Below are positions 1 through 64,000 of a stretch of DNA of 64,000 bases, piece by piece (within the stretch, counting starts at the first letter, position 1; every line of letters starts with the position of its first letter). The stretch spans positions 41,644,760-41,708,759 of the forward strand of contig OX344762.1 in the NCBI GenBank assembly GCA_947034895.1, read 5' to 3'. The position numbers were made by a program, and so were the translations under genes. A model generated the notes under the pieces. It saw only the letters and a program-made list of their open reading frames with translations, was not told the origin of the DNA and searched no databases. This stretch comes from Rhytidiadelphus loreus (Eukaryota; Streptophyta; Bryopsida; Hypnales; Hylocomiaceae).

Positions 1-1931
1 TTGCGCTCGGACAGCTTTCATCCTGCAATGAAAAGTACGTTCATCCAAAAAACTTCGGAAACGGGATGGATACAAGATTTCGGGAACAAGACAGGAACGC
101 TTTTTTGTGCACCGTACAGTCACCGTACAGTGTCCGGTGAAGGGCTAGAAGTTTTTTTTAACAAGATTTTAGTCTTGTTGTCTTCAACTAGGAATGAAAT
201 TTGCAAGAAGAAACCTTTTTGCCTACTTTTTTTGGAAATGAATCATAATATGGTATTTAATAATCGTGCCAAGTTTCAAAGCTTGCAATTGTTTGTAACA
301 TTGTGGTGAAGGATTTGAATTTTGTCCGTGCGGTCATTGGCAAGTTTACTCTAGTTGTGCATTGTGAAGTAGGTGAACTTCACCAAGTTCTAGAAGTGGA
401 TTCAACGTGGACACTATTAGACAAAAGACTAGAAATCTTCGTCCAATTTGGAACAAACTTTGTTACAAAGTTTGACATGTTATAAACCTCCTACAGCTTG
501 TAATTTCAAATTACAATGAACTCTAAATACGAATACAAAACATATACTTATTACAAGAACATTTTCCAAGGAGCTCAAACCACTTGACTATAGACAAAAA
601 TCAATCTCCAAAGAGCGACAAATGCACATATGGTGGACCAAAGTTGACAATAATACTTATATAAAAGTTCATTTAATGTTTTTGCATATGAACTCTAAAT
701 TTTTTTTCTTGTAATTTCTTTATACTGTATCAAAGCAAAGGATGAAAAAATTTAATTACAATTTTCTTCTTATATTTATAAAAAAAGCCCGTCAAAGATG
801 ACATCAAATTTTGATTTATTTCAATAAATTGTAGAATTGATTATAAAGAAAAATAACTCTATTGAAAGTTAGACCATCTTTAGAAATATTTATTACAATT
901 ATTTTAAAGATAGATTTGTGTCTAATGTATCCCCAAAAATCAATACTATTTCTGATAAAAAATGACACATAAACTAGTCTATATCTACAAATTCAAGGAT
1001 ACATTTCTACATATTTCAAATCAAAACATTTGATTACATATATACCTATGTAAATATGATTGCTTCTTTTGCAAAATATTTGAATTTCTAGTAGATCAAT
1101 GAATTCTTATCTTTAGTGTTGTGGACTTTGACAATATGTAAAGTGTACATTTCAAAGTCTTTTATAAAAAGAGTAAAAACAGTTTTGCAAAGATTTATTT
1201 TTTATTTCATGGATCATCAAGTATAGAACAAAATATGTGTCTTTTTCCATGTTCTACAACTTGTACATATTTTAAATTACAAGAATTTAAAAAAAAAAAA
1301 ACCCTTGAAATAAGGACTTTGATAGTCCATATTGGGCCTGTAAAGTATGCCATTACAAAGAATCTAAGCGGGAATCTAAGGCCTGAACAAGGCTGCAAGA
1401 CAATGTGCAATAAGTGCAATTATACTTAAAATAATTAATTAATTAATTAATTTTTTCAGGAACTAATGTAATACTAGTATGCCATGTTAGCTTGGCGATT
1501 TCAAAATTATTATTTTAATTTTTTAATTTTTTAATTTTTTTGGAAAAAAAGATTATTTAAAAAAAAGATTTTATTTTTATTATTCCTTGTATTTGGACTG
1601 GGGGTTGAAAGTTAAATAACCTTGTTTTGGCCTTAGCTTTTTTGTAATGATTTGCCCAAAGGGTCTTCATCCTAAGTTCCATCTTATATAATAGAGATTA
1701 TCAATAAAGACTATTAGTTCTTAAGATAGACTAAGACTTCTTTTTCATCTTTAGCTTTCTATCCTTGGTTCTATCTAGGACCATCCACTAAAGTAAAAGT
1801 TCTAGTTATACTTCTTCAAATCATCTCTTATCCAAATCTTGATCTTGTGCTTGGAGCTATATAACTCTAATTCTTCAAGTTCCAACACACTTGTCTTTAT
1901 CTAAGAGTTGTCTACGTACTTTAGTGCACTA
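1..1931. other. AT-rich intergenic region, no gene seen
   Basis: The short open frames here have no recognisable domain and no splice structure. The sequence is AT-rich, with homopolymer runs and a short (TTAA)n tract near 1430-1450. I see nothing I can name as a gene or a complete mobile element. Confidence 0.6.
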
Positions 1932-2165
1932 GTCATCTAAGTGGAGTTGTCTAACTTTAGTGCATAAATCCATCATTTTGAGATATCCATCTCTAGGCAT
2001 TCTAGTGCCTTTGTCATCCAAGTGGAGTTGTTTAACTTTAGTGCATAAATCCATCGTTAGAGGTATTATCTCTAGGCATTCCAATGCTCTTGTCATCTAA
2101 GGAGAGTTGTTTAACTTCAATGCACAAATCCACCATCTAGAGATATCTATCTCCAAGCAATCTTT
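1932..2165. repeat. Tandem repeat, three units of about 80 bp
   Basis: Three consecutive units begin with a GTCATCTAAG-like word at about 1932, 2013 and 2092, giving periods of 81 and 79 bp. Each unit then contains a GGAGTTGT word, an ACTTTAGTGCA-like word, an AAATCCATC word and a CTCTAGGCATT word. The third unit is the most divergent. The units carry no conserved reading frame, so this is probably a local duplication in non-coding DNA or in an old element. Confidence 0.8.
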
Positions 2166-3336
2166 GCTTGTCTATTAGTGCACATTTCATCATGAATTAG
2201 TTCATCCATCAATAGACAATAGAAGTATTTTTATGGTTAAATGGTTTTATAGTTAAATACAATGGATGTCTAAGTAGTGTTTGATATTTGACAACATAAG
2301 TAGTTATCATATAATATGTAGTATGATGCTCTCCTAAACATTTAGTATAAAGTCAACTCCATTTTTTTACTTTCTCTTTGAAATTTAATGATGATTGCAT
2401 CTTTGTTTAATATAGTCCACTAAAATAGTATCATAACTTGTGAGTACTTTTATGTCTACCTTTGACATATATAAGCAGAGTACAACAAGGTTCTGATTTA
2501 CAATTATGATTTTTTTGCTAATGGGTGCTTAATGTTGGTCCATTCTGCCTTTCAAGCAATGGATCTTTTTGTGTGGTTTAAGGTAACTTTCAAAATGCAC
2601 AAGGCTTTACCAAATTCTAACTTCAATTTCTAATTTCTAGGTGAATAGCCGAATGAACTAGACTACTATGGTTTCTAGAAAATATTCCTCTATCTAAATT
2701 TAGCAATCCTAGGTAAAAAAAAGGTTATGCCATTTTCAAAAATATAAAACTCAAAACAATCCGACATTCCTAGCAAAAGATATGATTGAATCAAACAAAA
2801 TGTAGCCCTTGGAGGGCTTTATGAATTTCATCCACTCATTTACCCTAGTTCCTAGTTTCAATTAGACTTGTTATTTGGAATACCTTCTTAGGTTATAGAT
2901 TACTTTCTTATCCCCAAGTTTGGACTTGAGTGAAGACTTCCTTATGATTTTCATCCAAATTCTCACCAAATCTTCATCCTTTCATATCTTATGAAAATTT
3001 TAGTCTTTTCTAAAGTTTAAATTATGGTTAGACTCATCTAAACTTCTTCTAAGGGTTTATAATTCTAACTTCTTCCTTTGACTTACTTCTTAAGTTCTTA
3101 GTCTATTTTTTTTTAATTCTATGTCTTAGTGCTCCCTCTAAAAATTTACTATTTTTAAAACTTTGATCATTTTTATTTGTAGAGTCTAGCTCTAGCTTTT
3201 CAAAACTCTAAAGCACTTACAATTTGGACTTTCATAGAAACATAAACAATTGATGGTTTTAGATACTTTCTTTGTTCAATGGGTACGTCTAGTGCAAATG
3301 GATAATAAAAATCTCAACTCCTTACATTGAGTGACT
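2166..3336. other. AT-rich intergenic region, no gene seen
   Basis: No open frame with a recognisable protein, no tRNA and no clear repeat boundary was found. It runs up to the left end of the TTAA-bounded element at 3337. Confidence 0.5.
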
Positions 3337-4198
3337 TTAACCCCAAAAGGTTTTTGATTAGGTTTTCACTAAAATGCTCCAAAACTGCCATTTTTAGTAC
3401 AAGTACCAAATTTTAGAAAGAAAATCATTTTTGGACACATGTAAGCATAGGATCTTGTAGTACACTAGTTTGAGAAGATGCGGAAAATTTTTCAGAAATT
3501 TCCACTATAGATTGCAAGATATTAGCATTTGAATCAACAAAAAAAAGAATTTTGGCCTTGCGAAAACTAGGCAGTTGCACTTCTCAAGGTCACATTTGTA
3601 TGAAAAAATGTCCAAGATGGTGGTACTTCTTTGGATTCATTCTTCAAGGCAAGTTGGCTACATACTTGAAAATTTTCAGATCATTTGGAATTGTACTACA
3701 TATAGGGGAAAAACAAAAGTAGAAAGAAGTAGAGAATGATTCAAAATACTAATTTGTTAACAATTTATTTATGGAATTGAAGAAATCCAATCTCAATGGT
3801 TGTAGTGTTTTAATAAACAATCTTGACCTAATGTTTTTATTCTTTTTCAAAAATATTGAAAATTTAGTTGAATAAAGGAAATGGAATGATTCAAAGCTTT
3901 CTATGTATATATAAATCTAGAAAAATAATTTCAAATTTTTATTTCTTGACAAAGTGATCTTTAAAGAATTTTTTTTAGTTGTCCAAGCTACCTGCCGAGC
4001 AATGAAAATTACACATCATACAATAATTTCTTAACTATGTAGTCAAAAGTTATGAAAATTATTGAGCCTTAAAGCTACTCCTTGGATACATGTTGTATGA
4101 AAATTTCAAAGAAAAAGAATGAAAATTCCATTTGTAGTGAGCAACTGAAAATCATTATGTTGACAAAAAAAACGTAGTTTAGGGCTTTAGGGGTTTAA
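3337..4198 (+). mobile_element. TTAA-bounded non-autonomous element, copy 1 (piggyBac-like ends?)
   Basis: This 862-bp copy starts TTAACCCC and ends GGGGTTTAA. Its interior matches the copies at 21474-22411, 50593-51545 (inverted) and 55367-55704. Shared words include AGTACAAGTACCAAATTTT, GAAGATGCGGAAAA and ATTGCAAGATATTAGCAT. The flanks add further symmetry: TGACTTTAACCCC on the left and GGGGTTTAAAGTCA on the right. No transposase is encoded, and the open frame seen in two sister copies is broken here. TTAA ends with a CCC-type terminus recall piggyBac, but that assignment is an inference. Confidence 0.7.
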
Positions 4199-4973
4199 AG
4201 TCAATCAAGCTGAAAACACCCAAAAACATCGAAATAAGAATTTCAACATAGTTGGAGACACCTTTCACAAGCAAAAAAAAAAAAAACATTTTTGTAGATG
4301 AGACATATATAATTACTAAATTTTTTTTAAGTGGAAGCTCCATGGGCCTTTGAAAGGCATCACATAATTTGGTCATAAAATTTAGAGAATCAATAGTCAA
4401 CTAATTGCAATTAAGGGAATGGATTAATGGCACTTTGAGGGACACTTTCAATGGAAGTCTACTTGTCAAGGATGGGTACATTTCAGGTGTTTTCACCTTA
4501 ATAGATTCCACGGTTGTTAAAAATATTGCACTCACTATTCACAAATCCATAAGTTTTTATTTTATTTATTTATTTTTAACACAAATGAACAAGTCCATAA
4601 ATGTTTTCACACAATCATGCCCAGCAGAGTATAATACAGGAGGTCAATCTGGAGATCACACAGAGGTTTTCATCTTCAGGTGAAAGACCTTAAGTTTGTC
4701 ATTAAAATTTTCATAGCCATCTTGGGATCCTTGCTCTTAGGCTACAAATTCCTGAGTGCTACCAAAACCTCCTGTGCAAAGTACAATACTCGTTTATGTC
4801 ATAGGTCCTGCTGCTACTCAAGACCATTTCTTCTCAGTAAATGTACAGATCCAGACAACTGAACACATTCAAGCACGGTATGGACTAAACCTTAAACCCT
4901 AAACCCTACAACCCATAAGAAGCTCATCATCATCGAAAAGACTGAACTAGCAACTACTAATAAAAAGCTAGTT
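4199..4973. other. Intergenic and likely 3' UTR of the endolyase gene
   Basis: This region lies between the TTAA element and the stop codon of the minus-strand rhamnogalacturonan endolyase. It probably includes that gene's 3' UTR on its right side. Two short frames at 4405-4683 and 4680-4862 encode nothing recognisable. A telomere-like motif lies at 4892-4914. Confidence 0.45.
4892..4914. repeat. Telomere-like (telo-box) motif
   Basis: The sequence holds two adjacent AAACCCT units followed by ACAACCC. The plant telomere unit is TTTAGGG/CCCTAAA, and short interstitial copies occur near plant promoters and UTRs. It lies about 60 bp past the endolyase stop codon, in its probable 3' UTR. Confidence 0.5.
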
Positions 4974-7900
4974 TTAAGCTGCAGCCACAGCAGCCGGAGC
5001 GCCACTACAAGCAGGAGCTTCCAGGCGCAAATAGTCGTACAAAACTCCAGTGAAGGGTCCCGTGGCTTTCCTCTGACGCAAGTAGAAGCTGTTCCACCCA
5101 ACTTGCAAAAGTCGAGAGTCCACCTCAATGGTCCACAGCCTGTGCAGTCCGTGAATGCTGTGGCGTGCAATAGCATTGTCTCTTCCGTATTGCATAGTGT
5201 CAAACACAGGTTTCCTGAAGTCGAATTTGTTCACAGATAACTGCAAAAGAAAAACAAACAAACATTGGTTTTAATGATGTATTGATCAACAAAAAACATG
5301 AAGTCTCTACGATACTTAAATACAGGCCAAAGAAGAAAAGAAAGTGGAGGCAATACCAGTTTAAATAATGGGAAAAAAACACACATATACAACATTCTTT
5401 AGTAATAGAACTGGAGTCTCTTTTTGTAAGACTAGCCAACAAATGTGAATTGCACCTCAACACATATCAAACTATCTCCCAACGAGTCCCAAGAGAAACT
5501 TACATACTTGTAGTTTAATAATAAGAACCATGCTCAAATGCTTATATGGATGATTTTTAGGTGTAGTTACCTTATCTTCCATTATTTTGAGAAAAAACAC
5601 ATTTCAAGCGTGGTGAAGAATGTTATGTTCACATGTCATGTAGTGGTGGTCTGTAATTACCTGAATGGCTGCACCGTTTGCGGCAGCAGTGGCGATTCGA
5701 AGCTTGTAAGGGCTGTTGCCAGTGTTGCAGACTTCAGGAAGCTCAAAGCGAACCTCCCAAGTCGCGGGTGTGAAGGAACCATCTGCCTCAAATCTGAAAC
5801 ACAAACCACCACCACCCTTGTTATTTTCAATCAACCAAAATTTTGATTACGCACTTTTTGCATTATGCGTGATTGGTTGGTTACATTCAAAAAATAGAAG
5901 GCTATTGCCAAGGAGTGTGGTGTAGTAGAAATGAATGAATGAATTCACAAAGGAAGAGGTACAGGGTTCAGTATTCAAGAATTTGATCAAAGTCCAAGCG
6001 AAAATAACGATTTTTGGATTTGGAATTCTTGGCTAACAAATAGCAGTGTCTACTACGTCCGAATAAGTGAACACCAAAAGCTCCCCTGCATTGAACCCTG
6101 GCATGGCCTGTTTACGAATTTCTGAGCCACTAATTCATGGAGGTTTTTTCATTTCATGAACTCACTGGATTGAGTGCAATAACCAAGGTAGTCCTCTTCA
6201 AAAGCATACACAACCCACAGAAAGTCCAGCATTTTGCTATCCAAAGGGTTGGCTTGCCTGTTGAGATGTGCATAAAACCAGTCTTTTCGCCAGTCACTTT
6301 GGCCAACTGTGTACACCAAATCTTGTGTAGGGTAGAGATCCGTGTACCGTTCCCACAAGCCATACTGACGCCACCTGCAGAAACAGTTAATTTCAGTCTA
6401 ATACTCTACATCTGGAACTTTATCATGACAGTTCAAAATTCATAGAAAACCCATCTCCCTTATGAAGCAGGAAATTTGGAAACCACGTGAGACACACTAA
6501 AGGGTGTTTTCTGCTCTTTAAATCTAGAAATTATACTTAGTGAAGATATACAATAGGATGGGTGATATTGTTTTTAGAAGAATTTCAAGGTGCGTTGTAT
6601 TCACACCAGTAGCAAGAATTACAATCATAGGGTGAACTAAATTTCTGAACAAAATATACACATAGCCCCCCATAAAATACCCTTGGCACATCTGGCCCAA
6701 AGAGGTTGTTTCCAAACCTATACGAGTTCACATAAATCACTAGAAAGCTTTAGGAAGGCAACAAAACGTACCAATAGAAAGAAGAAATCATACCTTACGA
6801 TAGAAGTATGTTTTGAAAGTGCTGTTATCAACTAGCGGACTTTCTACTTCTGTTCTTAGCTTGGACACTCAGGGATTAATGATTGTAATGGGGAAACTTG
6901 TAAGGCAAAAAAAAGCAAAAAGAAGAAGAGTTATTACTTTTCGGGGTGGTTGAGGAAGAGCTTGTTGACATATTTGGGATTAGCATCCGGCACAAAAAAA
7001 CCATTTGCAGTGCGGTCAGGAACCCCAATCTCCCATGCAGTAGGTCCGTCCCGAGGACTAGTGTATGTGATGTCCCCCATTTCAACCACCGCACCTGCCG
7101 CGTGCACAACTCACAAACTTGTTGACTCTTGCTTGAATGTGTGGCAACCAGCTCAACCAGCAGCAGGTAGTGACGTTAACCCATTTGGTATGGAATATAA
7201 ATGTAGACGTTGATTTCAGGTTTGCAAAAACGCAGCATTATTACTGAGATTCTTTCATTGACCCCTTGAAATAGTATTCAAGAGAATATCAAGAGCTGCA
7301 GGTTACAAACTGCACTGCTTTGTCCTAATAGTGTGTGTGACACTGATTTACCAAAGTCACACTATTTTGAATTAAGGCAGGATACAATATAATTACTGTA
7401 ATGTACCAATTTCCACAAAAACAAAATTTGTAGAGACGCTAATCAAGACTAACCTGGCTGTACATGAATGGGGCCGTTTTCAAATTTGAAGTCTCCGACA
7501 ACACCAGGAACCCATCCATAGAGGTCATACACTCCAGCACGAATACTTCGTATGCAAAAGTGTCCATTAGCATCAGCTTGAACCCAGAACTGGTAGCCCT
7601 GTACATCAAGTAGCACTGTTTATGTTACTGGCAAAATTTTCGCCTTCTGGCAAAATTTGAATAGGGAGTTTAAAAAGATTCCCTTTTGGTCAAAAAAAAC
7701 ATTTTTTATCGCCAAATAATGAATCACTTTTAAAGAAGTAGATGAAAATGAGTTTTACCCCCAAAATGGCTACAAGATGGATTTTGTTATTGCCATTCGA
7801 GAAACTTTCATATACTAAAAAAGAACACTGTCAAGTACTGTCATACGTCTGATTATAAATTAACAGCAGCTCGTTCGTTTGTAAGTAGGACTGATTCTTC

Positions 7901-10900
7901 ATGCTATTCTTCAATTTTGAAATTACAAAATCAATCATTAATACAAGGAGCCAGAAGAAAAACTATCGTGAGCTTGCAACACCATGACAGAGAAACAAGC
8001 TATCAAATAGTGTTACCTTACTCTCAGTTTCCCATGAACCCAGAGTGCCTGGAGACGCTAACCCCAAGAATGCGTACTTGCCTCCCCAAATGTACGGTGG
8101 TTGGAAACTGCAGCATAGAAGTATAACTCATGTTATTATCATGCCTGAAAATAGATGGAAAACTTGCAGATCTGGAGCAGTTCTCAGTAAAAGTAGACTA
8201 TTTCAAAAACATTAGGCAACGTCACAAGGAGATTGATCATTGGCAAGGCAAGACAAGTGTGATGCGATTCATTAGGAGAACTCCCAATGATTCATCTTGG
8301 GGGGCATTTCTTTCATCACCTGCTTGGAAGAAAAACCGTAAACCCTATGTCCCTTTTAGCCCACTACTTTCTCAACAATTTCAATGAATGGAATGGAAAT
8401 GTCTCCCCATGATTGACTTACTTGATTGCATCCCTCCATTACACTCTTGCCAGGATTTATGTACGAAAATCGCCAGGATTAGCGACTGAAAAGTCTAATT
8501 TTACTGAAACTGTTATTGAATTTGCATTCACTATTTTTTATTAAGAGAAAGCATGAGTTAAAAAGGCTAGGTGCTTTTACGGATCAGAAACAAGAAGCCG
8601 GCCAGAAACGGTGCCGCGTTCTGCAGCCTTTGGAAAGTCGGGTGAAGTAGGCCAGGAGTAGGGCCATGCCGCCTCTTCTGCTATTGCCTACAGCACAATC
8701 CATAGTAATGCAAATTAAGTATTATGCTAATGTAGATGGCAAAATTAACAAAAGCTATAATGTAAAGGAGACATACCAGGCATTAGTCGCCCAGGAATTC
8801 AACTAGGAGCGTTAAAAATTAATTACTAGAATCTGTTGCAAACTATTGTAGTCTAAGAAAAGAGCAGATTCACAAAGAAATGTATGCTCACTTGAGCCTT
8901 CGCATTCTCCCAAAGGGCAGGACATGGAGTGCCCACTGGTGCGCAATTGAGGTATATGAAGACAGGACCAAAGACTTTTTGCCAAGCTTCGCCTTCCTCA
9001 AAGTAAGAGATAATCTCGCTGCCAATATAATGACAACCGTGAAACACCTGCACACACACACACACACACAAAGTTCAGTGTATAAGAATGTCAGTGTTGT
9101 GAATCAGTGTGACCACTAAAGGACCAAGGATTCACGGCGTTATGATGATCAATTCGATTGATCATATTGTGAAAAAAATAACTCACACACGGGAAAATTT
9201 TAGATTAGCAGAATCAAAGAAGAGCAATGCATGTGTCGGTGAAAGAAAAGAAGTAAATTTAAATAGAATCAAGTTTCCATATGACCAACTCCAACGTGCT
9301 AGAAAAACTTAAAGTCCAACATTGGCCTTTCTGGTCTATGAAAGAGTTCATGTTTGAAGGCGAAGTTGCAGAACAAGGGCGTGTTATAATTTTCGTGTTT
9401 AAAAGAGAAGAAAAAAACTCACAGCTAGACATGTAGGGCCAACATGGGAAGTTAGGTTCTGCTTCGTGGGACCGCCATTCCGAAACTCGTTGCTGGGAGA
9501 GATGATCCAAAACCCCACCATGGGGTTGGCGCTCACCCAGCCATGCACTTTCATATCTTTGTTGTCCACCACGTACGCATACTTGTCGTCCACCTAGAAA
9601 TCGACAACCCTAAACCCAGTCAAAACGACCTCTACTAATTTTCATTATCGCACCAGTACTATTCCAAGAAATAATTCCAATCTTTTAACTTCTTCATAAA
9701 CGAGTGATCAGACAATGAAAGATTTAGAAACAAGAAAAATAATCCCCACAAGCAGTTCCACATTGACCAAGGACTCAGACTAGGTCAAAAAATGGTCAAA
9801 GAATGAGCAGTTTGACTGATCATATTGCGAAAGGTAGAACTGAGATGGCGACCCAATGTAACATCACCAGAATCAATGAAAAAATATTGCATGCGTTCAT
9901 AACAAATTTGGACAAAAAAAGTCTCCACATAACCTTCTCAAAACTGCTTAAAAATGAAAGCACATGAAATTTTAACGTACTTCGCCGCGAAGAGAAGGCT
10001 CGCAGGGATTGGTAAGGATATGAGCTTCGGGGTAGGCCAGTTGCTGGCACCTATTTGGAGTCAAGTCCTCAGGGCAAGGCATCAACCTCTGCTTGTTGTC
10101 TGCGACGGCCATGTAATGGAATCTTTGGGGTGTTCAGCAGGACACTTGATAATGAAAAAATACCAAAACACAGGAGAAATCACATACACTCCATCAATAG
10201 AAATTACTCCTGTAATCTGAATAAGTGAGAAGTCTATTATAATGCTAGTTTTGTTGTAATTCTGCATAGAAATTCTGCACAAGAAATACTGTGTAGACCA
10301 TTTTGCACCTGTCCTTTTGTAACTTGAACGTGATTCGTGTTTGATTCAGGTTGAAGGCAGGCAAGCCACTTGGTCGCTTGTAGATGCCGTAAGTATAGAA
10401 GCCTGAACTCCCTCGCATAAGCACAAATCTGTAGGCAAACAGGGGACGCGATAATTAACGTAGAGCAAGTTTACATTGCACAGGTTGAAGCAACAAGCTT
10501 GAGATTACAAGAATTCCTGCCACTTGATTAGTGCAATTTATCTTTTCTTAATGTGCCTTTCTTTGATTTGTTTGATATCACTATACAATAGTCCAAGTAA
10601 CATGAAGCAGAGGCTCTTACATAGCTCCAATGCGGCATGCTAAACATATTTGAGATAAAACATTTCAAGCTACCTCTTGGAGGTGGATTGGACGTTTATT
10701 TATATATTCAATGTGTCATGAATGCGATGGATTTAGTTTAAGCTTGATATCTCACCCCTAGTTGCACATGATGTTGGTTCAAAATTGACGTTGTTGCTTC
10801 AACCTCTGCAATCTAAAATGGTCTTAACAACCTCATAATTATTTGGAGTGAGCATGAAATGTAGGAGAAAGTATCAAAAATTGGCAAAGAATTCGTTAAC

Positions 10901-12481
10901 ATGCAAAGGAGTTGAGCAATCACCGCTTATCAATGTTGAGGGGTATGGCTTTCCATCCGCAGTTTGGATCATACGGCCGCAGAAATGAAACCTCCACCCT
11001 ATTTGCATCCTTGTAAACAACTTTGAAGCTGGTTCCACTGATACTGCAAAACAAAAAGGAAACAAAAAAAATCTCACACAATGTGTAAAATGAAATGCCT
11101 ACACCGAGAGCTACAGGGTCTGAAAATTTCCATTGCAAATATCCATCTACAAGGACGACAGATGTCCATTGATGGTCACCGAACTAGCCAGTAATTCCAG
11201 GTAAATCAATCTAGAGTCCATAGGTTAGAGAATTTACACGTCAAATATATCTTTCCCACCTTTTTCGCTCCAATTGAGATCCCAATATCTGACAATCCAA
11301 GTGGTCATGTTAAAGACATGCCAAAAACTTGATTCCCCTTTCAACCTAAGATACCAGTACTTCAAAGGATCTTCATCAAAATTAAAGGAAAAAAAACCAA
11401 GAGTCACAAGATTCATAAGCTCCTAATAGAGATTCAAAACAGATGAAAAAAAATGCTCTCTCCGTCCGAAATAATCGTTCACTCTTAAACTTCATTGTAC
11501 TGACTTGATTACTGTTTTACATTTTTGAAATAACTTATACTATATTCTTGTCTGATGACATATGAAAGAGAATTCCAACGCACAAAAGAATGCATCCTTT
11601 GAATGCTGTACGCAAAGGTTCAGAATTGGTACTACATTGGTATCGGTAAATGCTCCACATTGTTAGCTTCGACACAGTTTATATTCAGACGCAATTTATA
11701 CACTATCAAGTACACTTGCTGCAGGACAAAGGAATATGAGACATGATCATGAAGAGTATGCATGGTTTAATTGAAATTATGAAGATGATTAACATGAAGA
11801 GTATGCATTGTGAGAAAAACATCATCCACAAAATACATAATCAAGTAAAGAATTTCACCCTCTGTTAGTTTCCTTGTTATGAGTCTCCAGGAGATTTTCG
11901 ATTCCACCATATTTGATGCCAGTCACGATCCCACCAGGCTTGGAAATCGTAACTTGGACTATGCCATTCTCCAACACAACCTGCCACCATTCAGTGTATT
12001 CAAAGCAAGTGTGAAGATCTTGCAAGAATTCAGCAGACCTGCATTGCTAGAATTCAAAGCACTAAGCAAACATATCCTACAAGGGAAAAATTGACCCTTA
12101 GGTGCTCAAACGAAAGATTGTAAGCACACTTTTAAGAAATCATAATAAACGATTCAAACTCTTCCCAAATATCTATATCATTGTTATTTCATGTAGAGCA
12201 TTCTTTCTTCTTTCCATTGATGTAACACTTCTTTCTTTTTTTGAAGCTTCCTAAATAAGTATTAATTGGATGATCTGCACTGTTCATCAGAACAGTCATC
12301 ATACACTGGTTGACATTTAGGAGTGAATGTTCTAATAGCAACTTTTGAATGTGAGTGTAAAGCAAAAGGGTAGTACATATTTTTCCTTCTCCACAAGGAC
12401 AACATTAGCACCGGAAGATCCACTGGTGTGAGGATGAGTATTGGCACTGTTCTGAAGGTCGTCTTTCAGCTCATGCACCAT
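4974..12481 (-). CDS. Rhamnogalacturonan endolyase (polysaccharide lyase family 4), 15 exons
   Basis: Plant PL4 rhamnogalacturonan lyases cleave the rhamnogalacturonan I backbone of pectin by beta-elimination in the cell wall. I rebuilt these exons (minus strand, 5' to 3'): 12481-12377, 11980-11859, 11288-11238, 11043-10924, 10428-10309, 10122-9981, 9593-9423, 9047-8892, 8687-8581, 8107-8017, 7598-7454, 7094-6938, 6374-6258, 5793-5661, 5240-4974. The frames join without a break to about 667 aa, normal for the family. Family landmarks in order are GGIVTGIKYGG, NRGYWDLNW, FHYMAVADNKQR, NGGPTKQNLTSHVGP, KVFGPVFIYLN (catalytic domain), SGRLLVSDP (FnIII-like domain), WEIGVPDRTANGFF, YGLWERYTDLYP, DLVYTVGQSDWRKDWF and GVLYDYLRLE (C-terminal CBM-like domain). 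The first exon and its donor are the least certain part. No clear signal peptide is visible, so the true N-terminus may differ. The intron after 6258 starts with GC. Confidence 0.93.
9048..9072. repeat. (CA)n microsatellite in an endolyase intron
   Basis: A run of CA dinucleotides on the plus strand is a TG run on the transcribed strand. It sits directly before the acceptor of the exon at 9047, so it occupies the usual polypyrimidine position. Length variation here could affect splicing of that exon; this is an inference. Confidence 0.7.
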
Positions 12482-13718
12482 CTTTCGGATTCCTGCATAC
12501 ATACAATACATACACGCCATCTCGCTCAGTTCCAAGTAAAGGTTGTTGACATCTCTTTAAGAGACCATTTGAAGCGCAACTTCATGCCTTAAATTCTTAA
12601 ACTCAAGCTGTAAGAGGATCTATGCCAAAGATTAGGGCAACTTGGATATCAGAAAGAATTAGGGCATCTTGGACGCCCCAATTCCTACCAGACAAGCCAA
12701 GGTGTTAGCAGCTCCATTTCTCGAATATCATGTCCGATGCCCACCTGGTCTAGATATCCTATCAAATACCGAATCTCTAAAGCCTTCAGAGACGAACCAC
12801 AAGGGTCAATTTGACAACCAGACAAAAGAAGAGAAGGCTAAAGACTGCTTGATCTTCACACGAGTCTTACATTCTATGATACCTCACCCAGGCTATCAAT
12901 TGCGCTACAGACGGGGGAGAACTCCAACAGACACAAACTCGTACACCACCACGAAAACTTGGAGTTCAACAGACACGTTCGCTTTGGCTATGGCGTCTTA
13001 GATGCCATTCCCGAATGCAAATCCGAAGCATTCGTTTCACTAGCTGAATTAAATCACGACCAATTCTCCATTGCAGCAAAATTCTATGTGTTTAGGTTGC
13101 GAATTCTATGTGTTTAGGCTTTCTATGGTTTCGAATTCACACAGACAGCATATTCATTAGATCGAAGGCTAACAAGCTGAACCCCCAATCTAGATAAGGA
13201 ACAACATCTATGGCGCACCAACACGTCCAATTCACATGAGCATTGCTCAAAACGCAATGCAAGCACACTCTTCCACGCCGCCGTCTGCCCAAGCAAGCCC
13301 CTTTGAATCTGCAATGAAGCCCACGTGAATTCAAGCCACTTGGGGAGGGGGAGAGTACCTCGAAACATGGTTGCTGTTGTGGTGGATCGTTCGTCAACAA
13401 ACGAGGTTGAAGGTTGCAACAATTATTATTGTGCTCATTCTCCAGGAAAGCACCGTGAAAAACTCCGCTTCGGCAATGAAGATGAATCCAGCCCGACACA
13501 CAGGCAGACAGCAATCTGTTACGAAATTCAAGGGACGTCCGGCAAGGGAAAAGGAAACTGAAGGAGTTCCAGTGATGACTGATGAGTGTGAGTGCCAAAT
13601 CATTTGCTGAAAAGGCTTGCGGCTTTGTTTCCGTGTCAGTCAGTTCTGGCATGTCTAGAAAAGGAGGCCAGGCTGACTGATGAGGGACGCTTTACACTTG
13701 GAGCCTAGCTAAGAAAAA
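12482..13718. other. Upstream region of the endolyase gene
   Basis: This stretch is less AT-rich than the surrounding intergenic DNA and has no recognisable protein on either strand. It probably contains the promoter and 5' UTR of the minus-strand endolyase. A TATGTATGCAG acceptor-like site just upstream of the proposed start (about 12490) suggests a 5' UTR intron. Overlapping frames at 13137-13652 (minus) and 12669-13001 (plus) look fortuitous. Confidence 0.4.
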
Positions 13719-13816
13719 TACTACCTTTGTTTCTGAAAAAGACCCGTGTTTCCTTTGTGTTTTGTTTTTGAAAAAGACCCGTGTTTTTCTTTGTGTTTTA
13801 GCAACAGAGGGAGTAA
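13719..13816. mobile_element. Short Stowaway-like MITE (98 bp)
   Basis: The left end reads TACTACCTTTGTTTCT. The reverse complement of the right end reads TACTCCCTCTGTTGCT, so the two form terminal inverted repeats next to TA. The interior is almost entirely two copies of a unit of about 33 bp containing GAAAAAGACCCGTGTTT. Terminal CTCCCTC-type repeats with a TA target are typical of plant Stowaway MITEs. A fragment with the same end and the same GAAACACGGGT word is at 32312-32352. Confidence 0.65.
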
Positions 13817-16396
13817 AAAAAACATTCACTCAAGCACCTCTCATGGGTGAAGCATAATATTCAGTTCTTCTGAAGTAATATTGCACACACACACATCCAA
13901 ACAAAAAAGAAGCTTGTTGTTTTCCATAATACCTCTTCACATTTTTGGAACCTAGGACCTAAAACCCATTTTTTTTTCTTTTGTCTGACAACCATGATTG
14001 TGTTTTAAGGAACTTAGATTTTTTAATCCCCAAAAGACAATTGGTAACTAAAGGTGGATGAAGCCCAAGAATGACATTCAAATATAGTATGCAAAATAAT
14101 AAGAGATCAAATTAAAGCTTTAGATTTTCTCTAAAATTGTGCACTGATTTCAATGTTCTGACATTGAACATTGTAGTGTATAAGAAGCACCTAAATTGGG
14201 TTTAGGTACACCATCAAATATGAGTAATCCTACCTTACCTCAAGGTCAAGGAAGAGCTATAATGGAAGCATACAATGGACAAGCAATCTTCATTAGAATT
14301 AAACTACAAATTAGCTTGCATGAATAATTAGGTTGTGTTACCCTAAAAAAGTTACTTTACAAAACATCAAAGTCAACATATATTTCTACAAATATTTTCA
14401 TTTGTACACATAGTGGTTCATGTGTTCCAATTACAACAATCCCTACTTCAAACGTAGTGCATTCTTGTACAATAATAGTAAATATTTACATATTTTGTCA
14501 AATGTCAAGAAATTAGTGAGGAGCAACTTGATTCACTATTTAGTATAGTATTAACAAGTCCTTTGCAATGTGTACTAGATGAACACCAAAGAAGTAGATA
14601 GTAGAAGAATCATTGCAAGTATTCAGCAATGTCTACCTTTTTTGAAGTGATAGTAATGGATGTACTTCCAAGCTAGGACTTCCAACATTATTTAATTATG
14701 TGTGATTGGTGGTTGCCAGATGTCAACCCTACAGAGGGCCATTAATTTTTTTATTCAATACTTTGTAGACTTCAAGGAATCTTGTTGTTCTAAAGCCACC
14801 ACCATAGGTTCACCTCACCCCACTCCACCCCACAAAATTCACACACTTTACCTAACTTATATAAAAAAAACATAGAAACATCCTAGAGATACATTATTTT
14901 CACTTTGTATATATGCCATTCTTAACAAACACTACAACCCTAACATTTATCAAATGGAGAATACAACATTCACAACCTCTATATTTTAGAGCATATATGT
15001 TTCAACTACACTAGTACTATCATGATGGAGTTGCTATTGGCTTATTTGGAAGAAATGGTTATGATTCATGAACAACATAAGTAGTATGAGACCAAAAGAT
15101 GTAATATAGTTCCTTCAAAGTCCAAACCCTTCTTGAAATTTCAACAATGTTCACTTTGCACTCTATATCTATTTGAATGAGGATAGGTTTATCTATAAAG
15201 AGTTAACTCTTCTAATTGATCTTATGCTACTTAGTTCAACACAAATTGTGTAAAAATCTCATGTAATACTCATTAGAAACAACCATAGGGATTACTAGAA
15301 GGAGGCACAAATATATTCTAGAAGCAGTGACAAAACTTTAGGGAGCACAAGAAAAGGAACTATGCAAGAGTAAGCACAGAATCCTTGTGGAGTGAAACAA
15401 ATCTAGAGAGACAACAAACTTCTAATTCATTGTAAACCTACACAAATCCAAACTCCAATATCCAACGACACATAATTTTTTGAATTATCAGTCACTAGCC
15501 ATTAGAAGGTTGGCTATGGAGGTACAAAATATTAAAAATTAGGGTGACAGTCACCACATGGTGACGATCACTCAATGGAAACTAATTTATTTGCAAAATT
15601 TAGATCGATGGCTTTTGAGGGGTGGGGCATTTTTTGAAATTGAGATGACGAGGTTTAATTGAGTTAGTGGGGGGGAGGGACTAATAATGACACTCATGGC
15701 TATTTGTTTCTTTTGAAGGGATAGTGGAAGAATCATTATTTGGCAAGACTGCTAAGTTACATAGGGGTCACACCTTAATACATTGGTTTACATCTAGGAA
15801 GAATACTTTAGTATGTGAAAAAGGTGGTACAAACATATGGACAACCTCAATAAATGTTATTAAATAATGTGAACGTTGAGTAGTAGTTTGGCGCAATTTG
15901 AGTAGCTACTGATGATCCTTGCAATTTAGAATTTTAGCATGTTATTTATAGTATGATGCATTGAAGCAATCATGGTGGGTTGATAGGATTTGTGTGGTGT
16001 TCATTGTCTTCCTGATTCTTGCTTCACTTTGGCACTCTTGTCTTACATGTGTGCATAAAGTTTGCACCCAAGTTTCACAACAATAACAATCTCTTGTAGG
16101 ACACTTAGACTTTGGAGAATTTTGCAAGTTGGTCTATCTATGACCAATTGATGGGATGGTGTTTTTTCTTTTTCCTTGAGTAATGCAAATTGGAAGGGCG
16201 CATAATGAACTAAAATTTGTTGTCATAGACTAGTTCTGTAAAGGAATAAGTGGATAGCCTTGACTTATACTTCCGTCCAAACATGTTTTGATCTAGCATT
16301 TGGTCATTGTTTTTTTTCCATATCAATGTGGGAGAGTAAAGAAGTATATATATTGATTTGTTGTTGCTACTAAAATACAAAGTTATTCAATGTGTG
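13817..16396. other. Gene-poor AT-rich region
   Basis: I see no coding exon, RNA gene or bounded mobile element. The few short frames (for example 15942-16127, minus) match nothing I recognise. Confidence 0.5.
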
Positions 16397-16510
16397 TTGC
16401 CACGATTCTGAATTTATTTTGTAAGAATACGTTAGAATATCATCTTTATTAATTTGCCACGATTCTGAATTTATTTTGTAAGAGTACGTTAGAATATCAT
16501 CTTTATTAAT
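16397..16510. repeat. Tandem duplication, 57-bp unit x2
   Basis: Two almost identical adjacent units start at TTGCCACGATTCTG (16397 and 16454). They share the whole GAATTTATTTTGTAAGA..ACGTTAGAATATCATCTTTATTAAT core and differ by one base in the middle. Confidence 0.85.
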
Positions 16511-16654
16511 TATTTGTCCAGCCTTTGAGCTTCTAAGTTGATCCTTTTTCTTCCTACAAGTTCAACACTATTCATCATATTTCACATCACCAACTCTAAA
16601 TAAATTTATTTGTTTTGTTGACATGGGTTGGAAAAATAGTACTAAATGGGGATG

Positions 16655-16772
16655 TTCTTTGGTTGTAAATTTGTTCTAATTACTTTGTATGCTTGATGTC
16701 TTCTCATCATTTATATTCTTTGGATGTAAATTTGTTTTAGTTACATTATATGCTTGATGTCTTCTCATATTT
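16655..16772. repeat. Tandem duplication, about 61-bp unit x2
   Basis: Two adjacent units start with TTCTTTGG.TGTAAATTTG at about 16655 and 16716, and both contain TATGCTTGATGTCTTCTCAT. They are more divergent than the duplication at 16397. Confidence 0.75.
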
Positions 16773-18159
16773 ATGGGTATTAAGTTGTGTTTGGGTAGAA
16801 GGCTGCAAGAGAGCATCTTTGATTCCTAAGGTTAGTTTTTTCAAAAGAGTATTCAAGTATTCAACATCGAGAATTATTTCTTCCAATTGTAACCCTACTA
16901 CATTCAATATTTCACTACAATCTTTTAGACTTTAGGGTTTAGGATTGATCTAAAGACTGATCATGGTTTTGTGGCTTTCCAATGATTCTTCTTACATAGC
17001 ATTGATCCAATGTTTGAGTTGGCATATTTTTGGATCAAGTCCGTCCATAATTCATCTTCAAGCTCAATTCAATGTTATGTAAATATGTCCTTTCTGAGTA
17101 CTAATTATAAGTTTATTCTTCATCAAGTTCCTTTGCTTATATACCTCTAATTAATGAGTACACAAGTCTCTTAATATTCTAATTTGCTTTGATTAATTAG
17201 TGATTATGTGAACTGTGATGTAGGTTGAAGGTGCCCCACTTCAAAAATGGCATACAAACAGGAATATGAGTGCACTCAACCAATACACTTGGGGCACATG
17301 GACTATAAGTTTGCTCGCCTTAAATTCTTTCAATTTTTTTGAATTTTTTCTCCCAATCGGCAAACACTAAGTTGTGTTCTACAAGTACTTGCTTGCAACT
17401 TGCAACAAGCTTATAGAATGGGGAATACATTTGCATGCTAGAATTGATGGGGCATCCTAATATGTCCTTGGAATAAGTGTGTCAACAAAAAAATGCCAGT
17501 GTGTAACGTACGCTAGATTTCAATATGCAGTTTTACACTTTGGACATCCAATTTGACTATAATCCTTTTGGTTTCCCTATTCAAGAACAAGACATTAAAT
17601 TGTGATAGAATCAATTGCGGTCAAAAGTCTTGAGTTCCTATGCAAAAATTCTCACTAAAATGTCTGACAATGGTTATGATTTTGGATTTGGTCCTATCTA
17701 GGATTTGGACATGAGAAACCCTTGGCGCAAGGACGCGTTCATTGTAGTATTTCTCCCTACCATTGAAGAAATCATTTTGTAATTTTTATTGAAGTTTGGA
17801 ACCATCATTAAGTCATTCTTGGTCACTCTCCTTCCAAGTTCCAACACTTTTCAAGTATACAAGAGAGATATCTAGTATGTATTTTCACCATCTTTTACAT
17901 ATTGTGCTTATTATTTATGTATATTTAAAGGTAGCACCTACTATTGACGGCCATGCATGTGACAATTAGTAGAACTACATTTCGAACAACCTCTTTGTTT
18001 ATATTTTGTCTTACAATAGGGCTAACATTGTTCTTCAATTCATGTTTATGGAAATCAATTCATCTCACATGAATTTTGTCTGAATTTGTTTGAATGCATG
18101 CAAACTTATACATCTTCCACACTTGAAGGATTCTTGGGAAGAAAATGATAGTGACTCAT
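16773..18159. other. Gene-poor AT-rich region
   Basis: No supportable gene was found. Short plausible peptide stretches occur in several frames, but they are broken by stops and have no recognised domain. This may be old transposon debris leading into the decayed frame at 18160-18510. Confidence 0.4.
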
Positions 18160-18510
18160 AGTATGTTGTCACTTTAAGTACTAGAAAGTGTGTACATCAA
18201 GATGAAGACCATGTCAACCTAGAAGAACCCTTTTTATCTATACGTAACAAGGCATATGCATTAGTATTGAGGTATGAAGAGAAGAGCACTCTAAAGAAGG
18301 ACCTCAATATTCTCTTCAACATGCACTTGTTGCTAACACAAGAGTACATCTACATTGCTTAAGAAGTAAGCAACCAAACTTGGGAAGAGATTGAAGAAAA
18401 TTTAACAATAATCAACCATAACCCACATGTGAATCCACTTACCATTAGCCTTGCAATTGCATTGCTAGACAAACATCGTACAAATTTCTTTGTCAGGCCA
18501 TGCATATGAT
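18160..18510 (+). pseudogene. Decayed open frame of unknown origin
   Basis: One plus-strand frame from about 18160 reads through roughly 110 codons with only one stop, at 18358-18360, giving compositionally protein-like segments such as LRYEEKSTLKKDLNILF and WEEIEENL. In the surrounding AT-rich DNA stops are frequent in all frames. I do not recognise the protein. It may be a transposon remnant or may be fortuitous. Confidence 0.25.
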
Positions 18511-21473
18511 GGTACAATAGAAAGTACACAAACCTAATCTTAGTTTTGGTAACAGTCAAATACTTTGCTAGGTGTCTATTGATCATGAGATTCATATTTA
18601 TTCTCCTTTGCACATTGAATATTAGAAAACTTTGAATATTGGACAAACATTTTTGGAAACAAATTTGCTCTCATAGATTTTTATGTTAATTTTGATTGTG
18701 TGCATCTTGTGTAATCAATTTTTAGAAAAAAAGAGACACTTTTGGTCCAAATATAGGTGCTACATTTGGTTTAGTGTTTGTAATTTTTCAATATACTTTC
18801 AATTTAAAAAATCATCATTTGCAAAAATAAATAAAATTGTGGCCAATGTTTAGACCTTTAAAAAGATTATACTCTAGGAAGATGAAGTACATAATACTTC
18901 TTGAAGTAAAGTTACAAGAAATTGAAAATGGAGAATATAATATATACTTTGATATCTTGGTTTTGAAAATATAAAATTGCAAAAATAGTTTTTCCATGCT
19001 TAACCCATAAACAATGTTGAGGACATTTTCTGGCCAATGAATGACAAATAATCTCTCCCTGTAGGACAAAAATGCAACCATTCATCCTCCAAATTTGTAT
19101 AAAAGGGTAGTTGCAAGAAACACTTCACGTTTTTCGTTCAAAACTGCGTTTTTTGGCCATAGGATTGACAATACTATGCAATACTACTAATACTACGTTT
19201 TAGAAGCGCCCCGACAAATCTACACCGTTGATTGAAGGTGCCTACAGATCTACACTGTTGATTTAGTACTATGTTGTACTATGCAATACTATGGACTACT
19301 ACAAAGTACTATAGAAGCCACTGGAAGCAGAAAATAGCAGAAAAGGGGTCTGTAGAGATTTTCATATTTAGTAATTAAAAAAAAATTAAAAAAATTTCAA
19401 TAAAAAAAGCCATTTTTTTAGAAAAGACTGCGCTCGCATTGCACCAAAAAATTCATGAAGGAAATTTTTTCCCTCTTCATAGCTTTCGCGCAAAGGAAGG
19501 TCACTTTGACCCCATGTGTGCAATCGATATGATACTATTTTCATAAAAACTCATCGTCAGCCCTTTTAGTGTTAGTAGACCTCCAACATGTCCAATTTGT
19601 GGCTTCAAATTCACATTTTTGGGTCAAAATAGGACTAACCCTCCCCCCCCCAAATAGCCAAGGTAGACATCCAATTGAGGGCAGGTTAAAAATAGTAAAC
19701 TAATTTTTAAATTTTTTTTAAAATCACTCAAGGTCTGTAACTTTAGCATCTACCTCATTCCAAATTTCATTCCAAATTTCATGCCAAATGGACAAACAAT
19801 GCAAAAGTTATGAGCAAAAAGCCAATTTTTAAGGGCAAGAGGACAAGAAATAGGACAAGTGTTCTTGAAATCACCCAAAAAGGGAAAATCTTCTATAGTA
19901 GTTTGACTTCCAATGAGTGTTTTTTCATTTTTTTAAATTGGCTCGTCCTTTAAGGGTGAAGACTAAACTCTAGAGAATGTAAAATTAGCACGCTTCTAAC
20001 TTACATATCATATAATTGAATTTCTATTTACAAAAAGTCAAAAGTTTTTTCTAAGAAAAACTATCTCTTCATAACTTCAAACTCAAATTCTTCAAAATGG
20101 GTTTGGAACTCTAAAACAGCAAGTTCGAAATATGCTCAAAATGAAATATTTTTAATTAATTAGTTTTAGATAGTAATATAATTTTATAATTTCACAATGA
20201 TTATTTTTAGTTTTTATATAAGTTTAAAATGATCATATTCAATATGAATTTTAGCTACACTAGAGCATTACTCCAAAGTTGATAAACATAAGTCTCTTAC
20301 CATTGCATCAAATTGTCATTGGAATGACTAGCATGAAGATAGAACCCATTTTTTAAAATAGAAAAAGATATTGAAAATAGAAAAAGATATTGAAAACCTC
20401 CTCAAAAGTAGGACTAAAAATAGAAAAAGACATTGATATTTTAATATCAATATCTTAGTCCTATTTTTGAAGGGGATTTTAGTCCTATTTTTGATTGCAG
20501 ACATAGTACCCATTTTTAAATTTATTCAATATTGACATAAACAATGTTAGAAATGCACTAATAAAAGCTTATGTATGTCAATGTCAAGTTTTTTTTTTCA
20601 TTCTTTATGAAGTACCAAAGTGGTGATATTAAATGTTATAGAGGTGCTCCAAATTTCAACATTCATCTACATTTTGGATAGAAATTATCACATAAACACA
20701 TAACACATATCCATAATTTTGTTTTCATCTAAGATTTTTTTTTAATTTGAAGTTTTTTGGCAATTTGTTGCCCTTTCTATACTATCTATGTTCCATGGGC
20801 ATGGTGCAAGGTCCATTACTTTAATGCAAATGGCTCCAAAATTGCCAAAAAACACACCTTGCTCAATGTTTGTCGAATGCATTTTTGACATCTTGTAAAT
20901 TTAGAACATTTGTAATGCATTTTTGGGTATTAGAACCGAATTAACATGAGGAAAGTCATTGATATGCAGTGAACAAACTTCTTACGAAATTTTGGGTTGA
21001 ATAAAAAAATTCACTTCTATCCACTTTGCTACCTTTGTATTTGACATTTATTTTGAAGGCCAACCAAACTTGACCAATCAAATGATTGAATTAATCAATC
21101 ATATATAAAATAATCATTTTTTATATATCAATGGACAATTTCAACATCCACATATTTAATGCTAAAATTTAATTCACTTCAATCCCATTTAAAACAAATT
21201 TATGACCAATTGCAACCTTCTGGGGGTTTAAAACAATTTTTCTTACTCTATTATCACATTTTCACATGATATGAGGTGTTTGTTTTGAATGCCAATTAAG
21301 CTTCACCAAATAGACAATTGAAATGATCTTTCATAAGATTAAAAAAATCATTTTTTATATTGATGATTTGAAAAAAATTGTCAACATACTTTTCAAAAAT
21401 CATCATCCACCTCACATTTATCACTGATTAAATAATTTGTGACTAGCATTTCTAAAACATCCCCAAACATTAC
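18511..21473. other. Gene-poor AT-rich region
   Basis: This region has no gene, only homopolymer runs and short local repeats. Examples are repeated TACTATG-type words at 19160-19315, and AAATAGAAAAAGATATTG units with their partial inverted counterparts at 20350-20505. I could not define element ends. Confidence 0.45.
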
Positions 21474-22411
21474 TTAACCCCTAAAGTTCCTTAACTATGT
21501 TATGACCAAAAACGTTCAAAAACTGTCATTTCTAATACAAGTACCAAATTTTTGAAAAATATCATTTTTGGATACATGTAACTATAGGATCTTGTAGTAA
21601 GTTAGATTGAGAAGATGCGGAAAAAATTTCAGAAATTTCCACAGTGTAGATTGCAAGATATTAGCGTTTGAAGTTACAAAAATCCTTTTTTTGGCCCTGC
21701 AAAAAACCGGGCAGCTGCACTTTGTAAGGTCACATTTGTATGAAAAAATGTCCAAAATGGTTGTGCTTCTTTGGATTCATTCTTCAAGGCAAGTTGTTTA
21801 CATGCCTGAAATGTTTTAGATCATTTGGAATTGTACAACATATAGGAAAAAAATAGTAAGTAGAAAGATGTAGAAAATGATTCAAAATACTAAATTGTTA
21901 ACAATTTATTTATGGAATTGAAAAATGCTAATCCCAATGGTTGTAATGTTGTAATAAATAATATACACATTATGATTTTATTTTTTTTCAAAAATATTAA
22001 AAATTGAGCTAAATAAAAGTCTTCAAAGCTTATTTTAGAGTAAAAAATCCATAACCATCCATCCGCAAACTAAACCTCCTCATAAATTTTAACTCATTGA
22101 TCAAAATGGAATGATTCAAAGCTTTCTATGTATATATAAATCTATAAAAACCAATTTAAAATTTCAATTTAAAAAAGAAGTGATTTTTTCAAATTTGCCC
22201 GCATTGCTCGAGTTGAGAAACAAACTACATAGTAGGTCATAACTTTTGACTCATATTTACAAATGTCTTGAAATTTAGTGCACATGAAAGATATTCCTTG
22301 TCCACACCTTCTATTAAAATTTGGGCCAAAAATATGGAAATCTCTAGTCACACGTACCTACCCAAAATTTCTATGTTGCCAAAAAACGCAGTTTGGTCCT
22401 TTTGGGGTTAA
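21474..22411 (+). mobile_element. TTAA-bounded non-autonomous element, copy 2
   Basis: This 938-bp copy starts TTAACCCCTAAAG and ends TTTTGGGGTTAA. It is colinear with copy 1 (3337) and copy 3 (50593, opposite strand). Just inside the left end lie ACAAGTACCAAATTTTTG and GAAGATGCGGAAAA. Near the right end is AAAACGCAGTTTGG, which matches AAACTGCGTTTTTTG at the corresponding end of copy 3. A 70-codon frame at 21607-21819 is shared with copy 3. No transposase was found. Confidence 0.75.
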
Positions 22412-23765
22412 TATGTGACATTTTGACATTAGTATTTTTCTTATGGCATACATCTACAATCTAAAATGAACATCACAAAAAAGAAATTTCCATACAATAG
22501 GCATGTCCATATTTGGGTCTAAAGTAATTAATGCCAAAGCTCCTATAACCAATACTACAAGTAATTCTAAATACTTTGAGATCAAATCAATACATGAGAG
22601 TATTTTTAACACATTAGAAAATAAAAATTGTGAATTAAAGAAATATTGAAAAATTAGAATTTAAAAAAAATATGGTATGAATTTTTGAAGTTCAACTATA
22701 TGATGTACTCCAAACCATTTCATGCTTCCATATTAGGGATAGGCACACCTTCTTCACCCCATTCACAATCTTCAGAGAATGGAAATGTGGCATTCTCTCA
22801 TTGACTCTTTGTGACTTGTGGAGGTCCTATTCTCTAAAGATTGAGAATTATTATTATTCTCCTCTAGAGGTGAATAATAGATGTGGAGAAAATTTCATCG
22901 AAGAATTTTTGACTACTCCAAAACTCAGGTTCACCATGCTTATTACATTTTTGTTTTGCTACATCCTAAGTTTTGCTCTCACATTCTTCATTATATGTTC
23001 CGCTTGCTCTTACATCTTTTATTGTGTGTTTCGAGCCACTTGTGCCTTATGTGTGCCAATCATTTATGCACTGCATATGCATTTTGTGTTGGTAAATTTG
23101 TTTTTTCAATTATCCATTTTTATTCTCCTTGCCTACAAAAGGGATGTTACACTTTCGTCATGGTTTCTACTTCCTACTTGGCTCCTCTTTTCTCTCCACA
23201 ACTTCTCATTCTTCATAGAAATTCCAGATTTGGAAAAGATGTGACTATTCCTATTTACAAACTACACATTTTGCACTACTTGTATCTATGTATTTTCAAG
23301 ATTTCTTGAGGGTGCAAAGTTGAGAATGTGCACTTGTACATACTTATATATCTACATATTTTCAAGATTACCTTAGGATGCAATTTTGAGAATGCGTGTT
23401 TGTACCTAAATACGCTCATTCACGAATATCCTCTGATTTGGATAATGTCTGAATCGAGAAGACCCCCCCACGACCACCGGTCGGAAGCACCCCCCAAAAT
23501 GACCCCGAAACCCTACGGACGGTATCAGTGACCGAAGGTCGTACTCTCACTTCAAGCGCGCTGTCCGTCTTTACAGAGCTCCATCACCATCACCAGCGCC
23601 AGCGCCAGCAGATTGCCACAACGAATTCTCGCAGAGACCAAACCGCCGAGAGGGCTATCGGCGCCCACACACAAGCCGCATTGCGGAATCGCAGTTCTCT
23701 TCTCCTCCGCAATCCGCTATTTCGTGATAATTTTTTTTTTTTCGAGAGAGAGCTGAGGTTTGGAG
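22412..23765. other. Intergenic DNA and TIC40 promoter / 5' leader
   Basis: The left part is AT-rich, with two overlapping hydrophobic T-rich frames (22801-23309) that I consider fortuitous. From about 23440 base composition rises sharply, and 23530-23765 is GC-rich with CACCAT/CAGCGC repeats and a GAGAGAGAG tract. This part is the probable promoter and 5' UTR of TIC40. Confidence 0.5.
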
Positions 23766-26700
23766 ATGGCGATGGAGTCGCGCCTCTTGCAGCCATGCGG
23801 TGTGGCCGCAGCAGGGTTTCCAGTGTCGAGCTCCTCAGCTGGGACGACTCGTAGGCAGGGATACCGAGTGGCTGCGCAGAGATTCATGCGGGGCGTGGAC
23901 TTGGGCGCCAGTAATGGTGCGAGGAGGGTGAGCAGGGTTTCCAGGTCGGGGAGCGTCGTCGTTGTGGCTGCTCGAAGGTCTGCTGCTCAAGGTCAGTGAT
24001 CTCCCGTTTTCTTGTTCCGTGGCGACGTGCTTTACGAGGTTTGCTTGGGCGTTAGGTTTTAGGAGGGCTTTGCCTCTGGCAGTGCAAATTTAATTCAAAT
24101 TTCAGAATTTCCAAAATTTCCAAAACTTTCGATAACCAATTCTTAACATCTGTTTTTTTTTTAAAATTCTCGGGGTTCCACTTGCTTTTTGCGCAATCGA
24201 CGTTGTGTGTAAGCCTATTCACATTGAGCTGGAGCAGTGAGATTTTTTGAGAGTTGCATTGGCTTTCTTGAGAGGATTGTGAATATGGAGCTGTTTGTTG
24301 GACTTCAGTTATTTACCCTAATTTTGACGAAGATTTTAATACGGAGTGGAGTCATTTCTCAGCATAAGCAATATGGAAGTTACATAATCGATAGTCAGTT
24401 AGTTTTTGAAGATCCTTCTCAACTGAATGAGCTTCACGTTTAGGGTTTAACACTGAAGTTGCAACAAAGAATTTCTGTGGATTATAAAATTTCCCTTTTT
24501 GAATAAGCGAAAGGAGGCGTTTGTTGAAAAAGGGGATTGATTCTTTTCATTTCTTGTTGTGATTCTGAGCTTGGGCTGTGGGTGCTAAACCGTAAGTGCC
24601 ATATCTAAAATAGGAATTTCATTTTGGAAGCTAATATTCAATTACCGTAACTTTTCAAAACATATTTCTATTGTTCAAAAAAATGTAGGATATGATTTCC
24701 TCTCTTATATTGGTGCATTTTTTTTACCTACCTTGAAGCTTCCTACATGATTTGCTTCGACGCCGTAGACATGGAAGCGGCCACAATTTTCATTTGGGCA
24801 CTTAGGGTGAAATGAAATGTTGGAATGTGGAATTTGATCCTTTGTGCAGAGCAACAGGAGGTTGTAGCATCCCAAAACGGTTCGACTGAGTATGTTGAAA
24901 GTATCGCTGAACCGCAAGGGAATGGGTCTTCCTACGTGTGCGTCATTTCTTCCTGGTCCCTTACGTCTTATTTTTACAGCAATTATATTAATATTTTAGG
25001 ACGCACATAGGAATGGCTTGGGCTTTATCCTGTATGTTTCAGCTACGGAGGCTTATTTGAAGGCATTCTCTATTTCCATATTTGTCCACCACATAAAAAT
25101 TAAACGCTTGTCACGCAGCTGGGAAACTGAAAGCTTATATGTTGGTTTTTCTTGCAGTGGATCGCCTCTTTTATGGATCGGCGTGGGAGTGGGTCTTTCT
25201 GCACTGTTTTCATTCGTAAGTATCTCGTGTCAAGATTAATCCAGTCGTGATTATGAAAAGAATTCTAGCTATCAGTCTCTTAGCTTATTAAGAGCCCCAA
25301 ATTGGGTCCTCTGTTCTTTTCGCAGTTTTGAGTAACTTTGTGCGAACTGTATTTAGTTCGATCTTATTGCTTTTCTGATCAACACATAGAATGTTCTTCA
25401 CTGATACTAGTGATGTAAATTTGGTGCCATCTGAAATATGTTTTCACAATGTGACCAGTTGAAACCATAATCCTTCCCTTCGCGGATTAAATCGGTGTCG
25501 ATATTATCCGTTCCGATGGCACTTGTGGAAGTATTTGAAATTTTTTTTATCTCTACATTTGCAAGATGATGTACCTTTTTAGAAATTGATGATCGGTGCG
25601 TGTGTTGGGTTGCAGGGTGCCAATCAAGTTAAGGTAAGCACATTGCTGTCAGTTACTTCGTGGTTGATTTTTCCTCTCCCCTGTCCTATCGCAGCAGTGG
25701 TTACAATGTAGTGCTTTTGAAGTAAAGTTACGGTCAAAACTAAGCATCTAGATTTTAAGAATCGTTGCGATGCTCGTGCAGAGATATGCCATGCAACAGA
25801 TGTTGAAGTCAATGACCGGGGGGGCAGGGGGTGCTAGCCCGTTTGGGGGTCCTGGTGCTAGTCCTTTTGGAGCCCCTGGTGGTAACCCATTTGCTGGTAT
25901 GCCAATGCCTCCACCAGGTTCTCAGTTCCCTTTTCCCATGCCTCCTCCCAGTGCGACCTCTACTTCTCCTGTCAGTGCCGCAGCTGCTGCACCACCAGTT
26001 GATGTGGCTCCTACTTCGGTGACATCCTCTGAGGCTTCTGGCAAAACCGAGCCATCAACTACTGCTGAACCTAGGAAATCTGGTAAGAAGTGAGAACACA
26101 GTGAACTTCATTTCTTTAAGATTAACATTCTTTAGATGTTACGCAGCTTTTGCCTTTTTCTTGAATCACTGTTCTTAATCCCAAGAGTCCAAAGCTACTT
26201 TGGGAAGCTCTATTTAGTCGATTATAGTAACTTTCAAAACATATATGTATCGTTTAGAAATCATCGGTATGATTCCTTCTCTCCATTGGTACGTTTTGTT
26301 ACCTTACTAAAATGATTTATTTCAGCTCGTATAGATACGGAAGAGGCCTTTTCTGTCCGTTTGTGCACTTAGGGGTTTAGCCCACCCTTCCTGGTCCTGA
26401 TGTTCCTCGCAATCGGAATACGATCCTCACAGAGGCAAATTGAGTTGCGAATTTTGCTTCTGTACTTGACCAAAAGTGCCGAATTTTGCTTTGCTGCTTT
26501 CTGAAATCGTTTTATTTCGTTGGCTTGACAGCTTTTACCGATGTCAACGCTTCTGAAATATTAGAGAGAGAGCAGCAAGTCGCAGCAAAGTTCAATGATC
26601 AAGCTCCATCTGCATCCGAGCCGACTAGGTCTTTCTTTGCAGATACCGACGTGAGCAACAGTGGAGCTGGAGCAGGACCATCACTCAATGAATGTAAGAC

Positions 26701-28839
26701 TCATTGAATATTTTTCTAGAATTCCTTGACCTCACCTACTCGGCTCGGCTTCACGGTGTGGATTAATCACTTGAATCATTCCCGTCCCGTCCCGTCCTGT
26801 CCTGCTGTACGACAGAGTAACTTGATCATTCAAATCAATTTTTAGCTTGGTCGCTGCTCCTTTGTTGAGAGACCATCAGAAATGCAGGGGAGATAAAGTA
26901 GTACTGGGGGTTCGAGTTGTAATACTGCCACCACTAATGTGATGCTCCTCTTTGTACTGTCCTACCGCTTTGAGGGCATCTCTAGATAGTCTCGCTTCCT
27001 GGTTATATGAGGGCTTACCTTCTTTGGAAAAGAGGGGTTGCATCATATACTGAGGGGACCCTAAGTTTTTCTTGGCAAGCTCTTATTGATTTTGTTGTCG
27101 TTGCTGTCAACAGCCTGGACCGGTGCCGGAAAGGGGAAGCAGACAGTTTTCAGTGTGGAACAGTTGGAAAAGATGATGGAGGATCCAACAGTCCAGAAGA
27201 TGGTTTATCCGTAAGGCTTTTTAGTCCATGCTTTTTCTTACAGAGATAGTTTTTGAAAATGTGCAAAACTTAAAACATATAGACCAGGGGTTGGATGCTG
27301 GGCTGATAATTATGCTGCTGCACTTTCTGACTTGCATGTGGACATGTTTCCATTTATGTCTGTCAGGTACTTGCCTGAAGAAATGAGGAACCCAACTACT
27401 TTCAAATGTGAGTGTTGATAATATTGCACGATCATTTCTTTGTATTGGTCTGTGATTAACGAAAGATGCAAGGACTCGTGAAGTAGCAAAAATGTAACTC
27501 TGATATTGATTGTAGGTAAATAGTTCTCAGATTTCAATTGCTTCGTGTTGCTACCTGATTGGAGCATCCACAAGTCTGATCATGCAAGGATGTATGCAGG
27601 GATGATGCAGAATCCCCAGTATCGGCAACAATTGCAAGATATGCTGTAAGTTTTACGAGCTGTTTTTTCATTGATTGTTCGAACCAGAGAAGCGCTATGT
27701 AAATCTCTTTTGATTTTTTTGGATGACAAGGAAGATTGTCCAGTTTTCCATTGATTAAGCCTTCTTCTGGACGTATCTTTTGGCTCAGTAATAGCATGGG
27801 TGGAGATGGAGCTTGGGACAACCGCATGTCAGACATGCTTAAAAACTTTGACTTGAACAGTACCGAGGTCAAGCAACAATTTGGTATGTTTTGTAAGGCT
27901 GGATATGCGTTTGTATTTGTATTCTGTAGTTATTGAATCAGCTCGATCCTTTATTTGTGGTTTTGTTCTTAGAACTTTATAAGTTATCGTTTTTCGCAAC
28001 AACCTTATTTGGATTCTCCTTAAATGAGCGATTCCTTTATTTAGTGTTGAAGCTTATGTATCTTCATGTTGCAGAACAAATTGGGTTGACTCCTGAAGAA
28101 GTTGTTGCGAAGATCATGGCAAATCCAGAGGTTGCAGTGGCCTTCCAGAACCCAAAAGTTCAGGCCGCTATTATGGATGTAAGTGGTGACTACAATCTGA
28201 ATTGACAATATTTTTTTCTCTTCAGTGTGGATCTCATTTAGTTTGATTTATCTGTGTGTTTCGGGCATAGCTATAATTTCACATTTATCAGTGTTAGAAA
28301 TTTGTTTATATATTGTTCGTTTCTGTAAACATCGTCCTATCATAAGCGTATGATTTTCAGGAGGTTGTGTATATAAGCAGAGCTCTGATACTGTGAAGCT
28401 CACGAAGGTGACATGATAATAGCTAAATATGGAAGTTTGGGCGATGGTTGGGTTGACCGTGCTTTTATGTTTGAAGACGATGCATATGTCCTAACAGTGA
28501 GGTCACAAATGTTATGGTTGCAGTGCTCGACAAATCCATTGAATATTACAAAATACCAGAATGACAAAGAGGTTTGATTCTTTGAGATTATCTGAATATG
28601 ATTTATTTACTTGAATAGAATGAGTCTGGTCTATGAGTTTGTTCTTTTCTCACGAAGTTAGATTCGTGAATATAGTTATGTTAGTGTGCTTTATTGTGGA
28701 TATGCCGTAAGCATGTGGGAGCCTCCTAAATGTAAACAATTGAAATGGTGTTGATTGCTTGTCTTGAAACGTGCAGGTTATGGACGTTTTTAACAAGATT
28801 TCTGAGTTATTTCCTGGCATGACTGGATCGCCTTTTTAG
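23766..28839 (+). CDS. TIC40: TIC40, chloroplast inner-envelope import translocon co-chaperone, 13 exons
   Basis: TIC40 is anchored in the inner envelope and acts in the stroma. It works with TIC110 and Hsp93/ClpC to pull preproteins into the chloroplast. Exons: 23766-23991, 24850-24937, 25158-25215, 25616-25633, 25782-26082, 26532-26693, 27114-27210, 27367-27407, 27600-27645, 27789-27883, 28075-28178, 28524-28571, 28777-28839. They join in frame to 448 aa, matching the usual length of about 447. Landmarks are a Ser/Arg-rich plastid transit peptide (roughly residues 1-75), one membrane segment WIGVGVGLSALFSF (about 110-125), a Gly/Pro/Phe-rich linker, then two Sti1/Hip-like repeats. The first repeat has LEKMMEDPTVQKMVYPYLPE and QYRQQLQDML. 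The second has IGLTPEEVVAKIM, AFQNPKVQAA and the C-terminal DVFNKISELFPGMTG. The fourth exon is only 18 nt. The start is the first ATG after the leader; a second ATG follows two codons later. Confidence 0.97.
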
Positions 28840-29857
28840 GTTATCAAGGGTTTTAGAGTAGTGATTCTGAGGAGTTTTTACAGGCAGGTGGGATGCAGGA
28901 GTGGTTATCTATGGGGTTATTTCCCACGCTATTTTTCATATAGATGTGCATGAGATCAACGTAGATTCCATGTCGGATTATTACTGGAATCATCAACCCT
29001 TAACATACTGTTTTTGGACATGTTTCCAAGAGTTCAGATGCACAAAGATGGTAGTCTTTCTTTTATTACACCCATTGGGTTCTTATTCTGCAGTTCTCAG
29101 TCAAGTTCGTCTCCCAATTCAATTCTCGTACACAAGCATTTCCAGCTTTCTTATCTAGATTCTTTTTTAGAGCAATGGAAGTGGATGGTTCACGAATGAG
29201 TAAAACACAAGCAGGATCTTCAAAGCTGGATCTCTCAACTGAAAAAGGAACACTACAGTAGTGGGTCTAGCTCACTAATTATCTGCTCTCTTCTTCATGG
29301 AAGAATTGGTTCCCAGAGCTTTCAACGAGAGCAAGTTGACTGGTATACGGTATTGACTCAGCGGCATCTCAGCAGAAACCCAAAGCATGGACAAATCCCA
29401 GAAACCTATCTCTAAATCAACTTCGTGCTTGAAACAAGTATCCATCATACTCGCGCCCCAAGAGCGAGATCATGCTACACCATACCAAAACGGACAAAAA
29501 CGAAACACAGCTGCTGAAGCTCACCAAAACGGAATCGGGCATCCAACGCCCCAGTCAAATCCACGAGACACAATAGGTAAACCCCCAAAACCAAACTACT
29601 GTGAAAGCTCATCGCAACTTAAGCTGCATCAAACGTACACATCCTCACACAGAAACACACTCCGAAACAAGAGATCGACGACCACCTACAAAGAAAGAAA
29701 GAAAAACAGAAAGAATGTAACTAAGATTCATCATAATCATACAAGAATATTACAAATTTTGAGCAAGAGCTCGACAGTGTGCTGCTTTACCGTCACTCGC
29801 CGATCCACTCTTCCCAAGTTCTCAGGTATCTCCTACCCTTGCGAATTCATCACCATG
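28840..29857. other. TIC40 3' UTR and intergenic DNA before ssSPT
   Basis: This region lies between two convergent genes. The left part is probably the TIC40 3' UTR and the right part the 3' UTR of the minus-strand ssSPT gene. A 159-codon plus-strand frame at 29387-29866 is rich in Lys, Thr, Asn and Ser, has no domain I recognise and is antisense to the ssSPT 3' side, so I do not call it. Confidence 0.45.
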
Positions 29858-30117
29858 GTATGGTAATCCGCATTCTCAAATTGTAAACAGATTTAAACCC
29901 TACCATCTGCCGATCACCAAACCCAAATTCATCAACCCCACGAAGCTCCAGCACCAGCAAGATTCATGCCGGAATCGCCCCACCGCAGTATGGTAATCCA
30001 TATTCTCAAATTGTAAACAAATTTCAAACCCACCATTGCCGATCACCAAACCCTAATTCATCAACCCCCCGAAGCTCCAGCACCAGCACCAGCAAGATCC
30101 TTGCCTGAATCGCCCCA
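29858..30117. repeat. Tandem duplication of the ssSPT 3' end, 130-bp unit x2
   Basis: Two adjacent units start at GTATGGTAATCC (29858 and 29988). Both contain ATTCTCAAATTGTAAACA, GCCGATCACCAAACCC, ATTCATCAACCCC and GAAGCTCCAGCACCAGCA. The right unit includes the last 19 codons and the stop of the ssSPT gene (CDS end at 30061). The left unit is therefore a downstream, untranslated copy of that coding tail and its flank. Confidence 0.85.
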
Positions 30118-30450
30118 CCACGCCCACGCCACCAATCGTGCGCCCATGTGCTGCAAGTAGAGTCCGCTGTTGTACCCTACCAGAAAGAACAGCACAACAA
30201 AAACAGCGTTGAAGATGCATCTCTCCCACCAATCCAGCATGTAAAGCCCCGTCGTGACATTGTACAGAAACACCCACCGCTCCAGCTTCTGCGCCACGCG
30301 CGCGGGCCAGCGTCGCGGCACTTGGGGAGCTTGGTACCTCGCCATCGCTCTTGGACGACTCCTCTCCTCCAAAAATTCTCGTCCGGAGATGCTATCCCCA
30401 CTGGTGGCCTGGATGATGCCGTCATCGCTCGCAGAGGATGCAGCCGCCAT
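30061..30450 (-). CDS. Small subunit of serine palmitoyltransferase (ssSPT-like)
   Basis: ssSPT binds the LCB1/LCB2 heterodimer in the endoplasmic reticulum and strongly stimulates condensation of serine with palmitoyl-CoA, the first step of sphingolipid synthesis. The core at residues 57-99 carries the family signature: a basic amphipathic start (QKLERWVFLYNV), TTGLYMLDWWER, then one hydrophobic membrane segment (NAVFVVLFFLVGY) and a NSGLYL end. Characterised plant ssSPTs are only about 56 residues. This frame is 129 aa in one exon, with about 50 extra N-terminal residues and about 30 extra C-terminal residues rich in Gly/Ala. Translation could begin at Met36 instead. Assignment of the core is firm; the extensions are uncertain. 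The C-terminal coding tail is duplicated just downstream. Confidence 0.88.
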   Translation of the reverse strand: MAAASSASDDGIIQATSGDSISGREFLEERSRPRAMARYQAPQVPRRWPARVAQKLERWVFLYNVTTGLYMLDWWERCIFNAVFVVLFFLVGYNSGLYLQHMGARLVAWAWWGDSGKDLAGAGAGASGG

Positions 30451-31263
30451 CGTTTGCTGCGTTGCGTTGCGTCACGTCGTCGTCCTCTGCGGAACTTAAT
30501 CGTCGGCCATAACCGTCGTAAACACAAGCTGTGTCTGGCCCACCCCAGTCATTCCGTAGGATTCATACCCTGTTTCTGAAACCCTTGTTCTCCCACTCTC
30601 GGTCTATGCAAATTACCAATGCGTGTCGTGCTTGCTGCTGATAGAACAACTCCTCACCAGTTGACATTCCCTGTATTCATTCCTATGTTAGTTATTAATA
30701 GTATACTTGTGCTTGAGAGCGGCGGTTGCGAGACGGAGGGATAGAGTTGAATCTTGGAGGTACGGTATTGTAGGTAGGGCAGGGTTTTTCCATGCAACTG
30801 TGAATGTGGTGAGGACATGGACATACTATAAGGGACGAACATTCTGAGTTATGATGAGTATATGAGTTCTCCGTTGCGTTGCATGTGCTTCTTCGCTGTA
30901 TCTGTACTGTTGGGAACGTTTGATTGTCTGCGTTTTAGGTTTGCGTGTTCCTCGTTTCCCCTTCTGCTGCCCTTCTTTCAATTCCTGTACGCCTGCAAGA
31001 GTCGTCGTGAGATTCTTCAGTTTCTTTGTTAGAATCGCTTCGCTTGAGATGCAGACCGCTTGAGACTCTTGAGCTTTTTGTCTTGAACTTCGACAAATAA
31101 TAAGGGTTTGTGGTACATTTGGAGAGAGTTTTCCAATTCCAAGATTGATGGAATTGAGAATTTGGAGATAGAAAATTCTCATGTAATTGAAGCAACTGAT
31201 TGGCGATATCTCCGAAGGAGATTCAATTGGAGGCCGATTGATTGATTGATTGATTGGGCAGCC
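30451..31263. other. Region upstream of ssSPT and of the 31264 frame
   Basis: This is a moderately GC-balanced region between two divergently oriented reading frames, so it may hold both promoters. A (GATT)n tract lies at about 31238-31254. Several overlapping frames on the minus strand (30826-31195) resemble nothing I know. Confidence 0.35.
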
Positions 31264-31456
31264 ATGGCATGGCCTCGCCCATCCTACATTGTGGTCGCCA
31301 TGGCTTTACTGATTCTGCATGCTGGTGAAGCAAATGCATGTTACAAGGTTACTGGAATCTTTCTTGGAAGGTAACGCTGTCCGAGGTTGTGATCGGGGTG
31401 GCTGTGAGCTTGTGCTGTTGATTTCATACAGGCCATGCGAACTTGGGCATTCATGA
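31264..31456 (+). CDS. Possible tiny secreted peptide, two exons (hypothetical)
   Basis: From ATG at 31264 the frame encodes a signal-peptide-like start: SYIVVAMALLIL as hydrophobic core, then an Ala-containing cleavage-like site (GEANA) followed by CYKVTGIFLG. At 31371 a good donor (AAG/GTAACG) is followed at 31431 by an acceptor (TTTCATACAG). Splicing 31264-31370 to 31432-31456 gives a 43-residue product with two Cys, and without splicing the frame stops at 31371-31373 (TAA). I do not recognise the family. It could equally be the first exon of a longer, decayed gene or chance. Confidence 0.3.
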
Positions 31457-32311
31457 AGTCGACTTCGTCTTCTCTGCCATAGCCGTGAGCTCCCTACTCT
31501 CCAACTCATTTCTTTGCCATTTCTACGTCAATGTGAGCGTTTTAACCTATGTAGGAATGTGAATTTCGCAACGTGTATGCAGCTGCAGAGAGATCACTTT
31601 GAGTAGGGGAGCCAAATCTGTTGAGATCAAATTTGTATCACTATGTATGAATTTCTGACGCAATTTCAAAAGCGGACGTTGCAGATCAGTACATACAGTT
31701 AAGATTGAACCGCTAATTCAAGGATCAGTGGCTAGATATATATTAAGCCAAGTCATGCTTCCAGCTCTTGCTATTTGAAGGCAACTGAAGAGTAAGAATT
31801 GATGAGTTGTTGTTGCTAACAGGGGTCAGTCAAGATCAGGTCCCTACTGGTTTTCGTATCCTCTGCCTCGGTGAATTTTGCAGCTTTTCCATTTCGCCTG
31901 GACATTTTGTGGGGAGTCAAGAGCTCTTTCCTCGGGCGTAGGCAAACGGTAGCTAATTCCTTACTACCTTATTACAAGTGTTCGATTGCTTTGCTTTGAA
32001 TGTAAGCGTGAGTCGAAGCCTGAGCAAACAAGATTGTCGAGCCTTCATTTCCTCTTAACCTGTGAGTGGGGAGAGGGTTGTCCCGTCTCACAATGAAAAA
32101 GAGTATGTCAGCATGTCCAGAAGAAGCATTACAAAATTGCGTCCACTTCCACTTTCAGTTTTATACACGAGCTCTAGAAGATCAATCCAACAACTATTGG
32201 TGCTAAAATCATTTCATTGCAGGAGTAGGCAAAGCACTCACCAGTATTCAATTTGAATTTGTGGCTATACCAGAGTACACATTGGAAGACACACACCTAA
32301 ATTCAACTATG
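31457..32311. other. Intergenic region, no gene seen
   Basis: Unique-looking sequence of middling base composition, perhaps a transcribed flank of the 31264 frame. I could not assemble an exon chain or recognise a product on either strand. Confidence 0.4.
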
Positions 32312-32352
32312 TTACTCCCCTCTGTACGAAGGAAACACGGGTATTATTTTGA
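32312..32352. mobile_element. Fragment of Stowaway-like MITE
   Basis: It begins TTACTCCCCTCTGT and continues to GGAAACACGGGTATTATTTTGAG. This corresponds to the reverse complement of the right end of the MITE at 13719-13816. The second end is not evident. Confidence 0.45.
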
Positions 32353-32660
32353 GAGAGAGCGAATACTAATTAAACCAGCCCATCTAACTTCTTGCCTAAA
32401 ATTGAAAACTGGGTCCATTTTTAGGTACACCTATAATCAACACTTTGAAAATTCATTCTTAGCAATACAATATTAAGAGAATCTAGAATCTTTTTTCAAT
32501 TTGCCAACAAGACCCCACTCAACCCAAACTAAGATAATTTCTTTGCAGTGATAACACCCATGTTCACAGACGCTTATCCAAACAATTTTGAACATGCTAC
32601 TCACTGTAATCTAGGGACTGAAGGGAAAAAGGATACTTGACCCGTGCGGGTTGGTTGATA

Positions 32661-32733
32661 TGGAGACGCCGGGTATCGATCCCGGTACCTCTCGCATGCA
32701 AAGCGAGCGCTCTTCCATTTGAGCTACACCCCC
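32661..32733 (-). tRNA. tRNA-Ala (anticodon UGC)
   Basis: A 73-nt cloverleaf can be drawn on the minus strand without an intron. The acceptor stem is GGGGGTG paired to CGTCTCC (three G-U pairs) with discriminator A. The D arm is GCTC-loop-GAGC, the anticodon stem CTCGC/GCGAG with loop TTTGCAT (anticodon TGC at 32698-32700), and the T arm CCGGG-ATCGATA-CCCGG. The A-box (TAGCTCAAATGG) and B-box (GGGATCGATACCC) are intact, so it could be a functional nuclear gene. The G3-U70 pair, the classic identity element for alanyl-tRNA synthetase, is present. Confidence 0.93.
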
Positions 32734-33045
32734 TCCCTTGATGTTGATTCCATTCGAACTACAAGACACTTGAACAAAAACCTTCGTAAGAAAGGAGCTA
32801 TCAAGTACCTTTGAAGCTGAAAATCGACAGTCAAACTTACTAGTCACGCTTCAACTAGTTACTTGATAGCCGATGACGAGCCTGAGTTTGAAGAAACTTT
32901 CTTTGGGTAAGGTGGTTGACTTCTGGAGGACCGAAACCTCCAAAGTTAAGTCAAATTGAGCCATCGAAGAAGTGGGACAGTGAGAATAACCAAGCTAAAA
33001 GTATAACCTCCAACGTGAAAATAATTGGGAGGTTTGTGACAATTC
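32734..33045. other. Intergenic region
   Basis: I see nothing between the tRNA and the short TTAA element. TCAAGTACCTTTGAAGC and ACTAGTTACTTGATAGC words give weak local inverted similarity only. Confidence 0.4.
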
Positions 33046-33341
33046 TTAACCCTTAAAAGGACATTTGAGATCTTGGGAGGCGTACCCAAACTTGGATTTC
33101 ATAATCTTTCTTAACCCTTAAAAGGGCAAACGGGTGACCTTGGAAATCATCCCTTTTCATCACCGTGAGAATCAATGGCTTAAGAAATAGCAAAAGCACT
33201 CATTGGAAGTCAAACTACTGTAGAAGACCTCCCCTTTTCATAACAAAATTTTGAGGATGAATAGTTGCACTTCTATCTCACTAGAAGGATTCCATGTCAT
33301 CGATCGGACACAGAATGTCCGTGTCGACGTTTAAGGGTTAA
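33046..33341. mobile_element. Short TTAA-bounded element
   Basis: The right end is TTTAAGGGTTAA (ending 33341). Two possible left ends, TTAACCCTTAAAAGG at 33046 and TTAACCCTTAAAAGGG at 33111, are its inverted complements. The element is therefore 296 or 231 bp. The ends resemble those of the 0.9-kb TTAA elements, with CCC in place of CCCC, but the interior is different. The duplicated left end is unusual. Confidence 0.55.
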
Positions 33342-36300
33342 ATCGGGGCATCATGTAGTTTGTTCAAATGACCAATTGATGATGAGTTTTTGCCCTCTTC
33401 AAGGTCATGGGCAACCTCAAAGCCACTACCGTATTCAAAAAAATTATCAAACTTTCCTATGCAAAGTAATACAACAACTGCAAATTGTGATTCATACACC
33501 CCACTCCACCCCAAGACTTGGATTGATAGATGCATCTTGTGAAGACAAAGAGAATGATACCATATGGTTGAGTACTAGGAGAGTTTTCTTTGAGATTCTT
33601 TGAAAACCCAAACCCTCAAGCTACCTTTGTCATTTAAAGGTTAATAGATCTTGTAAGTGAATTATAAAGAGATAGTTTATGATAAGACTATGTATGGAAT
33701 TCAATGGTACTCTTGATTTTGGATAAAATTTGGATAATCTATTTTAGCATCTGTCAAACCTTATTTTCAAGACTAGTAGAGTCAATTACAAGATCAATTA
33801 AATTGAAAAGATGGAAACTAACAATGTTTGTAAAAATCAAAAAATTATTATCAAAGTGTGTTTGCAAGACTTTCGGGGGGGTCATTTAGAGTGTCATTAG
33901 AAACCACGTGTGAACAAAACTTTAGACCCCCTATATACTTTTTGAATTTTAAATAAAACAAAATTAAAAAAATATGAATAGATTTTTCTACTTTGAAAGT
34001 TTATGTTTTGAATTATTGATATTTTTATTTGTTAATAATAATTAGTTACAAATTTTTGAAGTAAAAAGATACACTGCAGAACTGAAAAATAACTTTCACA
34101 CCCTTATATTATATAAGAAAAAATTGTCTAAAAAATGAACAAAAAATTACTAAAAATAACTCATCACTAAAAGCTCATTTTGAGTTGAATATTGACTCAA
34201 TGGTCATATAAATGTGTCCTCTATAATTATTTGAGTTGAAAAACATGCCATTTTAGTTCATTTTCAACCTCTTCTAGAAATCATTTCATATTTTATTTGA
34301 GTTGGAAATTTTGGCAATAGAAAGATATAGTCATTATTAAACAATGTTCAAACTTTTAGGTTGAAATTTTAGTTTATTAGAAACCACTTGTTTGCATGTG
34401 GTTTGTTATAGTAGAACTAAGTGCACCCCCGAGGCAAGACTTTAAGATGAAAAAGAATAATGTTCGTAGAAATTAAGAAAATATTATCAAAGTGGTCATA
34501 TAAGATCTCTTTGAACTTCATATCTGCGCAAGACTTTAAGATGGAAAAGAATAATATTTGTAGAAATTAAGAGAATATTATCAAAGTGGCCATGCAAGAT
34601 CTCTTTGAACATCATATTTGTAGAAAATGCTATGGGCCTTGTTGTTTTTATAAATTCAACATGAACTACAACTCATTTCTTGACAAATTGCAACTTTAAG
34701 AAATCGAGACATCTTTGCTCTAATCTAAATTTAATTTTTATAATATACAAAAGCATTTGGAAGTCATCAAATTAATATATTTTTCAATTTGGGTTAGATT
34801 TCAAATTCAATAACAAATTATGAGAAATCTTTGAGTGAAAGTCATGCAAAAAATTCAAAGTATCTTTCAACATTTAAATCCTAGATGAGTAGATGACACC
34901 TTGAAAAATTATTAGCTTGTCACATAGATGTCTTAAATTAATAATGTAATATGTTATAATCAATCCATATAAATAAGGTGTAAAATGTAGTTGAGACATG
35001 TATATCTATCTTATTGGCATGTATTTTCTTTAGATAAATTTTTTTACAATTGTGATGTATTTTGCCTCATGAAAAAATGAAAAAAAACCCTCTAAACCCC
35101 TCTACTCCAAGGTAAAAAAGATAATGCTTACTTCAGAATTTGTTGAGTTAAAAAAATTCCAATAGTTAACTTGTTGAGTTTCAATATACATAACATTGTT
35201 TACCTTTGGTGGTGGGAGGCTCTTTTTTCCCCTCCTAATCATGAGCCCTCGAGCCAATGATATTAGCAAGTCTAACAACCTAGAAAATTAGGTTTTAAGC
35301 TCAACCAATCAGATTTTGAGTATTATAACTCAATTCTCCTCCAAGGTATCTTAAAGGGAGGTACCTCACCTGGTTTAGCAATGTTATGCATTTGATAAGT
35401 TTCAATTCCAAGAGTATTTCAATTGTCCAATGTCTAAATCTAAATTTTGGCTTGTAGTTATTGATGCGATTTTTAATGTGCTTTCAATGACAAACCTCTC
35501 AAGTTCTAATTGCATGGGAATAAAAGTATTCTCTTGATTGTTTGATCTTAAAAAATATTAAATTATTAGTAAATAGGTCCATTTGTTATTTCCATGAGCC
35601 CTCTAAAAGTCATTTATTAGATATGTGTGATTTATTATGTTGTGGTGGGCCATACATGCAAATTTCATTACAAGGCTCAAAACACTACACATGCAAGTGT
35701 GCAAATCAAATGTGTGCAACAATAATTGTTTCACTTGGACAAACCTATATTGTAGTTGGTTAATTTTGTATTTTTCAATCTTTTTCAGTACCTAATTGAA
35801 TGTGTTTGAGCCCAAATATGAAATCAAAATTATATTGAACTTAATTATCTAGAGGTATATAATAAAATCATGCATCTTCTATTAGGTTGAAAATTTAGAA
35901 TTGTATAGTCTACAAATCGGTAAGTGCCTATTAGACATTAGAAAAAGAAGGGGGCCCAAAGAAGGTTGCCAAATCTGAACCAACAATGCAAATATAAAAA
36001 TAATATTTTTTTATTCAGCTTCATATTTAGCCACATCAGATGGTCCATAGTCTAGGGGCCCGCATTAGGAAAAATTTCAAGCCAAATCAAAGCTGCAAGT
36101 TTTGCAGACAACAATGCAATTACATAAAAAAAAAATATTTATTTATTTATTTATTATTTGAAAGTTGACATCGCACTATTACTGCCATGTTAATAACACA
36201 TTAGATTAACAATTTTTTTAATATATTTTTAATTTATAAAAATATTTTTTTATTTTTCTATATTTGCACTACAGGGGTGGCAAAGATCAAAAGTTAACAA

Positions 36301-37311
36301 CCGCTTTTGCAGGCCTCATAATTCTTATAATGTTTGAGTCCCTATTTTTTTTTATAATGGATGATCCAAATTTGACCTTAGTTAGCTTGATTGTGACTCT
36401 TACAAAGTAGGTTCAATTTCAATCTAATCCATCCTATTGACATCAAAATTATAATAAATCATATAGAAATAGGTTGAGAGAGAAGTAGGAACTAAAAGGG
36501 TTGGAATTAGATTGCAAAATGACAATGAATTCAATAGATGGAGCTTTGAAGTTAGACATATTTCAAAGGTTTCACTCTCACTTTTTTTACAATACCAAGG
36601 GATTTGGGGGATATAGTTGAAATAAAGCAAAGAATCAAGAGTCCCATATTAGCATTCTACATGACAAGAATAGTTTCACCTTACCTTGTGCACAATTGGG
36701 AGGGATACCAATTTTTTTTTTTTTAATTAGTTTTTCTATTCATATGTTTAAATTCCAATATCCCATAAAGATGTTTTCTTCACAAAGTATGATATTTTCC
36801 AATTTTCTTGGTTTGAAAATGAAAACTTGATATCAAATCAAACATTTGTAGAAATTAACTCTTGGAGAATGCGGCCCTATGATCAAAGTAGTTAACCCTA
36901 AATTATCAAATTCTTGGATAAATAGGGACAATCTTCACTTCTAAATTTTCTTTAAAAGTCATTCATCAAACACTTGTAATCCCTAGTATTCTTACTAGTT
37001 GTCCAACCAAAAAATTGTACTTAGATAAGATGTCGTTGGACTATGACAACAAATTTATTTGTTGGAGTTGGATACTTTTATTAGAGTTTAGACACCAATA
37101 ATGTCAGCATGTGAGCATAGAAATGTGAGCATATGAGCCTCAAGCCTAGGTATAAGTGGATACCCTACAACCATTGAAGGTGCATATAACATAAACATAT
37201 GTAATGTAGGTATCCATAACTTATAATCATGAATGATTTCTATAATATAGACACTTATAACATAGGTGTATTACTCATGTAGTAGCACCCCTACTTTAAA
37301 CACCCAAAGGC
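33342..37311. other. Gene-poor AT-rich region
   Basis: There is no gene with recognisable product. Local near-duplicates occur at about 34435-34620 (AAGACTTTAAGATG.AAAAGAATAAT...TATTATCAAAGTGG, twice; a third related word lies at about 33800). Poly-A/T and TTTA runs are common. I could not delimit a complete element. Confidence 0.45.
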
Positions 37312-37540
37312 ACCTGCGGTCTTGGTTCAATGGCTTTGAATATGACACACTTGTAAGGTGGTCATGAATTCAAACCCAGGAGTTGGTAGGTTGTTTACGG
37401 CACCATAGTTCACGCAACTATGATGGGGGTTGAGAATTTCTTGGGGGATGGAACATGTTGGTTCTTTATATAGTCAACCACCTAATAGAGGCATCAATGA
37501 TGAAATTTTCCATTTAGGTCCATGAGACTTCGACTTAGAT
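37312..37540 (+). mobile_element. Possible tRNA-derived SINE
   Basis: A GGTTCAATGG word at 37324-37333 fits the RNA polymerase III A-box pattern RRYNNRRYGG. AATTCAAACCC at 37368-37378 is a good B-box match to GGTTCGANNCC, and the 34-nt gap is normal. The head therefore looks like a degenerate tRNA, followed by an unrelated tail. The 3' end and target duplication were not found, so this is tentative. Confidence 0.35.
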
Positions 37541-37676
37541 AGTTGAGCCATTCCCAACAAATGCTTCATTCATGGAGGTCTTTCAGACAAGAATTACCCT
37601 TCTCTCCTAGTTGAGCCATTTCCAGCAAATGCTTCATTCGTGTAGGTCTTTCAGACTGGAGTTACCCTTCTCTCCC
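37541..37676. repeat. Tandem duplication, 68-bp unit x2
   Basis: Two adjacent units start AGTTGAGCCATT (37541 and 37609). They share AGCAAATGCTTCATTC-like, AGGTCTTTCAGAC and TTACCCTTCTCTCC words, with several substitutions. They lie in the tail of the possible SINE. Confidence 0.8.
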
Positions 37677-38831
37677 CTCCTTCCAGACACCCAAAATTTG
37701 CCAAAATTTGGGTGGGTGGCATTTTGACACCCAAAACTTAGATTAGGCTTGAGTGGCATTCCCAAAAAAATTCAGGAGGTTGACAAATTCATGGCCTTGC
37801 AGCGCCGCGTTCTCTTACAGAAATGATCCCATTCAACTGTCCTGGATCCAAGAGTGGCTTCGTTTCAACGCAGTCAAAGTCCATTCCAGCTGACTCCTGA
37901 ACCTTGACCCCCATGACTCCGTGAATCTGTGGTGACCTCAAACTTCCCCAATTCACACCAGCCAGCCCTGGACCTACAATGACGTCACCTCCTTCCCCAA
38001 TTCATCCTGTTCCCGCAACCAATTCAACGCAGCGTTGAAAATAGCACAGAAACATTCTTAATTGCCACAAAAAAAGCTGCCCTCAAAGCAAAAAAAGAAC
38101 ACTACAACAACTGAAGGGACGAGCAGCCCTCGTACTTTTTCCCACTTTTTAGACTACCAACTGGTCGCGACCTCGTGCTCAAGTCAACAATTCCATGCGT
38201 CGGAATCACGTCCCAGCTTTGAATTTTCAACCCCTTCTGGCGAATTGGAAAGGGATCTCCACATAAGAAGTGTGCTGCCAGGAGCTTCCCATGTGAGAGC
38301 TCACTCAGTTGGTACCAGACGTTGCACGAGTCATTTCTTTTGTGCTTATCTTACACAAGTTTCAGGTTCGTCTCTTCCCTTTCTTGATGCTCTTCATCTT
38401 TGAAACCCTCCATCACTCCATTTTCTGGCTCATTTCTGAAACGACGATTGTAAGAGATCGACATAGAGGTGGGCTTGTACTTGGGGTATTTCTAAAGGGT
38501 TACGGTGTGGACTTTGAATTGTAGGTTGGGGTGCCGATCTTTGAGTTAGGGTGTTGGTGACAGAGAATTGGGTGGTGGGGTTCTATAGTTGAGACTTTGG
38601 TAGTGTTATGTTTCAGGGAAAATACGAGGTCTGTTAAGATTAGCGAAAGTGAGAGCGGGTTTTATGTTTGTTGCGATTCGTTCTCTCCTGTGAAGTCATC
38701 GCTGATGCTAATGTTACTCTGTTTTGTGTATAAATCTTACAGCTAGGAAAGACATCTCGACGTAGGAGCCTGAGGAGAATCGTTTTTGAAGAGTTTTGAC
38801 TTAAGCAGTTGTTACGTCAGCAAGCGTCGAG
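37677..38831. other. Promoter / 5' leader region of the CHIL gene
   Basis: From about 37790 the sequence becomes less AT-rich. It has no recognisable protein, although short frames exist at 38062-38524. A TCTTACAG acceptor-like site at about 38743, shortly before the CHIL start, suggests a 5' UTR intron. This is an inference from position and composition. Confidence 0.4.
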
Positions 38832-40435
38832 ATGGGTCACCCAACTGTGAAGGTCGATGACATTGACTTTACTACCAAGATCACGCCGCCCGCTTCTTCG
38901 AGCACTCTTGACTTGATTGGCTATGGTAAGCTCTAAGTTTCACCCTCCTTTCCGATGCTCCTCTCCCTCATCTGCTCGGATTTGCAGGTAGAATGAATTC
39001 CCTGAAACCGTAATGTGAAGGATCTGGCTTGAATAGATCTCATATTGAATTGGTTTGGTTGTTGCTAAGTAAATATGGACGTAAACTACTCGAGGCCTTC
39101 GTATCGTTTGGAACTGTGTGGGATTAGTTACGAATCCAAGACATTCTTTATGAATGTCATCTTAGCATGTGGTAGCGTCGTTGGTCTTAAAGTTACAACT
39201 TCAATGACATTGAATGAAATTGTTAAGGAGTTGGGTGGCCTACATGCGAGAAGAATTTTTCCCTAGTGATTATAATTTCATTTTTAGGTCATGTCGTCAG
39301 TCCCACGCTTACGATGAGAGGTGTGATTTGCAGGCGGCACGGGGATGGAAATAGAGACGGTAGAAATCAAGTTCACCGCCATCGGCTTCTACGCAGAGGC
39401 CAGCGTCAAGGAGCACCTGCAGAAGTGGAAGGGGAAAGCCGCCAGCGAGCTTGTGGAAGACGACAGCGGCTTCCACAAGGAGCTCATCCAAGCGCCCGGG
39501 GGGAAATTGGTGCGGATCTCCATCATCAAGGGGATCAAGGGCCTGCCCTACGGCGGCTCCCTGCAGTCGTCCTTGAGGGACCGACTGGTCAATGACGATA
39601 AGTTCGAGGAGGAGGAAGAAGAGGCGCTGGAGAAGCTCGTGGAGTTTTTCCAGCCTCACAACTTGCCCAAGGGAGCCAATATTGTCTACTACTGGCCCAC
39701 TCCCGCCTCTGTCCAGGTATGCTCCTAAATCTGCTTATTATCCTACTCTCTAATATCACATTCTGGTATATGTTCTTGGGAAAAATCCACGAGTTGAGCG
39801 TATGTAGTTGGACGACTTTCACATATTTCGTTCTCGACACTTGTGTGATTGGAACTTTGTCTTGAACCTGTGACGTATGAGAGCTTTAAGTGTACTTGCT
39901 TTTCCTGAGAGCTGCTTGTACCAATTGAAGCTCTTCTTGCGGCACTAATGTGTCGCATCTATCAAATAGACCCACAACATGCTGTACTTTCGAACTGGTT
40001 GATAATTAGCTACTGGGTGAATCTCTTGAGAGAATCTCTATAGTAGGCTGTTGAGAGCTCTGCCAAAAAGATTGCTACCCCTCCTCTTTCTTCCATACAA
40101 GAGAAGCAGACTTTTTGGGAGGGCACTGTATATGGAGGATCATAGATTTAGAATCGGCTGTTTACCCTAAAGTGGCCAAGCTAGACATTGCCACTTTGGA
40201 AACAAATTATGGCACATATGTAAATTTGAACAGGAACCCAGATACTGTGGCTGATACTTTGTTTTGATTTTCCAATTTCCAGGTCTCTCTCTCTGAGGAA
40301 GCGAAAGTACCTGAGGAGGTAGCATACACTATCGAAGATGCCAATGTGGCCGAGGCTTTGTTGGATCTTTACTTGGGCGAGAATACCATCACCCCCTCCA
40401 CTCTTTCTTCGGTAGCGGAGGCCATTGCCGCATAA
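38832..40435 (+). CDS. CHIL: Chalcone-isomerase-like protein (type IV, CHIL), three exons
   Basis: CHIL proteins share the chalcone isomerase fold but do not cyclise chalcone. They bind chalcone synthase and raise its accuracy in flavonoid synthesis in the cytosol. Exons 38832-38925, 39334-39716 and 40283-40435 join to 209 aa, the usual length. Visible landmarks are VEIKFTAIGFYAE, LQKWKGK, GIKGLPYG, the acidic stretch FEEEEEEALEKLVEFFQ and the C-terminal ITPSTLSSVAEAIA. The last two are type IV features. The catalytic arginine of true isomerases (RGLEI motif) aligns with Thr in TGMEI, and the active-site Asn of the QYSEKVSEN-type segment aligns with Ser. The active-site Tyr (PYG) remains. A fatty-acid-binding type III CHI is less likely because no plastid transit peptide is present. 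Confidence 0.92.
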
Positions 40436-41477
40436 GGAATATTATTTGTAGCTTCGAACATGCTTCAAGCGAGTAGGCTCTCAAGCTCTCGTGATGGTGA
40501 ATGAAAAATCTAGTTATAAGCCTTTGCGCATCCTTCCTTCTGGACCCCTTATTGTTCAGTAGTGCATTAGAACATTAGACACATTACGAAGAAATTATTT
40601 TCCTACAGCATGACTGCTGGGTGAGAAGCTGACTATTTAGCTTTTGATAATAATGTAAAGACTGTCACCACCTATTTCAGAACTTGCTTCTCTTGTACCA
40701 CTGTGAGCTGTTTTTTTGGTTTTTGAACTTGTTGCCAAACGTAACCGTACCTAAAGCTCTGAGCAATTTGCGTTGAACTAACTTGAATTCAGAGCTCAGA
40801 AATCATAAACGAATTCAAGAGGGCCTTCAGTTGGGTGTGAAATCGGCAGATTTATATCCAAGTGGAGCGAGTTATCCACAGTCAAGTGTACGCTATTGAC
40901 ACCTACTTTGGTGTCTAATTTAGCAATAGTTGATCATAAATGAGTACTACAAATGAGCAAAGAAGTTAATTATATGAAACAAACCAATGCTATAAAATCG
41001 CTTTGGATTCAATCATCAGATGGAGAATTGTTCGTGCACAACCAGTCGTTACAAAATGCCCCATTGTTCGATATTGGGGATGTCCGAAGTCAACAAAACA
41101 TCTCAAGTAATACAACCTTGATTGCACTATATAGTCATCTGTAAAATCCAAACGTGTACTGCACTTTCATTGCGAAACGTGATTGTAAGCCCCGGTTCCA
41201 GCCCATTCATTCGTCAAACATAGCTGACACAATTACGGAGCTGTCTGCTTACCATAAGAAAGAATTTCCGCCTTCTGCATCGAGAAGGTAGGGCAACGCA
41301 TCTACATACTGACCACCAGAATTTGAAACAAGTATACCAGTAACTTAACGTAATAGTAACAATTTACATTTGCTTGTAAATTACTGTAACAAGAATATTT
41401 CCTTGTAGATTACACTATTGTTACCTCTTGTGGAATTTGAAACAAGAAGTATAACAGAAATTCCTGATAACAATTTA
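40436..41477. other. CHIL 3' UTR and intergenic DNA
   Basis: The left 300 bp or so probably hold the 3' UTR of CHIL. The rest is intergenic, with a local repeat of CTTGTAGATTAC / CTTGTAAATTAC words around 41370-41440. No gene seen. Confidence 0.45.
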
Positions 41478-41880
41478 CATTTGCTTTGAAGCGACCACTC
41501 AAACAACGTTGATGTCGTGGTTAAACCCTAAACCCTGAAATGTACAAACGCATCAGAAACTAAAAATAGTGCAGAAATTGCAACACTTCAAGGATCTTCA
41601 GCAACGACAACCTCCCCTTCAACGTCTTCGTCAAAAATTAATTCACAGCAGGCCTCCCCATCCTCCGCGCAGACAGATCATTTGCTTTGAAGCGACCACT
41701 CAAACAACGTTGACATTGTGGTTTAAGCCCTAAACCCAGGTCTGTACACACGCAGCATAACTTATACTAAAATCAGTGAAAAAATTGCAACCCTTCAAGG
41801 ATCTTCAGGCACGACTACCTCCCCTTCCGCGTCTTCGTAACAGAATTCTTTCACAGCAGGCCTCCCCATCCTCCGCAGAC
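41478..41880. repeat. Tandem duplication of the LpxD 3' end, about 201-bp unit x2
   Basis: The unit starts CATTTGCTTTGAAGCGACCACTC at 41478 and again at 41679. Both units carry a telomere-like CCCTAAACCC word, ATTGCAAC.CTTCAAGGATCTTCAG, ACCTCCCCTTC and CACAGCAGGCCTCCCCATCCTCCGC. The right unit includes the real LpxD stop and last codons (from 41795). The left unit (about 41585-41680) is a non-coding copy of those codons with point changes and indels. Confidence 0.85.
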
Positions 41881-42787
41881 CGACCATTTGCTTCCGCCAC
41901 TCGCGAGCTGGAACAGCAGGAAAGCCCGCGTAATCGCCCGGTGTGTCAATGTTGGCCATGACCCCACTCTTGGCTGCAATTCTCACCCTGGAGGTCACTT
42001 TGACATGATCAGAGACTCCGGCCTTGCCTCCGATCACCACGTAGTCTCCAATTGTACACGATCCCGCAATGCCAACTTGACCACACAACATGCACCCGCG
42101 GCCGATCACCGCATTGTGCCCGATTTGCACCAGGTTGTCAATCTTGGTGTAATCCCCGATGAGTGTATCCCGCCAGCTTCCGCGATCGATACACGTATTC
42201 GCCCCAATCTCGACATGGTTCCCAATTTGCACTCGCAGCAGCTGAGGCTTCTTCACAATCTCTCCAGTAGGATTCTCCAGGAAGCCGAACCCGTCTTGGC
42301 CGACGCAAACGCCGGGATGCAAAGTGCACGACGCTCCGATTGAGCAGTTCTGGAGGACGACATTGTAGCCTAAAGTGGTGGAGACGCCAACAGACACACC
42401 TGGGCCTACAATAGAGCCAGCGCAAATGCGCGCATTCGCTCCCACTTGCGCAGTGGACTCGACGAACGCCCCGTGCTCCACCACTGCCGAGATGTGAACG
42501 TCGGCTTGCGAGTGCACTGTGCCGCCCCCGCTACGCCACTTCACGTACTCGCTCCCGTCGGAATCGCAACGAATCCCCTGCACAGTCGTGCTCTGCCGTC
42601 GAAGAGATGAAACCCTAACCCTAATTCTGGAGCGGGAGACTCTTGCAACAAAACCTTGATGAGTGACGAAATTTGAGAATGCTCGAGTGGAAACTGCTAC
42701 TGTTGCTGTTGCTGAGGGATGCGTGTAGAGCGCCTGCCGAATGAGCGCCGTCACTCTTGACATTGCAAGCAGCTCACGTTCACTCAC
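41795..42787 (-). CDS. LPXD: LpxD-like UDP-3-O-acylglucosamine N-acyltransferase, single exon
   Basis: LpxD adds the N-linked hydroxyacyl chain in the lipid A (Raetz) pathway. Plants keep mitochondrial homologues that make lipid A-like molecules. The 330-aa frame has an Arg/Ser/Ala-rich N-terminus (to about residue 70) fitting a mitochondrial presequence. A left-handed beta-helix of hexapeptide repeats follows (about 95-290), with landmarks [32 protein letters not shown] and [10 protein letters not shown]. His224 in QIGHN matches the catalytic His239 of the E. coli enzyme. The N-terminal uridine-binding domain of bacterial LpxD is largely missing, as in plant homologues. Met9 (42763) may be the real start. 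The gene is uninterrupted, unlike the multi-exon neighbours. Its 3' end is duplicated in tandem downstream. Confidence 0.93.
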
Positions 42788-43359
42788 ACCATCCCTAATT
42801 GCGTTTACGGCATCTTCAACACAATCTCAAGCTGCAGAAAAAACCCTCCTAGTCTATTTCGACCCCCGGGATCCTCAGGCTGGGTTTGCTTCTTCACTGC
42901 CAAGAGATTTCGCTACTTCCTATCACAGCAACAAGAATCATCGAAAACAACAACTATTGCAAACCGAGAATCACAATGTCGAGCAATTTCTGCAGATGCC
43001 ATCTGAGTCACCGACGAGAGGCTCACTTGAGTGAGAGAAAGTAGATCACTGCTTGAAAAATTGCCATTGCATAATGCTTACCTTGAACATTCTTGAAAGA
43101 AGCTCCTAACTACTGACACCGTCTTCTAATTCCAGGAGGAATCAGGGCACGCAAGATGCTCGGAACGTCCGAGATCTTCTTTGAGATCGAATCGTTGACA
43201 GACATCTTGAGTTCCAGACTTTTGAAGGAATCCTTTGACATCGAATCATTTTTTGACTGTTGCATTTCTTGATGGAATCAGGAACTATGTTTTTTGCAAA
43301 CAGGAAGTGAAGAACAAGAATTTAATTTTCAAAAACAAAAACAAGACTCTTTCTGTGTA
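42788..43359. other. Upstream region of LpxD
   Basis: Probable promoter and 5' UTR of the minus-strand LpxD gene (42788-43050 is relatively GC-rich). A plus-strand frame at 42741-43034 is antisense to the LpxD start and has no recognisable domain. The rest is AT-rich up to the Tc1-type element. Confidence 0.45.
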
Positions 43360-45362
43360 TAGTGGGGTCCAAAAGATTTTACAAATTTTGTTCCCAGGCT
43401 GATTCAACAAAAAGTTCATGAATTTCAAGATACTCAAAAACGGAAAGATTTCTAAATCATAAATTGCATTGGAATTGGAATGAATAGACTTACTTGATCA
43501 TCATAACAAATATATATTAACATGTGAAATTCAAGATCATACAACAATTTGGATCTTTTCTATACACTGTCTACCATCTAGTGATGCCACCCTTTGTTGA
43601 AACTTACAGCTTGCATTTTCTTGGGCATATTAGAAATGAGCATTTGCAATTGCTATAGAGATACTTGATCCCATACTGCTATCAATTGTTTGTATCATTT
43701 CTTGCTTGTTCTTTGGCTTGCTCCAATGTTGCAATAAATCTTTGATTCTCTTTCCAAGGTTTTCTATGGTGAATTAGGAGGCCAAACTACTACTTCTTCA
43801 TACCATGAGCTTGCCTCCACTTCTTCTGGAAGTTGTATGATATTCAAGTACACTTTACTATGATCCAATGCAATTTGTAGTTTGAAAATCTGTGCATTTT
43901 CAAGCATGTAAGAGCAAAATGACGTTAATGGACTTTTACTAGTTGAATTTGCCTAGGAAGAAAAATTTGTAAGATTCTTGGACTTGATTGCATAGTAGGC
44001 TTGCTTACTCGAGCACTTGTCAAATTTAACACTCTAAAAGTTTACATTTGTTTATGAAGAGCCCATAAAAATTCTTTTCCCCCACTCATGTTCACCATAA
44101 TGTACAATCATGTCTGAAAAGTCTTCACACACACTTCGTTGGTTGTGAGTAGTAGCTAGATGGTAGCAAGGAAATGAGATTTGAGTGAACATGAGGAGTT
44201 GAATTCAAAGGTTTACACCCTTCACATGCTTACAGGTTGGGGTTATGGAAAGATTGCTTCCAAATTATGGCTTTCAAGGTCACAAGTAAGAGATGTTGTG
44301 AAGAGAGGCAAAGAGTTTGGGAAACATCAAGGATGCTCCATGCTCTAAACACCCCACAAAACTTATGAAAGCAAAGAAAAAGACGGTTTAGAAGTAGTGG
44401 ATGAGAATCCAATGTTGAGTCTTTGAGTAATCAGGAATACCACAAATGTTTGGCTTAATCATTCCAATGTTGACAAAATTTGAGTGAGGCTGGTTTCCAG
44501 GTCAAGATTCCAAGGAAGAAGCCATTTGGAAAGATAAAAGCAAAAGTGCAAGGAGTTTGCACAAAGGTGATGCTAGTGGGATTCATAGCAATGAGGATGA
44601 ACAATGTTCATTAACAAAGCGACAATTGAGTATGATTCTTTTCCAATTGAGAAGAAAATATGTATACGACCTATGAAGAGTTATTTGAGAAGAATTTGAA
44701 GCCTAGTTTCAAATTAGGAAAGACTAATGTTGGATTTTTTTGCGTGCATAGTCAAACAAATTGATGCATGGGATTGATTTTGCATAGAAAGAGGACATAG
44801 ATAGAACACAAAAGTCCTCATGATAGATTGGGCCTCAATGCTTCGCAATTTGTGAGTGAGATCTATAAACCTCACATAATTCCTTTCATTCAGAGTTTGC
44901 AATAACCCTAATCATATTTACCTTGCAACAGATGGAGCAACTTGAAATTATGGTCCTCAAACAAGAAACTTCAAGAGGAATGTAGCTATGTGCAACTCCC
45001 TTAGCCATCCAACTCACCAAATCTCAATCCAATTGAAAATTTGTGATTGCTTCTCAAACGGCGACTTAGAAAAAGTTTCTCAAAAAATGAGCATAGTGCT
45101 CAAGAGGTGTTTGTTGCCGTAAAGAAAGAATGGGAGGAGATTGATCAAGGTGCTATTGACGACTTCATAGATTCAATGCCTTGTAGGATTCAATCTATAA
45201 TCAACATCGATGGAGGTCATAGTAAGTGGTAGTAAAGTTTAGGGTTTCTTCCATGTTGCGTGTAAGTCTTAAGCGTTTGTTGTCTCATTGGAGTTTGTAT
45301 GAGGTACAAGATAGAACACTTCATGTTGAGCTTAGGGTGTAAAGACTTTTCAAACACTACTA
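43360..45362 (+). mobile_element. Tc1/mariner-type transposon with inverted ends and TA target
   Basis: The left end reads TAGTGGGGTCCAAAAG (43360) after TA. The reverse complement of the right end reads TAGTAGTGTTTGAAAAG (ending 45362) and is followed by TA. The matching ends, TA flanks and 2.0-kb length fit a full-length Tc1/mariner element, and it contains a decayed transposase on the plus strand (about 44230-45232). The inverted repeats are imperfect, so the insertion is old. Confidence 0.82.
44230..45232 (+). pseudogene. Tc1-type transposase, broken
   Basis: Tc1/mariner transposases cut and paste DNA at TA sites with a DDE/D catalytic domain. The N-terminal helix-turn-helix is recognisable at about 44240-44300 (GYGKIASKLWLSRSQVRDVVKRG). 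The catalytic domain end is at about 44850-45232: HIIPFIQSLQ, then PSNSPNLNPIENL, then a TGA where Trp is expected, then LLKRRLRKSFSKNE, and the typical end DSMPCRIQSIINIDGGHSKW. At least several frameshifts and stops interrupt the middle. The C-terminal signature is Tc1-like (animal/fungal type), not the plant Soymar-like mariner type. It cannot encode active transposase as it stands. Confidence 0.85.
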
Positions 45363-48300
45363 TACATTTGTACTTTTGTAGAAAGTTATAGACAAGTCAA
45401 TTTTTCAATTTTTCAATTTAATTGGTGTCCCAATGGGAATGTGGTCCAATTATTAGCCTATTTCCACGAATGTAAGGCAAATTGTGCTAAAAGATAATGT
45501 AAAGTCAAATAGGGCCATTAGATGGTAAACGGTCTAAATTGGTAATCAGATACGTAGAAAAATATATTGAACAATGATTTTTTAAATTGAACAATTATTG
45601 TCTCTTTGTTTGAAAATATAGGCAAGTTGTAGTATTTGTATTTACTCCTCAATTGGAGCATAGTCAAATTTACTTGTGCGTTTGAACTTGTGAACTCCTT
45701 CATATTTTATAATACATTCTGCTTTTCAAATTGGCATGTATGTTTGTGTGTTCTATGCTATATGCTTGTATATTTGTGAGTTCGTGGTGAGCTAATTAGC
45801 GCACTGGACAAGTGGAACAACTTCAAGTGTTATGGAGCAATTTGATACTAGAGCTATGAAATTATTGCAAATCCATTGAAGATCAAGGGAACTTGTTGTT
45901 TGCGTTGTGTGTGTCTTTGTGTGTAGTTTATGACTGATAAGACTATTGATTTTAAGTATTAAGTAAGTTGCAGGAAGATTGTGTCATGGTACATTGGATC
46001 TAGCTTGTATACAAGTTGATGGGTTGCGTAAGTGCGTTGTGGAATCGAGAGACAATTTACATAAGTAAAATGTGATTGGTTAGTACCTATGTAAAATGTA
46101 TAGTTCAAATTGGAGAAGAACTTACAAGTAATTATCTATAGTATCTATGCTATGAATTTTGTCTAGTTACCGAAATGTACTAAATCCTTGTTAATTCCAT
46201 GAATTGTGGGAAATGTTAGTAACTGTAGTCTAGGTTTTTACCTACTTGTAAAAACACCCAGGACTAAAGTATAGGGGTTTTTAGTCTAGGGAATGGTCAA
46301 TTAGTCTAACGTTTTTTGTAGCTAAAGTCACATGTACTTAGAATATAGGTAAATATATAGTATTTTGAATTCAAAAACAAATAATAAAGGGATTTTCACT
46401 CTTATTCCCAAATTTGGTAATTTAGTGGTCAGTCCATTACAAATGTATGCAGACACAATGATTGTAGTCCCAGTCCTATATAGTATTCTAAAAGGAGGGC
46501 AAATAGTCTGGGCAATATGTCAGGTTTGGTCAAATCGTCAATGCAATGTATGATCTAAGACTTTTAATCACATCAAGATAATACTTTGAAAATAATAATA
46601 CACATAGTTCATTTATTAAAACTTTTTATATGGAGGGCAATAAGTCCAGTAAGTGCTCGCCATGAGCAAAACTATATGTACAATGTCTATATCTGTCCCA
46701 GTAGGTCAAATAGTCCAGTTATGCAGAGAATGCTAAGTTTGTGGTCTCATACCTTAAGTTTGTCTTTTCTGCAAACTTTTCTCCAACACTTTGGGGTAAT
46801 GAGTCAAAAAGGGCAATTGGTCCAAACCACAAGGGTTAATTCCCGTGCAAACAGCCCTATGGCCGTGGGGTGAATCCCTAATCCGGGACAGCAAGCTCCT
46901 GCTGCGAGCTGCGACTGCAACTGCGTCAAAACTCCAAATTCTCACAAAATTTCAAATTTCAAATTTCAAATCTCAACTTCAATCAATCAATCCAATTTCA
47001 ATCAAGTGATGATACCCAAGTCGCCCAATCTTGTACGAAATCCAGCTTTTGTGAATCGAAACATTCAAGCGCTGTTGGTTGTGCCAAGTTTCTAAGTCCA
47101 CGTTGATGATCGTTCAATCCAACATGCAAATCTTTGATCAATTACAGCACCATTTTATTGATCTCGCCCACCCCCATCAACCATCAGCAAGAACATGATT
47201 TACAACTCTATTTTTCTTCAAATTCGAACTTTGTACAGAGATCCCAACTCTATTGCAAATTGTCGTTGACCCAGGAGAGTTGCGATTTGCAGATTCTCTT
47301 CGAAATTTCTCCTCACAATCTCGGACTCGCTTAATCACAAACCTTCTGAATTACAACATGCTCCGGGCTACATTGAGATTGTTCGATTCCTTTGAGGATT
47401 CAGATTCGGCACTACTACTTCTCCATCACCCTCAGCAATCAATCAATATCCAACTTCCCGATCAGGATCAGTGCTAATCACCCTTCCAGTGTTTACTTTT
47501 GAACGAATCGAATCAGCAACCATGCTCAGAAATTCTTGTCAAGTTTTCTCTTCTTACGCTGGATGTCTCTGACCACCTCGATTCACAGATTTTTTCTCTT
47601 TTTCTTTTTTTTTAAGTTTTGAAATTCCTCACACACTCAAGCAAGCTTCTGATCTTCTCCAAAATTTCCCAAATTAATCTCAATTTCCAACAACGCTCAA
47701 GTATCAATGCCTTAATCCCAGATCACTCACAGTATTCACAACTCTGCTTTCAAATCTCACACATCTATAATGAAATAAAAGAGAATCCCTAATTCCAAAC
47801 ACATACAAAATATACAAATAGATGCAAAACTCAAAGATAAATATATATTATTAAACTTACTTGAAAGGGAGGCATATCACAAAATACATGAAAACTCACA
47901 ATAAAATAAAAAAATAAAAAATAAAATAAAAAAATATATATATATATATATAATAAGGGGACTTACATTGCCATGTTTTTCCTATTTTTTTTTATCTTTT
48001 TATAGTTTTGAAAACGAGATGCCACACCTCTTGGGAAGGGGTGAGACCTCGTTTACACACCCCATTCATCCCCTTTCTATTTTATTATTATTTATTTTTT
48101 CATCCATCCACCTATTAGCCCTATTTACACTTAGAACTAGTTTTAGACTTTAAAATAGCTTTTATTTCTATTTTTAAACACTAAGGGGCCCCTAATTGGT
48201 CCCTTTTTCCATTTTGACCCTTATTTTAAAAACTTTTAGGTCTACAATAACCTTGATGCGTATTGTCAGATGTAAATAAGTTTGATAGAAAATTAATAGA

Positions 48301-50189
48301 GTTGGTTCCAATATTTTTGGAAAGTTTATGTGCAAAGTTTGAGTGGTCAAGTGTGCTTGGAAGTGGTCAAATGTGCGATGAAAGAGTAACTTAATTCCTT
48401 GTTTGATAAATAATGGGAGTTAATATACTCGGTTGGAGTGTTCATTAATTGGGGTGGAAAGGCGAGTAACATGATTGAGTGAGTATGTCTGTATGCATAA
48501 TGAATGGCGAAGTATATTATTGACAAGCTATAAAATTCTATGACTGCAAGAGGTAGAGGTCTAAAAGTTAAGTAATAGCAAATGACTATATATAATGGCA
48601 ACTAAAGATAACTTAAATCAGCAAGTGGATATTGAATGTTGTAATAGTAGATTAATCTAATTTAGTTTAGATAGAACTTATTGACCAAATTAAGTAGGTG
48701 AAGATTTCACAAAATAAACTCTAGAAGCTTGGTGAAAATTAAATATGTAGAAGTGTAAGACCCCACAATTTGATTGGATAGGGGAAATTGGGATTGCCAC
48801 CGAAAGCAGAGTTAGATTCATGATATCAATGGTGTATATTCTAGTGTGTGCTTGGTCCAAACTATGAATTATAGAATGCATTTTCCAAAGTTGCCACAGA
48901 CAACCATGGTTATGCTTAGGAAATCTATAAAGGCTAACTAAACTAATTGAGACAAAAGAACTAGCCTAGTTTTAGTGTTTGTTGGACTTAAATTAAATTG
49001 TATAGAAATTATTAACTAGTGCCATTCTATTTTGAAAATACTATTTAGCTTGTTGGTTGCATAAAGAATTAAAGGGTACACAAGTCATAGGGTGATGAGA
49101 ATAAATGAGACAAGGCAAATTGGCTATTTAGAAGTTTGGAAAGTTGAACAAATCACAGCATGGTTGTGAAATTAGTGCGTGGACAAGTTATAGAGGTTGT
49201 TGTGTAAGTCAAGCAAGTGGATGAACCTCAAATAAATTGCCAAGTGAGCCAACTAACATACCATGCTTGCATTAGTTGGAGACAATTTGCCATAGTTTAG
49301 GAATTTGATTGACTATCCTAAATTGGCAATTAGGCTAGTAATAAATAGACAAAGAAAACTTGCTAAATGGTAAAAAGAATCACAATAATTAAGGAATATA
49401 TTATATTATATATTATACTATATAACTTGGCATTTAATTATGCAATAGTTCATTTGCCTATTCAAATCGAGGTCATGCCCATCAATTTACCAACCCTTAT
49501 TATCTACTAGGCAAGATTGGTACGTTATACATTCGTCAATAGCATTAAGGGATGGACTATTAAATTATGGGAATAAGAGTGATATACATTGTGTAATTGT
49601 AACCTTGAAACATTGAACCTCTAAAAGAAAGCTGAAAATCATTCAAATCTACAAAGCAAGTGACTTTAGTTATACAAATGGGAGACAAATTGACCTTTTC
49701 TCTGTGATAACGCCCCTATTTCTTGTGGTCCGTGCTTGTGGTCTTAGGATTTTTGAGGTAGAACAAATCGAGACTACAAAAGTACTTTCAATATAATTCG
49801 GCCCGCAGTCACATCCAATGTAATTGACGCAATCTATTGTAGATAAACAATGTCACTTGGAACAAATCTCTTCACTTGTGGTTAGTAGCCTACTCCCCAA
49901 ATGGTGGCATATCGCAAAGTGTCTTGATGGTGCACACTTTCTAGATTTTCCAACGCCATAGGCATCACTCTCTAAAACAACCTTGCATTGTAAGTGCTTC
50001 CACTTATAAATCTCAATCATCCATCTTATTAATCACTATCTCCAAGTCTCTCCTAAGAGAAACTGGAAACACAAGTTCTCACCCATGTATTAATAGGAAA
50101 TAATGAGAAAAATTAGCTAATGAAGCCTACTTTCTAAAACAATAGCCCATATCTTACCAAGGCAATTACAAGTCTCAATTTCCATTATG
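45363..50189. other. Gene-poor AT-rich region
   Basis: I found no supportable gene. Notable simple sequence includes (AAATTTC)n-like words at 46945-46970 and an (AT)n run with AAAATAAAA words at 47905-47952. A less AT-rich patch at 46790-47560 carries only short frames on both strands with no recognised protein. Old element debris is likely but could not be bounded. Confidence 0.45.
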
Positions 50190-50192
50190 TCC

Positions 50193-50570
50193 TCATTGCA
50201 AACTATATTTCCAAAGCCCCCTCTTGACCATTTGCACTATGTGCTTGACCAAACCATCTACCTCAAGGTGATCTTGAGATGTAGTCTTGTAATCAATGTA
50301 TTTTTCTTCAAAAAGAGTTTGAAACTCACCCAAAAATTCTTTGCCTTGATCAATTAGCACCTCTATTGGTACTCCAAATCTACTCAAGATTTTATTTAGA
50401 AATGCATAAGTAGCTTCCTCATTGAATTTTTTAGGCAATGCCACAAGCTCAATCCACTTAGAAAAGTATTCAATCATCACAAGCAAATACTTGTTTTATT
50501 GCTTCATAAGTGGTAGTAGCCCTTCAAAGTGCAAACTCCATTGATATTCCAAGCCCATAATTGGCAATGA
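50193..50570 (-). pseudogene. Ty3/gypsy integrase core, inactive
   Basis: Integrase inserts retrotransposon DNA into the genome. The remnant reads GLEYQWSLHFEG, LLVMIEYFSKWIELVALP, FGVPIEVLIDQGKEF and TTSQDHLEVDGLVKH. The second catalytic Asp (IDQG) remains. The first is His (LHFEG where Ty3 integrases have D-EG), and the final Glu position appears as Lys in LVKH. One stop lies between the first two segments. The open part is 97 codons (50193-50486). Confidence 0.85.
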
Positions 50571-50592
50571 ATGTAATTGTAGCATAGTTGCA

Positions 50593-51545
50593 TTAACCCC
50601 TAAATGCTCAAACTGCGTTTTTTGACAACATAGCGATTTTGGGCAGCTCACTACAAATGGAGTTTTTATTTTTTTTCTTTGAAATTTTCACACAGCATGT
50701 GTTCGAGGAGTAGCTTTGAGGCCCAACAATTTTCATAACTTTTGACTACATGGTTCAAAAGTTATTGTATAATATGTTGTTTTCAATGCTCGGCGGGCAG
50801 TCCGGGCAGCAAAAAAAACTTCTTGAAAAATCATTTTTTTAAAAAATTAAAATTTGAAATTGGTTCTCTAGATCTATGTATACATGAAAATGTTTGAATC
50901 ATTCCATTTGGATAAATGAGATGAAAGTTATGAGAGTTTGAGTTTGCGGGTAGTTTAAAGGTAGTTATGGATTCTCTACTCTAAAATAAACTTTGAAGTC
51001 TTTTATTTAACTCAATTTTCAATATTTTTGAAAACAAATTGAAAAAATGGATTCAGATTGTTTATCACAATATTCCAACCATTGGGATTGGAGTTTTTCA
51101 ATTCCAAAAATAAATTATTAACAATTTGGTATTTTGAATCATTTTTTACTCCTTTCTACTTATTGTTTTTTTTCTATATGTTCTACAACTCCAAATGATG
51201 TGAAATTTTTCAAGCATGTAGCCAACTTGATTTTCACAATTAATCCAAAGAGTAACAACCATTTTGAGCATTTTTGTATATAAATATGACCTTCTGAAGC
51301 GCAGCTGCCCGTTTTTTGGCAGGGTCAAAAAATGAATTTTAGTCATTTCAAACACTAATATCTTGCAATCTACAAGGTGGAAAATTCTGAAATTTTTTCC
51401 ACATCTTTTCAAGATAGTTAACTACAAGATCCTACGGTTACATGTTTCCAAAAATTCTTTAAAGAAAATAAATTGGATCTTGCACTAGAAATGGCAGTTT
51501 TGGAGCACTTTTGTGAAAACATAGTCAAATTCATTTAGGGGTTAA
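50593..51545 (-). mobile_element. TTAA-bounded non-autonomous element, copy 3, nested in the Ty3 element
   Basis: This 953-bp copy reads TTAACCCCTAAATGC at one end and TTTAGGGGTTAA at the other. It is inverted relative to copies 1, 2 and 4, and it interrupts the retroelement between the RNase H/spacer region and the integrase core. The interior matches copy 2 along its length. An 88-codon minus-strand frame at 51146-51412 corresponds to the 70-codon frame in copy 2. No transposase. Confidence 0.8.
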
Positions 51546-51588
51546 AATTGGTAAAAACTCAATCTTACATTTGGTATCGTGACACCAC

Positions 51589-51792
51589 CTATTCAGTATC
51601 TCCACTTGCATACCCTTCCACCAATAATGGTTTGTAAAAGGATGTGAAACCTCCAAACTTCAATTGCCCCAAATCTTTATTCACATGCACAACAATCATC
51701 CTCTGATCTTGTAACTTGATAATGAAACCACAAATTTCCTCCCATCTTGTAACTTCTTTAGCAAGAGTCTGAGCAAGAGAGTCCCCTCCCAT
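51589..51792 (-). pseudogene. Ty3 pol spacer fragment (between RNase H and integrase)
   Basis: A 67-codon frame (for example AKEVTRWEEICGFI and GFTSFYKPLLVEGYASGDTE) lies where the end of the RNase H module and the H2C2 region are expected. The match to Ty3 pol is by position and general feel only; no catalytic motif is visible. Confidence 0.4.
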
Positions 51793-52315
51793 TCAAACCT
51801 TTTGGCTCTTTGTAGGATCCAATCTTTCTCCTTTATGGTTGCATTATTTAGCCTCCAATTTTTCACTCTTCAAGTAATTCAGGATTGGTTCATCCTTATA
51901 AATGTCTTTCGCACCCCTAGACTCCTCACTCCCTTCTTCATAAGCTACAACATTAGTGATGTCTCCATTCATCTCCAAATACTAAGAAAGGTTGAAGCAT
52001 ACCACCTCAACACTTCCTCTTCATCTTCACTAACATGCCACCAAGACACCATAGAGTTTACTTGATGTAGACATGGATTGTGATTCAATCCATTTGCTTC
52101 CATATTAACCATTTTTGTTCTATGTACAACCTTAAAATCATACTCTTATAGCATGAGTGCCCATCTTGCAAGCTTTCTCATAAGCTTGTTTGAATCCATT
52201 AGCAACTTAAGTGGTTAGTAATCTATCACCAACAAAACTCATTCCCATATAAGTAGCACTGAAAGTGAGCAATAGCCCACATTACTGCCAAACATTGTCT
52301 TTGATATGAACTATA

Positions 52316-52501
52316 TTAGACCTTGATATTATTGTTTGATATGCTAATGTAATCCACAACAAATTTTTTTCCCTCATCATCCTTTTGAGTGAGAATAACT
52401 CCAATGCCTAAAGTGCACCAATCAATATGCAATTGGTATGAATGATTTGGAATTGGTTGTTGTAGAATAGGTGTTGTGGTCAATTTGACCTTAAGTTCCA
52501 T
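52316..52501 (-). pseudogene. Ty3/gypsy RNase H fragment
   Basis: The frame begins ELKVKLTTTPILQQP and continues YQLHIDWCTLGIGVILTQ and EGKKFVVDYIS. This is the typical RT-connection to RNase H transition of Ty3/gypsy pol, in which the Asp of the first RNase H motif (HIDW) is present. It is truncated after the first strand pair by a stop. Confidence 0.85.
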
Positions 52502-52639
52502 AAATGTTATTTCTTGCTCATTTCATATTAGCATTTTCAAGGGCTTAGCTATATGGCTAAATGATGCCAAAAACTTGCTATAATAATTTTTCAATTAAAA
52601 AAAACCTTAGAGCTTGCTAACATCCTTCGATTGTGGAAT

Positions 52640-53390
52640 ATTGGCCATGGCCATGGCTCCTATTTTGAATTTCTGCACTCCTAGGCCCTCTACATTTAAA
52701 TCGTGTATCCAAGATACTCAACTTTAGAGTAGAAAAAATTACATTTGTTTGGATGTAACTTCAACTTGTGCTCAGACAATTGCTTAAAATGGCTTATAAA
52801 TGCTTTTGTGGATCTTCCTGCTTTTACTAAAGACAATGATGACATCAATATAGCATGTGGCAAATGACAACCCTACTAATATCTAATCCATCACTTTCTA
52901 AAATTTTGCAAATACATTCTTCAATCCAAATGGAAGAAACTTCTATTGATAAAGTTGATCTTTACCAAACTTGTCAATTCTCCAAAAGGCGATTTTGTGT
53001 CTATATCATAAATAAGTGGTAGTTCAACCTTAGATCTAATGTACTAATTAAAGACTTTAAAGTTCCTAAAATCATCAATGATTTCTTATGGAATTGGCAT
53101 TGCATACTTATTAATTAGACTTTGTATGTTTATTAATAGACCTATAAATTCCACACATGTGTTTTTTAGTCCAAATCCCATATACAATTTTCTTACAAGT
53201 CATCATTGTCATTGATGCATATTCTTCACTAGATAGCTCAATCAACCAGTCAACCTTGCATCCAACAATTCTTTGGTCCTTGCCTTCATCATCACCCTCT
53301 CTACTTTATTATGCCTCAGTATTAGGCTTGCAAAAAATTTGAACATCATTTGTGAGATCAATGCAAACCTCTTGGCCCTTAAAGACCCCC
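52640..53390 (-). pseudogene. Ty3/gypsy reverse transcriptase, inactive
   Basis: Reverse transcriptase copies element RNA into DNA. In broken frames one can read FKGQEVCIDLTNDVQIFCKP, KKHMCGIYRSINKHTKSN, the catalytic box CYIDVIIVFSK (52838-52854), then LSEHKLKLHPNKCNFF and KVEYLGYTI. The catalytic YxDD is YIDV, so the second Asp is lost. Multiple stops and frameshifts separate the segments. Confidence 0.88.
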
Positions 53391-53899
53391 AAATCTATTA
53401 ACCTAAATGCAAAACAACTCAAACAATCTCTTAGGAACTTTTTGCTCTTTTCGTCACTTCACTTCTCCTTCAAGTCCAACATTTGGTTTGCAATTTTCAC
53501 TATTTATTGGTAGCTTCACCTCCTATCAATGGGCAATAGTTTCCTTGGTTGCTAGGAAATATTGTAGGCCCTAGAGTCCTTAGCCTTCGTGCTTGCCATA
53601 CCAAATGCATTTCCATTATCCATTGCAATGAAGCCTCAGTCGGGTGAAAATAACTTCTCCATCCACTCTTCTAAATAAATTCCTCTCATGGCCTTATAAC
53701 TCCTCCATGGTACCCGCCTTGAGTTTTTTGGACCCTTAATTTGAAAACTAATTTCTCCAATTTCTTTCATAGATGAATTAGAAGTTGTTTGTCGTCCCTA
53801 GCCACCTCAATCACCATTCTGATTTGAGGTAGGCTCTGCAATTGACTCTACCATGCATAATATAAAGACATGGTAGTTGCAAAGGCCTACATTTGTTGT

Positions 53900-54860
53900 T
53901 TCTCTGTTGTAGCAATAGCCATAATCCACGTCAAGATGTTCAAGTCCATCACTTGACCCAACATCACTTTTTGCTCTTCGGGGATGGATCCATCCAATAG
54001 CCATATTGTTCTCGTTAAAATCCCATTGACCTCTCCCTTTCATCAACATTGAGTTCACTAGTCGTATATTCATCACTACTAGTATCCAAAATAGTACATA
54101 GGCTATAGCCTCCAAATATAAAAGATTTGAGAAAACTAACAAAAGTTGGGAATGCCCATCATGACTCTCTACTCTTGTTCACAATGGCATAGAGTGGCTT
54201 ATCATCCCACCTAACATGTTGTGTATCCAGATTATCCTACACAAATAAATTCGGTGGTTATTATAAGGGATTGTACATTGCTTGCAAAACAATGGTAGGA
54301 ACAAGATTAGTCCACCAAACTCAAGCTCAATATGCTTGTGAGTCAACTTTTGCAGCATCCATAAATACCAATTGGCTACAATATATCTTAGAAGTGCTTA
54401 AGGTTCTCTAAATTACGCCTCCAAGACTTTGAAATCATGGGCACATTTTTGATGATATATGTACCCCGGTCCATGTGTCTACATCACTTGCAAAGTATGC
54501 AAAATATGAATCATCTCATTAAACAAACCACTCCAATTGTCTTTAAATCCATTTTGGTTATCTTCCATAGACAACCTTTAGCAAGGCCACCCTACCATAA
54601 CCAAATCCACCAGACCCAATGCATACAAATGACCATCACTGACCAACACAATGTCAAAGGGCAATGTTGTGAAGGCATTTTTCATGGCTTCACAAGGTAG
54701 CAATGTTAGATATCTCCTTTGCAACTTTTGAATGTGGTGAATAGCCACCTTCATGGCCACATCAAAATAGTGAAATACTTGTGGACCTTGATAATTTCTA
54801 ATTTGCAAAATCGCCACTAAACCCACGGCCATACCTCCAAATAACCAACAAACAAATGCC
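53900..54860 (-). pseudogene. Cytosine-5 DNA methyltransferase-like domain inside the Ty3 element, inactive
   Basis: C5-DNA methyltransferases transfer a methyl group from S-adenosylmethionine to cytosine. In order along the minus strand: motif I-like LFGGMAVGLVAIL (54846 downward); HYFDVAMKVAIHH (cofactor-binding Asp region); FTTLPFDIVLVSDGHL; and catalytic motif IV DLVMVGWPC (54581-54607). A stop follows exactly where the usual Gln would be. Next come GFKDNWSGLFNEMIHIL, a degraded motif VI region (PGYIYHQK instead of YILENV) and DERERSMGF (54018-54044). Last is a motif X-like LGQVMDLN (53938-53961). Several frameshifts and stops break it. It sits between the Gag zinc knuckle and reverse transcriptase on the same strand, so it was part of the element's polyprotein rather than a host gene. 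Confidence 0.82.
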
Positions 54861-55188
54861 CTTTTGCAAAAGCCTCCAAGCAATTGGAGTAGTCAAAATC
54901 CGTGATGATTGACCACCAACTCCATTGCTCCTAATGTCTTTAGATGGACAAGGTGGATCTTGTCACACTTTAACCGTGAGCATGTACGTACTCATGCTCT
55001 CTTCATGAACTAGAATGTCTAGTAGTTTGGGTTGGAAAGTCCATTCTTCTAATATGTCTACCATTCCAACCTTAGCAAATTGCACATAGTGACTATAGCG
55101 TGTTGCCCATCTCCAACTTACCATCCCAAGGTTAGAGTCTTTTTTTTTGTCCTTCCCTTTGGATCTTAATTCTAGATGTAGATCCCAA

Positions 55189-55230
55189 CACCTAGTATTT
55201 GGGTGTGTCGGAGAACTGTAGTTGAAACAA
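55189..55230 (-). pseudogene. Gag CCHC zinc knuckle remnant
   Basis: The minus-strand frame reads YCFNYSSPTHPNTRCW. The spacing is C-x2-[C]-x4-H-x4-C with the second Cys replaced by Tyr. Zinc knuckles in Gag bind element RNA. It is followed by a basic stretch (RSKGKDKKK) and then the methyltransferase region. Confidence 0.75.
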
Positions 55231-55366
55231 TATTCCTCTTGTAGTGGTTTAGAGCCAATTGTAGCCTCTACAGTTTAAACATCATGCCCATCTTTTGCAA
55301 CTTTGGTAGACACTTTAGTTTTCTCTGCTGATTTAGTAGTTCAAGTAATAATTGACCCAATTGCCT

Positions 55367-55704
55367 TTAACCCCTGAAGTTCCTTGACTATGTTATCACC
55401 AAAAATGCTCAAAAAATGCAATTTCTAATACAAGTACCAAATTTTTGAAAAAAAACTTTCTTTGACACATGTAACCATATGATCTTTTAGTATGCTAGTT
55501 TGAGAAGATGTGAAAAAAAATTCAGAAATTTCCGCCTTGTAGATTGCAAGATATTAGAATTTGAAGTGACAAAATTCTTTTTTTGCCCCTACGAAAATCC
55601 AGGCAGTTGCACTTCACAAGGTTAGATCATTATGAAAAAATGTCCAAAATGGTTGCAACTCTTTGGAATCATTTTTCAAGGTAAGTTGGATACATGCTTA
55701 TCAC
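55367..55704 (+). mobile_element. TTAA-bounded element, copy 4, truncated
   Basis: It starts TTAACCCCTGAAGTTCC and runs colinear with copies 1 and 2 (ACAAGTACCAAATTTTTG, GAAGATGTGAAAA, GATTGCAAGATATTAG, TCCAAAATGG). The match ends after a GGATACATGCTTA word, where unrelated sequence begins. The other terminus is missing. Its intact end is exactly where the recognisable Ty3 sequence stops. Confidence 0.7.
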
Positions 55705-57544
55705 TGTTCCCTGTTTCAATTTTTGGGTTTCAATTTAATTTACCTCATTGTTCCCTGTTTTCCGGGAACTTATGGTCTTGTTCAGTCCTGGAATCTCATC
55801 TAATGTGTTCTCTCATCAAGGATAAATGTGAAAATCTACTCCCTATTGTGCACTTGCTTAATTTTCTACTTCTTGACATCTACAAACTAATTCAGGGTTC
55901 TCTGATTTCAAATATGAATTCAAAATTTTCCAATCTGATCATCCAAAGTGAAAAGAAGAAATTCCCCAGGAGTGAGGAAAAAAAAGGACAACGATGGGGT
56001 CAGACTGACCAAACTTCAAAAACTTGTTCCTAGTTCTGAATCATAAACTCCCATTGAAAGTGAACGAAATACAGTAAGCGGAGCCAAATAGTAGGTCGCA
56101 AAGTGGAGGGTAGGAATTAAACGAGGTCGGAAACCAGTAGGTCGCAAAGTGGAGGGTAGGAAACAAACGAGGTCAGAAACCAGTAGGTCGCAACGAATTC
56201 CAGCAGGCGCCTGTTGTACTGCACTGAAAGCCCCGCCCGCCCCAAACTTCCGCACGATCATCAACGTTCGGCAATCAGCATCATCTAAAATTACCCAATA
56301 CATCAACGCGCACCCCCTTCCCGTCTCCCCTCAAAGTGCATCCGCAGGAGCGCATCCCCAGGAGCGAGCGCATTAACTCTCATTTCAATTTCCCATTGAA
56401 TGCCCAGAATCTCCCCCGCAAGGGCGTCGCGTCTGTACCGTCGTGTCCAAGACCCCAGTGGCCTCCGGCGCTCATCCGGCGCCGCCATCCTCGTTCCACC
56501 TGCGATCATCAAATCAATCGACACTCTCCACCGCCCTAGAGCTTAATAGCTTTAGCTAGTAGTCCCTCGAAACTCGCGAGATCTATCTATGATCGATCCT
56601 AGCTAGTTTTATTATATACACAACAGCAGCAGGCACTGCACTGGTGGTTTCTTGGTTGTTCCGTTGGGGTACGTGGGGAGACTTAGATCTGGCGCCTGTT
56701 TTTGAAGCTGTGGTGTATGTCTGTGGCGTGGAGGGAGGAGCTTGGGCAGGGCTGGGGAGGGAGGAGCTCATCTCATCTCATCTCTCATCTCAGGGCTAGG
56801 AGGATTTGAAAGCTTATGAGGAGGATTCGTGCGTACCTCGGGGAGGGGTACGTGTCCAGGGTGCTTGGGATTCTACGTACGCTCCTGCAATATTCTGTAA
56901 GAATCTGGGATTTTTTAAACTGTGGTGACTGGTGTCCTTGACGTTGAGTTGTTTCTGAGGTTGTTTCGTTCTCTGTGCGTGCCATTGTTGCTTTGTTTTG
57001 TGGAGGAGGCCAGTCGTTCAGACTGGAAAGCTCCCACACCATGTTGTTTTGTTCTTTGCGCATTGTAATCTTATGCCGAGTAGACAGACATTTGTCCTCG
57101 AAAAGCGGAAGACTTGTTGTAAAACATCGGTTACCATTCTCTGTGCGGAGAATCAAAGATTCAAGTGTTGAAGATTTCAGTTTCCTTCCTGAATCTCGCC
57201 TGTCGAACTCTGTACTGTATTGTATGTATTGGGAGGCAACCTCCTTGTCTTGTGGCTAGGGTAATCCAGGGGCAGTTGGGTTGCGGGTTATCATATTTCT
57301 TCCAGGAAGTTTTATCCTCGTTCATTTCTATCACAGGAATGTAAGCCTGGTTTTGGAATTTGACCTTTGTTGTCCCACCTGTAATAGATTTTAGAGTACG
57401 GTTTTCGCTAGTGGTGTCGCATATATCAGTTAAGCTTCGCACACCAGGTTTGCAGCAGCAGAAGATACCATTCCTGAGTTCTACACTATTGACTAAGCAA
57501 CTGCTGTATTCAAGCTGTCTCATTTTCGTTCCTCAACTCTCATA
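55705..57544. other. Intergenic region with a GC-richer block
   Basis: 55705-56040 contains a local repeat of TGTTCCCTGTTT words. At about 56080-56200 there are two or three short repeats of AGTAGGTCGCAAAGTGGAGGGTAGGAA / GAGGTCGGAAACCAGTAGGTCGCAA. 56200-56560 is GC-rich, and a poly-TCATC tract lies near 56770-56790. This is probably a promoter and 5' leader, but I cannot assign a transcript. Confidence 0.4.
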
Positions 57545-57739
57545 ATGGTTGTGCGTAAAGTTGTCGAGTGTACTTATCGTGGTGTTCGTATGAATTCAGA
57601 AATTTGGAATATGATTCATGAGCTACAAGGTGCCTTTTTGAGCAGCGGTCATCACAATAATCATCCCCTTTTTACTGGACTTTTCGATACGGATGCTCAT
57701 GTGAGCAGGAAAAACAGGTATCACTTCTCTCCTGCATAA
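57545..57739 (+). CDS. Hypothetical short frame or first exon
   Basis: A 64-codon frame begins at ATG 57545 (MVVRKVVECTYRGVRMNSE) and contains a good potential donor, AACAG/GTATCAC, at about 57717. It is preceded by a GC-richer region that looks like a leader. I do not recognise the product and found no partner exon. It could be part of the 5' UTR of the 58526 gene. Low confidence. Confidence 0.2.
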   Translation: MVVRKVVECTYRGVRMNSEIWNMIHELQGAFLSSGHHNNHPLFTGLFDTDAHVSRKNRYHFSPA

Positions 57740-58151
57740 ACATTTTGCTTTACACCCACATCCATTTGTTTCTTATTAAGCTTTAGCGTGATTCTGAACA
57801 CTTTTCAAATTTGTTGAATGTTTATATTGCGCTTGTTAAATGCAATACACATATTTCTGTTTCTACACGTCATAGTCAAAAATGAGTATTTTGAAAGACA
57901 TCAAACGTGTTTCATGAACGTTTTTCTAGAGCTTACTTGGTACTTCTGGATTCAAGGATTGTCCTTGAAATTTAGAGTACAAACTACGTCTTTGTAAGCT
58001 AACTCTTGGTATGTTTAAGATAAAAATTTACGCATTTAAGATGACGTGGAGGGCATCCAGCGCAATTATGATGACCTACAGAGATGCAAGCAAGCAACAT
58101 ACAGAAAGGATGATGACATAATTCTCATTGTGATTGTCATCGATCCAGATT
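57740..58151. other. Intergenic region
   Basis: AT-rich sequence without a recognisable gene, leading into the stray endolyase exon. Confidence 0.4.
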
Positions 58152-58269
58152 TTGTTGGAGAATGGTGTAAACCAAGCCAAGATTACCGAGCGTGATCGAA
58201 TCGTGACTGGAGTCAAATATGGTGCAATTGAGACTCTTCGGGAAACAAATCCCTGGAAACTCAACAGGA
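58152..58269 (+). pseudogene. Duplicated second exon of rhamnogalacturonan endolyase
   Basis: The plus strand reads ILLENGVNQAKITERDRIVTG then VKYGAIETL. These correspond to VVLENGIVQVTISKPGGIVTG and IKYGGIENL in the exon at 11859-11980 of the endolyase gene. The block begins just after ATCGATCCAG, an acceptor-like sequence, and ends near the original exon end (CTCAACAGG versus CTAACAGAGG). No other endolyase exon is nearby and the frame stops at once, so it is a non-functional fragment. Confidence 0.75.
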
Positions 58270-58525
58270 AGTGATTCGTTCATGGTCAGGAAACAACCAC
58301 ACAAGCACGAAGGCACAGGGGCAAGGTCTGTCACTTGCAAACCACGAGCATGGACTGGAGACTTGCATATTTCACGGAGGTGACAATATTCTCTGCAATG
58401 GGATGGAATGCGGAGAATTAATCACGCAACCGAAGCAATGGCGAAGGGTCCCGACACATCCCGGTTGTGGTGATGAAGTAGACGGGTCGCCGTGAAGTGG
58501 AGCCATCGCTCCCATCGTCGATACG
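58270..58525. other. 5' leader of the 502-aa gene
   Basis: This short region between the stray exon and the start of the large plus-strand frame has an in-frame TGA at 58493, so the ATG at 58526 is the first available start in this frame. Confidence 0.4.
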
Positions 58526-58582
58526 ATGTGCCCAATGTGTGAGAAGAGAGCTCAGCTCCTTCTGCAACACCAACATCTGCAA

Positions 58583-58614
<32 letters not shown>

Positions 58615-60034
58615 AGCAACAGTCCTGGAGTCCTCCCTCGGCACCTCACCCGCAAGCATCAAACCCCCCGGGGATCCTCCCAACACCAAAGCCTCCCTCT
58701 TCCGCAGCCCCTTCCAGTCGTGCAAGAATTTCACCCACCACTGCTGTTCGCCCGTCAGCGAGAGCCAGCGCACGTCGCTGCATTCCGTTCGCAGGTCGTC
58801 AGTGCGGCCGTCTCTCACTCCTGATCACTCGGGGGAGATTGCGTACCTCCAGTACGCCTACCGCCTGCTGGAGTCGCCCTTCAATGCCCGTTCATCCCTC
58901 AAGGAAAATCAGCGCCCCGTGAAGACACCCCCACCAAACCCTGACCCTAACCCTAAAACAGGGCAGGGAGCCAAGAAACCACGAGGCTTGCTCACACGAC
59001 TGAAGCACCTCACGCAAGGGGCCGCATCCCAACAGCAGGGAGTGGTTCGCAGCGTCAGTGCAGATTCAAGCTTCACAGCTTGCGGGCGCAAGGTCCTCGC
59101 GGTGGCGGACAGCCCGGAGCACGTTCTCAGGGCGATCACCCCTTCCCCTCCCCTGGTAGCCCTGGAATCCTCTTTGGACACAACCTCGGAGGCAAGCTTG
59201 AGCTCGACCATGATCTCCATGTGGAACTTGAACGGCAGTTTCAACTCGTATCGAGGCTCCACGCTCCAGTCGAGTACATACGACGACGACGCGAGCACTT
59301 TCGCGATCATCCCGTGCACGAGCACGAACTCACTGGACTGGACGAGTGATGCGAGTGGATTGTCTGATCGGTTCGGGGAGCTTGATCTCGGATACTCCTC
59401 CCTAGAGGAAAGTGGCGAAGGGCCAGACATCGACGACACCATTTCAATTTCGTCCTTGCAGTGTGAGGATTTGGAACCCATAGAAACATATTTGGATTCG
59501 GATTTCGACCAAGATTACAGCATCGGCTCCGACTCCCTGGAGTGGCTCACGGAGACGAAAGACCCGGCGTCTGTGTTGCAATGGCCTCGCGGGAATATCA
59601 GCAAGAATCATCTCCACCTTCATCTCCCTGATCTCGAGACGACGCCCCCTAACGAGCTCACGGCCTTGGCCCACGCTCTCACCTCGCTACCACGACACAA
59701 CTCCCTCGCCGAAGAGGACTTCCAGCAAGAACTGGATGAAGAAGTCTCCGCTCCGGCAATGGAAGTCATGAGACTCGACGGGGGGAAACAACCAACGGGG
59801 TATCTCTGCTCTCGCTGTGGCCGCAAGGAGAAGAAGCTGCTGCATGCCGAAGCGCAGTCGACGAAGAATGTGACGCAGAAGCAGAACCCCATGTCGGCGT
59901 ATTTTTCCACAGTCATTGATGGAGAAGACCAGGCTGTGATGGCTGCGAAAGTTGTGGTGCTTTTGGGAAAGTATGGCAATCGGAGAGGGCTCCGAGTAGC
60001 AGGCCCCAACCGAAGGAGTCTTCGATTGAAGTGA
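58526..60034 (+). CDS. Unrecognised 502-aa low-complexity protein with two CxxC motifs
   Basis: This is a long GC-rich open frame with no intron. An in-frame stop upstream (58493) supports the ATG at 58526. The protein starts MCPMCEKRAQ, then has a 12-residue glutamine run (residues 19-30). A Ser/Pro-rich region and a basic patch (KKPRGLLTRLKHL) follow. Next is a long acidic Ser/Asp/Glu-rich middle (about 230-350) including LHLHLPDLE, which fits an LxLxL repression-type motif. Near the end are a second CxxC (CSRC, 428-431) followed by GRKEKK, and an ordered-looking tail (AYFSTVIDGEDQAVMAAKVV) ending in basic NRRSLRLK. The two CxxC pairs could bind one zinc ion. I do not recognise the family. 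Composition suggests a nuclear regulatory protein, which is an inference. Confidence 0.7.
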
Positions 60035-60919
60035 AGTTCCATCCCAAGAAGCTCGATAGATTGTGCAACATACTGATTCTCCCAACAACGATGCTGATGT
60101 ACATCGACCTCATGGAGGATTGTGCGACAGACTGATCCTCACAACAAAGATACTGTTTTACATCGACCTCATTGAAGATTTCTTCAGGTTTGTGCGCATT
60201 GATTGTTTTGGTCATACGGAGGAAGTTCACGGCGAGAGATCTGGATCCCAACCCTACAGAAACCGAGGAGGTCGGGCACGAAGAGTTTCGTTGAGAAGAG
60301 ATATCCTAGGTTTATGGATGTAGGAGGAGAACCTTAAACCCTAGACCCTGGCGCGTCTTCAACTAGCTGCTTTTTGGTAACGTTGGAAACTCTAAGTTGG
60401 GCGTCTTGTACAGATTCATTCAACTCTCTATTAGTTTAGTTTATCCTCTTTTTCAATTGTTGAGTGATTGTCTTTCCATGATTTGTAGGGTAATGTGATA
60501 CGATACATCTATTTGATTTAATTGTAGCAAAGAGGCCAAGATGGAAAGCTTTCATTTAGAACCTCAATTCATACACTTAGTTGAACTGGTTAGCAATTGG
60601 TGTAAGCATGATATCATTGATATGAATCTATGGGGTTGTTTGCTAACACTTTAGTTGTCTACAATCTCTTACTTTGAAATTTCATCAAATATTGATGAAA
60701 ATTTTGATACCTATTGGTTTAGCTTGTATACCAAAGATCTTTCCGAAGCTCTACACTTGAATCAACAATCAACATTTAAATTTAAATTTTGATGAAATAA
60801 TATATACATAATCAAGAAGATGAGAGTTCCTGAGAGCCTAGAGCCAAAATTTGGTACACCTTTGGATAATGCTTTGAAATTTTGTAACCTATTTATTCCA
60901 TATATAGTATCCAATATTT
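60035..60919. other. 3' flank of the 502-aa gene
   Basis: The left part is probably the 3' UTR. It has two short similar segments (GATTGTGCAACATACTGATTCTC at 60058 and GATTGTGCGACAGACTGATCCTC at 60117) and an AAACCCTAGACCC telomere-like word at 60335-60349. The right part is AT-rich with no gene. Confidence 0.45.
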
Positions 60920-61869
60920 TTAACCCCTTAAGGATGAAGTGTCTAATTACTTTGTCACTTCAACAGACACTTGAAAATTTGGGTAAAGTCATACAAAGTC
61001 AATTTTTAATGGATGTTCTCCAAACCTTGATATAAGATGGGAACATTCACCCCCTTTATAGAAAAAATTCCAATCAAATGCTTGGATCAAGAGTTTTATT
61101 GCTTCGACAATTTGAGAAATTTGGGTATCTTTTGTTAACCCCTCACCAACTTTTGAAATTTAGCATGTATGTAATTAATAAAATATGGCATAAAATTATA
61201 AATAAGTAAATAAATATAGTTATCAAATCACATTCTAAGAGAAGTCAAACTCTGTTAATTATGTCAAGAGGAGGTTTTGAGGGGAAAAAAAAAATCTTCT
61301 AATTAAATTCCTATCAACTTGAAGTCAATGAAGTCAAACTTCTTGAAATTCTTTCCACATATTCCATATATTTGTTCCTAATTTTTCATTGTATAGATTT
61401 TAGATTAAAAAAATTCCTCATTACACAAGAAATCGTCAAAAAATGATTAGTGTAGTACCAATTCACTTAACCTCCCTGCATTGCAAGAAAGTTTAGAGTA
61501 AACTAGACTCCATATTTTCTTCACCAAATTTTTCATGAGTGAACCTAAAAAGATTTAGAACTAATGGCAAAGAGACGCAAATTCATCAAGAGCAAAAAAG
61601 TCATACTCCAAAAGGGCCCAAAGTTTGTTAAACCCATTATGCAAGAGTAGAAAAAAAAATCATTTTTTCCACTTCAAATGTTATAATCTTTTAATCTACT
61701 CTATCAAATAGGCTAACATTTTTTGAATACATTTTTATAGTAGTCTATTCACAAAATTTATAGTTGAAGTTCAAAAAAAAGTTTTCACTTTCAATTTTGG
61801 ACAATGCACTAAAAATGATAGTTTTTGACAATTTCTCTTGAAAAACACGCCTAGTCCTTTAGTGGTTAA
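60920..61869 (-). mobile_element. TTAA-bounded element, divergent copy 5
   Basis: The left end is TTAACCCCTTAAGGA and the reverse complement of the right end is TTAACCACTAAAGGAC. The length is 950 bp. Read from the right, the order of features (CTAAAG, then AAAACTATCATTTTTAGTGCA) resembles the first 100 bp of copies 1, 2 and 4, so it appears to be a distant member of the same family. No coding capacity. Confidence 0.5.
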
Positions 61870-62823
61870 AACATTATAGCTTATTCATATGGGTCGAAAC
61901 AATGCATGCAATGGAATCCTCTTTCACTTGCCAATAGATTTGATAAATATAACGTATTAGGTTGAACTGGCGTCGAACACAAAGTCAACGTGTAGTGAAG
62001 AATACTTTTGTATACAACAATGTTAGTATGTGAGTCTAGAAATGCGAGCCTTGGGCGTAGGTGTAAATAGGTACCCTACAATTATTGAAGGTACTCATAA
62101 CATATTGTTAAAAAAACTATCAATTCTAGGAAGGTTAGTGTAATTTTTGGCAATTTTCAATTTTTTGACAATATTGACAATGATAATTTACTTTTTTATA
62201 TAAATTTTTTGGATCAATTATATGCATTATAAACACTAGTATTTTGATAAAAGATTGAAATTAAAAATGTATTAGATGGCTATGAAATATAAATTGAATG
62301 CATTGCCCAATTCAACAAATATTTCAAACACAAAGACATCAAGATGTAACAATGGTCCATATTGGAGCCTATACTCTCTCTACAATGGCTAATGCTATTC
62401 CATGCTCTCAATTCCAAAAAGAAATTCAAGTATTGTAAAAACCAACATCATTTGTATGTTTGTCAACCTATTGTTATTTTTAATTCTATAAATGGTATTT
62501 TCTTTCAATTTTGTGTACAACAATTTGAAATGATGTATACCAACATGCCAAGGCCCCCCAAAAATTTCAAAGTCCTAAGAATGAATTGGCAAAAAATAAA
62601 GTAATTCCAAGTCATGTTGAACAAAACTGAGTTTTTGACAATGCTAACTTTGAAATTGATTTTCTTTTAAATCACAACTAATTTTCCCTTCAAACTTGCA
62701 CGGTGACGTGTAGTGTATCGTACACTACAACTTTTGTATATCTACTTTTAGACTTGTCTATTGATGCTTATGGTATGGTTGTACGTCCATTTTCACAATT
62801 TTTTGTTGATTTTCGTAAAAATT
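61870..62823. other. AT-rich intergenic region
   Basis: No gene was found. The words GTCTAGAAATGCGAGCCTTGGGCGTAGGTGTAAATAGGTACCCTACAA..ATTGAAGGT at about 62033-62085 match ATAGAAATGTGAGCATATGAGCCTCAAGCCTAGGTATAAGTGGATACCCTACAA at about 37115-37170. The two sites therefore share another dispersed repeat. Confidence 0.5.
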
Positions 62824-63667
62824 GCCCAAATCAACAAATTTTTTTGTTAATTTGGGTACTGCATTTTTAAATTAACAAAAAATCAACACTTTTTTTTTAA
62901 TTTAGACTAAAAAAATTCTCAAGTAAATTTTTTTATTTGAAAAAATGTGAAAATTATCATAGTTAGTATTCTATAAATAGTTTGTTTTTGGAAAAAATAA
63001 ATAAATCATTCCCAATCTGGTAATTTTTCAAAGTTAGCAGACTTCAAAGACCATTTAGGCATAGCAAAACAACTTCTTTTAAAAAAATTTGAACTAAGAA
63101 AAGTTGATATATACAAGTATCTTTCATCTCCAAAAATCTGTTTGCAATTTTAAGTCTCCAATCAAAAGTTATGACTAAATTTCAGAGAGGGGTTCCATTG
63201 AATTTTTTTTGACATTATGAAAGACCCTCCTTAAAATTTAGTCATAACTTTTGATTGGAGACTTAAAATTGCAAAAGGATTTTTGGAGATGAAAGATACT
63301 TGTATTTAGCAACTTTTCTTAGTTCAAAGTTTAAGAAAGAAAGTTGTTTTTCTATGCTTAAATGGCTTTTGAAATCTGCTGTCTTTAACAAAAAAAGGAA
63401 AGAAAAACACTTTAACTAGATAAAATATAAAAAAATCCACATACACACATGCATGTGTATGTGTGGTGCATTGGTTTGAACCTTGCTCCCCAAGAGTGAG
63501 GTGCAACCCCAAGTGGGGTGCCACGTGGTCTAATTTAGAAAAAATTGATTTTTGAAGGATAAATTTAGTGCCCAAACTAACAAAAAAATCAGCAATTTTG
63601 TGTTAAAAAGTACCCAAATTAACATGTCCAAATCAACACTTTTGTGTTGATTTTTGTTGATTTGGGC
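62824..63667. mobile_element. Foldback (long inverted repeat) element
   Basis: The outer ends are inverted: GCCCAAATCAACAAA at 62824 and TTTGTTGATTTGGGC ending at 63667. Inside, arms of about 165 nt (63033-63200 and 63222-63389) are near-perfect inverted copies around a short loop. They share TCCAATCAAAAGTTATGACTAAAT, ACAAGTATCTTTCATCTCCAAAAAT and GAACTAAGAAAAGTTG with their complements. The transcript would form a long hairpin. The right side holds an extra segment (about 63425-63540, with a (CA)n-like ACACATGCATGTGT palindrome). No protein is encoded. Confidence 0.8.
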
Positions 63668-64000
63668 ACTGTTTTTTTCTGCTAAAAAAATCCCTATAGC
63701 TTACCATGTGACTCACTACTTCCGTATCTTCACTAGTTTTTTTGCTTCTACCTTTAATATTTGCTTGATTTTGTGGGGTCTTCTAGCCAACGTTTTGTTT
63801 TGTGATACACAACTATAATCGTGGTCAAAGTCTAATTGTCCTTTTAAAATTTGGCGTCAAACATTGGTCATCGTAATAGCCTCTAGCTCTTCTATTCAAT
63901 CATTTATTGCTAGTTGATTTTGTATTTGCTCTCATCCCTAGTACATGAGAAGAGAAAGTAGAGCTTTTAGCCACGTTTCTTCCGTTTGTTGCTCATGGAG
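63668..64000. other. Intergenic region to the window end
   Basis: No gene, RNA or repeat that I can support. Confidence 0.5.

What the first reader, a model, noticed from the sequence alone, without database searches (positions are those of the whole stretch)
53900..55230. A cytosine-5 DNA methyltransferase built into a Ty3/gypsy polyprotein, between Gag and Pol
Seen: on one strand, in order, a CCHC knuckle (one Cys lost), a methyltransferase with LFGGMAVGL, DLVMVGWPC, DERERSMGF and LGQVMDLN, then reverse transcriptase, RNase H and integrase. Known: capture of cytosine methyltransferases by eukaryotic retrotransposons has been reported in some algae and protists, but the domain is not part of ordinary plant Ty3 elements. 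Inference: an ancestral element methylated DNA, perhaps its own copies to limit harm or evade host control, or marked insertion sites. The copy here is dead (stop directly after the catalytic Pro-Cys, degraded motif VI), yet the retained motifs show that the domain was once under selection.
Basis: partly seen in the sequence, partly recalled or inferred. Interest (0 to 1): 0.88.

Follow-up and report, generated by a model that had tools for sequence, protein, structure and literature searches.

The report
Retrotransposon carrying a DNA methyltransferase
A decayed jumping gene in this plant genome carries a DNA-methylating enzyme of the DNMT3 type, and better-preserved relatives show that the enzyme is a regular part of an old family of such elements, probably made together with the particle proteins ahead of a leaky stop signal.

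Summary
Confirmed. Window 53893-54844(-) is a broken cytosine-5 methyltransferase, matching residues 13-326 of the 331-residue domain of an open sibling; 57 other places in the host genome match it. Of 51 Ty3 loci of this family, 42 carry it just upstream of reverse transcriptase; 0 of 27 other scored Ty3 loci do. Better copies read Gag-CCHC-protease-methyltransferase-UAG-RT-RNase H-integrase-PHD finger. The enzyme is DNMT3-type (best PDB sequence and fold matches DNMT3A/B); its catalytic Cys and Glu are kept in 95-100% of 200 aligned domains; dN/dS is about 0.2 in subfamily B. Not seen in print in my searches: (1) the enzyme ends the Gag-protease ORF before a stop whose context TAGCAACCAAAGG is exact in 16 of 20 siblings (11 of 13 letters in the relic), pointing to readthrough; (2) named liverwort and moss records hold relatives, although a 2019 paper calls such transposons absent from land plants; (3) green-algal relatives place the enzyme between RNase H and integrase. 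Ends are TGTC..GACA with 4-bp duplications in 8 of 9 copies, without ordinary LTR pairs. DNMT3 capture by a Gypsy element, with DIRS-like repeats, is known from Klebsormidium (2018). Self-methylation of cDNA is inferred.

The parts
55188..55229 (-). relic of the second CCHC knuckle of Gag (one Cys replaced by Tyr)
   Evidence: direct reading; spacing C-x2-Y-x4-H-x4-C followed by W as in sibling Gag (one search prints the L015 Gag); no Pfam match
53893..54844 (-). broken DNMT3-type cytosine-5 methyltransferase, four pieces in three frames with several stops
   Evidence: tblastn with the L015 domain, combined E 1e-47; siblings match PF00145
53542..53554 (-). relic of the conserved stop context between ORF1 and ORF2 (TAGCAACCAAGGA; siblings TAGCAACCAAAGG)
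   Evidence: 11 of 13 letters, in frame with RT 180 nt downstream, only match with up to 2 changes in 64 kb on both strands; 154 of 20000 shuffles of the 518-nt linker have such a match in any frame
52101..53383 (-). reverse transcriptase and RNase H, broken
   Evidence: tblastn with sibling RT-RNase H, E 2e-82; Pfam RT_RNaseH_2 7e-13 in 52316-52522
51597..51809 (-). N-terminal piece of integrase, about 1 kb away from the rest
   Evidence: tblastn E 4e-5
50031..50594 (-). integrase core
   Evidence: tblastn E 5e-70; Pfam rve 1.5e-9 in 50193-50495
49783..49986 (-). first part of the integrase C-terminal tail (the PHD finger itself was not seen)
   Evidence: tblastn E 1e-26, residues 17-84 of the L015 tail

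Best explanation
The window holds a dead, old copy of a Ty3-type retrotransposon family that carries a DNMT3-type cytosine-5 methyltransferase as a regular domain. In better-kept copies ORF1 is Gag-CCHC-protease-methyltransferase and ORF2 is RT-RNase H-integrase-PHD finger, in the same frame, with a UAG in the fixed context UAG CAA CCA AAG G between them. Shown by sequence: this order, the DNMT3 kinship and predicted fold, kept catalytic residues, dN/dS below 1, TGTC..GACA ends with 4-bp target duplications, and the fixed stop context. Inferred: most ribosomes stop at the UAG and make Gag-protease-methyltransferase, a few read through to make the full polyprotein, so the enzyme is made in Gag-like amounts and packaged; in the particle or at integration it methylates the new cDNA, while the PHD finger on integrase reads chromatin at the insertion site. 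I give architecture and enzyme identity about 0.95, UAG readthrough about 0.85, and cDNA self-methylation as the main role about 0.35; the confidence below is for the architecture, enzyme and readthrough together.
Against: The relic alone gives no Pfam match. Subfamily A has a higher enzyme dN/dS (0.39; RT 0.29), pair values range from 0.12 to 1.25 in B, and dead copies are included. No expression, readthrough or methylation data. Nine of 51 family RT loci lack a nearby methyltransferase match, six of them with one 13-96 kb upstream on the same strand. L013 and L017 lack the stop context; L031 has it with one change and out of frame. CpG depletion (0.22 in the relic) cannot be told apart from methylation by the host's own enzymes.
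Confidence: 0.82

Rival explanations
1. Same element, but the enzyme serves restraint or disguise: new copies are silenced or marked as self at once, which limits harm or stops cDNA from being treated as foreign.
For: The domain is kept in two subfamilies that are 43% alike in it and in algal relatives. De Mendoza et al. propose avoidance of recognition as foreign DNA or protection of cDNA (passages).
Against: No methylome of this host was available; CpG figures do not separate self-methylation from host methylation.
Confidence: 0.3
2. The enzyme modifies RNA or tRNA (for example the genomic RNA or the primer tRNA), like DNMT2, and not DNA.
For: Retrotransposon enzymes handle RNA in the particle; de Mendoza et al. 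raise RNA methylation for the LINE type and saw no DNA activity in yeast for KnitGypsy-Dnmt3, a result they call inconclusive.
Against: DNMT2 is a much weaker match than DNMT3 (1e-7 against 3e-25).
Confidence: 0.12
3. The UAG is not read through; RT is expressed another way (internal start, splicing), and the fixed context is left over from common descent.
For: No expression data; A and B descend from one element.
Against: The 13 letters are the only strongly conserved stretch in the compared linker region, where A and B otherwise agree in 1-10 of 15 letters; enzyme and RT stay in one frame in 14 of 17 copies; the relic keeps 11 of 13 letters.
Confidence: 0.12
4. A host methyltransferase gene happened to lie at or be inserted next to a Ty3 relic (chance neighbourhood).
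For: The relic piece alone has no Pfam hit.
Against: 42 of 51 against 0 of 27; one open frame runs through knuckle, protease and enzyme in L026, and through protease and enzyme in L030.
Confidence: 0.01

Closest known systems
KnitGypsy-Dnmt3 of Klebsormidium nitens (de Mendoza et al. 2018, PMC5890265)
   Same: Gypsy-type domains with a Dnmt3-type, unrearranged methyltransferase under purifying selection; repeats arranged as in DIRS elements (legend of Fig. 4), as in L021 and L032 here
   Different: There the enzyme is described as lying in the Pol polyprotein ORF; here it ends the Gag-protease ORF before a UAG. The word PHD does not occur in that paper's main text.
Algal-type elements found here (Monoraphidium, Haematococcus, Cymbomonas and metagenome records)
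   Same: Ty3-type RT and integrase, related methyltransferase, PHD finger after integrase (P0020, P0021, P0168)
   Different: Order RT-RNase H-methyltransferase-integrase-PHD in one ORF; motif IV mostly WECQDLS instead of WPCQG
SymbioDIRS-Dnmt3 of Symbiodinium (PMC5890265)
   Same: retrotransposon with a Dnmt3 domain
   Different: tyrosine recombinase there; DDE integrase and target-site duplications here
DNMT3A/DNMT3B of animals
   Same: predicted catalytic fold and motif order
   Different: 20-24% identity; part of a retrotransposon polyprotein; motif IV GWPCQG instead of GSPCND
Ty3-type elements with Gag and Pol separated by an in-frame stop, such as Tj1 (PMC10085805, passage)
   Same: an in-frame stop with a strictly conserved context splits the coding region
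   Different: There UGA between Gag and a Pol that starts with protease; here UAG CAA CCA after Gag-protease-methyltransferase

Membership tests
Ty3/Gypsy-type elements (by Pol) | Gag and protease, then RT, RNase H and DDE integrase in this order | tested here: met
   Pfam on pieces of L015, L016, L026, L028, L029, L030; window order by tblastn
Ty3/Gypsy-type elements (by Pol) | TG..CA ends and a short target-site duplication | tested here: met
   TGTC..GACA in 9 copies with both ends; 4-bp duplication in 8 of 9
Ty3/Gypsy-type elements (by Pol) | a pair of full long terminal repeats flanking the element | tested here: inconclusive
   Not in ordinary form: 2 of 9 copies read A-coding-B-A-B, 7 of 9 have no terminal repeats; recombination could have removed repeats
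DNMT3 family | cytosine-5 methyltransferase motifs in unpermuted order with catalytic Cys and ENV Glu | tested here: met
DNMT3 family | closest in sequence profile and fold to DNMT3 | tested here: met
DNMT3 family | groups with native DNMT3 genes in a rooted tree | not tested
   no native plant or algal DNMT3 sequences in hand
DRM (domains rearranged methyltransferase) | permuted motif order, motifs VI-X before I-IV | tested here: not met
   motifs run I, IV, VI, VIII, then the ERERAMGF and GQAMDLN motifs, in L015 and L030; DRM-like host genes L046 and L047 read in the permuted order
KnitGypsy-Dnmt3 | Dnmt3-type domain in a Gypsy element | tested here: met
KnitGypsy-Dnmt3 | repeats arranged A-coding-B-A-B | tested here: inconclusive
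   2 of 9 copies with both ends (L021, L032); the right end of L025 agrees
KnitGypsy-Dnmt3 | methyltransferase within the Pol ORF | tested here: not met
   it ends ORF1, before the conserved UAG
KnitGypsy-Dnmt3 | sequence kinship | not testable with these tools
   no Klebsormidium record was named among the listed hits
DIRS elements | tyrosine recombinase instead of DDE integrase | tested here: not met
   integrase is PF00665 rve with H2C2; target duplications

The most novel reading that the evidence does not exclude
One capture of a DNMT3 gene in an ancestor of green plants gave a family of Ty3-type elements that joins a DNA-methylation writer with a PHD chromatin reader. It spread through chlorophyte algae (enzyme between RNase H and integrase) and, with the enzyme moved into the Gag ORF before a UAG read through as in tobamoviruses, through streptophytes up to bryophytes, where the enzyme is made in Gag-like amounts and packaged to methylate every new cDNA. 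The elements integrate by their DDE integrase from a circle-like B-A junction (GACA-GT-TGTC), so that many insertions lack LTR pairs.
Probability: 0.3. Interest if true: 0.8.

Novelty: new variant of a known kind. Interest (0 to 1): 0.62.

Why it matters
Why should a parasite that hosts silence by DNA methylation carry the silencing enzyme? [quoted passage not shown] A plant genome with some 50 family loci, several with long open frames and one with terminal A repeats 99.2% alike, together with named liverwort and moss relatives, would make the question testable in bryophytes. Placement ahead of a probably leaky stop predicts how much enzyme is made and where it goes, which a Pol-embedded enzyme does not.

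Tried and rejected
Pfam on the relic pieces alone: no methyltransferase hit, put down to decay. Ordinary LTR pairs: none found inside single 10-kb stretches; after fetching upstream pieces the split-repeat and the repeat-less forms appeared. CpG depletion as evidence for self-methylation: not usable, as flanks scatter from 0.23 to 1.37 and host enzymes are present. dN/dS between subfamilies A and B: dS saturated. One capture against two: the unrooted trees (quick method, SH-aLRT only) separate land-type from algal-type rows in RT (40 of 96 rows used; the land-type rows are all from this host) and in the methyltransferase (61 of 200 rows used; P0120 and P0092 stand outside both groups), which fits both readings. 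Genes fetched as possible native DNMT3 read, by eye, as two DRM and one MET1. A genome count with an intact methyltransferase domain as query, a genome scan for the stop context and one for the repeats did not complete (tool busy). Whether vascular plants lack the family was not tested.

Literature: searches. No title or abstract start in these listings names such elements in bryophytes; the library lacks most subscription papers. Seen: PMC5890265 parts 1-3 of 7 and passages; passages only of PMC12344493, PMC12477816, PMC6338049, PMC9033089, PMC5009743, PMC10085805, PMC2864245; the rest as search listings. The CARYYA readthrough context of tobamoviruses is recalled; that word gave 0 hits in the held part of PMC5009743.

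Full report
What was checked. The longest piece, 54578-54892, and eight further pieces have no PF00145 match at E<=1. The piece does match 57 other places in the host's own genome (G000, 407 Mb; 58 rows with the window itself). The best is 61% identical (C2:86459026); the others are 31-51% identical over the matched part, many in open frames, the longest 1163 aa. I fetched 20 of these 57 with about 10 kb each; the other 37 were not read at length. A PF00145 search of the genome gave 69 rows over the cut-off, most of them at places also found.

The relic. With the open domain of L015 as query, the window matches four stretches between residues 13 and 326, in three frames, from 54844 down to 53893 (combined E 1e-47; best of 50 block shuffles 0.2). 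RT-RNase H, two integrase pieces and the first part of the integrase tail follow in order; the protease and the PHD finger were not seen. CpG observed/expected is 0.22 in the element against 0.56 for the window. RT identity to siblings is at most 47%, so the copy belongs to an old side branch.

Architecture of siblings. Pfam finds CCHC, aspartic protease (some below its cut-off), DNA_methylase, RVT_1, RNase H, H2C2, rve and a PHD finger, spread over pieces of L015, L016, L026, L028, L029 and L030; the PHD finger was found in L015, L016 and L029. Two subfamilies, A (10 copies) and B (9 copies), are about 66% alike in RT and 43% in the methyltransferase; L013 and the window are further off. A genome search with the L026 RT scored 86 of 660 candidates and gave 88 rows; I dropped 10 second-fragment rows. 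Of the 78 left, 51 have 50-100% identity and 27 have 35-38%. A methyltransferase match lies within 6 kb upstream on the same strand in 42 of 51 and 0 of 27. Six of the nine without one have a match 13-96 kb upstream on the same strand, which nested insertions could explain; three have none.

The stop between enzyme and RT. In the siblings the methyltransferase ends ORF1. A TAG stands 333 nt (A) or 390 nt (B) after the matched domain, and the RT match starts about 180 nt later; enzyme and RT are in one frame in 14 of 17 copies with both (L016, L022 and L031 are not). The 13-mer TAGCAACCAAAGG is exact and in the enzyme's frame in 16 of 20 siblings, has one change in two (L027 in frame, L031 not) and is absent from L013 and L017; in the surrounding 15-nt blocks A (L015) and B (L030) agree in 1-10 letters, in the block with the motif in 14. 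The window relic keeps 11 of 13 letters at 53554-53542, in frame with its RT; it is the only such match in 64 kb, and 154 of 20000 shuffles of the linker contain one in any frame. Of 15 long proteins that end after the enzyme, I left out two (P0179, P0244, the latter named as Haematococcus); the other 13 all end 79-129 aa after the domain. CAA CCA fits the CARYYA context of tobamovirus readthrough (recalled). I read this as programmed readthrough, which would make the enzyme in Gag-like amounts; there are no expression data. In-frame stops between Gag and Pol are known from fungal Ty3-type elements (PMC10085805, passage).

Relatives elsewhere. Three protein searches gave 22, 119 and 155 hits, the last with 120 listed. 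Named relatives include Calypogeia, Sphagnum, Marchantia, Riccia and Closterium, some with protease or RT parts in the same record (P0134 by Pfam; P0110 and weakly P0115 by phmmer); one record named as a bacterial genome bin (P0053) groups with land-type rows and is probably contamination. Named algal-type relatives are Monoraphidium, Haematococcus and Cymbomonas. In the 258 proteins held, every record in which RT, methyltransferase and integrase were all found (90) has the order RT-methyltransferase-integrase; four records have methyltransferase before RT. Pfam finds a PHD finger after integrase in P0020, P0021 and P0168, and the precomputed domain column lists PF00628 for many rows. The RT tree and the methyltransferase tree both separate land-type from algal-type rows (support 100 and 100; 98 and 99). 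That fits one old capture with a later move inside the polyprotein, or two captures of related DNMT3 genes; I could not root the trees, and the land-type RT rows come from this host alone.

Ends. Nine copies with both ends found begin TGTC and end GACA; eight show a 4-bp target duplication, L023 does not. L021 and L032 read A(377)-coding-B(118)-A-B, with the junction GACA-GT-TGTC in both; the right end of L025 agrees. Their A repeats are 96.6% and 99.2% alike, their B repeats 98.3% and 93.5% (the latter with gaps), so L032 looks young by A but not by B. The other seven, including all five of subfamily A with both ends found, stop after one B and have no terminal repeats. De Mendoza et al. state for KnitGypsy-Dnmt3 that its repeats are arranged as in DIRS (legend). 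Whether repeat-less copies are direct products or B-B recombinants is open.

Novelty. DNMT3 capture by a Gypsy element is published for Klebsormidium and described there as an independent acquisition (PMC5890265). In my searches I saw no report of such elements in land plants, of the placement before a fixed UAG context, of the PHD finger with them, or of the two domain orders. [quoted passage not shown] Hence: new variant of a known kind.

Noticed in passing
P0020, P0021, P0168 and other algal-type proteins: In 50 of 84 algal-type records with all domains the Pro of the catalytic Pro-Cys is Glu (WECQDLS), while the Cys is kept; Pro at this place is, as I recall, nearly invariant in cytosine-5 methyltransferases.
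   Followed up: no
L021 8256-8868 with upstream L035; L032; L025: Split direct repeats A-coding-B-A-B with a constant GACA-GT-TGTC junction, in an element with a DDE integrase and 4-bp target duplications; seven other copies have target-duplicated or matching ends but no terminal repeats at all. How such copies are made is unexplained.
   Followed up: partly
L017, 6639-9901 in element orientation: A family A copy is followed by a satellite-like tandem array of at least 3 kb (self-matches at a shift of about 147 bases and more).
   Followed up: no
G000 contigs C397, C174, C80: PF00145 matches that run unbroken over much of the domain in single open frames on small contigs look like bacterial contamination of the assembly.
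   Followed up: no
subfamily B copies: Median dS among copies is 0.27 in the methyltransferase but 0.09 in RT-RNase H, as if parts had been exchanged between lineages.
   Followed up: no
window 39327-39728 (+), 30061-30471 (-), 41795-42826 (-): Reading frames with Pfam matches to chalcone-flavanone isomerase (9e-22), small subunit of serine palmitoyltransferase (7e-17) and hexapeptide transferase repeats (3e-21).
   Followed up: partly
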